This document shows positions 1-64,000 of a DNA stretch of 64,000 nucleotides, one piece after another. This DNA is from Prochlorococcus marinus XMU1408 (GTDB lineage: Bacteria; Cyanobacteriota; Cyanobacteriia; PCC-6307; Cyanobiaceae), in NCBI RefSeq assembly GCF_003208055.1, contig NZ_QJUE01000005.1:310001-374000 (forward strand), given 5' to 3'. Positions within the stretch are counted from its first letter, which is position 1, and every line of letters begins with the position of its first letter. A model generated the notes under the pieces. That model was given only the letters and a program-made list of their open reading frames with translations. It made no database searches and was not told where the DNA came from. Position numbers and translations under genes: made by a program.

Positions 1-1928
1 GACCATCAAAGCCTAAATCTGGCAAGAAAAACAATGGAAAGCCTTTAACTGCACTTAAAAAGCGTAAGAAAGAAACCACGCGTCAAAGGCAAAGAAGACG
101 CGCCATGGAATTAAGGGCCGCAAGAGAAGCAAAACTTGTAAGGCCAGAAATGATTGTAGTTCCAGAGGATAATCTCACTGTTCAAGAACTAGCCGACATG
201 CTCAGCGTTGAAAGTTCTGAAATCATAAAATCACTCTTTTTCAAAGGAATTACTGCAACTGTTACTCAATCATTAGATCTAACAACAATCGAAACAGTTG
301 CTGAGGAATTTGGAGTACCTGTTCTTCAAGATGATGTTGAAGAGGCTGCAAAAAAAACAGTTGAAATGATTGAAGAGGGAGATTTGAAACACTTAATAAG
401 AAGGCCACCTGTCGTTACAGTGATGGGCCATGTAGACCACGGAAAAACATCTTTATTAGATGCTATTAGAAAAGCAAGGGTTGCGGCAGGAGAGGCTGGT
501 GGCATTACTCAACATATTGGTGCTTATCAAATTGAAACTGAACATGATGGATCAACTAAAAAACTAACTTTTCTTGATACTCCTGGACATGAAGCCTTCA
601 CAGCTATGAGAGCTAGAGGCACCAGGGTTACAGATGTAGCGATTTTGGTTGTAGCCGCTGATGATGGCGTTAGGCCTCAAACCCTTGAAGCTATTAGTCA
701 TGCACGAGCAGCAAAAGTCCCCATTGTCGTAGCAATTAACAAAATTGATAAAGAAGGTTCATCTCCTGACCGTGTAAAACAAGAATTATCAGAGCAAGAT
801 TTATTATCTGAAGAATGGGGGGGAGACGTTGTTATGGTTCCCGTTAGCGCAATTAAAGGCGAAAATATTGACAAACTTTTAGAAATGGTTCTTTTAGTAA
901 CTGAAGTCGAAGACCTACAAGCTAACCCAGATCGGTTGGCGAAAGGAACTGTAATAGAAGCCCACTTAGATAAAGCAAAAGGTCCTGTCGCAACATTACT
1001 AGTACAAAACGGCACGCTTAAGTCTGGAGATGTCGTAGCAGCTGGACCAGTCCTTGGCAAAGTAAGAGCGATGGTTGATGAAAATGGATCTAGAATTAAA
1101 GAAGCAGGTCCATCTTGTCCTGTAGAAGCTCTTGGATTCAGTGAAGTCCCAACAGCCGGTGATGAGTTCGAGGTATATCCAGATGAAAAAGCAGCAAGAT
1201 CCGTGGTTGGAGAGCGTGCCACAGATGCTAGGGCAGCTCGACTTGCTCAGCAAATGGCCTCTAGACGAGTATCACTCTCTTCGATATCTGGTCAAGCAAG
1301 TGAAGGTGAACTCAAAGAATTAAATATCATCCTTAAAGCTGATGTTCAAGGAAGTTTAGAAGCAATACTTGGCTCATTAGAACAGCTCCCCAAAGACGAA
1401 GTCCAAGTAAGAGTACTACTCTCAGCTCCAGGAGAAATCACAGAAACTGATGTTGATTTAGCAGCTGCATCTGGTGCCGTTATTGTTGGATTCAATACTT
1501 CAATGGCCTCAGGTGCCAAGCGAGCAGCTGATGCAAATGGTGTTGATGTAAGAGATTACGATGTTATCTATAAGCTTTTAGAAGATATTCAACTTGCAAT
1601 GGAGGGCCTGCTAGAACCAGAAATGATAGAAGAAAGTCTTGGAGTTGCAGAAGTAAGAGCAATATTTTCAATTGGAAAAAGTGCCGTTGCTGGTTGCTAT
1701 GTCACAAATGGAAAAATACAGCGGAATTGCCGTGTGAGAGTCAACAGAGGCAAGCAAATAGTTTTTGAGGGCGATTTAGATTCTCTTAAAAGAAACAAAG
1801 ACGATGTTAAAGATGTATCCACAGGTTTCGAATGTGGCATTGGTTGTGATCGATTTGCAAACTGGGAAGAAGGGGATCAAATAGAAGCCTTCAAACTTGT
1901 CACACAAAGAAGAAAATTAACTAACTAA
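1..1928 (+). CDS. infB: translation initiation factor IF-2 (3' part, start lies before the window)
   Basis: IF-2 is the GTPase that brings fMet-tRNA to the 30S subunit and promotes subunit joining. The reading frame is open from base 3, so the gene is cut at its 5' end; the first in-window Met codon (105) is internal, after a Lys/Arg-rich stretch typical of the linker before the IF2_N domain. Visible in order: the IF2_N-like segment ([13 protein letters not shown]), G1 [10 protein letters not shown]3 DTPGHEAF, G4 NKID, then the domain II-IV region to the end. The C-terminus is KLTN. The stop codon lies inside a TAAC tandem repeat. No sign of decay. Confidence 0.97.
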
Positions 1929-1941
1929 CTAACTAACTAAC
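1918..1941 (+). repeat. (TAAC)6 tetranucleotide repeat spanning the infB stop codon
   Basis: Six perfect TAAC units. The infB stop (TAA, 1926-1928) is inside it. Because the period is 4 and the unit contains TAA, every reading frame entering the repeat meets a stop within about 12 bases, so the repeat is a natural all-frame stop cassette. Confidence 0.9.
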
Positions 1942-1994
1942 TCAATCAGGACACGTTAAAACCTAACTATATTTAAGTAACTAAAACTAAAATC

Positions 1995-2261
1995 CTAGTC
2001 TTTTTCTGATTTATTTCTATCTTTAAATAATAAAAAACCAAGAATTATTAACGCCGAGGTTTGGACTCCAAAATCAAAAATAGAGACAGTATCTCCAGTA
2101 ATGATTTTGCTAAACATAATAAAAAATCCTAAGGCAGCCGACCCAAAAAGAGCTATCCATACCGCCCTTCTTAATCCACGAAAAGGATTTTGAGACTCCT
2201 GCAAAAGACGAGCTCGTAAATTAGGATCCAATTTGGATTCAGGCTTATTAGAATTAATCAA
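1995..2261 (-). CDS. DUF3493 family small membrane protein
   Basis: The protein matches the DUF3493 pattern known from cyanobacteria and plastids: LDPNLRARLLQE followed by NPFRGLRRAVW, then two hydrophobic segments (around WIALFGSAALGFFIMF and SALIILGFLLF) and a short charged tail KDRNKSEKD. The function of the family is not established. The longest open frame starts at 2357, but its first 21 codons are just the antisense of tRNA-Thr, so that start is artefactual. The first plausible start after the tRNA is a TTG at 2261, giving 88 residues (INSNKPESKLDP...). No ATG is available, so start placement is uncertain. Confidence 0.7.
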   Translation of the reverse strand: MINSNKPESKLDPNLRARLLQESQNPFRGLRRAVWIALFGSAALGFFIMFSKIITGDTVSIFDFGVQTSALIILGFLLFKDRNKSEKD

Positions 2262-2294
2262 AAATAAATTGAAAGATGATACTTTAATTCTAAT

Positions 2295-2366
2295 GCCGGT
2301 GTAGCTCAGGGGTAGAGCAACTGATTCGTAACCAGTAGGTCGGTGGTTCAATTCCACTCATCGGCA
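2295..2366 (+). tRNA. tRNA-Thr (anticodon CGT)
   Basis: A 72-nt cloverleaf: acceptor GCCGGTG/CATCGGC (one G-T), D stem GCTC/GAGC, anticodon loop TTCGTAA with anticodon CGT, T stem GGTGG/CCACT with loop TTCAATT, discriminator A at 2366, CCA not encoded. The anticodon stem ACTGA/CCAGT has an A-C mismatch at the pair closing the loop (31-39). A partial copy of the 3' half occurs at 3338-3373, so this gene is also a probable integration target. Confidence 0.92.
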
Positions 2367-2584
2367 TCAATTAAAACTTTCTTAATACATATTTTCCTAT
2401 TATTATTTAAATTAAAACAAATAATAAAAAGGAAAGATCTCAGTAATTGCAAAAAAAATTTCACAATTACTAGCCTTCAAGTATTTTTTCCATTAAATCG
2501 TATTTAATAAGAAATATTTGTTAAAGCTAAAAGCTGATTGGTACATCTATAGAAATTCGATAGTTAAAGCGGCATGATGGGTTT

Positions 2585-2986
2585 ATGAAATGCTTATTAC
2601 TTGCACCGCTGATATTTGGACTAGCCTCACCTGTTAATGCTGGTATTTATTTCTATCCCGCTTATCAGGATGGAATAGAAGTTCGTTGTAAGGATGGAAA
2701 GCCTTCCCACCTTGTAGAAATAAATGAGGCAGGAAGAGGTATAAAATTAGAAGGACATGGAGAAGAGCAATATTCATGGCCAATAACTTATTTATATCCA
2801 GAAGCTTTAGACGATAAATATAGATACTTTCCAAGTACCGCTGGTACTTCATGCAGTTACCGAAAACTTAATGTAGAAGAAAAGAACTCTTTAATACTTA
2901 AAGCATTTAAGACTTGTGTTGGAACTGATGGAGGTAATAAAACTATGTTAGAAAAAAGGAAAAAATATTGTTATGGGTGGAATTAG
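2585..2986 (+). CDS. small exported protein of unknown function
   Basis: 133 residues, not recognised. The N-terminus is a clear signal peptide (MKCLLLAPLIFGLASPVNAG, cleavage likely after VNA), so the product should be periplasmic or secreted. The mature part is small and aromatic-rich, with four Cys (EVRCKDG, TSCSY, KTCVG, KKYCYGW) that could form two disulfides. It lies just downstream of tRNA-Thr and abuts the next ORF (stop TAG followed at once by ATG), so the two are probably co-translated. Together they are the only cargo of the segment bounded by the tRNA and its partial copy, which suggests horizontally acquired genes. Confidence 0.72.
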   Translation: MKCLLLAPLIFGLASPVNAGIYFYPAYQDGIEVRCKDGKPSHLVEINEAGRGIKLEGHGEEQYSWPITYLYPEALDDKYRYFPSTAGTSCSYRKLNVEEKNSLILKAFKTCVGTDGGNKTMLEKRKKYCYGWN

Positions 2987-3268
2987 ATGAACCGTTTAGA
3001 TGAACTAAGAGTTTTCTTTAATAGATTTTTCAATCGGCAAGAACCTAAAGAAAGAGAGATGAAAAGAGTTTTTCAGTGGAGAAGGTACCTTGAATGGAAA
3101 GATTTAACTCCTGATGAGAAGCTATCAGCCAAAAGATTTTTATTAGTTCCAATATTTGCCTATCTAATAATTGGGATCTTTAATCAAAACTTTTTATTGA
3201 TTGTTTTGCTCCTCATTGGGTATGTACTTTATAAGAAATTTGAAAAGGGAGGGATTATAAAAAAATAA
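2987..3268 (+). CDS. small membrane protein of unknown function
   Basis: 93 residues, not recognised. A basic N-terminal half (RFFNRQEPKEREMKRVFQWRRYLEWKDLTP) is followed by two close transmembrane segments (FLLVPIFAYLIIGIF and FLLIVLLLIGYVLYK) and a Lys-rich end. The start codon directly follows the stop of the exported-protein gene with no gap, which suggests translational coupling. Both lie in the putative tRNA-integrated segment. No domain can be named. Confidence 0.65.
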   Translation: MNRLDELRVFFNRFFNRQEPKEREMKRVFQWRRYLEWKDLTPDEKLSAKRFLLVPIFAYLIIGIFNQNFLLIVLLLIGYVLYKKFEKGGIIKK

Positions 3269-3337
3269 AAATTTAAGCACCTCAGCTTTAAACTCTTTAG
3301 TTTTTCCAAGGAATCATTTAAAAATACCTTTGAAGTA

Positions 3338-3373
3338 GTAATCATTAGGTAGGTGGTTCAATTCCAATGATCG
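3338..3373 (+). repeat. partial copy of tRNA-Thr 3' half (attR-like remnant)
   Basis: 36 bases align without gaps to tRNA-Thr 2328-2363 with 31 identities by my count, in the same orientation, including an exact AGGTGGTTCAATTCCA-type T arm. A displaced 3' tRNA fragment downstream of the intact gene is the usual scar of site-specific integration at a tRNA. No integrase remains between the two copies. The rest of 3269-3630 holds no gene I can support; the last ~100 bases are presumably the folE promoter region. Confidence 0.8.
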
Positions 3374-3630
3374 TGAAAGTTTTCTCAATAATTCATAAAG
3401 AATTTTGCGTAGAAAGTAAATCCATTCACAAACCACTAAATTAGGTACATCCTCTTTTTGGGAACTTTGAAAGCTTGAAATAACTAAGAAACTGCTCTTA
3501 GACAAAAATTTTTGATAAAAATTCGAACCCCCCCTTAAGTATTCTCTTCATAACGAAAGTCAACTCAATATGTTAGGGTCTTAGCGCTCTAAATGTATGT
3601 CATCGGTTTTTTCCCTTACAAATAAAGGTT

Positions 3631-4377
3631 ATGACTTCTACTGCTCCAAATGAGAATATTAAAGATAATTTAAAAGAACAAATTTCTTGCAAATTAGTCT
3701 CAGAAATAATTCGTGAACGTATTCAAGCAAATGGAGCCAGATTCCATGCAAACGATAATATTTCTGATTTCATTCAGCCAGGAGAGCTTGAAACACTTGA
3801 AAGAGAAGTCGCCACAAGAGTTAGAGATTTGCTCAAAACCTTGTTGATTGATATTGATAATGACCACAACACTCAAGAGACTGCAGAAAGAGTTTCCAGA
3901 ATGTATATAAATGAAGTATTTAAAGGCAGATATCACCCTCAACCAAAAGTCACGAATTTCCCTAACGATAGAAATTTAGATGAGATTTATACACTTGGAC
4001 CAATAACTGTTAGATCTGCTTGCTCTCACCACTTTGTTCCTATCTTAGGAGATTGCTGGATAGGCATAAAGCCAGGAGAGAAAGTAATTGGAATTTCGAA
4101 GTTTGCAAGAGTAGCTGATTGGGTTTTTTCTAGGCCACATATTCAAGAAGAAGCAGTAATGATACTTGCTGATGAAATTGAACGTTTATGTGAACCCAAA
4201 GGCCTAGCGATACTTGTGAAGGCTCAACATTATTGTATGAAATGGAGAGGAGTAAAAGAGCCTGAAACCAGCATGATCAACTCAATTGTCAGAGGTGATT
4301 TTCGTCATGATGCTAGCTTGAAGCAGGAGTTCTTTGAACTTGTTAAACAGCAATCAAACTTCGGTAAAAATTACTAA
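3631..4377 (+). CDS. folE: GTP cyclohydrolase I
   Basis: Catalyses GTP to 7,8-dihydroneopterin triphosphate, the first step of folate and pterin synthesis, in the cytosol. 248 residues. The catalytic zinc ligands of the family are present as Cys131, His134 (in ACSHHF) and Cys202 (in QHYCM). E. coli FolE has CEHH where this protein has CSHH; the zinc ligands are kept but the neighbouring Glu is Ser. The core segments KVIGISKFARVADWVFSRP and QHYCMKWRGV are clear. Monocistronic, followed by a converging unknown gene. As a zinc enzyme it is a possible client of the nearby zinc genes, but nothing in the sequence shows that. Confidence 0.95.
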   Translation: MTSTAPNENIKDNLKEQISCKLVSEIIRERIQANGARFHANDNISDFIQPGELETLEREVATRVRDLLKTLLIDIDNDHNTQETAERVSRMYINEVFKGRYHPQPKVTNFPNDRNLDEIYTLGPITVRSACSHHFVPILGDCWIGIKPGEKVIGISKFARVADWVFSRPHIQEEAVMILADEIERLCEPKGLAILVKAQHYCMKWRGVKEPETSMINSIVRGDFRHDASLKQEFFELVKQQSNFGKNY

Positions 4378-4428
4378 ATAAACTATAAAGAAGTTTTTTT
4401 AACTTCCACTATTTAAAAAATATCTCTC

Positions 4429-4911
4429 CTAGAGGGATGAAGGATCTAAAAGTGATGGACGATAAGATAGTAGAAATGGCCTTTGATTGCTCTTAACTGC
4501 AACAATCACATCTTCACCTGTATGCCATAGCCATTGTTGTTGAGAAGACCCCTTTTCAACATCAACATTTGTTCCAACTGGGGGACCAAAACGATAACGT
4601 AATCCTGCTAAAACTTCAGTCATATTTTCATTATCAATTTCATAAGCAAGTTGTTTTAATCCATCGTGCTTCTCAATTCGAACTCGAAGCGCCTCTACAG
4701 GTAAACCACTTATTTGAACATCTTTCGCCTCAAACAAATTCTGATTTGTTTTTGCTTTGATAGGAGTTAAAGATACACCAAGATGACTCTCTACGTTCGG
4801 CAAATCCATCCCCCATCTCAAGCCTTCAACACAAGCATAGACTGGTTGAGAAAAAACTTGAATCAGATAAGCAAAAACTATAATCAAAATATATTTAGAA
4901 GCCTTAGTCAT
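4429..4911 (-). CDS. secreted protein of unknown function
   Basis: 160 residues beginning with a hydrophobic signal segment (ILIIVFAYLIQVFSQPVYA, cleavage likely after VYA). The mature protein starts CVEGLRWGMDLPNVESHLG, a pattern (RWGM..V..HLG) I associate with conserved cyanobacterial hypothetical proteins, and continues as a small beta-rich domain (LAYEIDNENMTEVLAGLRYRFGPP, QQQWLWHTGEDVIVAV). Function unknown. Converges with folE; next upstream is the His-rich porin in the same orientation, about 155 bases away, so independent transcription is likely. Confidence 0.75.
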   Translation of the reverse strand: MTKASKYILIIVFAYLIQVFSQPVYACVEGLRWGMDLPNVESHLGVSLTPIKAKTNQNLFEAKDVQISGLPVEALRVRIEKHDGLKQLAYEIDNENMTEVLAGLRYRFGPPVGTNVDVEKGSSQQQWLWHTGEDVIVAVKSNQRPFLLSYRPSLLDPSSL

Positions 4912-5065
4912 AATTAAGATTTCAAACCCTTTTCAATTGATAATAGGTCTCTAGGTAAAAAAGTCATTGTTTTAACTCTTCAGAAGTAATATCACTAAAA
5001 TTGAGGTTATGACTCTGATATTGTCTACTCAAGTAGATAAATCGAAGTGAAAATCAATAGTAGAA

Positions 5066-6265
5066 TCAGAAATTGAAAGTAGTACTCACCAAAACCCCAT
5101 TAACGTCTTCTTTACCATCTTTCTCGATAACAAAGATAGCTGGAGTAACTGTGACACTATCGTTCACTATGAAATCATAAAAAGCTTCCATAGCCAAAGG
5201 ATCATCATATCCACTGTCATCTCTATGCGTTTCGGCTGTTCCAATGCCAAAACCAAGCTTATTGCCCTCAATAAACGCATCATTCCATAAGAATCCAACA
5301 GACCATGTATTGCCATCCTCCACCTTATTCATCGCAGTATCAGGACTATCTTCATTATCAGGATTTTTCCATCCCATTCCTGCACTCAAACTATAGTCAT
5401 CTCCAAATTGATAGCTCCCACTTATTCCAAAAGAAGCGTAATCGTTAGTATCAGGAGAATTGTCAGTATTCCCGTTGTCAGCCTGAGTGTATGCAGCGGC
5501 AAGAGTAAATTTCTCATCAACCCAAGCCAACTGAGTTGTTATGTGGTCTTTACCTTCATCAGCTAAAAAGCCAATCGAAGAATTTGATGCATCTTCTGAA
5601 ACGAAAAGTGCAGAGGCAACTAATTTTTCATGGGACCAAGTAATTCCAGCACCCGCTCCCATCTTTTTTGAATAAGTATCATTCGCACCTGCCTGATTCA
5701 AGACAAACAAAACCCCATCACCTGGATAAGTACTAGGCCACACGCCAAGTAAATCATCCTGTCGGAGCTTGGGCCCAAAAGTTATACGAATGTCATCTCC
5801 AACAGGGAACTGATAATAAGCCTTGTGAAGTTCTAACGAATCACTACTACTAAAAGCAGTATCTAATCTTGCCTCACCCATCATTCCAAAAGGCTCCATC
5901 ATGCCAAAATTACCTACACGAACAGCAGTTTTAAGCATGTCTTGACCTGTGAAACTGGTCATAAACATTAACTTTGTATCATAATGAAAAACTGTTCCAT
6001 CCTTTTCGTCAGCAGTAGACATTCCACCCATTCCACCCATTCCACCCATTCCACCCATTCCAGAATCGCTCACGCCATCTACTTCACCCAAAACAAAAGT
6101 CGTTTTACCCATAAACATAGTTGAGGGGTATGAATCTCCCATATTCATATGACTACCATGGTGATCATGATGACCTTTGTGCTTCTCACCTCCTGCTTGA
6201 ACAGCCATTGGCGTCATGAGACCTAAGACAGAAGGGATTAAGAGTAATTGAGTAAAGATTTTCAT
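5066..6265 (-). CDS. outer-membrane porin with His/Met-rich N-terminal segment
   Basis: 399 residues. A signal peptide (MKIFTQLLLIPSVLGLMTP...VQA) is followed by a His-rich segment (HKGHHDHHGSH), a Met/Gly tract (GMGGMGGMGGMGGM, from a 9-bp DNA repeat), and a beta-barrel-like body ending in aromatic NF, the usual outer-membrane assembly signal. It is a paralogue of the porin at 29776-30786: both share SFTGxDML, LH...FPVGD and GP...QDD blocks. There is no SLH domain, unlike typical cyanobacterial Som/OprB porins. Because it lies at the edge of the zinc block and the extension could bind soft or borderline metals, I infer a metal-uptake porin; the sequence alone does not prove substrate. Confidence 0.8.
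   Translation of the reverse strand: MKIFTQLLLIPSVLGLMTPMAVQAGGEKHKGHHDHHGSHMNMGDSYPSTMFMGKTTFVLGEVDGVSDSGMGGMGGMGGMGGMSTADEKDGTVFHYDTKLMFMTSFTGQDMLKTAVRVGNFGMMEPFGMMGEARLDTAFSSSDSLELHKAYYQFPVGDDIRITFGPKLRQDDLLGVWPSTYPGDGVLFVLNQAGANDTYSKKMGAGAGITWSHEKLVASALFVSEDASNSSIGFLADEGKDHITTQLAWVDEKFTLAAAYTQADNGNTDNSPDTNDYASFGISGSYQFGDDYSLSAGMGWKNPDNEDSPDTAMNKVEDGNTWSVGFLWNDAFIEGNKLGFGIGTAETHRDDSGYDDPLAMEAFYDFIVNDSVTVTPAIFVIEKDGKEDVNGVLVSTTFNF
6021..6062 (-). repeat. 9-bp tandem repeat coding for (GGM)n in the porin
   Basis: Four full and one partial perfect copies of ATTCCACCC (plus strand). Gain or loss of a unit keeps frame and changes the number of Gly-Gly-Met triplets in the porin by one, so this is a likely length-variable tract. 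Confidence 0.9.
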
Positions 6266-6568
6266 AGATCCTAAAATACTAGCAAAACTAGCAAAACTAT
6301 TAATATGCTATGAAAGTAGCTTCTCGAGCTTGCCAAAAATATATAATGTGTGCTTTTAGATACATAAAATTGTATTTATTCTTTGTCGTGAAAATTTTCA
6401 GAAAAAGCTGAGCACCAATCCGTATCAAAACCCAGTCTCAAAAGGGAAAGGCAAAGAATAGTTGGATTATTTAATTACTTATTTGTTTTAAATTTCCTGA
6501 AATACTAAATGACAAAGCTCTAGGCTTGCCTAGGCTAGAAGCTAGGTATACTAGCCTTGACTAGAGAA
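6266..6568. promoter_or_regulatory. divergent intergenic region with several dyads, no gene
   Basis: Lies between the His-rich porin (minus) and the DUF3721 lipoprotein (plus). It holds direct repeats of ACTAGCAAA near 6274-6298, a perfect 12-bp palindrome TGAAAATTTTCA at 6389-6400, and a cluster of CTAG words at 6520-6565 including a 7-bp stem AGGCTAG (6532-6538) / CTAGCCT (6551-6557) that ends 11 bases before the lipoprotein start. No clear Zur box was found, though the palindrome shares TGAAAAT with the Zur-like site at 10207. Confidence 0.5.
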
Positions 6569-6826
6569 ATGAACAAGCTCAAGCCTATTCTTTCTACAAT
6601 TATTATTTCCCTATCATTTTCACTAATAGGATGTTCATATAATTCTCAGAATCAAGGTACTCCCGCTCTTTTTGAGACAAAAAGAGAGGCCGAAAAAGCA
6701 GCAAAGGATTTCAATTGTACTGGGGCTCATAGAATGGGTGATAAATGGATGCCTTGTAAAAGTCATTCTCCTGATGGAGAGAAAGAACATAACAAGTCGA
6801 ACAAAGGGCATCACCACCATCACTAA
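6569..6826 (+). CDS. DUF3721 lipoprotein with C-terminal His tail
   Basis: 85 residues from the ATG at 6569; a TTG four codons upstream is less likely. A lipoprotein signal with LIGC at 19-22 predicts membrane anchoring through Cys22. The rest is a DUF3721 domain: FETKREAEKAAKDF then C50-x3-H54-x-M56-G-x2-W60-M-P-C63-x2-H66. The tail is Lys/His-rich and ends with five His. Two Cys, two His and Met/Trp in fixed spacing strongly suggest metal binding, but no function is established for the family. The next gene, 14 bases downstream, carries the same motif, so they form a pair. The setting (His-rich porin, then znu genes) points to periplasmic or outer-membrane zinc or copper handling. Confidence 0.85.
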   Translation: MNKLKPILSTIIISLSFSLIGCSYNSQNQGTPALFETKREAEKAAKDFNCTGAHRMGDKWMPCKSHSPDGEKEHNKSNKGHHHHH

Positions 6827-6840
6827 ATTTTGAACACTAA

Positions 6841-7284
6841 ATGACAACAAAAAATAGCAGTAATCAAAAAGAGACCGAAGGGCTTTCTCATTGTGGAAGC
6901 AAACCAAAAAAAATTGCATTTGGCATAGCACCACTTGGATTCATTTCTATTGGAATTGTTCCCATGGGGATTATTAGCATTGGAATTGTTCCGATGGGTG
7001 TCGTTTCTATTGGTTCTGTAGCGATGGGAGTAGTAAATGCCTCAATAGTCGGAATGGGAATATTTTCTGCAGGGATAACAACCATGGGTCTAAAGGTATG
7101 GAGTCCAGAACATAATGCTATTCAGGAGTCAATAAATCGTTCTAATTCTCCGTCTTCAAAAAATATATATGCATATCCAACTAAAGCTCAGGCAGAGATC
7201 AAAGCCAAAAAGATCGGATGCGTTGGTGTCCACAAGATGGGTAAATTATGGATGCCTTGTGCAACCCATATCAACCCTAACTAG
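6841..7284 (+). CDS. Gly-Ile repeat membrane protein with C-terminal DUF3721 domain
   Basis: 147 residues in three parts. Residues 1-24 are hydrophilic. Residues 25-83 are an uninterrupted hydrophobic repeat of about 10 residues built on IGIVPMGxxS (IAPLGFISIG, IVPMGIISIG, IVPMGVVSIG, VAMGVVNAS...), with almost no charge, suited to a membrane-embedded or solenoid fold. Residues 110-143 are a DUF3721 domain with C127-x3-H131-x-M133-G-x2-W137-M-P-C140-x2-H143, identical in spacing to the upstream lipoprotein. No signal peptide. The gene pair is probably one operon. Function unknown; a membrane partner of the lipoprotein in metal handling is my inference. Confidence 0.85.
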   Translation: MTTKNSSNQKETEGLSHCGSKPKKIAFGIAPLGFISIGIVPMGIISIGIVPMGVVSIGSVAMGVVNASIVGMGIFSAGITTMGLKVWSPEHNAIQESINRSNSPSSKNIYAYPTKAQAEIKAKKIGCVGVHKMGKLWMPCATHINPN

Positions 7285-7415
7285 TCTTGAATTGATTAAG
7301 AATTTAAAGTTTGATATAAAATCTTTGCAATATATCTACAAAGTTCTCAAATTAATCCCATGTTTTTTATAACAACTTAGGATTTGATTGATTTTAGAAA
7401 TTGATCTTAATTGAT

Positions 7416-8033
7416 CTAAGAATATATATCTTCAACAAGTATTGAACCCTTTTCACAAATTTGTTGCTGTGATGGAAACTTTTTATCGGAGCAACAACAT
7501 TCTCCCCTATTTGAATTGTTGATCCAATTAATGATCCCTGTTCGGATTGGTTGAGGACATACTTGTCCTTCTTTAAGGTGATTGATTTCTTCGCTTGTTA
7601 AAGGATCAGCATGTTCAATAAAAAGAGACTCTTTAAGCCTAAAAGAACATGTCTCATTCCACTGTTCAAAACAATTTATATGATTTATAAAATCATTCCA
7701 TGCTTCTTTCATTGATCTATATCCCTTCCTTTTTAATTCTTTACTGAAAACAGCTTTAATGAATTCATTAAAATTCTGCAATTCATGAGGTGTAAAAGAT
7801 GGTTTGACATAGCTTTCATAAACTGGAAAGTCAAGTTTCTTCTCTATTGATTGCAGTCTTTGTTCAATCATGTGAAATCGAGAATCTATCGATTCAACTG
7901 GCAAGTTCTGTATTTGATTAACAAAACAATCGGAGACATAACTAACCAATGATTTTCCCGAAATCCTTGCACTCTCTTTAATCTTTTCTAAAAGTTTTGG
8001 GTCAATACTTACATTGAGTTGCGTTCTCTTCAT
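7416..8033 (-). CDS. ribbon-helix-helix-like protein with Cys-rich tail
   Basis: 205 residues. The N-terminus RTQLNVSIDPKLLEKIKESA followed by SGKSLVSYVSDCF has the strand-helix-helix layout of ribbon-helix-helix DNA-binding proteins, so a regulator or antitoxin-like role is possible. A short coiled-coil-like stretch follows (MIEQRLQSIEKKLD). The C-terminal part is unrecognised and contains a Cys/His cluster: CFEQWNETC, then GECCCSDKKFPSQQQIC. No toxin gene is adjacent. Its position between the DUF3721 pair and znuB, and the Cys cluster, make a metal-responsive regulator thinkable, but unproven. Confidence 0.7.
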   Translation of the reverse strand: MKRTQLNVSIDPKLLEKIKESARISGKSLVSYVSDCFVNQIQNLPVESIDSRFHMIEQRLQSIEKKLDFPVYESYVKPSFTPHELQNFNEFIKAVFSKELKRKGYRSMKEAWNDFINHINCFEQWNETCSFRLKESLFIEHADPLTSEEINHLKEGQVCPQPIRTGIINWINNSNRGECCCSDKKFPSQQQICEKGSILVEDIYS

Positions 8034-8193
8034 GAGTTAATCAATGAAAGGGTGGAAAATATCGAATTAATCTACATTTTATTGAATTCAAAACCATATC
8101 GTTACCATTTTCAAATTTCTTGATCTTTAAGAAGCTATCTCTTTTCATCCATCCCAAAAGCACCTCTTAGAAGCAATAAGCATAAAATTAAAT

Positions 8194-8979
8194 CTATCTA
8201 TTGTTAGGTATAAGAATCAAAGAAATAACACAAAGAACACTAATGAAAGGTCCAGGAGGCAAATTCAAAATCATAGCCAGCGAAAAACCTATAAGAGATA
8301 AAATTAATCCAAATATGGAGGATCTAACCATCGCAATCCATAAAGATCTTGCTTTATGTAACCCCAATAAAGTTGGGGTTGAAAGTAACGCAATTACAAG
8401 GATGACTCCAACTGCAGACATTGAGCTTACGATGACAAGTGCCGTAGTAAAACCAAGAGCCAAATTTAAAAAAGATACATTAACTCCACTTGAAGCAGCT
8501 CCTTCTGGATCAAGACCAATATGAACTAGCTTGTCGTAACCAAAAAGCATCAAGCAAATAAATACCGAGAACGCGATTACAGTTCGTAGCAGATCACTCA
8601 AATTTGCAGTTAATAAATCTCCAAATAAAACAGCCTCCAAATCAATCCTGATACCAAGTAGAGGGATAAGCAAAACACCGAGTCCCATCGAACCAGCAAG
8701 AATTGTATTCATAATCACTTCATAATTTTGATTTTTTTTATTTGTCAAGCTTTCTGCTGCAATAGCTCCTACCAAGCCGCTGATGACTCCACCAATAGAA
8801 GGATCCAAACCAAGCGCCATAGCCAAAGCAAGACCTGGCAGCACACAATGCGAAATTAAATTAACTTGAAGAAGCCTTTTATGAGTGATCAATACAGTGC
8901 CCATGGCAGGGCAAAGTATTCCTGAAAAGGAAGTTATCAAAAGAGGAATTATCCACCAATTTGTATTGAAAAAAGACAT
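8194..8979 (-). CDS. znuB: zinc ABC transporter, membrane permease
   Basis: ABC-3 family permease that forms the inner-membrane channel for zinc (or manganese) delivered by ZnuA and powered by ZnuC. 261 residues, about eight hydrophobic segments, with the family patterns PAMGTVLI, SHCVLPGLAL near the N-terminus and SAVGVILVIALLSTPT near the C-terminus. The assignment to zinc rests on neighbours (zur, znuC, znuA with His-rich loops). It is separated from znuC by zur on the opposite strand, so it must either have its own promoter within 8980-9032 or be read from a transcript that runs antisense through zur. Confidence 0.9.
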   Translation of the reverse strand: MSFFNTNWWIIPLLITSFSGILCPAMGTVLITHKRLLQVNLISHCVLPGLALAMALGLDPSIGGVISGLVGAIAAESLTNKKNQNYEVIMNTILAGSMGLGVLLIPLLGIRIDLEAVLFGDLLTANLSDLLRTVIAFSVFICLMLFGYDKLVHIGLDPEGAASSGVNVSFLNLALGFTTALVIVSSMSAVGVILVIALLSTPTLLGLHKARSLWIAMVRSSIFGLILSLIGFSLAMILNLPPGPFISVLCVISLILIPNNR

Positions 8980-9032
8980 TAAGCCAATGTTTCAGTATGG
9001 TCAGAAAAAGAGATCAAGTTAAGATCTTGCTT

Positions 9033-9437
9033 ATGAATACAAATAAGCCTGAAATCACTAAACGACAACAGCAACTGCTCCATGAACTTAAGAAATGTGC
9101 TGATGAATTGAGTGGGCAAGAACTGCATAGACAACTTCATCATTGTGAAAAGGGAATGGGACTGACCACGGTCTATCGAAACCTGCAAGCACTAGTAAAA
9201 CAAGGGTTGATTCGTTCCAGACATCTTCCCAATGGTGAGGTTCTTTATGCGCCAGTTGAAAGAGATATCCATCATTTAACTTGCGTAAGCTGTGGAGACA
9301 CCACACGCTTGAAGGGATGTCCGGTGAAAACGATGGATCTGTCGAAAAAAACTTCTAAAAAATTTCAACTTTTGTTTCATACTCTTGAGTACTTTGGTCT
9401 CTGCCAAAATTGTTCTAATCAACTTAATGCTGGATAA
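9033..9437 (+). CDS. zur: Fur-family repressor, probably Zur
   Basis: Metal-sensing winged-helix repressor. The open frame begins at 8997, but I choose ATG 9033 (MNTNKPEITKRQQQLL) because Fur-family proteins begin shortly before this helix; that gives 134 residues. Visible: the DNA-binding part (ELSGQELHRQL ... GLTTVYRNLQALVKQGLI), the metal segment HHLTCVSCGDT, and the second CxxC pair CQNC near the end, which together make the structural zinc site. Divergent from znuB, convergent with znuC (24-bp gap) and close to a Zur-like operator before znuA; hence Zur rather than Fur. The exact metal specificity cannot be read from sequence. Confidence 0.88.
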   Translation: MNTNKPEITKRQQQLLHELKKCADELSGQELHRQLHHCEKGMGLTTVYRNLQALVKQGLIRSRHLPNGEVLYAPVERDIHHLTCVSCGDTTRLKGCPVKTMDLSKKTSKKFQLLFHTLEYFGLCQNCSNQLNAG

Positions 9438-9460
9438 GAATATTTGAATATGTATCAAAC

Positions 9461-10159
9461 CTATAACTTCCACCTCAAATAATTAATTGAACTAAGTTTT
9501 TCTTGAACTTCCTTAGGGCTGCCAGAAGCCAAAATAATTTTATCTAAAGCAACAACTTTGTCATAGGCATTTAAAGATGTTCCCCAGTCGTGACTACTAA
9601 CAAAAACCGTGAATCCCGAATCGGCTAGCTGACGAATGATTAACAAGAAATCTTCTTTAGCGGGAGGATCAAAGGCGGCGCAAGGTTCATCAAGAAGAAA
9701 AATTTTGGCTGGATTCATTAATGTTTTTGCAAGTAATGCTCTTTGTTGCTGTCCGCCAGACAAAGCATCAAGTCTCCTTTTTGCTAAATGAGATATTCCA
9801 ACACGTTGAAGGGCAGCTTCTAATTCACAACAAGTCGATTTGGAATGATTTACTCGGCCTAAAGAGACTAATCCTTCAACAGTAATTGGAAAATTCCAAT
9901 TCAGCTTTCCCCTCTGAGGCATTAAAGCCACTTGAGATCGATTATTTCTCAATAGTTTTCCGTCAACAGTAATTTCTCCTTGATCAGGAGTGCTACTCCC
10001 TTGCAGCAAGTTTAATAATGTTGACTTACCAGCGCCATTTGGACCAACAAGAGCAGTCAAAGTACCTGGCTCAAGCTTAAGAGAAACCTTACTTAAAGCA
10101 GGTTTGATTTTGCTGGAATAGGAATATGTCACATTTTCAGCAATCAAACTAGACATCAA
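9461..10159 (-). CDS. znuC: zinc ABC transporter, ATPase
   Basis: ATP-binding subunit that drives ZnuB. 232 residues. Walker A GPNGAGKST, Q-loop MPQRGKLNWNFP, signature LSGGQQQRALLAKTL, Walker B IFLLDEPCAAFDP, and the switch His in SSHDW. The MPQR..WNFP loop is typical of the zinc/manganese ATPases. Two ATG codons in tandem are possible starts. It is divergent from znuA across a 89-base region that contains a Zur-like box, so both genes may be controlled by the same operator. Confidence 0.94.
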   Translation of the reverse strand: MMSSLIAENVTYSYSSKIKPALSKVSLKLEPGTLTALVGPNGAGKSTLLNLLQGSSTPDQGEITVDGKLLRNNRSQVALMPQRGKLNWNFPITVEGLVSLGRVNHSKSTCCELEAALQRVGISHLAKRRLDALSGGQQQRALLAKTLMNPAKIFLLDEPCAAFDPPAKEDFLLIIRQLADSGFTVFVSSHDWGTSLNAYDKVVALDKIILASGSPKEVQEKLSSINYLRWKL

Positions 10160-10206
10160 TTAGAGGATTTGCTGACAAGAAACATAATATACTTGCCAAC
10201 CTCGAA

Positions 10207-10222
10207 TGAAAATGATTATCGT
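10207..10222. promoter_or_regulatory. probable Zur operator between znuC and znuA
   Basis: TGAAAATGATTATCGT is an imperfect 7-1-7 dyad centred on G10214 and resembles the Zur/Fur-type operator TGATAATNATTATCA. It lies in the short divergent region, 26 bases before the znuA start and 47 bases before the znuC start, so a bound repressor could block both. Based on motif resemblance only. Confidence 0.7.
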
Positions 10223-10248
10223 TTTTAGATATGCTAATCTTTGATTAA

Positions 10249-11766
10249 ATGCCGAAATTGTTCAATCAACCCAGCAAAAGCAAATCAATATTCAATAAAA
10301 CAGTCCTTAATAGCTCTTTTCTTGCTGGAGCATTTTTATTCTCGGGAATTAATCTGAGTGCACAGGCAAATTCAAAACCAATTGTTGCCGTAGAGCCATT
10401 AGTATGCGATGTCGTTTCTGCGATCGCACCACCTTCAACACCTGTAACCTGCTTAATTGACAGAAAACAAGATGTTCATGATGTCAAAATCACTCCAAGA
10501 CAGGCCCAAACGCTGAAAAGTGCAAACCAAGTATTTACTCTTGGTTCAGAGATGACCCCTGCAATCAAAAAATGGTTAGATAATCCTTTAACTGTTGTTG
10601 TCGGCGTAAGTGCAATAGAAATAGACGATCATCATGACGATCACGATGATCATTCCGCTGCTAAGGATGATGAACACGATGATCATTCAGCTGCTAAACA
10701 TGATGATCATGATGATCATGATGATCATGGCGATAACCATGGAGAAGGAGCTTTTGAATGGGCTGGTGTTTTTGATCTTTCAGCAGGAACATACAAATGG
10801 TCTTTTGCCAAAGTCGATGGAGACTATGCTGATCCTGCAATGAAAATGGTTATTCTCAACTCTGGTGATATTGAAGCATCAGAAGAGCTTGCTAAAAAAT
10901 TATTAGGATCTAATAATTCAGAAACCAAACGCAATAATGACAAACTTGTTGCGCAGGAAAAAGCATATTTTCTTTCATTTAATGAGAAGAAAGACACCAC
11001 AACATTTACTGTAGAAATCAAAAAAGGTGGTAAATATGCATTCTTTACTGAGCATATGCCTTTTGAATTTGAAGCCGACGAACATTTCTTTAAGGATATT
11101 TCAGGCGACGATGTTGAACCGATTGCTCAAGTCCCAGATGAAGGCGATCATCATCACCACCATGACCATGGTGGGCTAGATCCTCATATCTGGCATGACC
11201 CTCATAACATTATCAAGATGGGAAATGTCATTTCTAAAAATATCAATAAGAAAATTTCCTTCTTTGACAGAGAAACAAAAAAAGTTTTAAAAGAAAGAAC
11301 TCAAACCTTTAATTCTATTTTGGAAGATCTCGACTTATGGACTCAAAAACAAGTTGCCACAATTCCTACTGATCGAAGGACAATCGTTTCTAAGCACAAA
11401 GCGATGGAATATTACGGAGATGCATTTGGCTTGAAGACTTTGAGTCTATTAGATTTCCTTGGTGATTCTTCCAGCCTTAGACCAGAGACTATTTCAACGG
11501 TAATAGCTGAGCTCAAAGAAGAAAACGTGAACGTATTATTCGCAGAGCAAAAGCCTCCTTCCAAGCTATTGAAAAACTTGAGCAGACAAACTTCCACCCC
11601 TATCGCAAGAAATCAAATCTTTGTTGATGGACTAATGCTAGAAGGAAATACTGTTTCAGTAGCAGTACACAACACATGTACAATTGTTGATTCGCTTGGT
11701 GGAGAATGTGATGAAAAAGAGGGTGAGAAACTCGAGAATGAATGGAATTCCTTAACTAACCCTTAA
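10249..11766 (+). CDS. znuA: zinc-binding protein ZnuA with inserted FEW domain
   Basis: Periplasmic solute-binding protein of the cluster A-I metal family. 505 residues, far longer than the usual ~300. Order: signal peptide (~1-40); N-lobe with the zinc ligand His77 (QDVHDV); His/Asp-rich loop 128-165; an extra domain about 168-290 starting FEWAGVFDLSAGTY (F169-W171), with DPAMKMVIL and FFTEH (265-269); second His loop 301-307 (HHHHHDH); then the standard part LDPHIWHDPHN and SKHKAMEYYG. His-rich loops in ZnuA are known to catch zinc and pass it to the main site. The extra domain resembles residues 221-330 of the COG0523 GTPase two genes downstream. Confidence 0.93.
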   Translation: MPKLFNQPSKSKSIFNKTVLNSSFLAGAFLFSGINLSAQANSKPIVAVEPLVCDVVSAIAPPSTPVTCLIDRKQDVHDVKITPRQAQTLKSANQVFTLGSEMTPAIKKWLDNPLTVVVGVSAIEIDDHHDDHDDHSAAKDDEHDDHSAAKHDDHDDHDDHGDNHGEGAFEWAGVFDLSAGTYKWSFAKVDGDYADPAMKMVILNSGDIEASEELAKKLLGSNNSETKRNNDKLVAQEKAYFLSFNEKKDTTTFTVEIKKGGKYAFFTEHMPFEFEADEHFFKDISGDDVEPIAQVPDEGDHHHHHDHGGLDPHIWHDPHNIIKMGNVISKNINKKISFFDRETKKVLKERTQTFNSILEDLDLWTQKQVATIPTDRRTIVSKHKAMEYYGDAFGLKTLSLLDFLGDSSSLRPETISTVIAELKEENVNVLFAEQKPPSKLLKNLSRQTSTPIARNQIFVDGLMLEGNTVSVAVHNTCTIVDSLGGECDEKEGEKLENEWNSLTNP

Positions 11767-11773
11767 TGTAAAA

Positions 11774-11820
11774 AGTCTCAATAATGTCTACTTTGATCAA
11801 AGATAGACATTATTGAGACT
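11774..11820 (+). promoter_or_regulatory. 47-base hairpin (17-bp perfect arms) before the next start codon
   Basis: AGTCTCAATAATGTCTA (11774-11790) is the exact reverse complement of 11804-11820; the loop itself contains the palindrome TTTGATCAAA. It begins 5 bases after the znuA stop and ends 2 bases before the ATG of the next ORF, so it covers any ribosome-binding site. It lacks a T tract, so it is not a standard terminator; an attenuator, mRNA-stability element or operator is possible. Confidence 0.75.
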
Positions 11821-11822
11821 AA

Positions 11823-12140
11823 ATGTTTTCAACCAAAGGATATAAAGCTTACAAACAGCATTGGGAAGACCAGGCAGGTTTCATGGATAAAACACCATGG
11901 GACCAACTTAAGATCCTAAAACTTACTATATCAACTGATTTCGATGACAATTTAAAAGAACTTCAATTTTCAAATCATTCGCTCAAAAAAGAGAATGGGA
12001 AACATACATTAAGAGTAAAAGTTCCTTATAATTATTCCGAGCTTGATGACTTTGAATCAAAGTCACTAGAATTATTAGGCATCCAAGAGAATTGGCTAAC
12101 TGACATCTCTCTTGAGAACTCACGTTGTTCAAATCGCTAA
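11823..12140 (+). CDS. unknown 105-residue protein between znuA and the COG0523 GTPase
   Basis: Not recognised. Hydrophilic, no signal peptide or membrane segment; likely cytosolic. The N-terminal part is aromatic/basic (MFSTKGYKAYKQHWEDQAGFMDKTPW in two blocks), then a mixed alpha/beta-looking stretch (KILKLTISTDFDDNLKELQF, TLRVKVPYNYSELDDFE). The start ATG sits directly after a strong hairpin, and no ribosome-binding site is free; ATG 11883 is a possible alternative start. Only 9 bases separate its stop from the GTPase start, so it probably belongs to the znuA-GTPase-WD40 unit. Confidence 0.7.
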   Translation: MFSTKGYKAYKQHWEDQAGFMDKTPWDQLKILKLTISTDFDDNLKELQFSNHSLKKENGKHTLRVKVPYNYSELDDFESKSLELLGIQENWLTDISLENSRCSNR

Positions 12141-12149
12141 TTAAAGAAA

Positions 12150-13532
12150 ATGAGCACCAAGCAAAAAGTACCGGTGACTATACTGACTGGTTTTCTAGGA
12201 TCTGGCAAAACGACTCTACTTAATCGAATTCTAAGCGAAGAACACGGTAAAAAAATAGCTGTTATTGAAAATGAATATGGTGAAGTTGGTATTGATCAAG
12301 GATTAGTAATCAATGCTGATGAAGAGGTCTTCGAGATGTCTAATGGTTGCATCTGCTGCACAGTACGTGGAGATTTAATTCGTGTACTAGGAAACCTCAT
12401 GAAGAGGCGAGACAAATTTGACTATGTATTAGTTGAAACTACTGGCCTTGCTGATCCTGGTCCTGTAGCTCAGACATTCTTCATGGACGATGAAATCCGT
12501 GATGAGTTTTCACTCGATGGTATAGTCACACTTGTAGACGCAGCCCATATAGAACAACAACTTGGTCGAAGTGATGAAAGTTCGGAGCAAGTTGCTTTCG
12601 CTGACGTCCTTGTTCTAAATAAAACTGATCTAGTTTCAGATGAATCACTCGACAATTTAGAGTCAAGGCTACGCGATATGAATCGTATGGCTCGTGTGAT
12701 ACGCAGTAAGCAAGCAGACGTCTCAATTGATACTGTTCTAAATCTAAGTGCTTTTGATCTAGATCAAGTACTTCAGCGTCGTCCAACTTTTCTGGAACCA
12801 GAATATCCATTTGAGTGGACCGGCGTGTTTACACTTGAAGAAGGTCGCTATGAACTTACTCTCGAAGAAGGACCAGACCCTACCATGTCTCTTGTCCTGT
12901 TATTAGACCAAGGCAAGGATGAGACATCTCTCAACTCAGGTGCTGAATCATGCGTAAGACTATATGCTGAACCAGAACAACCTTTGGAGCCAGGCAACAT
13001 AGTCCCCGTGGGGAAGCATGTGAGCCTTCAACTTCAGTCTTCAGGTACTAAGTCTTTCCCTATAGACGTTGACAAGGCAAGGAATATAGGTCTATTCACT
13101 CAACATACAGCAGAGGAATTCAGTTTAAAAATAACTAAAGTAAAAAACTCAACTACTGAAGATAACAATAGTGATCAAAATTTTTCAGAGATTTCTCCAG
13201 CAGCTGAACGAGTTTGGGTAGCAGAGCACGAACATGATGACGAAGTGGGCTCTATTGCTATCGAGCGAGTAGGAGATGTAGATCCAGAGAAACTAAATAG
13301 GTGGTTAAGCAGGCTCCTCTCAGAAAAAGGGGTGGATATATTCCGCACGAAAGGATTCATTAGCTATGAGGGAGAGTCACGGCGAATAGTTTTTCAAGGA
13401 GTACATATGCTCTTCACCGCCCAACCTGATAAAGAGTGGGGCAATGAACCTCGCCGTAACCAACTCGTCTTTATCGGTAGAAATCTTGATGAAGCAGAAA
13501 TGATTAGGGAGTTTGACAAATGTCTGGTATAG
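12150..13532 (+). CDS. COG0523 (CobW-like) GTPase with inserted FEW domain, putative zinc chaperone
   Basis: COG0523 proteins are cytosolic GTPases that insert metals into target proteins; Zur-linked members act with zinc. 460 residues. Walker A GFLGSGKTT (14-22), ENEYGEVGID (40-49), the metal motif CICC (67-70) in SNGCICCTVRGDL, ETTGLADPGP (96-105), NKTD (157-160). Residues about 221-330 are an extra domain beginning FEWTGVFTLEEGRY, with DPTMSLVLL and LFTQH, resembling the extra domain of ZnuA. A His/Glu run HEHDDE (360-365) then precedes the CobW_C domain (377-460). Overlaps the WD40 gene by 13 bases. Cobalamin CobW is less likely in this zinc context. Confidence 0.92.
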   Translation: MSTKQKVPVTILTGFLGSGKTTLLNRILSEEHGKKIAVIENEYGEVGIDQGLVINADEEVFEMSNGCICCTVRGDLIRVLGNLMKRRDKFDYVLVETTGLADPGPVAQTFFMDDEIRDEFSLDGIVTLVDAAHIEQQLGRSDESSEQVAFADVLVLNKTDLVSDESLDNLESRLRDMNRMARVIRSKQADVSIDTVLNLSAFDLDQVLQRRPTFLEPEYPFEWTGVFTLEEGRYELTLEEGPDPTMSLVLLLDQGKDETSLNSGAESCVRLYAEPEQPLEPGNIVPVGKHVSLQLQSSGTKSFPIDVDKARNIGLFTQHTAEEFSLKITKVKNSTTEDNNSDQNFSEISPAAERVWVAEHEHDDEVGSIAIERVGDVDPEKLNRWLSRLLSEKGVDIFRTKGFISYEGESRRIVFQGVHMLFTAQPDKEWGNEPRRNQLVFIGRNLDEAEMIREFDKCLV

Positions 13533-14584
13533 AAGCATTTAGTCCCAAGGGAATGCTTCATGAAGGTTGGTCTACTCAAGTTGACGACTATGCGATTGTC
13601 TGCGGCTGGGCACTAGAAGGTAAAACTTTTTTAGTGGGTGATGTCGCTGGTGGGCTTTACGCTTTTGAGGGGAAATCTGGAAAGCTCATTTGGCAAGTAA
13701 AAGACACACATAAAGGTGGCTTACTAGCAATGTCTATTCATCCAGATGGAAATACTTTTGCGACTGCTGGCCAGGATGGAAATGTGTATATATGGGAAAG
13801 TCAAGAAGGGAAATCAACTAAAAATTTAGAACTTGGGAAAGGATGGGTTGAGCACATCAAGTGGTCCCAAGACGGAAAATTCTTAGCAGTAGTTTTTACT
13901 AAGTATGTTTATGTTTTTGATGAAAAAGGTCAAGAGCACTGGAAATCAGAGGAACATCCCAGTACTGTCAGCGCGATTGCTTGGTCTAATTCAAATGAGT
14001 TAGCAACAGCATGCTATGGCCAAGTCACTTTTTTTGATGTCGTTAGCGACAACGTCAATCAAAAGTTGGAATGGAGAGGTTCACTGGTATCTATGGTGCT
14101 TAGTCCAGATGGAGACATAGTGGCATGCGGCAGTCAGGATAATTCTGTTCATTTCTGGCGTCGTTCAACTGATGAAGATTCAGAGATGACAGGATATCCA
14201 GGCAAACCAAGCCACCTAGCTTTTGATCAAACTGGTACAGTTCTAGCTACCGGGGGTAGTGATCGAGTAACAGTTTGGAGTTTTCAAGGCAATGGTCCTG
14301 AGGGCACTGTGCCAGGCGAGCTAATGCTTCATACGGAACCAATTTCTTGCCTTGCTTTCTCACATAGCGGAATGCTTCTAGCTTCTGGTGCAAGAGATGG
14401 TTCGGTTTTTTCTTGGTTTCTCCAAAAAGATGGTCAGGGTGATCCAGTTGGTGGTGCATTTGTAGGTAACCTTGTAAGCCAAATCGCTTGGCATCCTGAT
14501 GACAGTGCCTTGGCTGCAATAAATGCAAATGGAGGAATTACGGTTTGGGAATTTAAGGTTCGGAGCAAAACAACACCTCAATAA
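13520..14584 (+). CDS. WD40 repeat protein coupled to the COG0523 GTPase
   Basis: 354 residues forming about seven WD40 blades (recognisable repeats: LLAMSIHPDGNTFATAGQDG..IW, VEHIKWSQDGKFLAV, VSAIAWSNSNELATA, LVSMVLSPDGDIVACGSQDNSVHFW, HLAFDQTGTVLATGGSDRVTVW, ISCLAFSHSGMLLASGARDGSVFSW, VSQIAWHPDDSALAA..ITVW), so a complete beta-propeller scaffold. No enzyme motif, signal peptide or membrane segment. It overlaps the GTPase stop by 13 bases, implying translational coupling and a common function. A platform on which the GTPase meets client apo-proteins is my inference. Confidence 0.9.
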   Translation: MSGIEAFSPKGMLHEGWSTQVDDYAIVCGWALEGKTFLVGDVAGGLYAFEGKSGKLIWQVKDTHKGGLLAMSIHPDGNTFATAGQDGNVYIWESQEGKSTKNLELGKGWVEHIKWSQDGKFLAVVFTKYVYVFDEKGQEHWKSEEHPSTVSAIAWSNSNELATACYGQVTFFDVVSDNVNQKLEWRGSLVSMVLSPDGDIVACGSQDNSVHFWRRSTDEDSEMTGYPGKPSHLAFDQTGTVLATGGSDRVTVWSFQGNGPEGTVPGELMLHTEPISCLAFSHSGMLLASGARDGSVFSWFLQKDGQGDPVGGAFVGNLVSQIAWHPDDSALAAINANGGITVWEFKVRSKTTPQ

Positions 14585-14726
14585 TTCAAATAAAGTTGAA
14601 TCTCTTACTCCCAATAAATACTCGATTGCTATTGACTAGAAAATGAAAATTCAATAAGAGGAGTTTTTACTGATGTATAAATATTCCACATAACTTATAT
14701 ATGGTTATATCCTACTAGAGGACTCA

Positions 14727-14870
14727 ATGAAAAAAACAATTCTCTGGCTTCAAGAATTACTCATTTCAATGGGCAATGCTCTATTTCATCCTTATAAAGA
14801 TAACTCACCTCCAAATATTGAGGCACAGCCTTTTAGAGATGACCCGTATAAAAACCGAGGCATTGCTTAG
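14727..14870 (+). CDS. 47-residue conserved-looking small protein
   Basis: Reads MKKTILWLQELLISMGNALF then HPYKDNSPPNIEAQPFRDDPYKNRGIA. An amphipathic N-terminal helix is followed by a proline-rich polar tail ending in a DPY motif. AGAGGA lies 5-10 bases before the ATG, and a good terminator follows at 14901-14928, so it looks like a complete short transcription unit. Similar tiny proteins occur in picocyanobacteria as far as I recall; function unknown. Confidence 0.6.
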   Translation: MKKTILWLQELLISMGNALFHPYKDNSPPNIEAQPFRDDPYKNRGIA

Positions 14871-14900
14871 TTAAAATCAAAATTATTTTAAATTTCCAGG

Positions 14901-14928
14901 AGGGGTTCAAGTGAGCCTCTTTTTTTTT
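14901..14928 (+). terminator. intrinsic terminator of the 47-residue gene
   Basis: Stem AGGGGTTC / GAGCCTCT with a 4-base loop (two G-T pairs), followed by an unbroken T tract of eight or nine. Confidence 0.8.
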
Positions 14929-14996
14929 AGCTATTCACGAGAAGAAAAAGTAACGACCGAACCATAAAGAATTAGAGAATGTGCTTTAATAGTCCA

Positions 14997-15152
14997 ATGA
15001 ATACACCGATTAAGAAGAAGTTAAGCACTAGCAATCCTTGCGTTAACTTAAAAAAAGCCGACAAAAAAAAACAAACTTGGCATTTTGAAGTAGAAGGTAG
15101 CGGTCAAAGAAAGAGGTATTTAAGATCTCTAAAAGACAAGGCTATAGCTTAA
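14997..15152 (+). CDS. 51-residue basic small protein, doubtful
   Basis: Open frame MNTPIKKKLSTSNPCVNLKK continuing to RYLRSLKDKAIA. Very Lys-rich; no domain recognised. It could be a nucleic-acid-binding peptide. The central WHFEVEGSGQRKRYLRSL has a protein-like rather than random composition. No strong ribosome-binding site. The remainder of 14585-15303 outside this and the 47-residue gene holds nothing I can name. Confidence 0.45.
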   Translation: MNTPIKKKLSTSNPCVNLKKADKKKQTWHFEVEGSGQRKRYLRSLKDKAIA

Positions 15153-15303
15153 TTTACAACCTTTTAATTAGACAACTTCATCTAAATTAACAATAGACAC
15201 TAGCCAACATTGAGAGAGCAATAGTCAATATAGGATTTTCATTGAAATTGTACTTTCATGCGATTTAAAGTATCCAGAGATCAAAAATCCTTAAAAACAT
15301 TCT

Positions 15304-15933
15304 ATGAATTTAATAGCTAGTTATAGAAATAAAGGTTTTGAATCTGTTGCAGATGGTGTGATGTCATTTTTCGATCGTCGCACAGACTTGCATCGCAATG
15401 GAATCGCCTTCAATAGTGGGGCAAATAATGATTCAGAGCCTGCAAAAATTTCTACTGATATCAGCCTTGTAGCAATAGATCGAACTGATCCAGAATCATT
15501 TGCTTTGTCTGAAGTTATAATAAGAGGAGTCAATGCTGGCCTTCAAAAATACCTTCAAGAGCGACCACTTTTTAGCGAATGCGCTCCAGAAAAATCTCTC
15601 TTTGTTAATCCCATTTTTAACTTACAGCGTTATGCTCCTGGGGAAGGGTTTAAGAAATGGCACTGTGACTGGACTATTAGCGAAGAAGCAACCGAACCAG
15701 TTCATAGAGTTTTAGCCTGGATTCTGTATTGCAATGATGTTGATTCAGGAGGTACAGAATTTCACTGGCAGAAATATCATGAATCAGCTGAACGAGGAAA
15801 ACTGATTATCTTCCCTGCAGGACTCACACATATTCATAGAGGCAGAGTCAACAAAACTCAGCCAAAAACAATTGCAACGGGATGGATAAATGCTGGCTCT
15901 CAAGATTCATACATTTCTAGACTTGCTAGTTAG
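15304..15933 (+). CDS. 2OG-Fe(II) oxygenase-like (prolyl-4-hydroxylase type) protein
   Basis: 209 residues with the iron-binding triad of the 2-oxoglutarate/Fe(II) dioxygenase fold: His and Asp in KKWHCDWT (HxD), the distal His in THIHRGRV, and a Lys ten residues or so later (QPKTIATGW) in the place of the 2OG-binding basic residue. The middle YCNDVDSGGTEF and GKLIIFPAG segments are typical of prolyl-4-hydroxylase-like members, which are also common in marine phages. Substrate unknown. It stands alone between small orphan genes, so its origin by transfer is possible. Confidence 0.75.
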   Translation: MNLIASYRNKGFESVADGVMSFFDRRTDLHRNGIAFNSGANNDSEPAKISTDISLVAIDRTDPESFALSEVIIRGVNAGLQKYLQERPLFSECAPEKSLFVNPIFNLQRYAPGEGFKKWHCDWTISEEATEPVHRVLAWILYCNDVDSGGTEFHWQKYHESAERGKLIIFPAGLTHIHRGRVNKTQPKTIATGWINAGSQDSYISRLAS

Positions 15934-16121
15934 TAAATAAATTGATTTCAAAAATTCTCTCATCAAGAAAACTCAGTCAAATTTCAATTTTTACTTTAAA
16001 AAAACCAAGAATTCATATCTAAATTGATAATAATTTTTGAAGAAGCTTCAACAGATTGAGGATGTATTGTGTATTATCAAACCACGTTCAGCTCAACATG
16101 AGTCGCAGTTAGATTCAAGCC

Positions 16122-16169
16122 ATGGAACGGGGACTTGAACAAATTCATTTTTTTCAATGGCTGAACTAA
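16122..16169 (+). CDS. 15-codon upstream ORF overlapping the DUF4278 start
   Basis: ATG reading MERGLEQIHFFQWLN then TAA. It overlaps the first 13 bases of the DUF4278 gene in another frame, a layout that could regulate its translation. A second 4-codon ORF (MSRS) precedes it at 16110-16124. May be chance. The stretch 15934-16121 otherwise shows nothing. Confidence 0.3.
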   Translation: MERGLEQIHFFQWLN

Positions 16170-16297
16170 CTTACAGAGGGCTTAAATACAGTCAGGCCAA
16201 ATCTTCACCTAATTCTCAAGCAGTTCACTTGAAGTATTGCGGTCACGAGACAATGAGCAAGAGAATTCATGAAGCTATGAGAGCCGAAATGGGCTAA
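16157..16297 (+). CDS. DUF4278 small protein
   Basis: 46 residues starting MAELTYRGLKYSQ, the hallmark of DUF4278 (LTYRGxxY), a family found in many small cyanobacterial proteins; function unknown. The remainder (AVHLKYCGHETMSKRIHEAM) has Cys and His residues but no known site. The start is supported by the family pattern. It has a leader with short upstream ORFs. Confidence 0.7.
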   Translation: MAELTYRGLKYSQAKSSPNSQAVHLKYCGHETMSKRIHEAMRAEMG

Positions 16298-16521
16298 CAA
16301 CTTTTTAGCATCAAAAATCTTTATTCTTGCTAAGTCTAAATATAAATCAAAATAATATTTTAAAATGAGATTTATGTTTAGCGATTAAATATAACTTTTA
16401 TTTATAAACTTATTTTTAATCATTAACGAAATGTATGTCCAATCTTTATTCCTAGAATGAATCAATAATTACAGATTTAGGTTAATCAAGGATGTAAAGA
16501 TTATTTTTTAAAAACTTTAAC

Positions 16522-16731
16522 ATGCAATATGAGCCTGGAACAATTGATTGCCATGTTTTCATGGAGTGCAAAGAACAAATAGAAAAAATGCTACTTAGAT
16601 TGTACAAAATAGACAATACCGAGCATATTTGCGATCAACTTCAATCTGTTTACAAACAAATAGAAGGAATGCACGAGTTAAAAAAAATTAAACGTAAAAA
16701 AAACCTGCCTAATCAAGCTTTAATTAAATAA
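16522..16731 (+). CDS. 69-residue hypothetical protein
   Basis: Not recognised. Mainly helical and charged, with two Cys in the first third (DCHVFMECKEQIEKML) and one later (EHICDQL), followed by a very basic tail (KKIKRKKN). No signal peptide or membrane segment. It stands alone in an AT-rich area and is followed by the double-hairpin element at 16823. Confidence 0.5.
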   Translation: MQYEPGTIDCHVFMECKEQIEKMLLRLYKIDNTEHICDQLQSVYKQIEGMHELKKIKRKKNLPNQALIK

Positions 16732-16814
16732 TTTTTTAAATTATTTAAAAAATTGATTGATTTTTATTTTGGTATCAATTAAGTCTTAACTTTTTTAGGT
16801 TAATTACTTATAAC

Positions 16815-16900
16815 AGTTGTATCAGAAAACCCGTTCCAAAGTTTTCTGTAGGGAGGTCTCCACTACTGGGAAGGGTTTTGACCTCCCTCCCCATTTTCTA
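16815..16900 (+). ncRNA. candidate small RNA made of two adjacent hairpins
   Basis: Hairpin 1 pairs CAGAAAAC (16823-16830) with GTTTTCTG (16841-16848), loop CCGTTCCAAA. Hairpin 2 pairs GGGAGGTC (16851-16858) with GACCTCCC (16880-16887). The GC-rich stems stand out from the AT-rich surroundings; TATAAC at about 16810 could be a -10 box. No T tract follows, so a plain terminator is less likely. Picocyanobacteria have families of small RNAs (Yfr), but I cannot assign it to one. Confidence 0.5.
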
Positions 16901-16930
16901 AAATAAACAATAATTTATATTTTAAAAATA

Positions 16931-17137
16931 TTAATTAAACCCTAGCTTCAAAGTGCCCCAAAGATCAAAAGCACCAAATAAAAAAGCTATAAAAACCAAG
17001 TCCCAAGCCCTCTGCTTTATAGCCCAAGGAGCAAAAAATATCTCTCCAAGTCCATGGAGAGCTGCACCTACTCCCAAATGATCTAAAACCAGAAGGCCAT
17101 GAGAGAATAAAAACAATCCGCTAGCAAAATATCGCAA
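16931..17137 (-). CDS. 68-residue membrane protein of unknown function
   Basis: Two or three hydrophobic segments: FASGLFLFSHGLLVL, LGEIFFAPWAI and VFIAFLFGAFDLWGTL. The composition (LDHLGVGAALHGLGE, His and Gly in the first loop) looks like a genuine short integral membrane protein rather than a chance frame. No family recognised. Not obviously in an operon. Confidence 0.55.
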   Translation of the reverse strand: MRYFASGLFLFSHGLLVLDHLGVGAALHGLGEIFFAPWAIKQRAWDLVFIAFLFGAFDLWGTLKLGFN

Positions 17138-17172
17138 AAATATATCGTAAGTTATGAGTTTAATTTTTTTTT

Positions 17173-17406
17173 ATGTTAGAAAAAGTTATCGCCGTCGCAG
17201 GAATAACTTTAAACATTTTAATCATTGCATCAACCATTACTTTTTTTTCTTTAAAATTTGATTTAGTCATAATTGAATCATATTTAATTGATTTAATTTA
17301 TAGTTATTTCATTCAATCTTATGTATCATTAATTGCTTTGTTAGCCAAATCAAACAATATATATCTGACAATTAGCAGTATATTTGACTACCTTTTATCC
17401 CACTAA
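17173..17406 (+). CDS. 77-residue hydrophobic ORF, doubtful
   Basis: Almost entirely hydrophobic (VAGITLNILIIASTITFFSL and so on), with the Ile/Leu/Phe/Ser-rich composition expected of translated AT-rich DNA. Two membrane segments could be drawn. No ribosome-binding site stands out and no family is recognised; it may not be a gene. Confidence 0.3.
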   Translation: MLEKVIAVAGITLNILIIASTITFFSLKFDLVIIESYLIDLIYSYFIQSYVSLIALLAKSNNIYLTISSIFDYLLSH

Positions 17407-17492
17407 AAAAGAAGATAATTCCAAAAAAATGAATGAATTAATACAATCACAAATATTTATTCCAGTAATCTCTCAAACAAATACAGTTTTCG

Positions 17493-18002
17493 ATGGAACT
17501 CAATTTTATACCCGTTAATATATTTCGAGAGACTCCTGAGGTAACATTTTTAGATGCCAGTGTTAAAAACTCAAATGGCAGTGATGTTGTTATTCATAGA
17601 GGCGGAGCAACCTCACCACCTGATCTAAATGGCTTTGAGCAATATTATGTTCACCATCATCAAATAGACAATAATCTGGTGCTGGAGGGAGACAGAACTT
17701 TCACACTTCTAAATCCTGCTTGGGACGAACCTCATCACATAATCTATCTCCACAGATTTATGGGTGCACTACAAATTCCAATAGGCACATTTCACAGATC
17801 AATATCTGGAAAAGATGGAAGTATCGTTATCAACCAGGCAATTAGAGATGAACGATTTGAACCTTCCACCGAATTTGATCCAATAAGCATTGAAAAAAGA
17901 CCTGATCTAAAAAAAGCAAAATCTATAGATCCTATTATTTGGTTATGGAAAGATGGAAAAATTAAAAGAATAAAAGATTCATTATTTTTGAAGGTAGCTT
18001 AA
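17493..18002 (+). CDS. cupin-like hypothetical protein
   Basis: 169 residues. The middle part has the look of a double-stranded beta-helix: YYVHHHQIDNNLVLEGDRTFTLL, then HHIIYLHRFMGALQIPIGTFHRS, with His residues in places where cupins bind metal. The C-terminal third is charged and ends basic. No pathway or family can be named. It stands alone. Confidence 0.55.
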   Translation: MELNFIPVNIFRETPEVTFLDASVKNSNGSDVVIHRGGATSPPDLNGFEQYYVHHHQIDNNLVLEGDRTFTLLNPAWDEPHHIIYLHRFMGALQIPIGTFHRSISGKDGSIVINQAIRDERFEPSTEFDPISIEKRPDLKKAKSIDPIIWLWKDGKIKRIKDSLFLKVA

Positions 18003-18048
18003 CTAATTTTAAATTCTAATTTAAATAAATTTATCATAAAAAATATTT

Positions 18049-18159
18049 CTAAAAAATATTTATTTTTGATGCTAATCCTAAGACGAAGACAAATAATAAA
18101 GCTGACATAGCTATTCTCCCATGCAATATCTCAGTCCTACTTAGTCTCTCAAAAGACAT
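18049..18159 (-). CDS. hli: high-light-inducible protein (very short Hli)
   Basis: 36 residues: MSFERLSRTE then ILHGRIAMSALLFVF and a short end. The ERxNHGRxAM-type chlorophyll-binding helix of the Hli/CAB-like family is seen as E-x2-HGRIAM. Hli proteins bind chlorophyll and carotenoid in the thylakoid and protect the photosystems under stress. This one is shorter than usual Hlis and has only the helix with hardly any N-terminal extension. It was found by reading the minus strand of an otherwise empty 500-base gap. Confidence 0.8.
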   Translation of the reverse strand: MSFERLSRTEILHGRIAMSALLFVFVLGLASKINIF

Positions 18160-18365
18160 ATATTTAAATAATACAAATTATTTATAACAGACTAAAAATA
18201 TCAAGCAAGTATCAAAGAATTCTTTTTATTATTAACAAAAAGCAATTAGTATTATTAGTAACATTTATAAAAATAAAAGTTTTTAATCCTAAAAGTTATT
18301 GTATCTATCACAACAGACTAAAAATCATTTAACCAAAGATTATATATTTAATGATTAAGCAATAG

Positions 18366-18509
18366 ATGAGTCCAATCTTCAAATGTCTTGGCTGTGGACA
18401 AAATATCGAAAGGTCAACAAAAACTTTTTGGAAAAAGAAAGGTCATATTCTGTGCTCTACTTGTCAAGACAAAATAGAAAGAGAAACTTCTTTTACGCAA
18501 AAAAAATAG
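18366..18509 (+). CDS. 47-residue zinc-ribbon protein
   Basis: MSPIFKCLGCGQNIERSTKT followed by FWKKKGHILCSTCQDKIERE. Two CxxC knuckles (CLGC and CSTC) about 23 residues apart make a treble-clef or zinc-ribbon-like site. Function unknown; such tiny ribbons usually bind nucleic acid or a partner protein. It ends 3 bases from the end of urtE, which converges on it. The rest of 18003-18511 is AT-rich without further genes apart from the hli gene. Confidence 0.6.
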   Translation: MSPIFKCLGCGQNIERSTKTFWKKKGHILCSTCQDKIERETSFTQKK

Positions 18510-18511
18510 AC

Positions 18512-19219
18512 TTAAACACTAAGAAACTTTTCTACTACTGCTTTACTTAAATCACTAGTTGGACCATTAGCTACTATCCCACCACGTTGCATTGCATAAT
18601 AACGATCTGCTTGTCTAACAAAATGCAGATGTTGCTCTACCAATAGAACTCCAATACCAGTTTCCCGAATTATCCTTTTAACTGCTGACTCAATATCTTG
18701 AACGATATTAGGTTGTATACCTTCAGTTGGTTCATCAAGTAGAAGTAACTTCGGTTTTCCAAGTAATGCTCGCGCGATTGCAAGTTGTTGCTGTTGCCCT
18801 CCACTTAAATCTCCTCCTTTACGAGCTAGAAACTGTTTTAAAACTGGAAAAAGTTCATATACAAGTTCATCAATCTTATTATGCTTTGACAAGCCTCCTG
18901 GTAAAGCTTCCAATCCAAGTTGAAGATTTTCCTCTACGGTTAAATAAGGTATTATTTCTCGTCCTTGAGGGACATAAGCCATTCCAGACCTAGCTCTTTG
19001 ATGAGGAGGCTTTCTATTTACAAAATCTCCATTAAAAATAATCTCTCCACGCCGTGGAGTTAATAAACCAATTAAAGATTTTAGGAGAGTTGTTTTACCT
19101 ACACCATTTCGACCTATAAGACAAATCATCTCACCTTGATTGATATTCATATCAACATCTCGAAGGATATGACTCTCTCCATAGTAGGTGTTCAACCCTT
19201 TCACCTGAAGCATAGTCAT
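18512..19219 (-). CDS. urtE: urea ABC transporter ATPase UrtE
   Basis: Second ATPase of the high-affinity urea transporter, LivF-like. 235 residues: Walker A GRNGVGKTT, signature LSGGQQQQLAIARAL, Walker B LLLLDEPTEGIQP, switch His in LVEQH. Branched-chain-amino-acid-type ATPases share this pattern; the urea assignment comes from the order urtABCDE followed by urease genes. Its start overlaps the urtD stop by 4 bases. Confidence 0.95.
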   Translation of the reverse strand: MTMLQVKGLNTYYGESHILRDVDMNINQGEMICLIGRNGVGKTTLLKSLIGLLTPRRGEIIFNGDFVNRKPPHQRARSGMAYVPQGREIIPYLTVEENLQLGLEALPGGLSKHNKIDELVYELFPVLKQFLARKGGDLSGGQQQQLAIARALLGKPKLLLLDEPTEGIQPNIVQDIESAVKRIIRETGIGVLLVEQHLHFVRQADRYYAMQRGGIVANGPTSDLSKAVVEKFLSV

Positions 19220-19971
19220 TCTTCTTCCTCCTCAGACTTTCCTAAATAAACCTCTATCACTAGAGGATCTTTTTGTATTTCGCTCATAGATCCCTCTTTC
19301 AATACATGTCCTTGATGTAAAACACTAACAGGACAATCAAGTCTACGAATAAACTCCATATCATGATCAATGACTAAAACAGTATGATCGCCTGCTAAAG
19401 ATTTAAGAAGATCAGCTGTTAAATCTGTTTCTTCATCAGTCAAGCCAGCTACAGGTTCATCAACAAGTAAAAGATCAGGATCCTGTCCAACCAGCATCGC
19501 TATCTCAAGCCATTGTTTTTGACCGTGAGAGAGGGCTCCTGCCCTAATATTTGCTTTGGTTTGAAGGTTGACAATACTCATTAAGCGTTGAATTTCCTCT
19601 AAATTCTTAACCTTTAAACGAGTCAATAACAATGATAAAGGTGTTTTATTTCTACTAACTGCTAGAGCCAGATTTTCTTGTACTGATAAATTTTCAAAAA
19701 CCCTTGGACTTTGAAATTTCCTACCAATCCCCTTACGCGCTATACGAAACTCTTTTTGACCAATCAAAGATTTTTCTTTAAAAATTACATCACCTTGCGT
19801 CGGCAATACTTTTCCAGTGATTACATCTAAAAATGTTGTTTTACCTGCACCATTAGGCCCAATAACTGCTCTGAGATCACCTTTATTTAAAACCAGATCA
19901 AGATCTCTTAGAGCAAGAAATCCTTCAAAACTAACTGAAATTTTTTTCAGCTCTAGTAATGGAGATGTCAT
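19216..19971 (-). CDS. urtD: urea ABC transporter ATPase UrtD
   Basis: First ATPase of the urea transporter, LivG-like. 251 residues: Walker A GPNGAGKTT, family segment IGRKFQSPRVFENLSVQENL, signature LSHGQKQWLEIAM, Walker B LLLVDEPVAGLTDEE, IDHDMEF with the switch His. The LSHGQKQWLEI variant is characteristic of UrtD. Overlaps the urtC stop by 4 bases, so the four genes urtBCDE are translated as a unit. Confidence 0.96.
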   Translation of the reverse strand: MTSPLLELKKISVSFEGFLALRDLDLVLNKGDLRAVIGPNGAGKTTFLDVITGKVLPTQGDVIFKEKSLIGQKEFRIARKGIGRKFQSPRVFENLSVQENLALAVSRNKTPLSLLLTRLKVKNLEEIQRLMSIVNLQTKANIRAGALSHGQKQWLEIAMLVGQDPDLLLVDEPVAGLTDEETDLTADLLKSLAGDHTVLVIDHDMEFIRRLDCPVSVLHQGHVLKEGSMSEIQKDPLVIEVYLGKSEEEEE

Positions 19972-21095
19972 GACTTAACCTCACCTTGTTCATTAATTTC
20001 AAGACTTGGATAAGTCTCCAGTTTTTTATTAATACCAATTAAGAAAAGTAATTTCCTTAGACCACCTTTTTTAATCCATCCTAAAACTCCTTCTGGTAGA
20101 GCAGTTACAACAAGAATAAACAATCCACCCTGAATAAACATCCAGCTGGCTGGCAATGCTTCACTAACTAAACTTTTTGCATAATTAATAAACACTGCAC
20201 CAAGGATTGCTCCTAGCAAAGTTCCTCTGCCCCCCACGGCAACCCAAATAACCATTTCTATAGAGAAAGGAACAGTCATAAACTGAGGTGAAACTATTCC
20301 AGATTGAACTGTATACAAAGCTCCTGAGATGCCAGCTAATCCACCTGCTATTGAGAAGATTATTGTTTTAAAAATTACTGGGTTATATCCAGTAAAACGA
20401 ACTCTTGGTTCATCATCTCTTATTCCAATGAGGATATTTCCGAATCTATCTCGAACAATCCACCTAGCAAAAAACCATGCAAGTATTACGAAAATCGCCG
20501 ATATCCAAAAGAACCATCTTTGCATAATTTCTGAACCTACCATTTGTCCAAAAAGTTGAGTCACATCTGTTTTTAAACCATTTGTTCCATTAATCAATTT
20601 CTGTTGTCCATTAAAAAAATTGAAAAAAACCAAAAGAGCTGCTTGTGTAAGAATTGAAAAATAAACACCTTTTATTCTATTTCTAAAAACTAAATAACCA
20701 AGAAGACCAGCGATTATTGCGGGAAGCAACCAAATGGAAATAAGAGTAAAAATTGAACTTTTAAAAGGTTCCCAGAAAAATGGAAGTTTTTCGACTCCAT
20801 ATAATCCAAAAAACTCTGGTATACCATTTGGAAATTCTCCTGAACTATTCAATTGGAGGAACATCGCGGCACAATATCCTCCTAAAGCAAAAAAGATTCC
20901 TTGACCTAAGCTCAACATGCCAGTAAATCCCCAAATCAAATCAACTCCAAGCGCAACTATTGCAAGAGATAGATATCTACCTAAGAGATTTAATCTAAAA
21001 ACAGGAAGAAATGAGGGTGTAGCAATAATTAAGGCAATAATTACCACCCAAATAGTTAAGTTAATCCAACTTTTTTTTGTAGAAAAAATATTCAT
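19968..21095 (-). CDS. urtC: urea ABC transporter permease UrtC
   Basis: LivM-type inner-membrane permease. 375 residues, around nine hydrophobic segments, with the family motif GFTGMLSLGQGIFFALGGY near residue 60 and the EAA-like region GIRDDEPRVRFTGYNP. Partner of UrtB. Located 3 bases after the urtB stop. Confidence 0.95.
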   Translation of the reverse strand: MNIFSTKKSWINLTIWVVIIALIIATPSFLPVFRLNLLGRYLSLAIVALGVDLIWGFTGMLSLGQGIFFALGGYCAAMFLQLNSSGEFPNGIPEFFGLYGVEKLPFFWEPFKSSIFTLISIWLLPAIIAGLLGYLVFRNRIKGVYFSILTQAALLVFFNFFNGQQKLINGTNGLKTDVTQLFGQMVGSEIMQRWFFWISAIFVILAWFFARWIVRDRFGNILIGIRDDEPRVRFTGYNPVIFKTIIFSIAGGLAGISGALYTVQSGIVSPQFMTVPFSIEMVIWVAVGGRGTLLGAILGAVFINYAKSLVSEALPASWMFIQGGLFILVVTALPEGVLGWIKKGGLRKLLFLIGINKKLETYPSLEINEQGEVKS

Positions 21096-21098
21096 AAA

Positions 21099-22256
21099 TC
21101 AAGACTCCACCATTCTTCCTTTTTGGGGGAACATCCCAGTTGGTCTAAATTGAAGGAATATGACTATTAGAGCAAATATCATTACTCTAGCCATGCTTGT
21201 TGTCGCGAAAAAATCGATTGTTGAATAAAGAGGCGATGGCATCTCAGGCCAAATGGTAAGTAGTCTTCCTGCTCCTATCAAGTCTGTCATTATTCCAATA
21301 GAGAAAGAAGCAAGCATTGTTCCTAATAAATTTCCTACTCCCCCAAGAACGACAACCATAAAACATCCCACAATATAATTCCCACCAACATTTGGCCCCA
21401 CTGAGCCAAGGAGTGAAACCGCCACTCCTGCGACACCAGCCAAACCAGAACCAATTCCAAAAGTAATAATATCTACTGTTTCTGTTGATATACCTAGACA
21501 ATCACTCATAGGTCTATTTTGAGTTACCGCTCGAATTCTCATTCCCCACGCTGTTTTATCAAGAAAGAAAATCACTACTAAAACAGATATTAAGGTAATA
21601 AGGATTATTAAAAGACGAGTTTTAGGGAACGTAATACCAACAAAATCAATTCCCCCTCTCATCCAAGAAGGAGCTGTAACATCAACATTTCTTGCGCTAG
21701 CGCGACTAAGTTTACTTACTAAAGACGATAGAATCCCTCCTGTTGCGACACCTAATAATGCTGAGAATCCCCAAGTTGAGGCCCTTATTAATTTACCTTT
21801 TGCACCCTGAAGTAAGTCATCCGAAATAAATAATGGTGCAAACAAGCCAAAGAAAAGTGCTATTACCAGTCCACTTCCATAGGCTAGGGGAACACTTCTG
21901 ACAAATTGTTGAAGTATGAGGCTAACTCCCCATGTCGCTAGAAGAGTTTCGAGCGGACTTCCATAGAGACGTCTAATTACTGTTCGTTCTAAAAGAATGC
22001 CAACTGTTCCACTAACTAAAAAAGCAATCCCAATAGCAACAATTACATATGAATCATAAAAAGGTTTTAAAAAAGAAACTTGTTTGAAAATTAATTGGGT
22101 TATGTATGTTGAATAAGCTCCAAGCATCATCAGTTCACCATGAGCCAGATTGATGACACCCATTAATCCAAAGACAATTGCCAGTCCCAGTGCTGCGACA
22201 AGCAAAACTGAGCCAATAGCAACGCCATTAAAGAGGCTTTCAAGAATAAGTTGCAC
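21099..22256 (-). CDS. urtB: urea ABC transporter permease UrtB
   Basis: LivH-type permease. 385 residues: N-terminal ALGLAIVFGLMGVINLAHGE, a central hydrophilic/hydrophobic insertion of about 60 residues (LFAPLFISDDLLQGAKGKLI onwards), and the C-terminal core RAVTQNRPMSDCLGI and VVLGGVGNLLGTMLAS. First gene after the urtA-urtB hairpin, so its expression probably depends on read-through from the urtA promoter. Confidence 0.95.
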   Translation of the reverse strand: MQLILESLFNGVAIGSVLLVAALGLAIVFGLMGVINLAHGELMMLGAYSTYITQLIFKQVSFLKPFYDSYVIVAIGIAFLVSGTVGILLERTVIRRLYGSPLETLLATWGVSLILQQFVRSVPLAYGSGLVIALFFGLFAPLFISDDLLQGAKGKLIRASTWGFSALLGVATGGILSSLVSKLSRASARNVDVTAPSWMRGGIDFVGITFPKTRLLIILITLISVLVVIFFLDKTAWGMRIRAVTQNRPMSDCLGISTETVDIITFGIGSGLAGVAGVAVSLLGSVGPNVGGNYIVGCFMVVVLGGVGNLLGTMLASFSIGIMTDLIGAGRLLTIWPEMPSPLYSTIDFFATTSMARVMIFALIVIFLQFRPTGMFPQKGRMVES

Positions 22257-22283
22257 TAACTTGGTTGATATTTTTAAAGAAAT

Positions 22284-22303
22284 AAGGAGCCCGCAGGCCC
22301 CTT
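22284..22303 (-). terminator. hairpin between urtA and urtB
   Basis: On the minus strand AAGGGGCC-TGCG-GGCTCCTT, an 8-bp stem with one G-U pair, followed by ATTTCTTT. A weak T tail suggests partial termination or 3'-end protection, which would give more UrtA binding protein than permease. Confidence 0.7.
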
Positions 22304-22333
22304 ACTAGATTCTATTTATAAGTCAAAAATGAA

Positions 22334-23611
22334 TCATAATCTGTATTTTTCACCTTTCTTAGGATCAGTCCAATCACAAGCATAACCTTTAGAACTTGGA
22401 TGTTTTTGGTTCCATGCTTGTGGTTCGACTACTCCTGTTTCTTCGAGAATTGTAAATCCACCTTCTGAGTTAATTTCACCGATTCTCACTGTTTGAGATA
22501 GATGATGATTAGGCATCACTTCTACTGGTCCTTGCGGAGCATCGAATGTCTGACCAACCAAAGCTTCTCTAACAGCATTGTCATCAAATGTGCCAGCGTC
22601 TTCTACTGCCTGCTTCCATAGATAAACCATGTTATAAGCAGATTCTTGAGGATCAGCGACAACACGATCGTTACCCCATCTCTTCTTAAAGCTCTTAGCA
22701 AATTTCTTAGAAGCTGGTGTATCAATAGACATCATGTAGTTCCAAGCACCATAATGGCCCTCAAGGAACTCAGGTCCAATAGTACTAATCTCTTCTTCCG
22801 CAATGGAGTAGTTCATTACGTAGTAACCATTAGAAGGAGTAATGCCTGCGTCCTGGATTTGCTTGAAGAAAGCAACGTTTTGGTCACCATTCAATGTGTT
22901 AATAATTATTCCTCCATTAGGAAGAGCAACTTTTATCTTGGAAATAATAGGTGCTACCTCTGTGTTACCCAAAGGAAGGTAATCTTCGCCAACAACTTTT
23001 CCGCCAAGTTGCTTAACTTGAGCTTTAGTAATTGTATTAGAAGTTCTTGGGAAAACATAATCAGAACCAACTAAGAAGAAATCTCCTCCAGCAGCTGGCG
23101 AGCGCTTGTACATGAAATCTGTAGCAGGCTCGGATTGCTGATTAGGAGTCGCTCCGGTGTAGAAAATATTATTTGAGCACTCTTGAGCTTCATATTGAAT
23201 TGGGTAGTAAAGGAATGCATCTTTAGATTCATAAACCGGAAGCATTGCCTTACGACTTGCAGATGTCCAGCCACCAAAAACGACTGGTACTCCATCCTGA
23301 TCAATTAACTTCTTAGACTTCTCAGCAAAAGTAGGCCAGTCAGAGGCACCATCTTCAACGATGTACTCAATTTTATAGCTTTTACCATCGACAGTTACAC
23401 CACCAGCTGCATTGATCTCCTCAATAGCCATTTTCTCTGTATCAACAAGAGTTGATTCGGAGATTGCCATTGTCCCTGATAGAGAATGGAGAATTCCAAC
23501 AGTTACGGTGTCATCAAAGTTGCCAGAGGAATCTGATCCACCACAAGCAGTTACAGTTACGGCCAATGAGGCAGTAGCTAAACCTGCAAAAATACGCTTT
23601 GAAAGCTTCAT
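22334..23611 (-). CDS. urtA: urea-binding lipoprotein UrtA
   Basis: Periplasmic urea receptor of the UrtABCDE transporter. 425 residues with a lipoprotein signal (lipobox VTAC, lipidated Cys23). Family segments TVGILHSLSGTMAISE, GGWTSASRKAMLPVYE, YPIQYEAQECSNNIFYTGA and the C-terminal WNQKHPSSKGYACDW are typical of UrtA rather than of amino-acid-binding homologues. First gene of the urt operon; a GTC-N8-TAC NtcA-like site and a -10 box lie upstream. Confidence 0.96.
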   Translation of the reverse strand: MKLSKRIFAGLATASLAVTVTACGGSDSSGNFDDTVTVGILHSLSGTMAISESTLVDTEKMAIEEINAAGGVTVDGKSYKIEYIVEDGASDWPTFAEKSKKLIDQDGVPVVFGGWTSASRKAMLPVYESKDAFLYYPIQYEAQECSNNIFYTGATPNQQSEPATDFMYKRSPAAGGDFFLVGSDYVFPRTSNTITKAQVKQLGGKVVGEDYLPLGNTEVAPIISKIKVALPNGGIIINTLNGDQNVAFFKQIQDAGITPSNGYYVMNYSIAEEEISTIGPEFLEGHYGAWNYMMSIDTPASKKFAKSFKKRWGNDRVVADPQESAYNMVYLWKQAVEDAGTFDDNAVREALVGQTFDAPQGPVEVMPNHHLSQTVRIGEINSEGGFTILEETGVVEPQAWNQKHPSSKGYACDWTDPKKGEKYRL

Positions 23612-23656
23612 GAATTACTAACTAAATTAGTTGGTTGCCCACCTTGGGGTCATCGA

Positions 23657-23699
23657 AAGGTATCCAACTGAACACCCAACTTTTTGTAGCTAATGTGAC
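23657..23699 (-). promoter_or_regulatory. NtcA-type promoter of urtA
   Basis: On the minus strand GTCACATTAGCTAC (23699-23686) fits the NtcA site GTA-N8-TAC with one mismatch (GTC). A TACCTT (23662-23657) fits the -10 pattern TAN3T 23 bases downstream, the spacing of class II NtcA-activated promoters. This agrees with nitrogen control of urea transport known in picocyanobacteria. Motif match only. Confidence 0.6.
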
Positions 23700-23755
23700 C
23701 TTTTTTACTATTTCAGTGAACGGAAATAATTTTTGGTATCGTCAATTACACTTCT

Positions 23756-24361
23756 TCAAAAGTTTTGTATTTGATTACACAAAAAAGCTTCGATGATATT
23801 AAGTCCCTCTCCTGTCTTGGTATTTGTAAAGCACCATGGAAGATCTCGCCTCATCAACAAGGTGTCTCTCTCCATCACTTTCAAACTTGCACCTACCATT
23901 TCAGCAAGATCAATCTTATTGATCACTAATAAATCTGAGCGTGTTATCCCAGGTCCTCCTTTCCTTGGAATCTTATCTCCAGCTGCAACATCAATTATAT
24001 AAATACATAAATCTACTAACTCAGGACTAAAGCTTGCAGCAAGATTATCACCACCACTTTCAACAAAAACTAAATCTAGATTTTCAAATTTCTGTTCTAG
24101 CTCTTCAACAGCAATGCGATTTATAGAACAATCTTCTCTTATTGCTGTATGTGGGCATCCTCCAGTTTCAACTCCTTTAATACGTTCTGGCGCTAAAGCT
24201 TTTGAATTAGTCAAAAATTTTGCATCTTCTTGCGTATATATATCATTTGTTACTACGGCGATCTCTAATTTATCTTTAAGATTTTCACATAGTCTCTGAA
24301 TAATAGCCGTTTTACCAGATCCAACTGGACCGGCTATTCCAACCCTTAATTTACTTTCCAT
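23756..24361 (-). CDS. ureG: urease accessory GTPase UreG
   Basis: GTPase that drives nickel insertion into urease. I start at ATG 24361 ([19 protein letters not shown]), not at the longer frame, because Walker A GPVGSGKT must sit near the N-terminus; 201 residues. Visible: the CPH nickel-binding triplet in [15 protein letters not shown], the FVESGGDNL segment and NKIDLAE. Its start shares one base (TAATG) with the ureF stop, so translation is coupled. Last gene of ureE-ureF-ureG. Confidence 0.96.
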
Positions 24362-25032
24362 TAGCTTCTGAATAATCTTGAATAAAGTTCTACATGCGAC
24401 TGTTGAGCCATGATAGCGCCGACATCGCCAACCCAAATTTCTTTGGGATTCTTTTTCAATAAGTAACTTGCTTGAGACTTAATAAGTTTTAGAGATTTCT
24501 TTTGAAGCTGTTGAGCTTTTGTTGGCCCTAATGACAATAGTCTCAACGCTGCACTTAATTGATTAGCAACCCAACTATATAAAAACCCCTCCACTAAATC
24601 AATTTGAGGTATATCCCAGCAGACTCCAGCCCAAGCCCATGCTATCGGCCATATAAATTTCTTTTCATTATTAGGAAGAGGGTAATCAAGATCAATAAGA
24701 AGCTGTAAAAGAGATTCACCCATTTGTGTTTGTTGAGATCTAAGCTCTGGAGAATCTCTTAGCGAAATAAGCCAAGAATTCCACTCTTCAATAAGGGACT
24801 TATATTTATCATCTTTCTTATCCCTCCAATCAACTAAATCTTCCATGATGTGTGCAATTGAGCTTGCCTCAATTGTTATTTGCCCCCTAGACAGTTCACT
24901 TTCAATCCAATTGAAAAGACTGATCTCGTCATATACTTTTTTATTTTGAACAAGCCACTCCAATCCCTCTGAGTAACTAAAAGCTCCAACTGGTAATGAT
25001 GGACTTATTAATTGTAAAAATTCAAGTTTCAT
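24361..25032 (-). CDS. ureF: urease accessory protein UreF
   Basis: Forms the UreD-UreF-UreG complex that activates apo-urease; UreF acts as a regulator of UreG GTPase. 223 residues, all-alpha, with the family N-terminal pattern [20 protein letters not shown] and the typical C-terminal [15 protein letters not shown] segment [12 protein letters not shown]. Between ureE and ureG on the minus strand. Confidence 0.93.
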
Positions 25033-25052
25033 AAATGGAGTTAATCCAACCT

Positions 25053-25493
25053 CTACTCATAAGCTCCAATCTCAGGAGAAAAAGGTCTTTTAAAACGTTC
25101 TATTACAAAACCTTGTCTCTCTAACATCTTTTTCATAACTACATCATTGAGTAAATATAACTCTTTATCATGCAACTCAATCTCAACATGTCTATTACCT
25201 AAATGATAAGCAGCTTTTAACAATTGCAATCTATTTTCTGAGCTAATTCTTATTACATCTTCTTGAGCAGCCTCGATGCTCACAAAAACCTGTGAATTTT
25301 CACTTTTCAATACCTCTCCAGGTATCAACCTACCTCCTCCTCTAGGCAAATTTAAAATAACATCAATCCCATCTAAAGTTGATCGCTTTCCACGAAGCTG
25401 AGTCCTCTCTTTTGCAGACAAAGGAAGTACAAGACAATGTTCTATACCTCGAGCACTAATTCTCTCAGTGAGATAGATTGATTCGTGTAACAA
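25053..25493 (-). CDS. ureE: urease nickel chaperone UreE
   Basis: Dimeric nickel chaperone. 146 residues: N-terminal domain with LTERISARG..HCLVLPLSAKERTQLRG, C-terminal domain with AAYHLGNRHVEIE, which holds the conserved metal-binding His. There is no His-rich C-terminal tail as in Klebsiella UreE, so it should bind few nickel ions, as expected in low-nickel seawater. First gene of the minus-strand urease accessory operon, facing ureD. Confidence 0.93.
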   Translation of the reverse strand: MLHESIYLTERISARGIEHCLVLPLSAKERTQLRGKRSTLDGIDVILNLPRGGGRLIPGEVLKSENSQVFVSIEAAQEDVIRISSENRLQLLKAAYHLGNRHVEIELHDKELYLLNDVVMKKMLERQGFVIERFKRPFSPEIGAYE

Positions 25494-25506
25494 GCTTCAA
25501 TTCTTT

Positions 25507-25536
25507 GTAGATCTAAATTTTAAAGCTTATATCTAC
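25507..25536. promoter_or_regulatory. dyad in the ureE-ureD divergent promoter region
   Basis: GTAGAT (25507-25512) and ATCTAC (25531-25536) are exact inverted arms 18 bases apart in a 102-base divergent region. No GTA-N8-TAC NtcA box with normal spacing is seen here. Possible shared operator; could be chance in such AT-rich DNA. Confidence 0.35.
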
Positions 25537-25595
25537 CAGATAAGACATTTATTATTTTCTCAATACTAAATGAGCAAAATCGATAAAATTATTCA

Positions 25596-26519
25596 ATGAA
25601 ATCTCAATGGCATGGAACTTGTGATCTAAGACTTTTCAAGAAGTCAAGTCATAAGGAGATCGATAGTCTCAAAACAATGCATCAGGCGAAATGCACTGCT
25701 CCATTGAAATTAATGAAAGTATTTAATGATAAAAAAGATGGAAGATGTGAAATACCAATTCTCCATAGTGCTGGTGGAATAGTTGGAGGAGATCAACTCA
25801 CAATAAATATAAATGCTGAAGAAGATAGCAGTGCTATATGTTCTTCTGTAGCAGCTCAAAAAGTTTATGGAAGTAGAGGTAGGTCAAAATTAAATCCACA
25901 AGGGAGCTGGGCGAGTCAAAAATGTTTATTTCAGATTGAAAAAAATTCTGACTTTGAGTGGATTCCTCAAGAATTAATTATTTATCAAGGAGGGCTGTTT
26001 GAACAAACTATGACTGTTAGTGTTGACCCCTCATCAAGCTTTTTATGTGTTGATTTGGTTCGCCTAGGAAGAACTGCTGCAGAAGAGCAACTTGGTAATG
26101 GAGTATGGAGATCATCTTTAGAAATCTTTAGGAAAAATACCAAAGGAAAACATTATGAATTTAGTGATCGTTTAGAACTATCTGGAGAAGCTCTAAAATC
26201 GATGCATGGGTTAAATGAGCAACCAGTATTTGGATCTTTAACTTGGATAACTCCTAAAGGAATAAACCAAAAAGATCTATCTGATTTACTAGTCAAATGC
26301 CGACAACAAAGATCTGGACTTGAGGGATTCATGACTTGTAGTCTTCTAGAAAATGGTATCTCAGCAAGATACACAGGGTCATCAACACAATCAGCTCGAT
26401 TTTGGTTTTATAGAATTTGGAGTCTTACTAGAATTTTAAGAAAATTAAGCATGCCTGAATACATGAGGATTTGGCCAATGCAAGAAAATCCATCAAGAGA
26501 TAAAAAATGTCCATCGTGA
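25596..26519 (+). CDS. ureD: urease accessory protein UreD (UreH)
   Basis: Scaffold on which UreF and UreG bind apo-urease. 307 residues with the family segments PLKLMKVF, LHSAGGIVGGDQLTI, the AAQKVYGS and WIPQELIIYQGGLF motifs, DLVRLGRTA. First gene of the plus-strand ureDABC operon; ureA begins 49 bases after its end. Confidence 0.95.
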   Translation: MKSQWHGTCDLRLFKKSSHKEIDSLKTMHQAKCTAPLKLMKVFNDKKDGRCEIPILHSAGGIVGGDQLTININAEEDSSAICSSVAAQKVYGSRGRSKLNPQGSWASQKCLFQIEKNSDFEWIPQELIIYQGGLFEQTMTVSVDPSSSFLCVDLVRLGRTAAEEQLGNGVWRSSLEIFRKNTKGKHYEFSDRLELSGEALKSMHGLNEQPVFGSLTWITPKGINQKDLSDLLVKCRQQRSGLEGFMTCSLLENGISARYTGSSTQSARFWFYRIWSLTRILRKLSMPEYMRIWPMQENPSRDKKCPS

Positions 26520-26568
26520 ACTTTTAAGCATTTTTTTGCTAGTAAAATGAAGTTCTAATTATTAAAAA

Positions 26569-26871
26569 ATGTACTTAAGTCCTCAAGAAAAAGACAAATT
26601 ACTTGTAGTTACTGCTGCTCTATTGGCAGAGCGAAGATTAAATAGAGGTTTAAAATTAAATCATCCTGAATCTGTAGCTTGGCTTAGCTTTCAAGTGCTT
26701 GAAGGTGCTAGGGATGGAAAAAGTGTCTCAACCTTAATGAACGAGGGAACCACTTGGTTAACAAAAGAACAAGTCATGGAAGGTGTCCCTGAACTTATCC
26801 ATGAAGTTCAAATAGAAGCTGTTTTTCCAGATGGAACGAAGCTGGTAACACTTCATAATCCAATTAACTAA
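26569..26871 (+). CDS. ureA: urease gamma subunit
   Basis: 100 residues, the standard length. Starts [43 protein letters not shown] and [20 protein letters not shown] are the UreA signature regions. Part of the (alpha-beta-gamma)3 enzyme that hydrolyses urea to ammonia and carbamate in the cytosol. Eight bases before ureB. Confidence 0.97.
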
Positions 26872-26879
26872 ATACAATT

Positions 26880-27200
26880 ATGTCTTATTTGATTCCTGGA
26901 GAACTTATTCCTGAAGAAGGTTTTATAGAACTGAATAAAGGAAGAGAAATCACAACTATAAAAGTCTCTAATGTGTCTGACCGACCAATTCAAATAGGCT
27001 CTCATTATCATTTTTTTGAATCAAATCAAGGTCTAATTTTTGATCGTCAAAGTTCTCTTGGTAAAAGATTAGACATACCTGCTGGTACTGCTATTAGATT
27101 TGAGCCAGGTGATCAAAGAGAAGTCAATCTTGTTCCATACTCAGGGGACCGTAAAATTTTTGGATTCAACGGGCTCATAAACGCCTCACTTAAAAAGTAA
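26880..27200 (+). CDS. ureB: urease beta subunit
   Basis: 106 residues, the standard length. Begins [32 protein letters not shown] and [19 protein letters not shown] are characteristic. It stops one base before the ureC start, so subunits are made in equal amounts. Confidence 0.97.
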
Positions 27201-27201
27201 A

Positions 27202-28911
27202 ATGCCTTTCAAAATTTCACGCCAAGCTTATGCAGAGACTTATGGTCCCACTAAAGGGGATCGCATTCGACTTGCAGATACTGACTTGATTCTCGAAGTT
27301 GAAAAAGACCATACTCATTATGGAGACGAAGTTAAATTTGGTGGAGGTAAAGTTATTCGTGATGGCATGGGTCAATCACAACTAAGTAGAGACAATGGAG
27401 TAGTAGATACCGTTATCACCAATGCACTGATTCTAGATTGGTGGGGTATTGTTAAAGCTGATATTGGTATTAAAAATGGAAGAATCTCTGGTATTGGGAA
27501 AGCGGGAAATCCTGATACACAAGAAGGCGTAAATATTTTTATAGGAGCGAGTACAGAAGCAATCGCAGGAGAGGGAAATATTATTACTGCAGGAGGTATT
27601 GATAGTCATATTCATTTTATTTGTCCACAGCAAATAGAGACTGCTTTAGCTAGTGGTGTTACTACAATGCTTGGAGGAGGGACAGGTCCAGCAACAGGCA
27701 CTAATGCAACAACCTGTACTCCAGGAGCATTCCACATATCAAGAATGCTGCAATCAGCAGAAGGATTTCCTGTTAATTTGGGATTCTTTGGAAAAGGCAA
27801 TGTTACTAATAAAGAAGCATTAGAAGAACAAGTTAGAGCAGGTGCTTGTGGATTAAAACTTCATGAGGACTGGGGAACCACACCAGCTTGCATAGATTCT
27901 TGCCTTACTGTCGCAGATAATTTAGATGTACAAGTTTGCATTCACACAGATACTCTAAATGAAGCTGGTTTTGTTGAAGATACAATTCGAGCAATAAAAG
28001 GAAGAACAATTCATACCTTCCATACCGAAGGAGCTGGAGGTGGTCATGCTCCAGACATTATCAAAATTTGTGGAGAATCTAATGTTATTCCTAGCAGCAC
28101 AAATCCAACCAGACCTTTCACTCTAAATACATTAGAAGAGCATCTAGACATGTTGATGGTTTGCCATCATTTGGATCCCAAAATACCTGAAGATGTTGCA
28201 TTCGCCGAATCAAGAATACGTCGTGAAACTATTGCTGCTGAGGACATACTCCACGATTTAGGAGCCTTTTCTATTATTGCTAGTGATTCTCAGGCCATGG
28301 GAAGAGTTGGAGAAGTTATTAGTCGAACTTTTCAAACTGCTCACAAAATGAAAGTTCAAAGAGGACCATTACCAGAGGATAACGAGCGAAATGATAATCA
28401 TCGTATTAAAAGGTACATCTCAAAGGTAACAATTAATCCGGCCATCGCTCATGGAATAAATAGTCATGTGGGTTCGATAGAAGTTGGGAAACTGGCAGAT
28501 TTAGTACTTTGGAAGCCAGGTTTTTTTGGAATCAAACCTGACTTAGTCGTTAAAGGAGGATCTATAGCATGGGCTCAAATGGGAGATGCAAACGCCTCAA
28601 TCCCTACTCCTCAACCAGTACATGGTCGACCAATGTTCTCTTCATTTGGAAAAGCAATAAATCCTACATGCATAACCTTCTTAAGCGAGTCTGCAATAGA
28701 CGCTGGCATTCCCAAACAACTTCAATTAGAACGATCTTGTGCTGCGGTTAAGAACACAAGAACGATATCAAAACAATCAATGAAGCTCAATGACGCTAAA
28801 CCCAAGATAGAAGTGGACCCTCAAACATATGAAGTTTTTGCAAATGAAGAGCTTTTAACTTGTGCACCCGCAGAATCACTACCGCTTGCTCAAAGATATC
28901 TATTACTTTAA
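27202..28911 (+). CDS. ureC: urease alpha subunit (catalytic)
   Basis: Nickel enzyme subunit. 569 residues. The di-nickel site is intact: His136 and His138 (GGIDSHIHF), carbamylated Lys219 (GLKLHEDWG), His in VCIHTDT and [14 protein letters not shown], the flap Cys-His in MVCHHLD, and Asp in [11 protein letters not shown]. All active-site residues are present, so the enzyme should be functional. Last gene of ureDABC; together with the urt genes and ureEFG the pathway is complete. Confidence 0.98.
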
Positions 28912-28937
28912 ATATTGATTAGAAATCATCAAAAAAC

Positions 28938-29165
28938 CTATGCTGCAACTGTATCTTCTTTCTTAGAAGAAGATACTCTAAGACGTTGTTCTAAATTTGG
29001 CCCATAGGACTCTATACCCCAAATCTCTAACTGTGAGCCTTCTGGTGCCATAGAGGAAAAAACTTCTTGTGGAAAGATCGCTCTCTCTAGAAAGAAACTA
29101 TCTGGTCCAATACATTTCAATATAACCATGCTTGAAGTGATATTTCGATAAGAGAAATCGACCAT
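28938..29165 (-). CDS. DUF1830 small protein
   Basis: 75 residues. FSYRNITSSMVILKCIGPDSFFLERAIFP (in part) is the DUF1830 signature, a cyanobacterial family of unknown function predicted to form a small beta domain. Polar Ser/Lys-rich end. It converges with ureC, 26 bases apart. No link to urease is implied by the family. Confidence 0.75.
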   Translation of the reverse strand: MVDFSYRNITSSMVILKCIGPDSFFLERAIFPQEVFSSMAPEGSQLEIWGIESYGPNLEQRLRVSSSKKEDTVAA

Positions 29166-29321
29166 AACTTATAAATATTTGTTGAAATTAAAACAAAGAT
29201 ATAAAAAAATATTTGTAATTTTTTATACGAAAGGAAAATCTTGAAGTATAAATATTTTATAAAATCGTCCAAATTGAACGACTAATTTAAATTTGATTAG
29301 TTATAAAAAGTAAAAAATTTT

Positions 29322-29501
29322 ATGATCTCAACTACAACAAGAATTCGAGTTAAAAACATACTTAATCGAATAGAAAATAATCAAGTAGTCACATTAAAAG
29401 AAAGAATTTTCCTTAATAAATTATCGAGTGTTTCATCGCTCGTATCAGAATGGCTTAGCTCAGCTTTAGGTCCAGAAGCACATTCAATAGATAATGAGTA
29501 A
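29322..29501 (+). CDS. 59-residue small protein
   Basis: MISTTTRIRVKNILNRIENN, QVVTLKERIFLNKLSSVSSL and a short tail. Amphipathic helices with regular charge pattern, which looks like a real folded peptide and not AT-rich noise; I believe similar proteins exist in Prochlorococcus. Function unknown. In 29166-29775 there is otherwise only AT-rich sequence with the porin promoter at its end. Confidence 0.55.
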   Translation: MISTTTRIRVKNILNRIENNQVVTLKERIFLNKLSSVSSLVSEWLSSALGPEAHSIDNE

Positions 29502-29775
29502 ACAAGCAAATTAAGTAAATCTAATTTTCTAAAAAAATTAATAATCTATCAAGAAGTATCAAATAATAAATAATTTCAGATTCATTTTTAAACTTCATTC
29601 CAATAATTTTTAAAGTAATAGGAACGAATTTTTGTAATTTTAAATTTAAACTAAAGAAAAATATTTGATAATGTATAAGAAACTACAAAATAATTGAAGA
29701 TTATGTATTCATACCTACATCAAATTAGATTTGTTATTGCAAATATAAGTTGATCTTAATTTGTGTGAGGACACA

Positions 29776-30786
29776 ATGAAGCTTTTTCAGCGTTTGCTGG
29801 TAGCTCCTGCTGCATTGGGCCTAATGGCTCCAGTTGCAGCTAATGCAGATACTGCATTTTCATCATCTACATCTCTTTCTGGTGGTGCTGTTTTTACTAT
29901 TGGTTCTGTTGCCGACGGTGGAACAACTGATACAGAAGAAGAGCTTTATATGCAATATGCATATGGCCTTGATGTAACTTCAAGTTTTACTGGTGAAGAC
30001 ATGCTTTATATGGGCATGGAGACTGGTAATGCTAGTGGACCACTCGCAAGCATGGATAGCTCAGTCGGTGGTACTGGTGCGATTACATTGCATTCTTTGT
30101 TTTATGCATTCCCTGTTGGAGATCTTGAAGTAACTGCTGGTCCTTTAGTTGATCAGGATGATGTAGTTGCAGCAACAACTTCTGCTTACTCAGATGCTTT
30201 CAGATTAGGCAGCATGCCTTACTCTTTGGCTGGTAATGAAACTGGTCCTGGAATTGGTGTTGCATACTCTAACGACAACGGTGTAGTTGCTTCTGTTAGC
30301 TTCGTTTCTGTTGGTGGATCTGATTCAACAGTAGGAATTGGTGCAGACGATGGTGATGATGTTTCAACTTTCACTCTTGGCTATGACGGCGACGGGTTTG
30401 GAGGTGGTCTTGTAATCGCGACCAACGATGGTGAAGCTGGTACAGCTGGATATGACACATTCGGTGGAGGTATCTACTACAGCCCTGAGTCAATCCCCGC
30501 AACAATCAGTGTTGCTTATGACACAACTGATCCAGAGACTGGTGCTGATGCAACTGATTTGTTCGTTGGTGTTGACTACGAAGTTGGACCTGGAACATTA
30601 AGTGCTGCTTACAATTCAACTGATATTGATGGCAGTGACTCTGAAGATTCAACCGGATTCGAAGTTTCTTACAGCTACGGACTAAATGACTATGTATCCG
30701 TTACAGCTGGATTCTTCACTGTAGAAGACACAAGTACTGGTGATGATGACACTGGGGTAGTTGCTGAAACTTATTTTAGCTTCTAA
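29776..30786 (+). CDS. extremely acidic outer-membrane porin
   Basis: 336 residues from ATG 29776 (the TTG five codons earlier is unlikely). Signal peptide MKLFQRLLVAPAALGLMAPV..NA, then a Gly/Asp/Thr-rich beta-barrel sequence ending in FSF. It is a paralogue of the His-rich porin at 5066-6265 (shared SFTGxDML, FPVGD, Q-D-D blocks) and lacks an SLH domain. In the mature part I count no Lys, one Arg and one His against dozens of Asp/Glu. This predicts a strongly negative, cation-favouring pore and very low nitrogen cost. Even GGT/GCT-rich codon use and a strong terminator suggest high expression. Confidence 0.85.
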   Translation: MKLFQRLLVAPAALGLMAPVAANADTAFSSSTSLSGGAVFTIGSVADGGTTDTEEELYMQYAYGLDVTSSFTGEDMLYMGMETGNASGPLASMDSSVGGTGAITLHSLFYAFPVGDLEVTAGPLVDQDDVVAATTSAYSDAFRLGSMPYSLAGNETGPGIGVAYSNDNGVVASVSFVSVGGSDSTVGIGADDGDDVSTFTLGYDGDGFGGGLVIATNDGEAGTAGYDTFGGGIYYSPESIPATISVAYDTTDPETGADATDLFVGVDYEVGPGTLSAAYNSTDIDGSDSEDSTGFEVSYSYGLNDYVSVTAGFFTVEDTSTGDDDTGVVAETYFSF

Positions 30787-30810
30787 GACCCAAATTCAAA
30801 TCCTATTTAA

Positions 30811-30840
30811 AAAAGCCTCCTTATAAATGGGAGGCTTTTT
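30811..30840 (+). terminator. intrinsic terminator of the acidic porin
   Basis: Stem AAAAGCCTCC / GGGAGGCTTTTT around the loop TTATAAAT, with a T run. Symmetric, so it may act on both strands. Confidence 0.9.
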
Positions 30841-30892
30841 AATGACAAATTGAATAACTCATTTCTTTTTGTTAGCTATCAAAGAATATTAA

Positions 30893-31030
30893 TTATTCAA
30901 TAGATTTACTATCTTGCTTATTAAGCACATTAGATTTAAGTAAACTTTCATAAGCATCAAGTTTCTCTAAACTAACCATACCCTCGTATGGATCAGGAGA
31001 ACTTGTTTTATTTCTTTTAGTTTTTTTCAT
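30893..31030 (-). CDS. 45-residue small protein, tentative
   Basis: MKKTKRNKTSSPDPYEGMVS then LEKLDAYESLLKSNVLNKQDSKSIE. A basic N-terminus and a helix with YESLLKS; composition is protein-like. No family recognised. The gap 30787-31469 contains this, the next short ORF and two hairpins, nothing else I can name. Confidence 0.5.
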   Translation of the reverse strand: MKKTKRNKTSSPDPYEGMVSLEKLDAYESLLKSNVLNKQDSKSIE

Positions 31031-31068
31031 TTATTTTTAATAAATTAGAGTAGATATTCAATATCTTT

Positions 31069-31254
31069 TTATACTGCGATATCCAAATTTGAGCCTCTGT
31101 CAGTACTACCTTTAAACCATCTCATTTGATGAGTCAAACGATGTCCATTAGGATACAAGTATCTAAGACTTTCAATATTTTCACTAATAAAAACCTTTCC
31201 ACTTTTATTCACTATATCTTTGGAATTTTCAGTTTTATCTTGATTGAATTCCAT
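31069..31254 (-). CDS. 61-residue small protein, tentative
   Basis: Hydrophilic, with a central segment SIENIESLRYLYPNGHRLTH-like (actual: ENIESLRYLYPNGHRLTHQM) and RWFKGSTDRGSNLDIAV at the end. No membrane part or known motif. The balanced composition argues for a real protein, but no supporting homology can be cited. Confidence 0.45.
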   Translation of the reverse strand: MEFNQDKTENSKDIVNKSGKVFISENIESLRYLYPNGHRLTHQMRWFKGSTDRGSNLDIAV

Positions 31255-31410
31255 AATAAGTGATCAATATAAACTATTAAATATTTTTAATTTATAGTCT
31301 GACGTCCACCATGAACAAAATGATGATTCCAAAACCAACAAAAATATTCAATGAGATTAACTATTTAAATTAGTTATTGTTTGGGAGTTGAATTTCAACT
31401 TCTATACGTA

Positions 31411-31435
31411 AAAAGGCAGCTAAATTAGCTGCCTT
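31411..31435 (-). terminator. hairpin terminator for the 94-residue membrane protein
   Basis: AAGGCAGCT / AGCTGCCTT with loop AAATT; on the minus strand it is followed by TTTTACG, fitting termination of the gene ending at 31470. Confidence 0.75.
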
Positions 31436-31469
31436 ACTAAACCTAAAATCAATTTTAACTATTTGATAT

Positions 31470-31754
31470 TTAAAAATATTTAAAAGGGAAAAATATTTTG
31501 TCAGGACCTGCAAGCATAACTGAAGCAGCAATAAGAGCAGTGACTATTTGAACACCAATAAATTGTTTTTGAAGGTATCTATAAGAACCAGATTCAGAAA
31601 GCTCAACTGAAGGTTCATTCTCTGGTAATCCATAATAGTAAATTTGGGAAATCTGAAAAAAGATCACTAAACCTGCAATAGCAGCCAAAGGATTAAATCC
31701 ACCAAATGTGATTGTTGAAAAAGGGATTGTTGAGTAAACCATTAAAAAAGGCAT
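31470..31754 (-). CDS. 94-residue membrane protein of unknown function
   Basis: Two hydrophobic helices (FNPLAAIAGLVIFFQISQIYYYG and FIGVQIVTALIAASVMLAG) joined by an acidic loop (LPENEPSVELSESGS). Looks like a small thylakoid or plasma-membrane protein; not recognised. It has its own terminator. Confidence 0.65.
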   Translation of the reverse strand: MPFLMVYSTIPFSTITFGGFNPLAAIAGLVIFFQISQIYYYGLPENEPSVELSESGSYRYLQKQFIGVQIVTALIAASVMLAGPDKIFFPFKYF

Positions 31755-31897
31755 TGCTCTTAACTTCTAATCATTAGAGCATTATTTTCAGAAAATGCTT
31801 TAAGAGCTAATAGACTGAAATCTAAAGTTAATTAAGTTTTCAAAAACTATGATCAGAAGTTTCTCTGAAAAAGGTTAGCAAATCAAAAAATAATTAT

Positions 31898-32146
31898 TTA
31901 ATTATTTTTAGGTCTAGCTTTTGTAACCCTTATGGCTCTACCCATCCATTCAACATCTTGAAGATCATCAATTGCCTTTTGTTCTTGAGCTTCATCACCC
32001 ATGTCAACAAAAGCGAAGCCTCTTTTTCTACCTGTTTCCCTTTCTAATGGGAGCTTACAATTAGTTACTTCTCCATAGCTGCTAAATACTCCAACAATAT
32101 CTTCAATCTCGGCATCAAAAGAAAGATTCCCGATGTAAATAGTCAT
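31898..32146 (-). CDS. RRM-domain RNA-binding protein
   Basis: 82 residues, a single RNA recognition motif: RNP2 IYIGNL (3-8) and RNP1 RKRGFAFVDM (about 41-50). Cyanobacterial Rbp proteins of this type bind RNA, are often cold-induced, and some take part in mRNA localisation. It lacks the Gly-rich tail of RbpA-type members and ends in a basic KARPKNN. Single gene, diverging from rpsU. Confidence 0.92.
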   Translation of the reverse strand: MTIYIGNLSFDAEIEDIVGVFSSYGEVTNCKLPLERETGRKRGFAFVDMGDEAQEQKAIDDLQDVEWMGRAIRVTKARPKNN

Positions 32147-32343
32147 TGATTCACGGACCGATAAAGTAATAATGAATGGTCCGAAAAGGTGAAAACCTCA
32201 ATTATTTGGCTAGAAAGCCAAATCTTGAAGAAAGCTATTTGGATAATTCAATAAAGATTCTAGATCTTTTTCTCCCATAATAGGTCAAAACAAAAATTTG
32301 CTTTATCGTCCTGTAAAATTAAATAATAGAATTTTTAATCTTT

Positions 32344-32520
32344 TTGACTCAAGTAACTGTTGGAGAAAACGAAGGCATTGAATCAGCGCTTCGCCGTTTT
32401 AAACGTCAGGTTTCCAAAGCTGGCATCTTTGGTGAATTAAAGCGCCTTCGTCATCATGAAACTCCTGTAGAAAAATATAAGCGTAAACTGCAACAGAGAC
32501 GCAGAAGCAGAAGAAGGTAA
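32344..32520 (+). CDS. rpsU: 30S ribosomal protein S21
   Basis: 58 residues starting at a TTG codon: (M)[38 protein letters not shown], and an Arg-rich tail. S21 helps the 30S subunit in mRNA start selection. No ATG is available in frame between the preceding stop and the conserved VTVGENE segment, so the TTG start is well supported. Confidence 0.93.
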
Positions 32521-32569
32521 TCAAAATATGAAAAAACAAAGTTATTTATATCTATTTTGATTTCTTTTA

Positions 32570-32794
32570 ATGGAAAGAGAAAACTGTTGGGTCTGGTTTA
32601 AAGGTTCACTTAAAGAAGGAGGAGCTTGGAAAGGAGGATTCACATATAAAAAAGACGAAAATCCAGGTGTTTTAATCCAAAGTCCATCTTACGTCCAATG
32701 TCGAGTTCCAGAGTGGCGGATCTGCACTACAGAGCCTTTAGATAAATATAAAGCGCCTGAGATACCGAAAAAATCAGTTTGGAAAATCTTATAA
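32570..32794 (+). CDS. 74-residue conserved-looking hypothetical protein
   Basis: MERENCWVWFKGSLKEGGAW, then a Tyr/Lys-rich segment, QCRVPEWRICTTEPLDKY and a Pro/Lys end. Rich in Trp and Cys, so not AT-rich noise. Probably a small beta protein; no family recognised. Immediately downstream of rpsU (49 bases) and possibly co-transcribed. Confidence 0.6.
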   Translation: MERENCWVWFKGSLKEGGAWKGGFTYKKDENPGVLIQSPSYVQCRVPEWRICTTEPLDKYKAPEIPKKSVWKIL

Positions 32795-32843
32795 AATAAG
32801 AAGAGTTTATTGAAAATAAACTTTATTTAGACTACATAAATTT

Positions 32844-33362
32844 CTAATTAACATTTATTCCAACGATCGGTGCTAAATATTTAACGACAGCTGGAGTAAT
32901 TAATAACACTGCTATTAATCTAAATGCATGAATTGCTGCAACTGCAGCACCAACCCCGAGCTCAGCTCCCACCAAACTCATGCCGAGAGTTCCTCCAGGT
33001 GCAGAACCTAGTAAAGCTATCAAGGGATCGATGCCAAACAATCGGACTACAATAAAGCCAACAAATAGTCCTGTCAGGATAAGAGTAATAGTAATTAAAA
33101 CTGCTGGCTTCCAAAGGGTTTGCAACTCTGAGAGAGTATCTCGATTAATACCTGTACCTATTACGGTTCCTACTCCAATTCCAAGTAACGTTTTGGTACC
33201 AATAGGCCATTGCGCAGGTTCAAACTGACCACTTATGCTCAAGCATCCTGCGGCCAAAATCGATCCAAGAAGAGGCGCAGCAGGAATGCCACTGAGTAGC
33301 ATTAAACTTCCTAAAGCAGCACCACTGAGCAAGTATATGAACAAAGTCATCGTAGGATTCAT
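32844..33362 (-). CDS. AbrB/COG3180-type membrane protein (single module)
   Basis: About 172 residues if started at Met 33362 (MNPTMTLFIYLLSGAALGSL); a longer frame reaches 33467 but its N-terminus is polar and unlike the family. Five or six hydrophobic helices, with PAAPLLGSILAAG, the GTKTLLGIGVGTVIGTGI segment and GSAPGGTLGMSLVGAELG, matching the COG3180 (AbrB, putative ammonia-monooxygenase-annotated) repeat module. Usual members have two modules (~350 residues); this has one, so it may dimerise. Transport substrate unknown. Confidence 0.7.
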   Translation of the reverse strand: MNPTMTLFIYLLSGAALGSLMLLSGIPAAPLLGSILAAGCLSISGQFEPAQWPIGTKTLLGIGVGTVIGTGINRDTLSELQTLWKPAVLITITLILTGLFVGFIVVRLFGIDPLIALLGSAPGGTLGMSLVGAELGVGAAVAAIHAFRLIAVLLITPAVVKYLAPIVGINVN

Positions 33363-33652
33363 AATCCAAGCAGTAAATCTGATCTTCTTAGTGTGGACTA
33401 CTTTTTGAATTTTTAAATCAATTGCTAGTTGACAACCTAAAAAATATAAAAAATCTTTGCATTTCAATTAAATCATTATTTTAAAGTTTGCAGAAAGAAT
33501 AAAAAATTATGTCCTGATCAATGATTTGACTAAATTTTTAAAGCACTATAATTTTTTACTTTTAACTAATACCCCGATTTTCAATCAAAAAGGGCAACAA
33601 ATTGTTAGTGTTTATCTCTGAATGATCATTATTGGTATTTCTAGATGTCCTG

Positions 33653-35266
33653 ATGACAACAAATTTAACTTCTGAATTGAAGAATCTTGGACCTAAATCA
33701 GAGGTTAAGGTCTTGTATGTCAGGCTGCCTTGTAATCCAATTTTTCCAATTGGACCAATTTATTTAGCTGATCATATACATAAATGTTTTCCAGAAATTC
33801 AACAATTAATTTTAGATTTAGCATCATTACCCATACTTGATGTAGAAAGAATATTAATAAATAGCATTAAAAAGTTCAATCCTACTTTAATAGTTTTTTC
33901 ATGGAGAGATATACAAATTTATGCACCTGTAGATGGAAGAGGTGGTAATCCATTACAAAATTCATTTGAAGTTTTTTATGCTCAAAATCCTCTAAAAAAG
34001 ATTCGAGGTGCGTTGGGTGGTTTTCAACTTATGAAGAGTCATTATGGTGAAATATGGAGGAACCAGAGATTAATCAAAAAGGGATTAAAATATGCAAAGA
34101 AATTCAAGCCAAATGCTACTGCAATAGTTGGAGGTGGTGCTGTTAGTGTTTTTTATAATCAACTTAAAAAATCTCTACCAAAAGGTACCATTATCTCCTT
34201 AGGCGAAGGAGAGTTATTAATAGAGAAATTAATAAGAGGTGACTCAATCATCGAAGAAAGATGTTTCATAGTTGGAGATACACCTAGAGAAAAACTCATT
34301 CATGAAAAACCGAATAATATAACTAAAACTGCGTGCAACTATAGTTATATTGAATCTATTTGGCCTGAGTTTAAATGGTATTTAGAAGGTGGTGACTTCT
34401 ATATTGGAGTACAAACCAAGAGAGGTTGTCCTCATAACTGTTGTTATTGCATTTATACTGTCATTGAAGGTAAAAAAGTCAGAATTAATCCAGTAAGTGA
34501 AGTTATAAAAGAAATCAAACAATTATATAACCTAGGAGTTCGTGGCTTTTGGTTCACTGATGCCCAATTCATACCTTCCAGAGGACATATTCAAAATGCT
34601 AAAGACATCCTTCGAGCTATTTACAATGAAGGTTTGCACGATATTCATTGGGCTGCATATATACGGGCTGACAATTTAGATGAAGAGTTAGCTGAATTAA
34701 TGGTTCTAACAGGTATGAGCTATTTCGAAATAGGAATAACTTCTGGCTCCCAAGAGCTTGTAAGAAAAATGAGAATGGGATACAACTTAAAAACCGTTTT
34801 AAAAAATTGCGAACTTCTTGCAAAAGCTGGTTTTAAAGACCACGTGTCAGTAAATTATTCTTTCAATGTTATAGATGAGCGTCCAGAGACAATAAGACAA
34901 ACAGTTGCTTACCACAGAGAACTAGAAAATATTTTTGGAGCTGACATTGTCGAGCCTTCTATATTTTTCATAGGACTTCAACCTCATACATTACTAGAGG
35001 AATATGGACTGAAAAATGGTCTTTTAAAGCCAGGATATAACCCTATGAGTTTGATGCCTTGGACTGCTAGAAAACTCTTGTGGAATCCTGAGCCAATGGG
35101 CAAAGAATTTGGAAGGATTTGTTTAGAAGCATTTGATATAAATCCAAATGATTTCGGTAGAACCGTTATGGATTTATTAGAAAGAGATTATGGAGTTTCA
35201 TCTTTAAATGAAGCATTAACCGTCGAGGTTAAAAATCGTCCAGTACTTGCAAAAAGTCTTCGTTGA
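33653..35266 (+). CDS. B12-binding-type radical SAM protein
   Basis: 537 residues from ATG 33653; a TTG at 33632 is an alternative. An N-terminal Rossmann-like part (VKVLYVRLPCNPIFPIGPIYLADHI; ATAIVGGGAV) resembles the cobalamin-binding domain of BchE/P-methylase-type enzymes. The radical SAM motif is C-x3-C-x2-C as RGCPHNCCYC (C266, C270, C273 on the longer frame), which binds the 4Fe-4S cluster. Product unknown; cobalamin binding cannot be confirmed because the typical DxHxxG signature is not obvious. A cobalamin-synthesis gene is elsewhere in the window. The 3' end overlaps the CPBP protease gene by 79 bases. Confidence 0.85.
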   Translation: MTTNLTSELKNLGPKSEVKVLYVRLPCNPIFPIGPIYLADHIHKCFPEIQQLILDLASLPILDVERILINSIKKFNPTLIVFSWRDIQIYAPVDGRGGNPLQNSFEVFYAQNPLKKIRGALGGFQLMKSHYGEIWRNQRLIKKGLKYAKKFKPNATAIVGGGAVSVFYNQLKKSLPKGTIISLGEGELLIEKLIRGDSIIEERCFIVGDTPREKLIHEKPNNITKTACNYSYIESIWPEFKWYLEGGDFYIGVQTKRGCPHNCCYCIYTVIEGKKVRINPVSEVIKEIKQLYNLGVRGFWFTDAQFIPSRGHIQNAKDILRAIYNEGLHDIHWAAYIRADNLDEELAELMVLTGMSYFEIGITSGSQELVRKMRMGYNLKTVLKNCELLAKAGFKDHVSVNYSFNVIDERPETIRQTVAYHRELENIFGADIVEPSIFFIGLQPHTLLEEYGLKNGLLKPGYNPMSLMPWTARKLLWNPEPMGKEFGRICLEAFDINPNDFGRTVMDLLERDYGVSSLNEALTVEVKNRPVLAKSLR

Positions 35267-36051
35267 AAAAATATTGTTGTTAACAAAATTATTATCCCAA
35301 AAACACTTGCAATTGGATTCACCATATATTTACTTGGTCCAAGTAAATAATATGGGGTTTCATTAGAAAAAATAACCATTCCTGAATCCAAAAGATACCA
35401 AGTTCCAACCAATCCCCCATGCAAACCAACACAACCCCATAAAGATCCTTGATCAATAGCTCGTCTTAAATTAAGAACTAATCCAAAAAGAAAAAGACCG
35501 GTTAAAAAAGGAATTAAAGCTAAAAAACCAATGTCAGACCTATAGTGAGCAAGACTAAAAATTGCAGATTGAACAAAAATTCCTCTTCTCAAACCAAACA
35601 AAAGAACCATCTCTTGTAATAGCCAGCCTCGAAAAACTATCTCTTCAGCAAAAACAATACCTACTATTAATAATATCGCATTTAATAGTTCACCAAGTTT
35701 TATATTGTCAAACCCATCAATCCATCCGCACAAAAAAATAAATAGACAAAAAGTTAATAATAGGAAGAATGAAAAAATGAATCCACTACAAAATATTTTT
35801 AGAGATCGCAACTTATTCCTAAAATCCAATCCTAAAGACAACCAAGTATGATTAGTTTTCCATCTTGTCCTTCCCCAACCAGGTAGAACAAACAAAAACA
35901 TGAAAAATGTTATTATGGTTCCTATTATACTTAAATTGTTTGAACTAATATCACGATTAAAAAGATACAAAATACGACTAATAAACCATCCAGCAGGGTA
36001 TAAAAATAAAAACAAAGAGAATGTAGGAATCCACTGCCTTCTTTGACTCAA
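35188..36051 (-). CDS. CPBP-family intramembrane protease
   Basis: 287 residues, six to eight membrane segments, with the Abi/CAAX-protease motifs EEIVFRGWLLQE (motif 1: EExxxR), FSLAHYRSDI (motif 2: FxxxH) and LHGGLVGTWYL. The family includes intramembrane glutamic endopeptidases; here the substrate is unknown. Its last 79 bases are antisense to the end of the radical SAM gene. Confidence 0.87.
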   Translation of the reverse strand: MSQRRQWIPTFSLFLFLYPAGWFISRILYLFNRDISSNNLSIIGTIITFFMFLFVLPGWGRTRWKTNHTWLSLGLDFRNKLRSLKIFCSGFIFSFFLLLTFCLFIFLCGWIDGFDNIKLGELLNAILLIVGIVFAEEIVFRGWLLQEMVLLFGLRRGIFVQSAIFSLAHYRSDIGFLALIPFLTGLFLFGLVLNLRRAIDQGSLWGCVGLHGGLVGTWYLLDSGMVIFSNETPYYLLGPSKYMVNPIASVFGIIILLTTIFFQRRLFASTGRFLTSTVNASFKDETP

Positions 36052-36083
36052 CCATCTATTCCAAAATATGAGAATTAAAGATT

Positions 36084-36395
36084 TCAGCTTTCTAATTCTA
36101 TTGTACTTGTTAGGCCTTTTGCCTTTAAAGATTCAGAATAAAATTCAGCAGGTTCTAAATCACATACAATAACAAGCCCAATACCATTGTTATGTGTTTC
36201 TAGCATAATATTCAAAGCATCCTGTTCACTTAATTGTGGCACTACTTGTCTTAAAGTTTCAACTACATAATCCATTGTATTTACTGGATCATTATGAAGT
36301 AGTACCTTGTATTTAGGAGATACTTTTCTTACTCGCTGAACTTCTCGATCAATAACAGCAGTCTCTCCATCAGTTTGATTTGCCGAATCAACCAT
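36084..36395 (-). CDS. clpS: ClpS adaptor of the Clp protease
   Basis: Delivers N-degron substrates to ClpC/ClpA. Core segments YKVLLHNDPVNTMDYVV and NNGIGLVIVCDLEPAE are conserved, including the HND and M/V substrate-pocket residues. I place the start at Met 36395 (MVDSANQTDG, 103 residues); the open frame runs to ATG 36455, which overlaps the dapL stop as TGATG, so the longer start is possible by coupling. Confidence 0.93.
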   Translation of the reverse strand: MVDSANQTDGETAVIDREVQRVRKVSPKYKVLLHNDPVNTMDYVVETLRQVVPQLSEQDALNIMLETHNNGIGLVIVCDLEPAEFYSESLKAKGLTSTIELES

Positions 36396-36454
36396 AATTA
36401 AACTGCCAAGACTAATAGCATTTTTTAAAAGAGAATTTACCACGAGAATATGCA

Positions 36455-37678
36455 TCACGCCCCTAAGATCCTTTGCATGGCTTTTTCAACATTTTCCCTA
36501 CTATTGAATGCTGACAATCTAAAATAACCTTCTCCAGCAGCGCCAAAACCACTTCCTGGTGTACCAACAACATTTGCTTTTTCAAGCAAGAAATCAAAAA
36601 AGCCCCAAGAAGTAATATTTTTGGGTGTTTTGATCCAAGCATAGGGAGCATTAACAGCCCCAAAAACTTCAAATCCTGCAGAGGTAAGATTTTTTTTAAT
36701 AATTTCAGCATTTTCCATATAAAAACTTACCAATTTTTTAATCTGTACTTGACCTTCTTTGGAGTAAACAGCCTCAGCCCCTCTCTGAACTATATAACTT
36801 ACGCCATTAAATTTAGTACTTTGACGACGATTCCATAAAGACCAAAGGTCGACTTCTTCTGAGTTCGCTTTACCTTTTAAAGACTTCGGAATAACTGTAA
36901 AAGCACATCTTGTTCCAGTAAAACCAGCATTTTTTGAAAAAGAGCGAAACTCAATTGCACAATCTTTGGCTCCGTCAATTTCATAAATCGAATGAGGAAT
37001 TGAATCATCTTTAATGAAAGCCTCATAAGCAGCATCAAAAAGAATCAAAGAATTATTTTGTTTTGCATATTCGACCCAAGAAGATAATTTTTCTCTAGTC
37101 GCTACTGCTCCAGTTGGGTTATTAGGAAAACAAAGATAAATTAAATCAAATTTTTCTTTTGGTATTTCAGCCTCGAAACCATTCTCTGAATTAATTGGGA
37201 TATAACTTAAACCGTGATATTCCCCTGATTCGTTAACCTCTCCTGTTCTACCCGTCATCACATTTGAATCAACATATACTGGATAAACAGGATCAGTTAC
37301 AGCTATTTTATTATCCTTACCGAGAATATCTAAAATATTACTGCTGTCGCATTTTGAGCCATCTGAAACAAATATTTCATCTGCTGAAATCTCACAGCCA
37401 CGGGATAAATAATCATTTTTAGAGATACTCTCTCTAAGCCAGTGATAGCCTTGCTCAGGGCCATACCCTCTAAAGCCTTCTTCTGTTCCCATCTCTTCAA
37501 TAGCAGCTTTCATAGCTTCACGACAAGCCAGAGGTAGAGGTTCAGTTACATCACCAATCCCTAACCGGATTAAATCAGTATCTGGATTCTTTGAAGTAAA
37601 GTCCTTAATTCTTCTAGAAATCTCGGGAAAAAGATAACCTGCTTTTAATTTCAGGTAATCAGCATTAACTTGAACCAC
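36455..37678 (-). CDS. dapL: LL-diaminopimelate aminotransferase
   Basis: PLP enzyme that converts tetrahydrodipicolinate directly to LL-diaminopimelate, for lysine and peptidoglycan; the DapL route is typical of cyanobacteria and plants. 407 residues: [14 protein letters not shown]-like end ([20 protein letters not shown]), the FPNNPTGAV segment and the PLP lysine in [16 protein letters not shown]. Upstream of clpS with start/stop overlap, so likely one transcription unit. Confidence 0.96.
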
Positions 37679-38069
37679 TTGAAAATCACCTAGATTTTAT
37701 TAAGGATAATCCCTTAAACACCTTGAATTCTTGAAAAATAGACGATTCGATAATAAGAACTAATTTCCCTTAAACACCTTCGGACTCAAAATAATCAAGT
37801 AAAAGATCTTGTGTTAGGATGATTTTAGAACTAAGCAAATGGGTTTCAGCCCTCAATGTTCTAAATTAACGTCAGTTATTCTTGAAGGGACAACTAGATT
37901 AAAACTCTGGAAACTCCGGCAATTTAATCCGGATTATATTTAATTCCCATTACAAAAAGTAATTAAAAATCTCTTCAAGTTTGTTTGGCGTTAAGAAAAT
38001 TCAAACCATTCTAATTGCAGTTTTTCTGCTAATCAGTTTTTTAACAGCTTAAAAAGCTCAACATCATAT
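37679..38069 (+). promoter_or_regulatory. rne leader region
   Basis: 391 bases without a secure gene. It contains a 34-codon ORF (37839-37943, MGFSPQCSKLTSVILEGTTR...) that could be a leader peptide or chance, a small GCAG-T5-CTGC hairpin near 38014-38028 and a T-rich stretch just before rne. Long U-rich 5' leaders are known to control RNase E in cyanobacteria, so this may be a long rne 5' UTR. Confidence 0.4.
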
Positions 38070-39929
38070 ATGCCCCAGCAAATTGTCATTGCTGAGCATT
38101 TGCGAATTGCCGCTCTGCTCACTGATGAAAGAATAGATGAATTAATCGTGGCTCAAGGTAGCTACCAAATTGGAGATGTATTCTTAGGAACAGTTGAGAA
38201 TGTTCTTCCTGGAATAGATGCAGCTTTTGTAAATATCGGTGAAAGTGAAAAGAATGGTTTTATTCATTTAAATGATCTTGGTCCACTCAGATTAAAAAAA
38301 GCTACTGCAGGAATCACAGAGTTGCTCGAACCAAGACAAAAAGTTTTAGTTCAAGTAATGAAAGAGCCTACTGGAAACAAAGGGCCACGCTTGACTGGCA
38401 ACTTAGCTCTCCCAGGTAGATACCTGGTACTGCAACCTTATGGGCAAGGTGTAAATATTTCTCGAAGAATCAGTACAGAAAGTGAAAGAAATAGACTTAG
38501 AGCTTTAGGGGTACTAGTTAAGCCTCCAAGTACTGGGCTTTTAATAAGGACAGAAGCAGAAGATATTTCTGAAGAATTTTTAATAGATGATCTTGAAAAT
38601 CTTCTAAAACAATGGGAACTTATTCAACAAGCATCTGAAAATTGTACGCCCCCAATTCTATTAAATAGAGATGAAGATTTTATTCATAGAATTCTCAGAG
38701 ATCATATAGGTCAAAATGTTAATCATATAGTTGTAGATAATCCCGAAGCAGTTGGTCGTGTTAATAACTTTCTTGGGAAAGATAGCAAAGAGTTAATTAT
38801 AGAATTGCATTGTGATTCGCAAAACATACTAGAGAAATATAGAGTTATTACTGCTATTAATAATGCATTAAAGCCAAGAGTAGATTTGCCTTCTGGTGGC
38901 TATATAATAATAGAACCAACAGAAGCATTGACAGTTATAGATGTCAACTCAGGCTCATTTACACGTTCCGCAAATTCCAGAGAAACAGTTTTATGGACTA
39001 ATTGTGAAGCGGCAATCGAAATAGCAAGACAATTAAAATTAAGAAATATTGGTGGGGTTATTATCATTGATTTTATAGATATGGATACAAGAAGGGATCA
39101 ACTTCAATTATTAGAACATTTCATATCAGCTATCAATGGAGACTCAGCTCGTCCACAAATTGCTCAACTTACAGAACTTGGTCTTGTTGAATTAACCAGA
39201 AAAAGACAAGGTCAAAATATATATGAATTATTTGGAAAGATCAGTCCAAATTATCTAGAGCAAGGTAATCCTCCAAATATCACCATTCAAGATATAAATC
39301 AAACAATCTCATCTGAAGGGAGACTGAGCAATTCAAACCCAATTCAAGGAAGCGAAATAGAATCTTTGAAGGATAGTAATATCAAAAAGAAAAGTATCAA
39401 TAAATTAAAAGATATCGAAACGAACTCAGCTATTGAAGAGCATAAATCATCAAAAGATAACCTAACATCTGTCTCCACTCAGACAAATGGAGAAGATTAT
39501 TTAATAAACAAAGTTAACAACAAACAAGAAAAGAATTTAATAAATATAAAAATGAAGAAAAATGAAGAAATGGTTTATAGTAAAATGGGTTTAGACCCTA
39601 TTTTAATTTTAGATGAGCCGCCACTATCTGAAAACTATATAGTTCACATAATCAGACCTGGCGAAGAGAAAGTAGGAGAAAAAGAAAAAAATACTAAAAC
39701 CATTATTGAACTTCAAAATAACAATAATATTGAGAAAACTTCAATAGATTCTGAAGAGATAGAAAATGTTAAAGAAGAAACTAATTTAGCTTTTAATGAA
39801 GAAGCAAATGACTTAAATAGTGCTGATAAAATTGTAATCAACGAAATAGATGAACTTAATTCTAACGAAGCCAAAGAAGCCGATGAAGATCCAAGACGCA
39901 AAAGAAGAAGATCTTCTGCTTCATCATAA
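38070..39929 (+). CDS. rne: ribonuclease E/G
   Basis: Main endonuclease of mRNA decay. 619 residues: S1-like domain ([21 protein letters not shown]), catalytic core with the Asp pair in [10 protein letters not shown] and [12 protein letters not shown], the TRKRQGQ motif, then about 200 residues of charged disordered tail rich in Asn, Lys, Glu. The last residues RRKRRRSSA match the Arg-rich end of cyanobacterial RNase E, which binds PNPase. The cysteine zinc-link of E. coli RNase E is not obvious here. Confidence 0.95.
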
Positions 39930-39936
39930 AAAAGAG

Positions 39937-40518
39937 ATGGACAATTCTCTAATTGCAGGGGTTGATGAAGTAGGTAAAGGTTGTTTATTTGGCCCAGTTT
40001 TTGCTGGGGCTGTAATATTAAGCAAAGCAAATGAATTAAAACTATTAAGTCAAGGCCTCAGAGATAGTAAAAAATTAAATTGCCGACAAAGAAATCGTTT
40101 GGTGCCTTTAATCAAAGAAAACTCTATAGCATGGTCCTTAGGTCAAGCTTCAGCAAGAGAAATTGACAGTGTTGGAATTAGAATGGCTACTGAAAAAGCA
40201 ATGCTAAGAGCATTAGAAAAATTCTTATCTCCACCAGAATTAATTCTGGTGGACGGAAAATTACCGATTCGTTTGTGGAAAGGAAAGCAAAAAACTCAAG
40301 TTAGAGGGGAAAGTCATTTTGCATCAATTGCTGCTGCCAGTGTTTTAGCAAAAGAAGCTAGAGATGAATTAATTAAGCGCTTAGCATGCAAATTTAGTCT
40401 TTTTGGACTTGAGAACAACAAGGGGTATGGAACTAAAATCCATAGAGCTAACTTAATCAAAGAAGGAGCGACTAAACTCCACCGAAAAAGTTTTCTCTCC
40501 AAATTAAAAATAGATTAA
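39937..40518 (+). CDS. rnhB: ribonuclease HII
   Basis: Removes RNA from RNA/DNA hybrids and misincorporated ribonucleotides. From ATG 39937 it has 193 residues ([28 protein letters not shown]), the usual size; the frame is open upstream to 39850 inside rne, so a longer start is possible. Catalytic residues: Asp-Glu in GVDEVGKG, Asp in LILVDGKLP, and the metal-site region KEARDELI. Seven bases after rne, so probably co-transcribed. Confidence 0.94.
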
Positions 40519-40528
40519 AGTTTTTAAT

Positions 40529-41044
40529 TTACTGATTCTCTTTGCACCAATTTTGAAAATCCACAATCAACTGCTTGCCAACCCTTGCCTTAATTCCTAA
40601 CAAAATTCCGTTCAATATTGATTGTCCAGTTGACTCGAGCATTTTTGGAGGGATCAATTTTAACAAAGGAGGTTGACTTACAGTTACACCTAAAAGCGCT
40701 TCACCTTCAAGACCTGACGTTTTGGCCTCAAGAATTGCATCTAAAGTTAATTCAAAATCATCAACAAAGCCCAAACCATCTAAGTGACTTTCAGTGACAA
40801 ACATTCTAATTTTGCCATGAGTATTTTCTACACCTATAGACACGACTGGGTTTATTTGAAGTTGAAAAACTTGAAAACTTGTAACCTCATACTTAAAACT
40901 ACCTGGCCCTAAAGGAGTCAATTTTTTAGAATCAAGCATTGCTCCTACAACTCTTTCCTGTTGTAAGAGATAATCAGGTAGTTGCTCTGCATTATCTTGA
41001 ACAACTAGATCAATTTTTTGTCGTGCTTTAAAGGCCAGAGACAT
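40529..41044 (-). CDS. DUF1997 family protein
   Basis: 171 residues starting at Met 41044 (MSLAFKARQKIDLVV); a longer frame to 41107 would overlap the pheA start. Segments PLGPGSFKYEVTSFQVFQLQINPVVS (in pieces) and the C-terminal LILNGILLGIKARVGKQLIVDFQNWC-like stretch are those of DUF1997, a plant and cyanobacterial family of unknown function. Divergent from pheA, so the 56-base gap must hold both promoters. Confidence 0.75.
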   Translation of the reverse strand: MSLAFKARQKIDLVVQDNAEQLPDYLLQQERVVGAMLDSKKLTPLGPGSFKYEVTSFQVFQLQINPVVSIGVENTHGKIRMFVTESHLDGLGFVDDFELTLDAILEAKTSGLEGEALLGVTVSQPPLLKLIPPKMLESTGQSILNGILLGIKARVGKQLIVDFQNWCKENQ

Positions 41045-41100
41045 TATCAAAAGCTTGCTCAGCATGATCTTATCGGCATTTACCCCCTTTTTATTATCTA

Positions 41101-41931
41101 ATGTCAATTCGAGTGGCCTATCTTGGACCTAAAGGAACATACGCTGAGAAGGCCGCTAAAGCCCTGGCAGCCTTAGAAAAGCTTACATCTCCAACATTTA
41201 TACCATGCAAAGGCTTAAGGTCTGTTGTAGATAATCTTGCAAATAATCTTTGCGAAGCAGCTGTAGTTCCAATTGAAAATTCAGTTGAAGGGGGAGTTAC
41301 CTCAACATTAGATTCTCTATGGAGACATAAAAATCTATTGATTCATAGAGCACTGGTTCTTCCCATCAAACATTCATTAATGAGTAGCGGATCAATCTCA
41401 ACTATTTCAGAGGTCCTCTCTCATCCTCAAGCATTAGCTCAATGCAGCCAGTGGTTAAACGACAATATTCCCAATGCAGTTCATTTGCCAACTAATTCAA
41501 CTGCAGAAGCAATAAGGATGGTCAAAGGCAGCTCATTTAGAGCTGCAATAGGATCAAAAGATGCAAGTGAAGAACTCAATATTCTGGCTTATCCTATTAA
41601 TGATATTGAAGGGAATTGTACTAGATTTGTTCTTCTAAGTAAGAACAACATTAAAGAAGATGGAAATAAAGCAAGTATGGCCTTTTCACTAAAATCAAAT
41701 ACTCCAGGAGCATTACTAGAGGCACTGAATTGCATAGCAGATCTAGGTCTCAATATGAGTAGAATTGAATCTCGTCCTTCTAAAAGAGAACTAGGAGAAT
41801 ACGTGTTTTTCATAGATCTAGATTTAAATAACTCTAATAAAAAAGAATTTGAAAAAATTACTGAAGAGTTATCTAATCTTTGTAATCAAATAATAAATTT
41901 TGGATGCTATTTCAGCTCAGAAGCTGAGTAA
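41101..41931 (+). CDS. pheA: prephenate dehydratase
   Basis: Makes phenylpyruvate from prephenate (phenylalanine synthesis). 276 residues: RVAYLGPKGTYAEKAA, VVPIENSVEGGV, the catalytic Thr region GNCTRFVLLS, and a C-terminal ACT domain (MAFSLKSNTPGALLEAL, ESRPSKRELGEYVFFIDL) for feedback control by Phe. A monofunctional enzyme, as usual in cyanobacteria. Confidence 0.96.
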   Translation: MSIRVAYLGPKGTYAEKAAKALAALEKLTSPTFIPCKGLRSVVDNLANNLCEAAVVPIENSVEGGVTSTLDSLWRHKNLLIHRALVLPIKHSLMSSGSISTISEVLSHPQALAQCSQWLNDNIPNAVHLPTNSTAEAIRMVKGSSFRAAIGSKDASEELNILAYPINDIEGNCTRFVLLSKNNIKEDGNKASMAFSLKSNTPGALLEALNCIADLGLNMSRIESRPSKRELGEYVFFIDLDLNNSNKKEFEKITEELSNLCNQIINFGCYFSSEAE

Positions 41932-41932
41932 T

Positions 41933-42865
41933 TTACCCTCTCGATTTAAATACTCCAAACCTCATCAAACCCCTTGAGAAAGCCCATCTCATCATTAATA
42001 TGGTTGGGATTTCTCTAAATGCTTTTATAAAAGTTCTTAGGCCTAATTTCAAAATAGGGATAGGTCTTCTAAACCCTTCATATATAGATTCATTCCAAGA
42101 TTGAATAGTATATTTTGTCCAATTTGCTGCCTCTACTGAACTTCCACAATAAGGACTATTTAATAAGTTATTTTTGAATCCCTCAATACTTGAAAATTCA
42201 GGATGAGTCCATTGAATCAATAATTGATTCATAATGAACTTCTCAAAGAAATTAAACCGATACTTGCTTGGATCTCTTTGATTCCAATCTGCAATTGCAA
42301 GAACGCCACCAGGACGCAAAACTCTTAGCATCTCATCTGCAAACTTTTGTTTATCAAAAATATGGGGCCCAGCTTCAACGCTCCAAACTCCATCAAAGGT
42401 ACTTTTTTCGAATTTCAAGTCAAGTGCATTCATCACCTCAAAACGACAATAATCCTTATTAGTTGTTAATTCATTTGCTCTTTTTATTTGTTCTGAGCTT
42501 ATAGAAATACCAATAACATCAAATCCATAATCATTAGACAATATTCTTGCACTTCCACCTATTCCACATCCTACATCTAATATCCTTGAACCTTTGGGTA
42601 ATTTATTCAAACCACTCCAATGAACTAATTCATGTACAAAATCAATCTTAGCTTTCCTAAAATCTTTTTTTAATCGAGGTTTTTCATAAAAGCCAAGATG
42701 AATATGCTCACCCCAAAGTTTTTCTAATAAACGATCATTAGTCCAGGCATCATAGGAGGATGCAACACTATTTACCGACTCATATTTACGACTTTTTCTA
42801 AGCCAAAAAACACTTAGAATTAATAGAATAAGCCCAATAAATGTAAAAATAAATATCCATTGCAT
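41933..42865 (-). CDS. MPBQ/MSBQ methyltransferase (Sll0418 type)
   Basis: SAM-dependent enzyme that methylates 2-methyl-6-phytyl (or solanyl) benzoquinol in tocopherol and plastoquinone synthesis. 310 residues with an N-terminal membrane helix (1-22), SSYDAWT..LLEKLWGEHIHLGFY, SAM site ILDVGCGIGG (95-104), GVWSVEAGPH, LRPGGVLAIADWNQRDP and REIPTILMMRWAF, all of which resemble Synechocystis Sll0418. Convergent with pheA with one base between the stops. Confidence 0.92.
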   Translation of the reverse strand: MQWIFIFTFIGLILLILSVFWLRKSRKYESVNSVASSYDAWTNDRLLEKLWGEHIHLGFYEKPRLKKDFRKAKIDFVHELVHWSGLNKLPKGSRILDVGCGIGGSARILSNDYGFDVIGISISSEQIKRANELTTNKDYCRFEVMNALDLKFEKSTFDGVWSVEAGPHIFDKQKFADEMLRVLRPGGVLAIADWNQRDPSKYRFNFFEKFIMNQLLIQWTHPEFSSIEGFKNNLLNSPYCGSSVEAANWTKYTIQSWNESIYEGFRRPIPILKLGLRTFIKAFREIPTILMMRWAFSRGLMRFGVFKSRG

Positions 42866-42868
42866 GAT

Positions 42869-43531
42869 TTAATTGTTGGCTTGATCAGCATTTGAAAAGG
42901 TATCTTTTAAAGCAGTTCTGGCAGCTAGTTGTCTTCTAGTGTGATCAAGAAGTTCATATTCTCTTTCCAAGCGGTGATATGTGTTCGTTAATTCTAATAA
43001 GTTTTGCTGTTCACTTGCCACAGGTCCTCCAAGATGAGCAGCTATCCAAAAAGATAATTCTCTTGGAATATCTGGCAAAGAGTCAGGAAGTGCCTTTTCA
43101 GACTCAGTTAGTTTTGAGGTAAGTGAAACTACATCCTTTAGCGCAATGGAAACTGAGTCCTTTAGTTCCGATAATTTGGTTTGATCTGAAATTTGTTCGT
43201 CATCAACCCAGCTAACTAAAGCGTTTATAAAAGGAGTTTCACTAATAATTTCTAAGATTCGGAATCTTTGCTGACCAATAGTAACAATATTACTTCTGCC
43301 ATCTTGTGATGTTTGATGCTTAATGATTTCAGCACAACAACCAACATCTGCCATTTTTTTTGCAATTGGATCCCATCTAACAACTCCAAAACGGCTATCT
43401 GATTTCAAAACAGATTGAAGCATAACCCTGTAACGAGTCTCAAAAATATGCAGCGGCAAGTATTCCTGAGGAAAAAGCACAACCTCAGGCAATGGGAAAA
43501 GTGGTAGCTCCCTAACTGAAAGTTCGCTCAA
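42869..43531 (-). CDS. LON substrate-binding-domain protein
   Basis: 220 residues: the LON N-domain alone (ELPLFPLPEVVLFPQEYLPLHIFE and the GVVRW..CCAEI segment), followed by a helical tail (LLELTNTYHRLEREYELLDHTRRQLAARTA). There is no ATPase or protease domain. Such proteins are common in cyanobacteria; a role in proteostasis is presumed but not known. Upstream of the methyltransferase gene (3-base gap), and downstream of rpsJ with 60 bases between. Confidence 0.88.
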   Translation of the reverse strand: MSELSVRELPLFPLPEVVLFPQEYLPLHIFETRYRVMLQSVLKSDSRFGVVRWDPIAKKMADVGCCAEIIKHQTSQDGRSNIVTIGQQRFRILEIISETPFINALVSWVDDEQISDQTKLSELKDSVSIALKDVVSLTSKLTESEKALPDSLPDIPRELSFWIAAHLGGPVASEQQNLLELTNTYHRLEREYELLDHTRRQLAARTALKDTFSNADQANN

Positions 43532-43591
43532 ATGGGTATTGCGAATTTCACCTATCCTAGATAATCAATCTCTGGTTTGAGAGAAAAAGAC

Positions 43592-43912
43592 CTAGAGCTT
43601 AACTTCTATATCTACTCCACTGGGAAGGTCCAACTTCATTAGAGCGTCTATAGTCTTTGCGGAAGGGCTGTAAATATCGATAATTCTTCTATGTGTTCTT
43701 GTCTCAAAATGCTCTCTTGAATCTTTATCAACATGAGGAGAACGAAGAACACAATATATTTTTCTCTTTGTAGGAAGTGGAATAGGCCCTATTGCTGAAG
43801 CAGCTGTTGTGTCTGCAGTCTCAATTATTTTATCGCAAGACAAATCAAGCATTCTTCTATCAAAAGCCTTTAGGCGTATGCGTATTTTTTGCTGTGCAAT
43901 TGCAGTTGACAT
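43592..43912 (-). CDS. rpsJ: 30S ribosomal protein S10
   Basis: 106 residues: [66 protein letters not shown]. Standard length. S10 also takes part in transcription antitermination. Last gene of the str operon rpsL-rpsG-fusA-tuf-rpsJ, after a hairpin at 43987-44029. Confidence 0.98.
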
Positions 43913-43986
43913 AATGGAATTACCAAAAGCTAATTAGGTTTTCAAGGTTCTTTTGAAAATGAACTAGTTGTTCATTTGTTTATTTA

Positions 43987-44029
43987 ATTTAGAGGATGAC
44001 CTGATTAGATTACAAGTCATCCTCTAAAT
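43987..44029 (-). promoter_or_regulatory. 14-bp perfect inverted repeat between tuf and rpsJ
   Basis: ATTTAGAGGATGAC (43987-44000) and GTCATCCTCTAAAT (44016-44029) pair exactly, with a 15-base loop. It begins 4 bases after the tuf stop and about 75 bases before rpsJ. No T tract follows on the minus strand, so mRNA processing or 3'-end protection of tuf is more likely than full termination. Confidence 0.75.
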
Positions 44030-44032
44030 CAT

Positions 44033-45232
44033 TTATTCAATAATTTTAGAAACAACTCCGGCACCAATGGTGCGTCCACCTTCACGAATAGCGAATCTCA
44101 TACCTTGTTCTATAGCAACAGGGGCTATCAATTCCCCTGTCATTTTTATCCTGTCACCAGGCATAACCATTTCAACATTACTGCCATCATCAGAGGTGAA
44201 TGCTGTGATTTGACCAGTTACATCAGTAGTACGAATATAAAACTGAGGACGATAACCTGCGAAGAATGGGGTATGACGACCACCCTCCTCTTTTTTCAAT
44301 ACATACACCTCACCCTCAAATTTCGTATGAGGAGTGATGGATCCCTTTTTAACAAGAACCATTCCTCTTTCAATATCTTCTTTCTGGATACCCCTTAATA
44401 ACAGACCAACGTTATCTCCTGCCATACCTTCATCAAGCAGCTTTCTAAACATCTCTACACCAGTAACGGTTGTAAGTCTTGTATCTCTAATTCCTACAAT
44501 TTCAACCTCTTCTCCCACTGTTACTTTTCCTCTCTCAATTCGTCCAGTAGCAACTGTTCCACGACCAGTAATAGAGAAAACATCCTCAACAGCCATTAAG
44601 AAAGGCTTATCTACTTCTCGTTCTGGCTCTGGAATGGAAGAATCAACAGCAGTCATCAATTCATCAATTTTTGTCTCCCAATCTGCTTCTCCTTCGATAG
44701 CTTTTAATCCTGAAACTTGAACAACAGGGATGTCATCGCCAGGGAAGTCATAACTTGTTAGAAGTTCACGTATCTCCATTTCTACAAGTTCTATCATTTC
44801 TTCGTCATCAACCATGTCGCATTTGTTTAGTGCAACGACTAATGCTGGGACACCAACCTGCTTGGCCAAAAGAATATGTTCTTTTGTTTGTGCCATTGCT
44901 CCATCGGTGGCGGCCACTACAAGAATTGCACCATCCATCTGAGCAGCACCTGTAATCATGTTTTTTACATAATCAGCGTGACCTGGGCAATCAACATGCG
45001 CGTAATGCCTACCATCAGTTTCATATTCAACGTGAGCAGTGTTGATTGTGATACCGCGTTCACGCTCTTCTGGCGCTCCATCAATTTCAGCGTAATCTTG
45101 CGCTTCGGCTTGACCTTTTTTGGCTAAAACCTTTGTGATAGCAGCAGTAAGTGTTGTTTTGCCATGGTCAACGTGGCCAATAGTACCTATGTTGACGTGA
45201 GGTTTGTTCCTCTCAAACTTCTCGCGAGCCAT
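44033..45232 (-). CDS. tuf: elongation factor Tu
   Basis: 399 residues. G1 [10 protein letters not shown]3 [12 protein letters not shown]4 [10 protein letters not shown]; ends [10 protein letters not shown]. The IMPORTANT kirromycin-binding region and three domains are complete. Delivers aminoacyl-tRNA to the ribosome. Confidence 0.99.
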
Positions 45233-45272
45233 TTTTTTAAAGAATCGGGGATTGGTTAGTAAATTTTAGAGA

Positions 45273-47348
45273 TCAGGAATTGCCCTGATTCTTGGAGATA
45301 ATTGCTTCAGCAACATTACGAGGAACTTCCTCGTAGGTGCTGAACTCCATTGAGAAAATACCCCGACCTTGAGTCATTGATCGGAGTTGAGTGGCATAGC
45401 CAAACATTTCGGCTAATGGCACTTTTGCCTGGACTTTGGATTGTCCATCGTCGATGGATTGACCTTCAACCTGACCTCGTCTAGAGGACAGATCTCCAAT
45501 TATAGAGCCTAGGAAGTCCTCAGGCACTTCTACCTCAACTTTCATCATAGGTTCTAGAAGGACAGGATTGCACTTCTTGATTCCATCTTTGAAAGCCATT
45601 GATCCAGCAATTTTGAAAGCCATCTCTGATGAGTCAACATCATGATAAGAGCCATCAACCAATGTAACTTTTACATCAATTAAAGGATAGCCAGCAATTA
45701 CACCTGACTCACATGTTTCTTTCATTCCTGATTCCGCAGGTTTTATATATTCTTTTGGAACAGAACCACCAACTATTTTATTGACAAACTCAAAACCAGT
45801 TCCTGGTTCACCTGGCTCAACTTCAATAACAACATGACCATACTGCCCTTTACCGCCTGTTTGTCTCGCAAACTTTCCTTCACCTGAAGAGCTGGCTCTA
45901 ATCGTTTCTCTATAAGAAACTTGAGGTGCCCCAATATTTGCCTCTACCTTAAATTCTCTCAACATACGATCCACCAAAATCTCTAAGTGAAGTTCACCCA
46001 TACCTGCAATCACAGTTTGATTTGTCTCTTGGTCAGTACTAACTCTGAAAGTTGGATCTTCTTCAGAGAGAGATGTTAGCGCTTTCCCTAGCTTTTCCAT
46101 ATCACTCTTAGTCTTGGGTTCTACCGCAACTGAAATAACTGGTTCAGGGATATATAGAGTCTCAAGAACAATTGCATCTTCAGAAGCACATAAAGTATCC
46201 CCCGTTGTTGTATTTTTCAGACCAAGCACAGCACCCAAATCTCCAGCTCTTAATTCATCGACTTCCTCACGATCATCAGCTTTCAAAATTATCAACCTGG
46301 ATATTCTCTCTTTTGCATCCTTAGTTGAGTTTAAAACATAACTTCCTTTTTCAAGGACACCGGAATACATACGAACAAACGTTAATTTGCCATAAGGATC
46401 AGCCATTACCTTGAATGCAAGCGCGCTAAATGGAGCACTATCATCGGAAGGCCTAACAGCTTCTTTTCCATTGGGAAGCAAACCCTGAATAGGAGGAACA
46501 TCAACAGGAGCAGGAAGATAATTAACTACAGCATCAAGTAATAATTGAACCCCTTTATTTTTAAAAGCTGAACCACATAGCATGGGCACTAAGCCATGTT
46601 TAAGAACTCCTTCCCTAATACCCCCTTTGAGTTGTTCAATTGTTAACTCACCATTTTCTAGAAACGCATCAAGTAATTCCTCATCAGTCTCAGCTATTGA
46701 TTCCATCAACCGAGAGCGCCAATCAGAAACTAAATCAACCATGTCTGAAGGGACTTCTGTCTGTTCAATATCTTTTCCTAGATCATCTTTATAAATGAAT
46801 GCTTTGTTTTCAACAAGATCAATAATTCCCTTTAGATCATTTTCAGCTCCAATAGGTAACTGAATAGGAACCGCGTTTGCTTTTAATCTATCTTTAATTT
46901 GACCGTGAACCTTTAGGAAATCCGCCCCGGTTCTATCCATTTTATTGACAAATACCATTCTTGGAACGGAATACCTATCTGCTTGGCGCCAAACTGTTTC
47001 AGATTGAGGTTGAACTCCGCCAACCGCACAAAACACAGCAATAACTCCATCGAGAACCCTCATAGAGCGTTCAACTTCAATGGTGAAGTCAACGTGACCA
47101 GGAGTATCAATAATATTTATACGATGATCGTCCCATGTGGTTGAAATTGCAGCAGCAGTAATGGTTATTCCTCTTTCTCTCTCTTGAGCCATCCAATCAG
47201 TAACTGCAGCACCATCATGAACTTCACCCATTTTGTGTACAACGCCTGAATAGAAAAGAATTCTTTCAGTGCAAGTTGTTTTACCAGCATCAATATGTGC
47301 CGCAATTCCGATATTTCTAACTCGTTCCAAAGGAAAGGCGCGTGCCAC
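45273..47348 (-). CDS. fusA: elongation factor G
   Basis: 691 residues. G1 [10 protein letters not shown]3 [18 protein letters not shown]; domain IV loop [16 protein letters not shown] with GGKGQYGHV. Translocation GTPase. Forty bases after it tuf begins; upstream rpsG at about 105 bases. Confidence 0.99.
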
Positions 47349-47453
47349 AGAAAATACTCCGACTAAAGGGCTTTAAAATGCGCCTGGACTCTACAACTCA
47401 GCATGCTCAAAATGAAATATTTTGATGATTTAAATAGAAAATTTTGACCAAAA

Positions 47454-47924
47454 TCAATAGCGATAATGAGCAAAAGCTTTATTTGCTTCTGCCATCTTAT
47501 GTGTCTCTTCCCTCTTTCTCACTGCGTTTCCAGCTTCATTAGCAGCATCCATAAGCTCCCCTGCGAGCTTATGGGACATACTCCTACCATTTCTTGATCT
47601 GGAGAAATTTACTAACCATCTAAGGGCCATAGCGATTCCTCTTTCCTGACGAACTTCCATTGGAACTTGGTATGTAGCGCCTCCTACCCTTCTAGCTCTA
47701 ACTTCAACAAGAGGTGTGACATTTTTCACTGCTGTTTCGAATAACTCAATCGGGTCTGAACCTGTTCGCTCGTTGATCAAACCAAAGGCATCAGAAAGAA
47801 TTTTTTGAGCTGTTGATTTCTTACCGTGCTTCATCAATCGATGGACCATCATACTTGCCAAACGATTATTGAACTGTGGATCAGGGAGAACAGGTCTTTT
47901 TTCTGCTGCGTTTCTTCTTGACAT
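47454..47924 (-). CDS. rpsG: 30S ribosomal protein S7
   Basis: 156 residues: [34 protein letters not shown]-like segment (actual [14 protein letters not shown]), [14 protein letters not shown] and [20 protein letters not shown]. 48 bases after rpsL. Organises the 30S head near the exit site. Confidence 0.98.
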
Positions 47925-47972
47925 GAAATTAGAGTTGTATAAGGGGGAAATTCAATGAATCAATATTGGTTT

Positions 47973-48347
47973 TTATTCCTTAGGAGATTTAGCTCCATAT
48001 TTTGATCTTGACTGTTTTCGGTCTTTAACTCCAGCGGTATCAAGAGTTCCTCTCACTATGTGATATCTCACTCCTGGCAGATCCTTAACTCTTCCTCCTC
48101 TAAGCAAAACCACAGAGTGCTCTTGAAGGTTGTGACCGATACCGCCGATATAAGCAGTAACTTCAAATCCAGAAGTTAATCTGACACGAGCAACTTTTCT
48201 GAGAGCAGAGTTAGGTTTTTTGGGAGTAGAGGTGTAAACCCTAGTGCAGACTCCTCTCCTTTCTGGGCAACCTCGCAAAGCAGGAGATTTTGTCTTTGTT
48301 TTTAGAGTCTTTCGCTCTGTTCTTATCAACTGTTGAATGGTTGGCAT
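47973..48347 (-). CDS. rpsL: 30S ribosomal protein S12
   Basis: 124 residues from ATG 48347 ([20 protein letters not shown]), which is the family start; a longer frame to 48386 adds 13 unrelated residues. [30 protein letters not shown] is conserved (Lys of KPNS is the streptomycin-resistance position in other bacteria). First gene of the str operon. Confidence 0.98.
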
Positions 48348-48489
48348 TAATTTTATATTTGGTCTAGGTTTGACCAGATTCAACAATTCACCAGATTACT
48401 TGGTCAAGCACCCAAATTAGTATTTTTTTCAATTAATACTTTATTTTTATTCAGGTTTAAGCATAAGAAACAAATATTTTAAGAAAGTA

Positions 48490-48612
48490 TTGAATAAAAA
48501 ACTTGATAGTCGACAAAAATGTTTAAGATGTAACTCTAGGAACTATCAAATCAATCTAATCCATCTATTTCAAAACTTACCGATAGCACTTTTGCAAGAA
48601 AAGAAAAAATAG
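48490..48612 (+). CDS. 40-residue CxxC peptide ahead of gltB, doubtful
   Basis: From a TTG: NKKLDSRQKCLRCNSRNYQI then NLIHLFQNLPIALLQEKKK. One CxxC. No ATG, no clear ribosome-binding site; ends 13 bases before the gltB start, so it may be only part of the gltB leader. Confidence 0.25.
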   Translation: MNKKLDSRQKCLRCNSRNYQINLIHLFQNLPIALLQEKKK

Positions 48613-48625
48613 TAAGTTAAAAAAC

Positions 48626-51600
48626 ATGCATCAACGACTCTCAAGATCAAATTGGCCTTATTGCGATAGCACCTATCCAGATGCCTTTTCTGGGGAAAAA
48701 GATTCTTGTGGGGTTGGCTTCATAGCTAGCGTCGAGGGCAAGCAAAATCATTGGGTCTTGTCTCAAGCATTACGTGGTCTCAGCTGTATGGAGCACAGAG
48801 GAGGATGTGGGGGAGATAGTGATTCAGGAGATGGTGCTGGAATTTTATGCGAAATTCCATGGTCATATTTACAGCAGGTTTGGGAAATAGCCAGACAATG
48901 CGAACCCGAATCATCAGGAATAGGTATGATTTTTATGCCTAAAGATCTAAAGAATAGAGAATTAGCTAGAAAAATATGTGAGGAGGAGGCTGAGTATTTA
49001 GGGTTAACCTCCCAAGGATGGAGAGATGTTCCTGTTGATGATGAAGTTTTAGGCAAACTTGCAAGAGAAAATGAACCTTTTATTACTCAATGGATAGTTG
49101 ATATTAAGAACAAAGAAATTAATCTTGAAGCTTTGCTTTTCAGATTAAGGCAAAGGATTTCAAATCGAGCAAATATAGAATTAAAGGAAGATAAATTAGG
49201 GCTCTATATATGCTCTTTAAGTAGTAAAACAATTGTATATAAGGGGATGGTCAGATCTGAAATATTGGCCCCTTTTTATACAGATCTAAAGGACGATAGA
49301 TTTGAAGTTTCATACGCGGTATACCATAGAAGATTTAGTACGAATACTTTGCCAAAATGGCCATTAGCTCAACCGATGAGACTTTTAGGTCATAATGGAG
49401 AAATAAATACATTACTAGGAAATATAAATTGGGCAACAGCAACAGAAACAGATATAAGTTCAGCATGGGGAAACACTGCTAGTGACCTAAAACCAATTGT
49501 CAATAATTTATTTAGTGATTCAGCCAATCTAGATTTAACTCTTGAACTATTAGTTCAAAGTGGGCGACCAATAACAGATAGCTTGTTAACACTTATTCCT
49601 GAGGCTTTTAGAGACCAGCCTGAATTAATCAATAAACCTGAAATAACTGCTTTTTATGAATATGCTGCAGGAACTCAGGAGCCATGGGATGGGCCAGCAT
49701 TAATAGTTTTTACTGATGGAAAAAATATAGGAGCAACACTAGACAGAAATGGACTTAGGCCTGCTCGTTATTGCATCACTAAAAACGGATATGTTGTCAT
49801 GGGATCTGAAACAGGTGTTGTTGAATTAGATGAGAATCAAATTAAAGAAAAAGGTCGACTTGGTCCCGGTCAAATGCTGGCAGTAGATTTAGAAAAAAAG
49901 AGAATTTTACGAAACTGGGATGTCAAAGAAGAGTCTGCGAACAGATATCCATACTTAGACTGGCTAAAAGCAAATCGTATAAATCTTAACAACCAAAATT
50001 GGGAAGTAATTAATAAATTTGATAAGCAAGAGTTACTGCAGCAACAAATTGCATTTGGATTTAGTTCAGAAGACTTTGATTACATAATTAATAGCATGGC
50101 AGCAAATGCAAAAGAACCAACTTATTGCATGGGAGATGATATTCCACTAGCAATACTTTCCAATAAATCACATATTATTTATGACTATTTCAAACAAAGG
50201 TTTGCACAAGTCACTAATCCTCCAATTGACCCTCTTAGAGAAAAACTTGTTACAAGCTTAGAAATGCATCTTGGGGTTAGAAAAGCACCACTAAGTCCTA
50301 AAGCAGACTCAGCAAGACTAATTCATATTAAATCACCAATAATTAATGAACAAGAATTAATATCAATAACAAAATCTGGGCTTAATTACAAGGAAATTTC
50401 CACATTAATCCCTATTAATAATGGTGAACTAAACCTAGACAACGGTCTTAAAAATCTATGTCAAGAGGCAGAAGATAGTGTTATCAATGGTGGAGAAATA
50501 TTAATTCTCTCAGATAGAAATATTAATCCAGAGAAATCCTACATTCCTCCTCTTCTTGCTGTTGGTGCAGTTCATCATCACTTACTTAGAAAAAGACTAA
50601 GGCTGAAAACTTCAATAATTATAGATACAGCTCAATGTTGGAGTACGCATCACATAGCCTGTCTGATTGGATTTGGAGCGAGTGCAATTTGTCCATGGTT
50701 AACATGGGAAACTACCCGTCATTGGTGGCAACTACCTAAAACTCAAAAACTTATTTCCGATGGAAAGTTGTCTGATTTATCCATAGAGAGTGCTCAAGAT
50801 AATGTTAAGAAAGCAATGGAAGATGGATTAAGAAAAATACTTTCAAAAATAGGAATCTCAGTTTTAGCAAGTTATCACGGAGCACAAATTTTTGAAGCCA
50901 TAGGTATTGGTGCAGATTTAATTGATTTAGCTTTCAAGGGAACGACAAGTCGTATAGCTGGGCTAACTCTTAGCGAATTATCAATCGAAACAAGTTCATT
51001 TCATAAAAAAGCATTCCCAGAATTAGGACAAAAAAAACTTGATTTTAATGGATTTGTTCAATATCGAAATAGTGGGGAATTTCATTTAAATAATCCAGAA
51101 ATGTCAAAAATTCTTCATGCAGCAGTCAAAGCTGGACCTGAATATGACCACTTCAAAACTTATCAACAACTACTAGAAAGTCGTCCAGCTACAACCCTCA
51201 GAGATCTACTTACTTTTAAAAAAGCTGCTCAGCCTTTACCCCTTGATCAAATAGAAAGTGTTGAGAGTATTTGTCAAAGATTTTGTACCGGTGGAATGAG
51301 TCTCGGTGCCCTATCAAGGGAAGCCCATGAAGTTCTTGCAATAGCAATGAATAGAATTGGAGGCAAAAGTAATAGTGGTGAAGGAGGAGAAGATCCTGCG
51401 AGATTCAATGTACTGAAAGATGTTGATGAAAATAATCAATCAAAAACCTTACCCAATCTCAAAGGACTTTTAAATGGAGATACCGCCTGTTCTGCAATTA
51501 AACAAATTGCGTCTGGCCGATTTGGGGTCACCCCTGAATATTTAACTAGCGGAAAGCAATTAGAAATCAAAGTAGCTCAAGGCGCAAAGCCTGGTGAGGG

Positions 51601-53215
51601 AGGACAATTACCGGGGCCAAAGGTTGATGAATACATAGCTAAGCTTCGTAATAGTAAGCCAGGAGTAGCTCTTATTTCTCCTCCACCTCATCATGATATT
51701 TACTCTATAGAAGATCTTGCCCAACTTATTCACGACCTACATCAAATAAATCCAAATGCAAAAGTCAGTGTGAAATTAGTTGCTGAAATAGGCATTGGCA
51801 CAATTGCAGGAGGAGTAGCAAAAGCAAATGCTGATGTCATACAAATTTCAGGGCATGATGGTGGGACGGGTGCATCGCCACTGAGTTCGATTAAACATGC
51901 TGGTTTGCCATGGGAACTTGGATTAACTGAAGTTCATCGATCTTTATTAGAAAATGGTCTTCGCAAAAGGGTTTTATTAAGAGCAGATGGAGGTTTAAAG
52001 ACAGGCTGGGATGTCTTGATTGCGGCTTTACTTGGTGCAGAAGAATATGGTTTTGGAACAATCGCGATGATTGCCGAAGGTTGCATCATGGCGAGGATTT
52101 GCCATACAAATAAATGTCCAGTCGGTGTAGCAACTCAACAAGAAGGTTTAAGGAAAAGATTCCCAGGATTACCTGAACATGTTGTTAACTTCTTTATCTT
52201 CGTAGCTGAGGAAGTCAGACAATTGATGAGTCAAGTTGGAGTAGCAAAAGTCGAAGATCTTATTGGAAGAACTGATTTATTAATTCCTAGAAAGCTAGAC
52301 CTAACAAAAACAAAAGAGGTCGATCTATCTAGCCTTCTCAAACCTTTAGAAAACTCGACAGATCGTTCTTGGTTGAGTCACGATGTACAAGCTCATACCA
52401 ATGGAGAGGTTCTTGAGAATTCTCTTATCAAAGATAAAGATATTTCTCATGCAATTAATACTCATGAGAGCATAACTAAAGAAATATCAATTGTTAATAC
52501 AGATAGAAGTGTTTGTGCACGAATCTCTGGAGTTATAGCCAAAAAATATGGAAATAAAGGTTTTAAAGGAAATTTAAATTTAATATTTAAAGGTTCAGCT
52601 GGACAAAGTTTTGGTGCATTTATTTTAAAAGGAATGAATATTTCTTTAGTAGGAGAAGCTAATGATTATGTAGGCAAAGGCATTAACGGAGGTTCCATTA
52701 CTATTGTTCCCGAAATTATTAATGACACATCTAACAATCAGGTAATACTTGGAAATACATGTTTATATGGAGCAACCGGTGGCAAATTATTTGCCCTTGG
52801 AATAGCAGGAGAACGTTTCGGTGTTCGTAATAGTGGAGCTCATGCTGTTATTGAAGGAGCTGGAGACCATTGTTGCGAATATATGACTGGAGGAGTAGTT
52901 GTTGTTCTCGGGAAAACTGGAAGAAATATTGGAGCAGGAATGACTGGAGGCATAGCATTTATTCTTGACACAAAAAATGAACTTGACTTAAGAATGAATA
53001 AAGAAATTGTTGAGGTCCATGATCTGACTTCAACTAACCAAGAACAATTCTTAAAAGAACTAATTATTGAATATAATCAGAAAACTAAAAGTCCTAAAGC
53101 AAACAAGATTCTCTCAGATTGGTCTTCGTGGAAAAATTTATTTAAAATAGTAGTGCCCCCAAGCGAAAAAAATAAATTAGGGATTAAAGAAGCTCTGGAG
53201 AAAGCAACAATATAG
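48626..53215 (+). CDS. gltB: ferredoxin-dependent glutamate synthase
   Basis: Fd-GOGAT (also glsF): glutamine plus 2-oxoglutarate to two glutamates with electrons from ferredoxin; the main step after glutamine synthetase in ammonium assimilation. 1529 residues. The glutaminase nucleophile Cys28 follows a short propeptide (EKDSCGVGF). The FMN-binding synthase domain has GGKSNSGEGGEDPARF and QGAKPGEGGQLPG; the 3Fe-4S Cys motif is in MARICHTNKCPVGVA. The C-terminal beta-helix GXGXG region is complete. Uses ammonium made by the urease encoded earlier in the window. Confidence 0.98.
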   Translation: MHQRLSRSNWPYCDSTYPDAFSGEKDSCGVGFIASVEGKQNHWVLSQALRGLSCMEHRGGCGGDSDSGDGAGILCEIPWSYLQQVWEIARQCEPESSGIGMIFMPKDLKNRELARKICEEEAEYLGLTSQGWRDVPVDDEVLGKLARENEPFITQWIVDIKNKEINLEALLFRLRQRISNRANIELKEDKLGLYICSLSSKTIVYKGMVRSEILAPFYTDLKDDRFEVSYAVYHRRFSTNTLPKWPLAQPMRLLGHNGEINTLLGNINWATATETDISSAWGNTASDLKPIVNNLFSDSANLDLTLELLVQSGRPITDSLLTLIPEAFRDQPELINKPEITAFYEYAAGTQEPWDGPALIVFTDGKNIGATLDRNGLRPARYCITKNGYVVMGSETGVVELDENQIKEKGRLGPGQMLAVDLEKKRILRNWDVKEESANRYPYLDWLKANRINLNNQNWEVINKFDKQELLQQQIAFGFSSEDFDYIINSMAANAKEPTYCMGDDIPLAILSNKSHIIYDYFKQRFAQVTNPPIDPLREKLVTSLEMHLGVRKAPLSPKADSARLIHIKSPIINEQELISITKSGLNYKEISTLIPINNGELNLDNGLKNLCQEAEDSVINGGEILILSDRNINPEKSYIPPLLAVGAVHHHLLRKRLRLKTSIIIDTAQCWSTHHIACLIGFGASAICPWLTWETTRHWWQLPKTQKLISDGKLSDLSIESAQDNVKKAMEDGLRKILSKIGISVLASYHGAQIFEAIGIGADLIDLAFKGTTSRIAGLTLSELSIETSSFHKKAFPELGQKKLDFNGFVQYRNSGEFHLNNPEMSKILHAAVKAGPEYDHFKTYQQLLESRPATTLRDLLTFKKAAQPLPLDQIESVESICQRFCTGGMSLGALSREAHEVLAIAMNRIGGKSNSGEGGEDPARFNVLKDVDENNQSKTLPNLKGLLNGDTACSAIKQIASGRFGVTPEYLTSGKQLEIKVAQGAKPGEGGQLPGPKVDEYIAKLRNSKPGVALISPPPHHDIYSIEDLAQLIHDLHQINPNAKVSVKLVAEIGIGTIAGGVAKANADVIQISGHDGGTGASPLSSIKHAGLPWELGLTEVHRSLLENGLRKRVLLRADGGLKTGWDVLIAALLGAEEYGFGTIAMIAEGCIMARICHTNKCPVGVATQQEGLRKRFPGLPEHVVNFFIFVAEEVRQLMSQVGVAKVEDLIGRTDLLIPRKLDLTKTKEVDLSSLLKPLENSTDRSWLSHDVQAHTNGEVLENSLIKDKDISHAINTHESITKEISIVNTDRSVCARISGVIAKKYGNKGFKGNLNLIFKGSAGQSFGAFILKGMNISLVGEANDYVGKGINGGSITIVPEIINDTSNNQVILGNTCLYGATGGKLFALGIAGERFGVRNSGAHAVIEGAGDHCCEYMTGGVVVVLGKTGRNIGAGMTGGIAFILDTKNELDLRMNKEIVEVHDLTSTNQEQFLKELIIEYNQKTKSPKANKILSDWSSWKNLFKIVVPPSEKNKLGIKEALEKATI

Positions 53216-53221
53216 ACAATA

Positions 53222-53548
53222 ATGCCTATATTTATAAAGACAGAGAAGTTTAAAGAGAAAACCTTAGAATTGTCTAATAGTGAAAGAAAAAAATTCTTAT
53301 TGATGCATAAAGAATGGGTAAAAAATATTAGTAAATCTGGCCACTATATCCATAGCGGATATTTAATAAATGAAAAAAAAAGACCAGGCGGTGGAGGTTT
53401 ATTAATTTTTGAAGCGAAGGATTATTTAACAGCAAGAAAAATCATAAAAAATGATCCCATGATTAAACATGAATTAGTTATTTGGGATCTTCAAGAATGG
53501 ATATCAATTGATGGAAGTCAACCAAGGTTTTCAAATCATCTTGGATGA
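53222..53548 (+). CDS. YCII-domain protein
   Basis: 108 residues. [24 protein letters not shown] and [24 protein letters not shown] are the two halves of the YCII ferredoxin-like domain, with conserved His and Asp-Pro residues. Function unknown. Six bases after gltB, so probably in the same transcript. Its last 13 bases overlap the end of lipA, which faces it. Confidence 0.82.
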
Positions 53549-54405
53549 GACATCATTAATTTTTTAACTTCCCCAGCGTGATAACTACTTCTAGTTAATG
53601 GTGAACTAATGACCTGTAAAAATCCTAATTTATTTTCTCCCTCAATACGGTAACTATCAAATTGCGAAGGAGATACAAATCTATTAACAGGTAAATGTTT
53701 TGGTCCAGGTGATAAATATTGACCAATAGTTACTATATCGACTTTATTTAGATGAAGATCAGATAGAACGTTCAAAATCTCTTCATCTGTTTCCCCTAAT
53801 CCAGCCATTAAGCCAGATTTTGTATACACTCTTGGCCAACCTTCACGCACTCTTTTTAATAACTCCAAAGACCGTTCATATTTTCCCTGTGGTCTGACTC
53901 GTGGATATAGCCTTGGAACTGTCTCAATATTGTGATTGAGAACATTTGGAGCCGCATCCAAAATGACTTTCAAAGCATCCCAATTACCGCAAAGATCTGG
54001 AATTAAAACTTCAATAGAGGTAAAAGGAGATTTACTTTGAACAGCCTTAATACATTTTAAAAATTGACTTGCACCTCCATCTTCTAAATCATCACGATTG
54101 ACAGAGGTTATTACCACATGAGTTAAGCCCATCCTATAAACAGCTTCACCTAATCGATCAGGTTCTGATGGGTCTAAAAGCCTTTTTGAATTATCAAATG
54201 AGATATCGCAATAAGGACATTTCCTTGTGCAAGCAGGTCCCATTATTAAAAAAGTAGCAGTACCTCCTGCGAAACACTCTCCTATATTTGGACAACTTGC
54301 CTCCTGGCAAACTGTATTGAGTTTTAAATCAACTAATAGATCAGCAACATTGCCAATCCTTTCTTGTTGTGGTGCCTTAACACGTAACCAGTCTGGTTTA
54401 AGCAA
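53536..54405 (-). CDS. lipA: lipoyl synthase
   Basis: Radical SAM enzyme that inserts two sulfurs into octanoyl groups. 289 residues. Both clusters are present: auxiliary cluster C-x4-C-x5-C ([12 protein letters not shown]) and radical [12 protein letters not shown]-terminal Arg-Ser-Ser-Tyr motif RSSYHAGEV. Single gene. Confidence 0.97.
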
Positions 54406-54543
54406 AGCTTTTTTAATAACAAACTAACTTTAGAAAGATTTTTCAGATTGACTTGAATTTTTTAACTTCTTCTAAACTTAATAACAAAAATGATCTTGCA
54501 ACTAATTATTAGATTTTATAGTTCGTGTTAATCAACAAAAAAA

Positions 54544-56352
54544 TTAATTAGAGAAATAACCTCTTGGCGTTAAAAATTTGTTGTTTTTGATAAAACTCTG
54601 ACTATTACCAATTAAAAGAATTGTAAGCATATCGACCTGATCAAATGGCAAAGTTTCGAGAGTATGTATTTCTATACTTTCTTCAGGCCTCCCAAGCTGT
54701 CGAGCGATAGCAACAGGTGTGCTTGGTTTGCGAAATTCTAGTAATAAATCAACAGCCTTTTTTAATTGCCAATTGCGTTTTATTGATTTGGGATTAAATA
54801 TTGCAATAACAAAGTCTCCTTGGGCTGCACTGTTTAGCCTCAACTCAATTTGATTCCAAGGAGTCAATAGATCGCTTAAAGAGATAGAGCAAAAATCATT
54901 CATAAAAGGAGCTCCAAGCTTCGCTGCAGCCATTTGAAAAGCGCTAATACCTGGATGAACTTGAAACAAAGGCCTAGATTCAACCGGTTCATCTAGCCAA
55001 AGTTCAAGAGCTAATCCAGCCATTCCATAAATTCCACTATCTCCAGAGGAAACAAGGGCAACTCTGATTCCTTCTTTTGCAAGATCAAGTGCATGCTGGC
55101 ATCTATCTTTTTCAAAAGTTAATTGTGAATCAATCCGAACCTGATCATGACGGCGTATTGAATCTAAATAATTCAAATAAGGTGCATAGCCAACCCAAGC
55201 AACACATCTTGCTAGAGCTTTTCTAGCGTCAGAAGTGAGCATTTCTAATTCCCCAGGTCCACTGCCAATTAAATGCAATTCACCCTTATGCGGAGCAAAA
55301 GGTATTTTGACCTCAACCAAAGCAATCGTAACGGCTCCGACTTCATCATTTTTGGAATAATAAATTTGTTTTTTTTGTATTAATCTTCCTCTCTCAGATC
55401 CTTTCAAAAGTGCTGCTGCCTCTGCAACTGAGGCAGTTCCCATTTCATTCATCACTACATTTGAGGGAGTGGGAACCTTAACTTTTGAAAGCTGATGAGC
55501 ACTAAAAAAATAAATAGGCCATTCATTTCTTTTTGATAAATTCAATAATCCAATTTCATTATTTTTTTTGTCAATCGTTGCAATACAAGAAATTGAAAGA
55601 AGTGATAAACCATTTTTAGTAAAAGATTCCTCTATCGCTCGCTGAATCATTTTCTCATCAGTATTTCTCTCGCAACCAATTCCAATAATTATTGATGGTG
55701 GATGCCATGAACATCCATTTATTGTTTCTTGCCCTATATATAAGTCAATATTTTTAGAAGGGATTTGATCATTATTATCTAAAAAAGAAAAATTGGAGGC
55801 GGCTGTTAATTGCTGCCATAATTTTGACCCTTTAGATTGAAAAATAATATTTTTTTGCTCTTTAGATTGGCTAATCATTAACTTACGCCAGTCAACATTA
55901 CCGCCTCCTCTTCTCCAACCCCATCCTTCACCAAAGCAATCTAAAGGAATTCTTTTTTTTATAAATGAATCCGATGTAAAAATTGGATCTGCGTCTAACG
56001 CAGATGCTAACTCAGTAGCAAATCTATCTCCGCCTTGCTTATGACCTCCCAAAAGAGTAACAACATTTTTAGCTTGTGAATCCATTACAAGTATCGCTGG
56101 ATCATTTTCTTTGGATCTAACGAAAGGAGATATAAGCCTTACCACGGCTCCAATTGAACCTATAAAAATTAATTTATTATTTTGATGCCAATGATTTTTT
56201 AAAAAATCTATTGGAATAGATTGCTCTATACCGTGAATTTTTTTCTCTTCTGCAAGAGCCGAACTATCTGATATAAAAATTTGATCAACATATTTTTTTG
56301 CTTGTAATCTATCAAGCAAAGGCAAAGAACTTAATGAAAATCCAAACGCAAT
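54544..56352 (-). CDS. cobJ: CbiG-CobJ fusion of cobalamin synthesis, with non-ATG start
   Basis: Two domains: N-terminal CbiG (cobalt-precorrin-5A hydrolase; GSIGAVVRLISPFV, LGGHKQGGDRFATELA) and C-terminal CobJ/CbiH precorrin-3B C17-methyltransferase (LHLIGSGPGELEMLTSDARKAL, LVSSGDSGIYGMAG, HPGISAFQMAAAKLGAP). 593 residues from the TTG at 56325; the frame and family-like sequence RIAFGFSLSSLPLLDRLQ continue upstream to ATT 56352 or CTG 56385 without any ATG, GTG or other TTG. The upstream boundary given here is the ATT; the true start is uncertain. Confidence 0.85.
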   Translation of the reverse strand: MAFGFSLSSLPLLDRLQAKKYVDQIFISDSSALAEEKKIHGIEQSIPIDFLKNHWHQNNKLIFIGSIGAVVRLISPFVRSKENDPAILVMDSQAKNVVTLLGGHKQGGDRFATELASALDADPIFTSDSFIKKRIPLDCFGEGWGWRRGGGNVDWRKLMISQSKEQKNIIFQSKGSKLWQQLTAASNFSFLDNNDQIPSKNIDLYIGQETINGCSWHPPSIIIGIGCERNTDEKMIQRAIEESFTKNGLSLLSISCIATIDKKNNEIGLLNLSKRNEWPIYFFSAHQLSKVKVPTPSNVVMNEMGTASVAEAAALLKGSERGRLIQKKQIYYSKNDEVGAVTIALVEVKIPFAPHKGELHLIGSGPGELEMLTSDARKALARCVAWVGYAPYLNYLDSIRRHDQVRIDSQLTFEKDRCQHALDLAKEGIRVALVSSGDSGIYGMAGLALELWLDEPVESRPLFQVHPGISAFQMAAAKLGAPFMNDFCSISLSDLLTPWNQIELRLNSAAQGDFVIAIFNPKSIKRNWQLKKAVDLLLEFRKPSTPVAIARQLGRPEESIEIHTLETLPFDQVDMLTILLIGNSQSFIKNNKFLTPRGYFSN

Positions 56353-56385
56353 TCTTTTTGGAGTTCTAACTAAACTTTTTTTCAG

Positions 56386-56938
56386 AGCAGAGATGAAACA
56401 TAACTTTGATTTATACTAGGAAACCCCTTAAAGAAAGCTTTAGTAAAAATCAAAAATCTTAGAATCGCCATTCAATACATTTTTTAATCCCAAAAAACTC
56501 TAATTATCATATTTAATAGTATTTTTTACCTATGCTCAAATTCAAATCAGAGCCAAGAAGCATTACAAGAACTATTATTTTTGAGAATCTATATTTACAA
56601 TATTTATATTCATCTAAGCCTATTAAACTTTTTCCAACCCGTCTCTTAAGCCCTTAATTTTTCTAATTAAGAAAAACTATGGATTCCAAGATGGCTATGG
56701 AATAAAAGTGTAGAACATTTGTTACATGCTGCCGTAGTAACTGAGTGTCTACTTTATGCTGATGACATAACACCAACTATAGGTATTCAAGTAACTTCAA
56801 AGGTAGGTCTTGAATTCCTAAAATCTATCAACAAGTAATCCTGCTTTTAAGTAGTTTTACTTACCTGAAGATTTAATCCTAGTTTTTCCTAAAACTAGGC
56901 CCCCCAAACCTCGATCACATTCCTAAAGGAATCACTCG
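56386..56938. promoter_or_regulatory. intergenic region before psaA
   Basis: About 550 bases with no secure gene. A frame at 56719-56838 (TTG start, LLHAAVVTECLLYADDITPT then IGIQVTSKVGLEFLKSINK) has protein-like composition and may be a gene relic or small peptide. The last 100 bases, with CT-rich GGCCCCCCAAACC and AAAGGA before the ATG, presumably hold the psaA promoter and ribosome-binding site. Confidence 0.4.
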
Positions 56939-59245
56939 ATGACCATTAGCCCACCAGAAAGAGAACAAAAAAAAGAACCAGTTCTCGATAAACCTATCGA
57001 AACTGATGCAATCCCTGTAGATTTTTCCAAGCTTGATAAGCCTGGTTTTTGGTCCAAGACTCTTGCAAAGGGTCCAAAGACAACAACTTGGATTTGGAAT
57101 CTTCATGCTGACGCGCATGATTTTGATACCCATGTTGGAGATCTACAAGAAACAAGCAGAAAAGTATTTTCTGCTCATTTTGGCCACTTAGCAGTCATCT
57201 TTATTTGGATGAGCGCAGCTTTTTTCCATGGAGCTCGCTTTTCTAATTATTCTGGCTGGCTGGCAGATCCAACTCACGTAAAGCCTGGAGCTCAAGTTGT
57301 TTGGCCAATAGTTGGTCAAGAAATGCTTAATGCTGATTTGGGCGGTAATTATCACGGCATTCAGATCACATCAGGAATTTTTCAGATGTGGAGAGGCTGG
57401 GGAATCACTAATGAAACTGAGCTAATGGCTCTGGCTATTGGTGCATTACTAATGGCAGCCATTATGTTGCACGGAGGCATATATCACTATCACAAAGCTG
57501 CACCCAAGCTTGATTGGTTCAGAAATCTTGAATCTATGCTCAATCACCATATAGCTGGTCTAGTGGGATTGGGCTCTATTGCTTGGGCTGGTCATTGCAT
57601 TCACATTGGTGCACCAACTGCAGCGATTATGGATGCCATGGATGCTGGAAAGCCTCTAATTATTGATGGCATTCCTATAGCTTCAATAGCTGACATGCCA
57701 CTCCCTCATGAGCTTTGCAATCCTGCTATTGCTAGTCAAATATTCCCTGGCCTTGCAGGAAGAACAGTTGAAAACTTCTTTACAACTAATTGGTGGGCAT
57801 TTAGTGATTTTCTAACTTTTAAGGGTGGTCTCAATCCCGTTACAGGTAGCTTATGGATGACAGATATTTCTCATCATCATTTAGCTTTTGGAGTATTAGC
57901 TGTATTTGGTGGACATTTATATAGAACTATGTTTGGAATAGGCCATAGCCTCAAAGAAATACTTGATAATCATGCTGGAGATCCAATTCTTTTCCCTGCT
58001 CCAAATGGTCATAAGGGAATTTACGAGTTTTTAGCTAACAGTTGGCATGCTCAACTTGGTTTAAACCTTGCAATGATTGGCTCCTTAAGCATCATTATTT
58101 CCCATCACATGTATGCGATGCCACCATATCCATACTTGTCGACTGATTATCCTACTGTCCTTGGTCTATTTACTCACCATATGTGGATAGGTGGATTGTT
58201 CATTGTTGGTGCAGCAGCTCATGCTGGCATTGCAATGATTAGAGACTATGACCCTGCTGTTCATATTGATAACGTCCTAGATAGAATTTTGAAAGCAAGA
58301 GATGCATTGATCAGTCATCTAAACTGGGCCTGCATGTTCTTAGGTTTTCATAGCTTTGGTCTTTACATACATAATGATGTAATGAGAGCCTTAGGTAGGC
58401 CTCAAGACATGTTCAGCGATACAGGAATACAGCTTCAGCCAGTTTTTGCTCAGTGGATTCAAAATATTCATCATTCAGCAGCTGGTTCTACCACCCTTGC
58501 AGGAGCGAACGTAAACCTTCAAAGTGGCTTAGTAAGTGAAGTATTTAATGGTTCTGTCAGTCAAGTTGGAGGAAAAATTGGAATCGCTCCTATCCCTCTA
58601 GGAACTGCTGATTTCATGATTCACCATATACATGCTTTTACCATCCACGTAACCCTACTAATTCTTTTAAAGGGAGTTTTATTCGCACGAAGCTCCAGAT
58701 TGATACCTGATAAAGCTAATCTTGGATTTAGATTCCCATGTGATGGCCCCGGAAGAGGTGGCACATGTCAGGTATCATCTTGGGATCATGTTTTCCTTGG
58801 TTTGTTTTGGATGTATAACGGCTTATCAGTAGTTATATTTCACTTCTCATGGAAAATGCAAAGTGATGTATGGGGCCTTACAGGAGGAAACTTCGCTCAA
58901 AGCTCCATAACTATTAACGGATGGCTTCGAGATTTCCTATGGGCTCAGTCATCTCAGGTTCTTACAAGTTATGGTCAACCCATAAGTATGTACGGTTTGA
59001 TGTTCTTAGGAGCTCATTTCGTTTGGGCGTTTAGTCTTATGTTCCTATTCAGTGGCCGTGGTTACTGGCAAGAATTATTTGAGTCAATCATATGGGCTCA
59101 CAATAAACTTAAGTTAGCTCCAACTATTCAACCAAGAGCTCTATCTATCACTCAAGGTCGTGCAGTAGGGGCAGCTCATTTCCTTCTAGGAGGAATAGCT
59201 ACAACTTGGGCCTTCTTCCACGCTCGCTTAATCGGTCTCGGCTGA
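56939..59245 (+). CDS. psaA: photosystem I P700 apoprotein A1
   Basis: 768 residues, eleven membrane helices. Binds P700, the antenna chlorophylls and, with PsaB, the FX cluster through the Cys in [13 protein letters not shown]-terminus [16 protein letters not shown]. Prochlorococcus-like: divinyl chlorophyll cannot be inferred from sequence. Operon with psaB, 21 bases apart. Confidence 0.99.
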
Positions 59246-59266
59246 CCCTCTCTGATTTTTTATAAA

Positions 59267-61495
59267 ATGGCAACTAAATTTCCATCTTTTAGTCAGGGTC
59301 TTGCTCAAGACCCTACAACCAGGAGAATCTGGTACGGCATAGCTACCGCTCATGACTTTGAAAGTCATGACGGTATGACAGAGGAGCAGTTATATCAAAA
59401 ACTGTTCTCCACACATTTTGGTCACTTAGCCATAATTGGTCTTTGGGTGGCGGGAAATCTTTTCCACATTGCTTGGCAAGGAAACTTTGAGCAATGGGTT
59501 CTTGATCCAACCCATTCTCGTCCAATTGCTCATGCAATTTGGGATCCTCATTTTGGACCAGGTCTTACTGAGGCACTTACTCAGGCAGGAGCAACTTCTC
59601 CTGTAAATATTGCTTACTCAGGCTTATACCACTGGTGGTACACAATTGGTATGAGAACTAATGAGCAGCTTTTTCAAGGTGCAATATTTATAAACATCCT
59701 TGTCTGTTGGTTATTGTTTGCTGGGTGGCTTCACCTGCAACCTAAATACAGACCATCATTAGCATGGTTTAAGAATGCAGAATCTCAATTAAATCACCAC
59801 TTAGCTGTTCTTTTTGGATTCAGCAGCATTGCTTGGACTGGTCATTTAATTCACGTAGCTATTCCTGAATCAAGAGGAATACATATTGGTTGGGATAACT
59901 GGTTAACTGTTATGCCTCATCCAGAGGGTTTAACCCCATTTTTCTCTGGAAACTGGGGAGCATATGCTCAAAACCCTGATTCACTTGATGCTGTCTTTGG
60001 TACATCTCAAGGAGCTGGAACAGCAATATTTACATTCTTAGGTGGTCTTCACCCTCAAAGTGAATCACTTTGGCTAACTGATATTGCTCACCATCATTTG
60101 GCTATTGGAGTTGTATTTATAATTGCTGGTCATATGTATAGGACTAACTTTGGGATTGGTCATAGTCTTAAAGAAATTACTGAAGCACACAACACCAGTC
60201 ACCCTAAAGACCCTCATAAAGGTTATTTCGGAATTAAGCACAATGGGATTTTTGAGACTGTTAACAATTCACTCCACTTTCAACTTGGACTTGCACTTGC
60301 CTCTCTAGGCGTAGCATGTAGTTTGGTAGCCCAGCACATGGGTGCTCTACCTTCTTATGCATTTATCGCAAGGGATTACACAACTCAATCTGCCCTATAT
60401 ACCCATCATCAATACATAGCAATGTTCCTGATGGTTGGAGCTTTCTCTCATGGAGCAATTTTCTTTGTAAGGGATTACGATCCAGAGCTAAATAAAGATA
60501 ATGTATTAGCAAGAATACTTAGTACAAAAGAAGCCTTAATCAGCCACTTGAGTTGGGTAACAATGCTTCTAGGATTTCATACTCTTGGAATTTATGTTCA
60601 CAATGACGTAGTTGTAGCCTTTGGTACTCCAGAAAAACAGATCCTTATAGAACCAGTATTTGCCCAGTTTGCGCAGGCTGCGAGTGGAAAAATGATGTAT
60701 GGCTTTAATGCATTATTAGCAAATGCATCTAGTTCTGCCTCAATAGCTGCTAGCACTATGCCCGGCAACCATTACTGGATGGATATGATTAATAGACCAG
60801 ATGCTCTTACAAATTTCTTACCTATAGGTCCTGCAGATTTCTTAGTTCACCATGCAATAGCATTAGGACTTCACACAACTGCTTTGATTCTTATAAAAGG
60901 TGCTCTTGATGCTAGAGGAACAAAACTAATTCCAGATAAAAAAGATTTAGGATTTGCTTTCCCATGTGATGGCCCTGGCCGAGGTGGTACATGTGATAGT
61001 TCTTCTTGGGACGCTACTTATTTAGCAATGTTCTGGGCTTTAAATACTATTGCTTGGATTACTTTCTATTGGCATTGGAAGCATTTAGCAATTTGGATGG
61101 GCAATACAGCTCAATTCAATGAATCTGGTACTTATTTAATGGGCTGGTTTAGGGATTATCTATGGCTTAATAGCTCTCAGTTAATTAATGGTTATAACCC
61201 ATTTGGTGTAAATGCCTTATCTCCATGGGCTTGGATGTTCTTATTTGGTCATCTAATATGGGCAACAGGATTTATGTTCCTCATATCTTGGAGAGGTTAC
61301 TGGCAGGAACTTATTGAAACTCTTGTTTGGGCTCATCAAAGAACTCCAATAGCTAATTTAGTTGGATGGAGAGATAAGCCAGTTGCATTATCAATTGTTC
61401 AAGCTCGATTAGTTGGTTTAACACATTTTACTGTTGGAAATTTCGTAACTTTCGGAGCGTTTGTTATAGCATCCACCTCGGGTAAATTCGGCTAA
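59267..61495 (+). CDS. psaB: photosystem I P700 apoprotein A2
   Basis: 742 residues. FX motif [15 protein letters not shown] intact; C-terminus ends STSGKFG. Forms the PsaA/PsaB heterodimer core in the thylakoid. Followed by a strong terminator. Confidence 0.99.
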
Positions 61496-61520
61496 AAGTT
61501 CCACAAAATTTCAGTACTAA

Positions 61521-61552
61521 AGAACGCTGCCTAAAAACAGCGTTCTTTTTTT
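61521..61552 (+). terminator. intrinsic terminator of psaAB
   Basis: AGAACGCTG / CAGCGTTCT with loop CCTAAAAA, then T7. Very strong signal. Confidence 0.93.
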
Positions 61553-61737
61553 GGGAACTAATAGTTTTTTTTAGGTTATATTTTTTCTATATCAATGCAA
61601 AACACCAACAGAGAATCAACTTAATATAAAAAATAATCAATGAATAATTAACTTAAAACTCATGATTTATCGTTTAGATCCAATCCTTTGCAAAGTTTAA
61701 GTAGGTAAAAAGTTTAATTAAATATAAATTAAATTAA

Positions 61738-61763
61738 ATAAAAAGCCCCTAATTAAAGGGGCT
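61738..61763 (-). terminator. intrinsic terminator of psaI-psaL
   Basis: AGCCCCT (61744-61750) pairs with AGGGGCT (61757-61763); the minus strand continues with TTTTTATTT. It lies 30 bases after the psaL stop. Between this and the psaB terminator is only AT-rich DNA. Confidence 0.88.
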
Positions 61764-61792
61764 CTTTATTTAATTTAATTTAGAAAAACTAT

Positions 61793-62320
61793 TTAAGCTC
61801 CTAGTAAATGATATTCCTTAATTAAAGGGAGAACAGTATCTAGATGCAAAGTCCCAATTAACAACCAGGCAAAAACAACACCTCCAGTGCCACCTAACCA
61901 AAAACCATTTGTAAAATCATTCCATCCTGATCTCGTAAATAAATCAGCTGGAGGATTAGCTACTGTTGCATCTGGAGGCTGAACATTAGGTGCCTTACCA
62001 GGAGCATTATAAAGAATAAAAAGAGCGGTCAATATTTGAATAGCTCCGACTCCGCCAAGCAAACCAGCTGTTAAAGCAAAGTCCGTATTTCTAAGAGGTC
62101 CTGTCATAGAAAAAGGGCCATAAAGTAAATAACCAAAAATTGCTCCTGTTTCGAGACCTCTGAAATTTGGGGATAGACCCTCTCTATAAACAGGAAGATT
62201 ATTAATAACCATCTTTGTAAACCAACCACTATTAACTGGGGTTTGAAGATTACCAACAGTTGGGTCTGAGACTGTTTTCACAGCCCACTTTTGCATAAGT
62301 GTTTCTTTTGATTCAGTCAT
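61793..62320 (-). CDS. psaL: photosystem I subunit XI
   Basis: 175 residues, three membrane helices, needed for PSI trimer formation in cyanobacteria. [20 protein letters not shown] and [17 protein letters not shown] are the conserved N-terminal part; the loop with [20 protein letters not shown] precedes the last helix. Behind psaI with 39 bases between. Confidence 0.97.
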
Positions 62321-62359
62321 GGGCTAAAAAGATTTGATAAAAAAATAAAGTTTTTGAAA

Positions 62360-62476
62360 TTACTCAGTAGCTGTTATGTACCTACCAATTAAAACAATGA
62401 AAACCGCTGGACCCATTATTCCAACTAATGGAATTAGAATAGAGGGAAGCAAACTTGAAGCTAGTTCACTAGTCAT
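62360..62476 (-). CDS. psaI: photosystem I subunit VIII
   Basis: 38 residues: MTSELASSLLPSILIPLVGI then MGPAVFIVLIGRYITATE. One membrane helix; the PLVGIMGPAVFIVLIGRYI-like core is the PsaI signature. It sits in the PSI monomer-monomer contact with PsaL. The gene is directly upstream of psaL in the same orientation, the usual psaI-psaL pair. Confidence 0.95.
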   Translation of the reverse strand: MTSELASSLLPSILIPLVGIMGPAVFIVLIGRYITATE

Positions 62477-62612
62477 TACTTATTTCAATAAATCCATTTC
62501 TATTTTATAGAATTATCATCTAGTCAAACCAATTCATCCCATTGATGACATAAAAGTTCAATCCGTATATCTTCTTTAAAGAAGATTCATCACTACGTAA
62601 ATTTTTCTCATC

Positions 62613-63095
62613 ATGAATCAAGTTTTTGCCGGTGGTTTAGCTCTAATTATTGCTGTAATCCTTTGGAGTTCAAAAAAACAATCAAAATCATCAGTTTTTT
62701 CTCAATCCCAAAAGGATTCATTTTCAGATAGCACTCGTATTTCCTCTTTAGTCCAAAAGAAGAAATTAATTAATTACAAAAAACCTGAGAGCTTAAAAAA
62801 ATTACAATCAAAGCCTATTTCAAACCAAGCTTCCCTTAATTCAATAGAAATAAAGAAAAAAATAACTAAATTAATTTCTAGTAATCCCAATGATCGTCTT
62901 TTAGCTATTGAACTTGCAAGTCAATGGAAAAACAAAAAAGCTATCCCCTTTTTAAGGAGAGGATTAAAGGATTCTGACAGCAGAGTTGTTATTGCATCAG
63001 CTTTTGCTATTTCATCTTATAAAGGAAAGACTATTGATTTAGAAAAGAAATCTCAATCATCTCGTCCTCCTCGAAATGTATCTCTGATGCGATAA
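62613..63095 (+). CDS. membrane-anchored HEAT-like repeat protein
   Basis: 160 residues: one N-terminal membrane helix (FAGGLALIIAVILWS), a Ser/Lys-rich linker, and a C-terminal HEAT/armadillo-like helical pair (LIAIELASQWKNKKAIPFLRRGLKDSDSRVVIASAFAI-like, split over 100-140). HEAT-like proteins are scaffolds; partner unknown. Its last 43 bases overlap the end of the opposite glycosyltransferase gene. Confidence 0.65.
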   Translation: MNQVFAGGLALIIAVILWSSKKQSKSSVFSQSQKDSFSDSTRISSLVQKKKLINYKKPESLKKLQSKPISNQASLNSIEIKKKITKLISSNPNDRLLAIELASQWKNKKAIPFLRRGLKDSDSRVVIASAFAISSYKGKTIDLEKKSQSSRPPRNVSLMR

Positions 63096-64000
63096 ATTGG
63101 TCTATTTTGACTTTCATGATAAGTGCGGATCTGAAGCTCTCCAAGCAATCCAAAGCCAAAAAGTTGAACCCCAGTCACTGCAAGAAGTAAAGCAAAAATT
63201 AGTAATGGTCTATTACCTATATCTTCTCCTAATAGTTTAATAATTAATAAGTAAAAACTTATTATGAAACTCCCAATAATTGCAAGAATTCCACCAAAAC
63301 CAAAGACATACATAGGTCTTGTTAAAAATCTATTCATAAACCATACAGTTAATAAATCCATTAAGACTCTAAAAGTGCGATCAATTCCATACTTACTAGA
63401 CCCAAATTGGCGAGCCCTATGATTTACTTTTATCTCCGTGATTCTCGCTCCTTCAATATTTGCTAAAACAGGTAAAAATCTATGTAACTCGCCATACAAT
63501 CTCATATCGGTCAATACTTCCTTCCTATAAGCCTTTAAAGAGCATCCATAATCATTCAGTCTAACTCCCGTAACTTTTCCAATCAATCGATTAGCTAATT
63601 TAGATGGAAGTTTTCTACTGATAGTTGCATCTTGTCTTCGATATCTCCACCCACTTACAAGATCAAAACCATCCCCAATCTTATTAACTAATAAAGGAAT
63701 ATCTGCAGGATCATTTTGCAAATCTCCATCAAGTGTGACCACTATCTCACCAGAAGAGATATCAAATCCTGCTGCCATTGCGGCAGTCTGTCCATAGTTT
63801 TTACGTAGAAGAACTCCTACTATTTCAGGTATATCAAAGCTTAATTTTCTAATTACATCAGCACTTTTATCAGTTGAACCATCATTAACTAAAACTAGTT
63901 CGAAAGTTTCATCCATAGACTGCAGAACTTTTAATAACTGATTAACCAAAAATGGAAGACTTTCTTCTTCGTTATAGATAGGAACAACAATTGATAGTGA
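63053..64000 (-). CDS. glycosyltransferase family 2, polyprenol-phosphate sugar type (5' end beyond window)
   Basis: At least 315 residues; the frame is open to the window edge (SLSIVVPIYNEEESLPFLVN), so the start is missing. GT2 features: VLVNDGSTDKS, DGDLQNDPADIP (DxD-like), QFGSSKYGIDRTFRVLMDL, and two C-terminal membrane helices (FGGILAIIGSFIISFYLLII, LLIFALLLAVTGVQLFGFGL). This is the DPM1/GtrB-like group that makes polyprenyl-phosphate sugars for glycan building. Sugar and acceptor unknown. Confidence 0.88.
   Translation of the reverse strand, partial: SLSIVVPIYNEEESLPFLVNQLLKVLQSMDETFELVLVNDGSTDKSADVIRKLSFDIPEIVGVLLRKNYGQTAAMAAGFDISSGEIVVTLDGDLQNDPADIPLLVNKIGDGFDLVSGWRYRRQDATISRKLPSKLANRLIGKVTGVRLNDYGCSLKAYRKEVLTDMRLYGELHRFLPVLANIEGARITEIKVNHRARQFGSSKYGIDRTFRVLMDLLTVWFMNRFLTRPMYVFGFGGILAIIGSFIISFYLLIIKLLGEDIGNRPLLIFALLLAVTGVQLFGFGLLGELQIRTYHESQNRPIYRIRDTFRGGRDD

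What the first reader, a model, noticed from the sequence alone, without database searches (positions are those of the whole stretch)
10249..13532. The same extra domain appears in periplasmic ZnuA and in the cytosolic COG0523 GTPase
ZnuA 168-290 and the GTPase 221-330 both start FEWxGVFxLxxGxY, have a DP-x-M-x2-V-x-L core (DPAMKMVIL; DPTMSLVLL), and end with (F/L)FT(E/Q)H. In ZnuA the domain sits between two His-rich loops; in the GTPase it sits between the G domain and CobW_C, before HEHDDE. One domain used on both sides of the membrane by the importer and the allocator suggests a shared zinc-sensing or docking module. I have not seen this described as a system, though ZnuA proteins with the insert may exist in databases.
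Basis: partly seen in the sequence, partly recalled or inferred. Interest (0 to 1): 0.78.

Follow-up and report, generated by a model that had tools for sequence, protein, structure and literature searches.

The report
One zinc-linked domain in two proteins
A small, so far unnamed protein module sits both in a bacterium's zinc-catching protein outside the inner membrane and in its zinc-handing-out protein inside the cell; it is truly the same domain, has moved between unrelated hosts, and may well bind metal, which would make it a shared spare part of bacterial zinc supply.

Summary
Window ZnuA residues 166-293 and GTPase residues 218-332 are homologous: BLASTP 4e-7, profile-profile probability 99.3%, E 3e-20. 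It is an unnamed, predicted beta-sandwich domain without significant Pfam or NCBIfam match or close PDB fold. It is not private to this locus. In COG0523 GTPases it occurs across many phyla, mostly upstream of a WD40 gene; it also occurs in ZnuAs of gammaproteobacteria, Verrucomicrobiota/Kiritimatiellota and haloarchaea, in small haloarchaeal lipoprotein-like proteins and in one membrane protein. The ZnuA copy was not recently taken from the neighbouring GTPase. It moved as a module: this insert is 76% identical to one in a gammaproteobacterial ZnuA whose body is 20% identical. The best-kept residues are E170, G173, D195, H269, E273, though sampling favoured them. HxxxE is missing in 14 of 147 GTPases, all from one phylum sample and all with His-rich strings in or beside the domain. 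Metal binding is inferred, not shown. ZnuA-GTPase docking is unlikely.

The parts
10249..11766 (+). znuA, zinc ABC-importer substrate-binding protein (505 aa) with inserted domain
   Evidence: PF01297 E 2.5e-45 in two stretches
10624..10743 (+). His/Asp-rich string before the domain (approximate limits)
   Evidence: sequence; alignment
10744..11127 (+). inserted domain in ZnuA, residues 166-293; E170, G173, D195, H269, E273 are the best-kept residues
11140..11175 (+). second His-rich string, then DPHIWHDPH of the ZnuA C-lobe (approximate limits)
   Evidence: sequence
11823..12140 (+). orf105, small gene found with the block in related picocyanobacteria; no significant family match
12150..13532 (+). 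COG0523 (CobW-type) GTPase, 460 aa
   Evidence: PF02492 E 8.9e-62 (8-184), PF07683 CobW_C E 8e-25 (367-459)
12801..13145 (+). inserted domain in the GTPase, residues 218-332; E222, G225, D243, H319, E323 correspond to the well-kept ZnuA residues
13224..13241 (+). HEHD after the domain; HxH within 60 aa after the domain in 114 of 114 assessable GTPases of the 122 counted
13520..14584 (+). WD40-repeat protein, overlaps the GTPase end
   Evidence: directly downstream of the domain GTPase in 64 of 73 assessable loci
10206..10228 (+). Zur-box-like site in the divergent znuC/znuA promoter, 1 mismatch in 16 specified bases
   Evidence: consensus from PMC9337993 (passage)
9461..10159 (-). znuC, ATPase
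   Evidence: ORF, named by sequence and position
8997..9437 (+). Fur-family regulator, probably Zur
   Evidence: PF01475 E 6.2e-17
8194..8979 (-). znuB, permease
   Evidence: ORF, named by sequence and position

Best explanation
The insert is one family of small beta-sandwich domain that works as a metal-binding cap next to histidine-rich strings. SHOWN: homology of the two copies; the same best-kept residues E, D, H, E in cytosolic and extracytoplasmic copies; insertion into the His-rich loop of ZnuA; location in the GTPase between G domain and CobW_C just before an HxH; spread as a module between ZnuA bodies. INFERRED: the E/D/H/E residues, which by the predicted secondary structure sit at strand ends, in loops or in the short helix, form one metal site (probably zinc). 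In ZnuA the His-rich strings would gather zinc and the cap would hold it and hand it to the ZnuA cleft, raising capture at very low zinc. In the GTPase the cap would hold zinc in the linker where some other COG0523 proteins carry a His-rich stretch, so that GTP-driven movement can pass it to a client, possibly with the adjacent WD40 protein as partner. Zur repression would bring both out together in zinc shortage.
For: Homology. Over 164 unique full-length domains G173 and E273 are 164/164 and E170, D195, H269 are 163/164 each, and all five are 42/42 outside GTPases (see the sampling caveat under evidence against). Without the length filter, HxxxE[FL] is present in 133 of 147 GTPases and 42 of 43 others (the 43rd is one of the two broken ORFs of a haloarchaeal ZnuA, L065); the 14 GTPases that lack it, L197-L205 and L207-L211, all come from the one phylum sample and all have a His-rich string in the domain or, in L197, right after it. 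L197 has lost E, D and H together (to T, K, F) and has 10 flanking His, against at most 5 in the other 121 counted GTPases. All 37 rows counted as ZnuA-type have at least 6 His in the 45 residues on both sides together. Context: Zur box, Fur-family regulator, znuB and znuC beside it, znuA, znuB or zur relatives in 28 of 80 GTPase loci. Module transfer: window against G562, insert 100/131 identical, body 55/269, while two control pairs show domain and body changing at like rates (picocyanobacteria 70% and 64%; G562 against Hahella 61% and 56%). Body tree: domain-bearing ZnuA is one group nested among domain-less ones, with one later loss.
Against: No metal was seen; no coordinates were available to measure whether E170, D195, H269 and E273 meet. 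Kept acid/His residues can be structural. Sampling favours the kept residues: the scan patterns contain the E-W-x-G and G-P-D-P stretches, and the length filter favours domains that reach H and E; the 14 split Verrucomicrobiota domains fell outside it. In those 14 (L198-L211) the D seems kept in four by eye (GPDG in L199, L201; NPDE in L203, L205), so the His string does not simply replace it. They may be one lineage, and the reading was made after seeing the data. In counted GTPases the flanks are not His-rich (median 0 His in 45 residues before, 2 after). Close ZnuA paralogues exist without the insert, so it is probably not needed for uptake as such. In the two-domain protein AdcA the added domain is not needed for zinc import (PMC7858048, abstract and passages).
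Confidence: 0.5

Rival explanations
1. Protein-docking module: the domain is a binding surface for a partner, e.g. the WD40 protein in the cytosol.
Against: Copies in ZnuA and in secreted small proteins are outside the cytosol. In the haloarchaeal loci and at G562 no relative of the window WD40 protein was found in the stretches searched. The best-kept residues are the same in all host types.
Confidence: 0.18
2. Structural spacer: the domain only props up and separates His-rich strings and binds nothing.
For: It lies between His strings in ZnuA; paralogues without it exist.
Against: A spacer would not obviously need the same E, D, H, E in ZnuA, small secreted proteins and GTPases, nor lose three of them together in one protein.
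Confidence: 0.14
3. Binding of another ligand (small molecule, sugar or peptide) by a beta-sandwich, with the metal context secondary.
For: The weak fold matches include carbohydrate-binding modules, Eph ligand-binding domains and GOLD, Z 5.0 or less.
Against: The hosts that can be classified are metal proteins; the fold matches are too weak to carry meaning.
Confidence: 0.1
4. Matched pair: ZnuA and the GTPase carry the domain so that they recognise each other or one shared partner.
For: In 386 cyanobacterial genomes all 22 with the ZnuA-type insert also have the GTPase type, the two about 2 kb apart in 20 of 22. Domain-less ZnuA paralogues have no domain GTPase downstream in the stretch fetched in 4 of 4 assessable loci (L266, L267, L271, L277; in L271 a GTPase without the domain follows). 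The 22 genomes are close relatives.
Against: A membrane separates them; the copies are on separate branches; G562, G928 and haloarchaeal loci have the domain in ZnuA but not in the GTPases seen.
Confidence: 0.05

Closest known systems
COG0523 subfamily 5 (Haas et al. 2009, PMC2770081; passages read)
   Same: COG0523 GTPase whose prokaryotic genes cluster with WD40 and znuABC genes, some with Zur sites; the paper places most eukaryotic COG0523 proteins, human included, in subfamily 5.
   Different: The inserted domain is not mentioned in the passages read; YjiA, the only solved COG0523 structure that one search listed, lacks it.
ZnuA (PF01297), cluster A-I substrate-binding proteins
   Same: Two-lobed ZnuA body with His-rich loop, znuB/znuC/zur neighbours.
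   Different: About 128-residue extra domain inside the His-rich loop.
AdcA of Gram-positives (ZnuA-like domain plus an added C-terminal domain, each with one zinc; PMC7858048 abstract and passages)
   Same: ZnuA-type protein with a second zinc-binding domain and a His-rich loop.
   Different: There the added domain follows at the C-terminus (ZinT-like, recalled); here it is inserted in the loop, has no significant Pfam match and also occurs in a cytosolic GTPase.
TIGR03772/TIGR03769 anchored-repeat metal substrate-binding proteins (their insert is recalled, not tested)
   Same: A metal substrate-binding protein with an extra repeat domain shared with other surface proteins.
   Different: TIGR03772 matches only the ZnuA body here (304-397); no significant NCBIfam match in the domain.

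Membership tests
COG0523 GTPase | P-loop G domain of the cobW family | tested here: met
   PF02492 E 8.9e-62; 1nij E 2.2e-62
COG0523 GTPase | CxCC metal motif | tested here: met
   NGCICC at residues 65-70; N65, G66, C67, C69, C70 invariant in 45 rows
COG0523 GTPase | CobW_C domain | tested here: met
   PF07683 E 8e-25
COG0523 subfamily 5 | WD40 gene next to it | tested here: met
   window 13520-14584; 64 of 73 assessable relatives
COG0523 subfamily 5 | place in the subfamily 5 branch of the tree | not tested
   the paper's reference set was not available
ZnuA | PF01297 fold in two lobes | tested here: met
   E 2.5e-45, 2 stretches
ZnuA | His-rich loop | tested here: met
   sequence
ZnuA | binds and imports zinc | not testable with these tools
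   no assay; Zur box and znuB/znuC/zur context only
AdcA-type two-domain protein | added domain is ZinT-like and C-terminal | tested here: not met
   domain is internal and no ZinT family was listed for it
Known beta-sandwich superfamilies (GOLD, CBM and the like) | significant fold match | tested here: inconclusive
   no Foldseek E <= 0.001; best VIA Z 5.0

The most novel reading that the evidence does not exclude
An undescribed, horizontally mobile metal-binding domain with an E-D-H-E site acts as a common zinc-holding part in both halves of bacterial zinc supply: inserted into the His loop of importers outside the inner membrane and into the linker of zinc-delivering GTPases inside, and interchangeable in evolution with His-rich strings.
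Probability: 0.43. Interest if true: 0.85.

Novelty: new variant of a known kind. Interest (0 to 1): 0.7.

Why it matters
How COG0523 GTPases hold and release zinc is open, and so is the job of His-rich loops in ZnuA (both from general knowledge). A domain shared by both, with a handful of strongly kept residues and natural hosts with and without it, gives a compact object to purify and mutate. It also shows one domain passing between otherwise very different ZnuA bodies of picocyanobacteria and gammaproteobacteria.

Tried and rejected
Chance or composition: rejected. Recent copy from the neighbouring GTPase gene: rejected by the domain tree (GTPase branch against the rest 93/83, with long branches flagged by the tool). 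Slow evolution of the domain as the cause of 76% identity to G562: rejected by the two control pairs. Named family: none at E <= 0.001; the best values over 68 members were 0.0015 (Pfam DUF7055, 5 members) and 0.0043 (NCBIfam, 1 member). Solved relative of the domain by sequence: none at E <= 10. Viral contigs: none with the ZnuA segment. Domain-less ZnuA locus L268 could not be judged because its contig ends just after znuA; L274 was cut before any GTPase could be seen.

Dropped rows and bias: the 164-row count took only domains that match the profile from position 6 or earlier to 105 or later, which leaves out the 14 split Verrucomicrobiota domains; duplicates were merged (176 to 164). The recount without that filter is: 229 ORFs with a hit, 39 set aside as cut, 190 assessed; its test for D is too loose to use. 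One of the five rows labelled 'other' is in fact the first copy of a tandem pair in a ZnuA (L011). Three gammaproteobacterial ZnuAs were offered to the body tree but none is among its 50 rows, presumably too distant for the filter.

Literature: searches in the open-licence library listed no paper that I could see to name this insert, but I saw only listings, starts of abstracts and passages of six papers (PMC9337993, PMC8786288, PMC2770081, PMC10957091, PMC10642216, PMC7858048). Barnett 2012 and Edmonds 2021, the likeliest places, are not held.
Full report
WHAT IS THERE. The window carries a zinc locus: znuB (-), a Fur-family regulator (+), znuC (-), then znuA, orf105, a COG0523 GTPase and a WD40 gene, all +. 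A Zur-box-like site with 1 mismatch in 16 specified bases lies at 10206-10228 between znuC and znuA; in 20 simulated first-order sequences the best site had 3 mismatches in 17 and 4 in 3 (consensus read in PMC9337993). The other near sites in the window, two with 2 mismatches, lie in the His/Asp-coding repeat of znuA. The genome is 1.8 Mb and the window 36% GC. Its phylum includes a Sericytochromatia record (contig length of G041 equals that of L117), so it is cyanobacterial. I call it Prochlorococcus-like by size, GC and gene content, which is my inference.

THE DOMAIN IS REAL. ZnuA and GTPase match at E 4e-7; each segment finds only the other in the own genome. Profiles built separately from 6 ZnuA inserts and 16 GTPase inserts match with probability 99.3%, E 3e-20; a haloarchaeal profile matches the GTPase profile with probability 99.9%. 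The GTPase model has mean pLDDT 87, with block means of 91-97 over residues 221-330. The isolated ZnuA domain has pLDDT 93.5, pTM 0.87 and the same order of elements, but 64 of its 68 alignment rows were GTPases. Foldseek gave no PDB match at E <= 0.001 and VIA at best Z 5.0.

WHERE IT OCCURS. In 386 cyanobacterial genomes, 31 had a hit with the GTPase segment and 27 with the ZnuA segment. Reading the rows, 22 genomes have the ZnuA-type insert and all 22 also have the GTPase type; 9 have the GTPase type only. The genome-contig scan found 226 relatives and kept 80 loci, each with a domain GTPase. In the kept loci three ZnuAs also carry it: a Hahella MAG (L121), a Verrucomicrobia MAG (L096) and a Kiritimatiellae MAG (L111). 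Plasmid records add haloarchaeal substrate-binding proteins, three small haloarchaeal proteins and an Alicyclobacillus membrane protein. Samples elsewhere, all with a hit at E <= 0.001: 4 of 229 genomes of the class of the Hahella MAG, 5 of 312 of its order, 18 of 145 of the phylum of G399, 10 of 151 of the phylum of G387.

HISTORY. The 49-row domain tree splits into a GTPase branch (13 rows) and an extracytoplasmic branch (36 rows), support 93/83; long branches make this moderate. Within the latter, the picocyanobacterial ZnuA inserts join those of three gammaproteobacteria (96/82). Yet the ZnuA bodies differ. Window against G562: insert 100/131 identical, body 55/269. Window against Hahella: 76/131 and 61/263. 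Control pairs show like rates for insert and body: within picocyanobacteria 92/131 and 182/286; G562 against Hahella 80/131 and 147/264. Hence the insert moved between bodies. In the C-lobe tree of 50 ZnuAs the 29 domain-bearing ones form one group nested in domain-less relatives (97/98, 97/88, 98/93), with one later loss in a genome (G939) that also has a domain-bearing copy and may be mixed. Alignment of domain-less paralogues shows the empty site inside the His/Asp-rich loop. The direction of transfer is not settled; the gammaproteobacterial inserts are paraphyletic to the picocyanobacterial ones in the tree drawn, which leans towards transfer into the latter.

CONSERVED RESIDUES. In 68 aligned domains the only invariant columns were E5, G8, D30, H104, E108 of the ZnuA segment, that is E170, G173, D195, H269, E273. 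In 164 unique full-length domains (122 GTPase, 42 other) G and the second E are 164/164 and the others 163/164. Two biases must be told: the scan that gave the 80 loci used patterns that contain E170-W171-G173 and D195-P196, and the length filter favours domains that reach H269 and E273. Recounted without the filter, HxxxE[FL] is in 133 of 147 GTPases and 42 of 43 others. The 14 GTPases without it are all from the phylum sample. Thirteen have a long His-rich string inside the domain, in the loop before D; a fourteenth protein of that kind (L206) is not in the list of those lacking it. L197 instead has lost E, D and H together and has a His-rich string right after the domain (10 flanking His; the next highest of 122 is 5). 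By eye the D is kept in four of the 14 split domains (L199, L201, L203, L205). I read this as one metal site at that end of the domain, which His strings can take over. It is inference after the fact and may reflect few events.

CONTEXT OF THE GTPASE. Haas et al. 2009 already state that subfamily 5 clusters with WD40 and znuABC genes (passage), so this link is known; the insert is not in the passages I read. HxH follows the domain within 60 residues in 114 of 114 assessable GTPases.

MECHANISM AND VERDICT. A metal-binding cap working with His strings explains use in both compartments, since metal is what the two places share. WD40 docking cannot be the function shared by all hosts. A direct ZnuA-GTPase pairing is contradicted by hosts with only one of them. 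What remains unproven is the metal itself.

LIMITS.

Noticed in passing
L106:2401-4080, L116:7285-8841: Chloroflexota ZnuAs near the GTPase carry a different insert of roughly 110 residues in the same His-rich loop (YTFDLAPGDYSISFG region), not matched by this domain's profile.
   Followed up: partly
L198-L211: Fourteen COG0523 GTPases of the phylum sample whose domain has a long His-rich string in the loop before the DP position.
   Followed up: partly
L011 (G161), L008/L030 (G223): Two copies of the domain in one ZnuA ORF: tandem domains in G161; in G223 an ORF of more than 830 aa that looks like two fused ZnuAs.
   Followed up: no
L277:2326-4036 (G939): Domain-less ZnuA, orf105 and a 92-aa GTPase remnant, while the same genome has an intact domain-bearing set on another contig (L270); concerted loss or a mixed genome bin.
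   Followed up: partly
L070:4788-5699: Alicyclobacillus plasmid membrane protein with the domain after a His-rich string, near metal regulators and cation transporters; looks like a NicO/HupE-type transporter by eye, no Pfam match at E <= 0.05.
   Followed up: partly
L071:4872-5423: Small haloarchaeal lipoprotein-like protein with the domain beside a urease operon, hinting at nickel as well as zinc.
   Followed up: no
L227-L233: GTPases in genomes of the phylum of G387 (Ktedonobacter); the three aligned (L227, L231, L232) are 87-89% identical to the window's in the G domain, suggesting gene transfer with picocyanobacteria.
   Followed up: no
window 6557-7284: Two neighbouring DUF3721 genes, one with GLTT repeats, one ending in a His-rich tail, close to the zinc locus.
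   Followed up: no
window 12150-13532: The GTPase model also matches the dynein factor Shulin (6zyx, Z 16.8, 286 aligned, rmsd 4.5), with a weak Pfam DAAF9_2 hit: a CobW-like part in a eukaryotic protein.
   Followed up: no
L131, L134: MAG titles Klebsiella pneumoniae and Akkermansia muciniphila look doubtful for these contigs.
   Followed up: no
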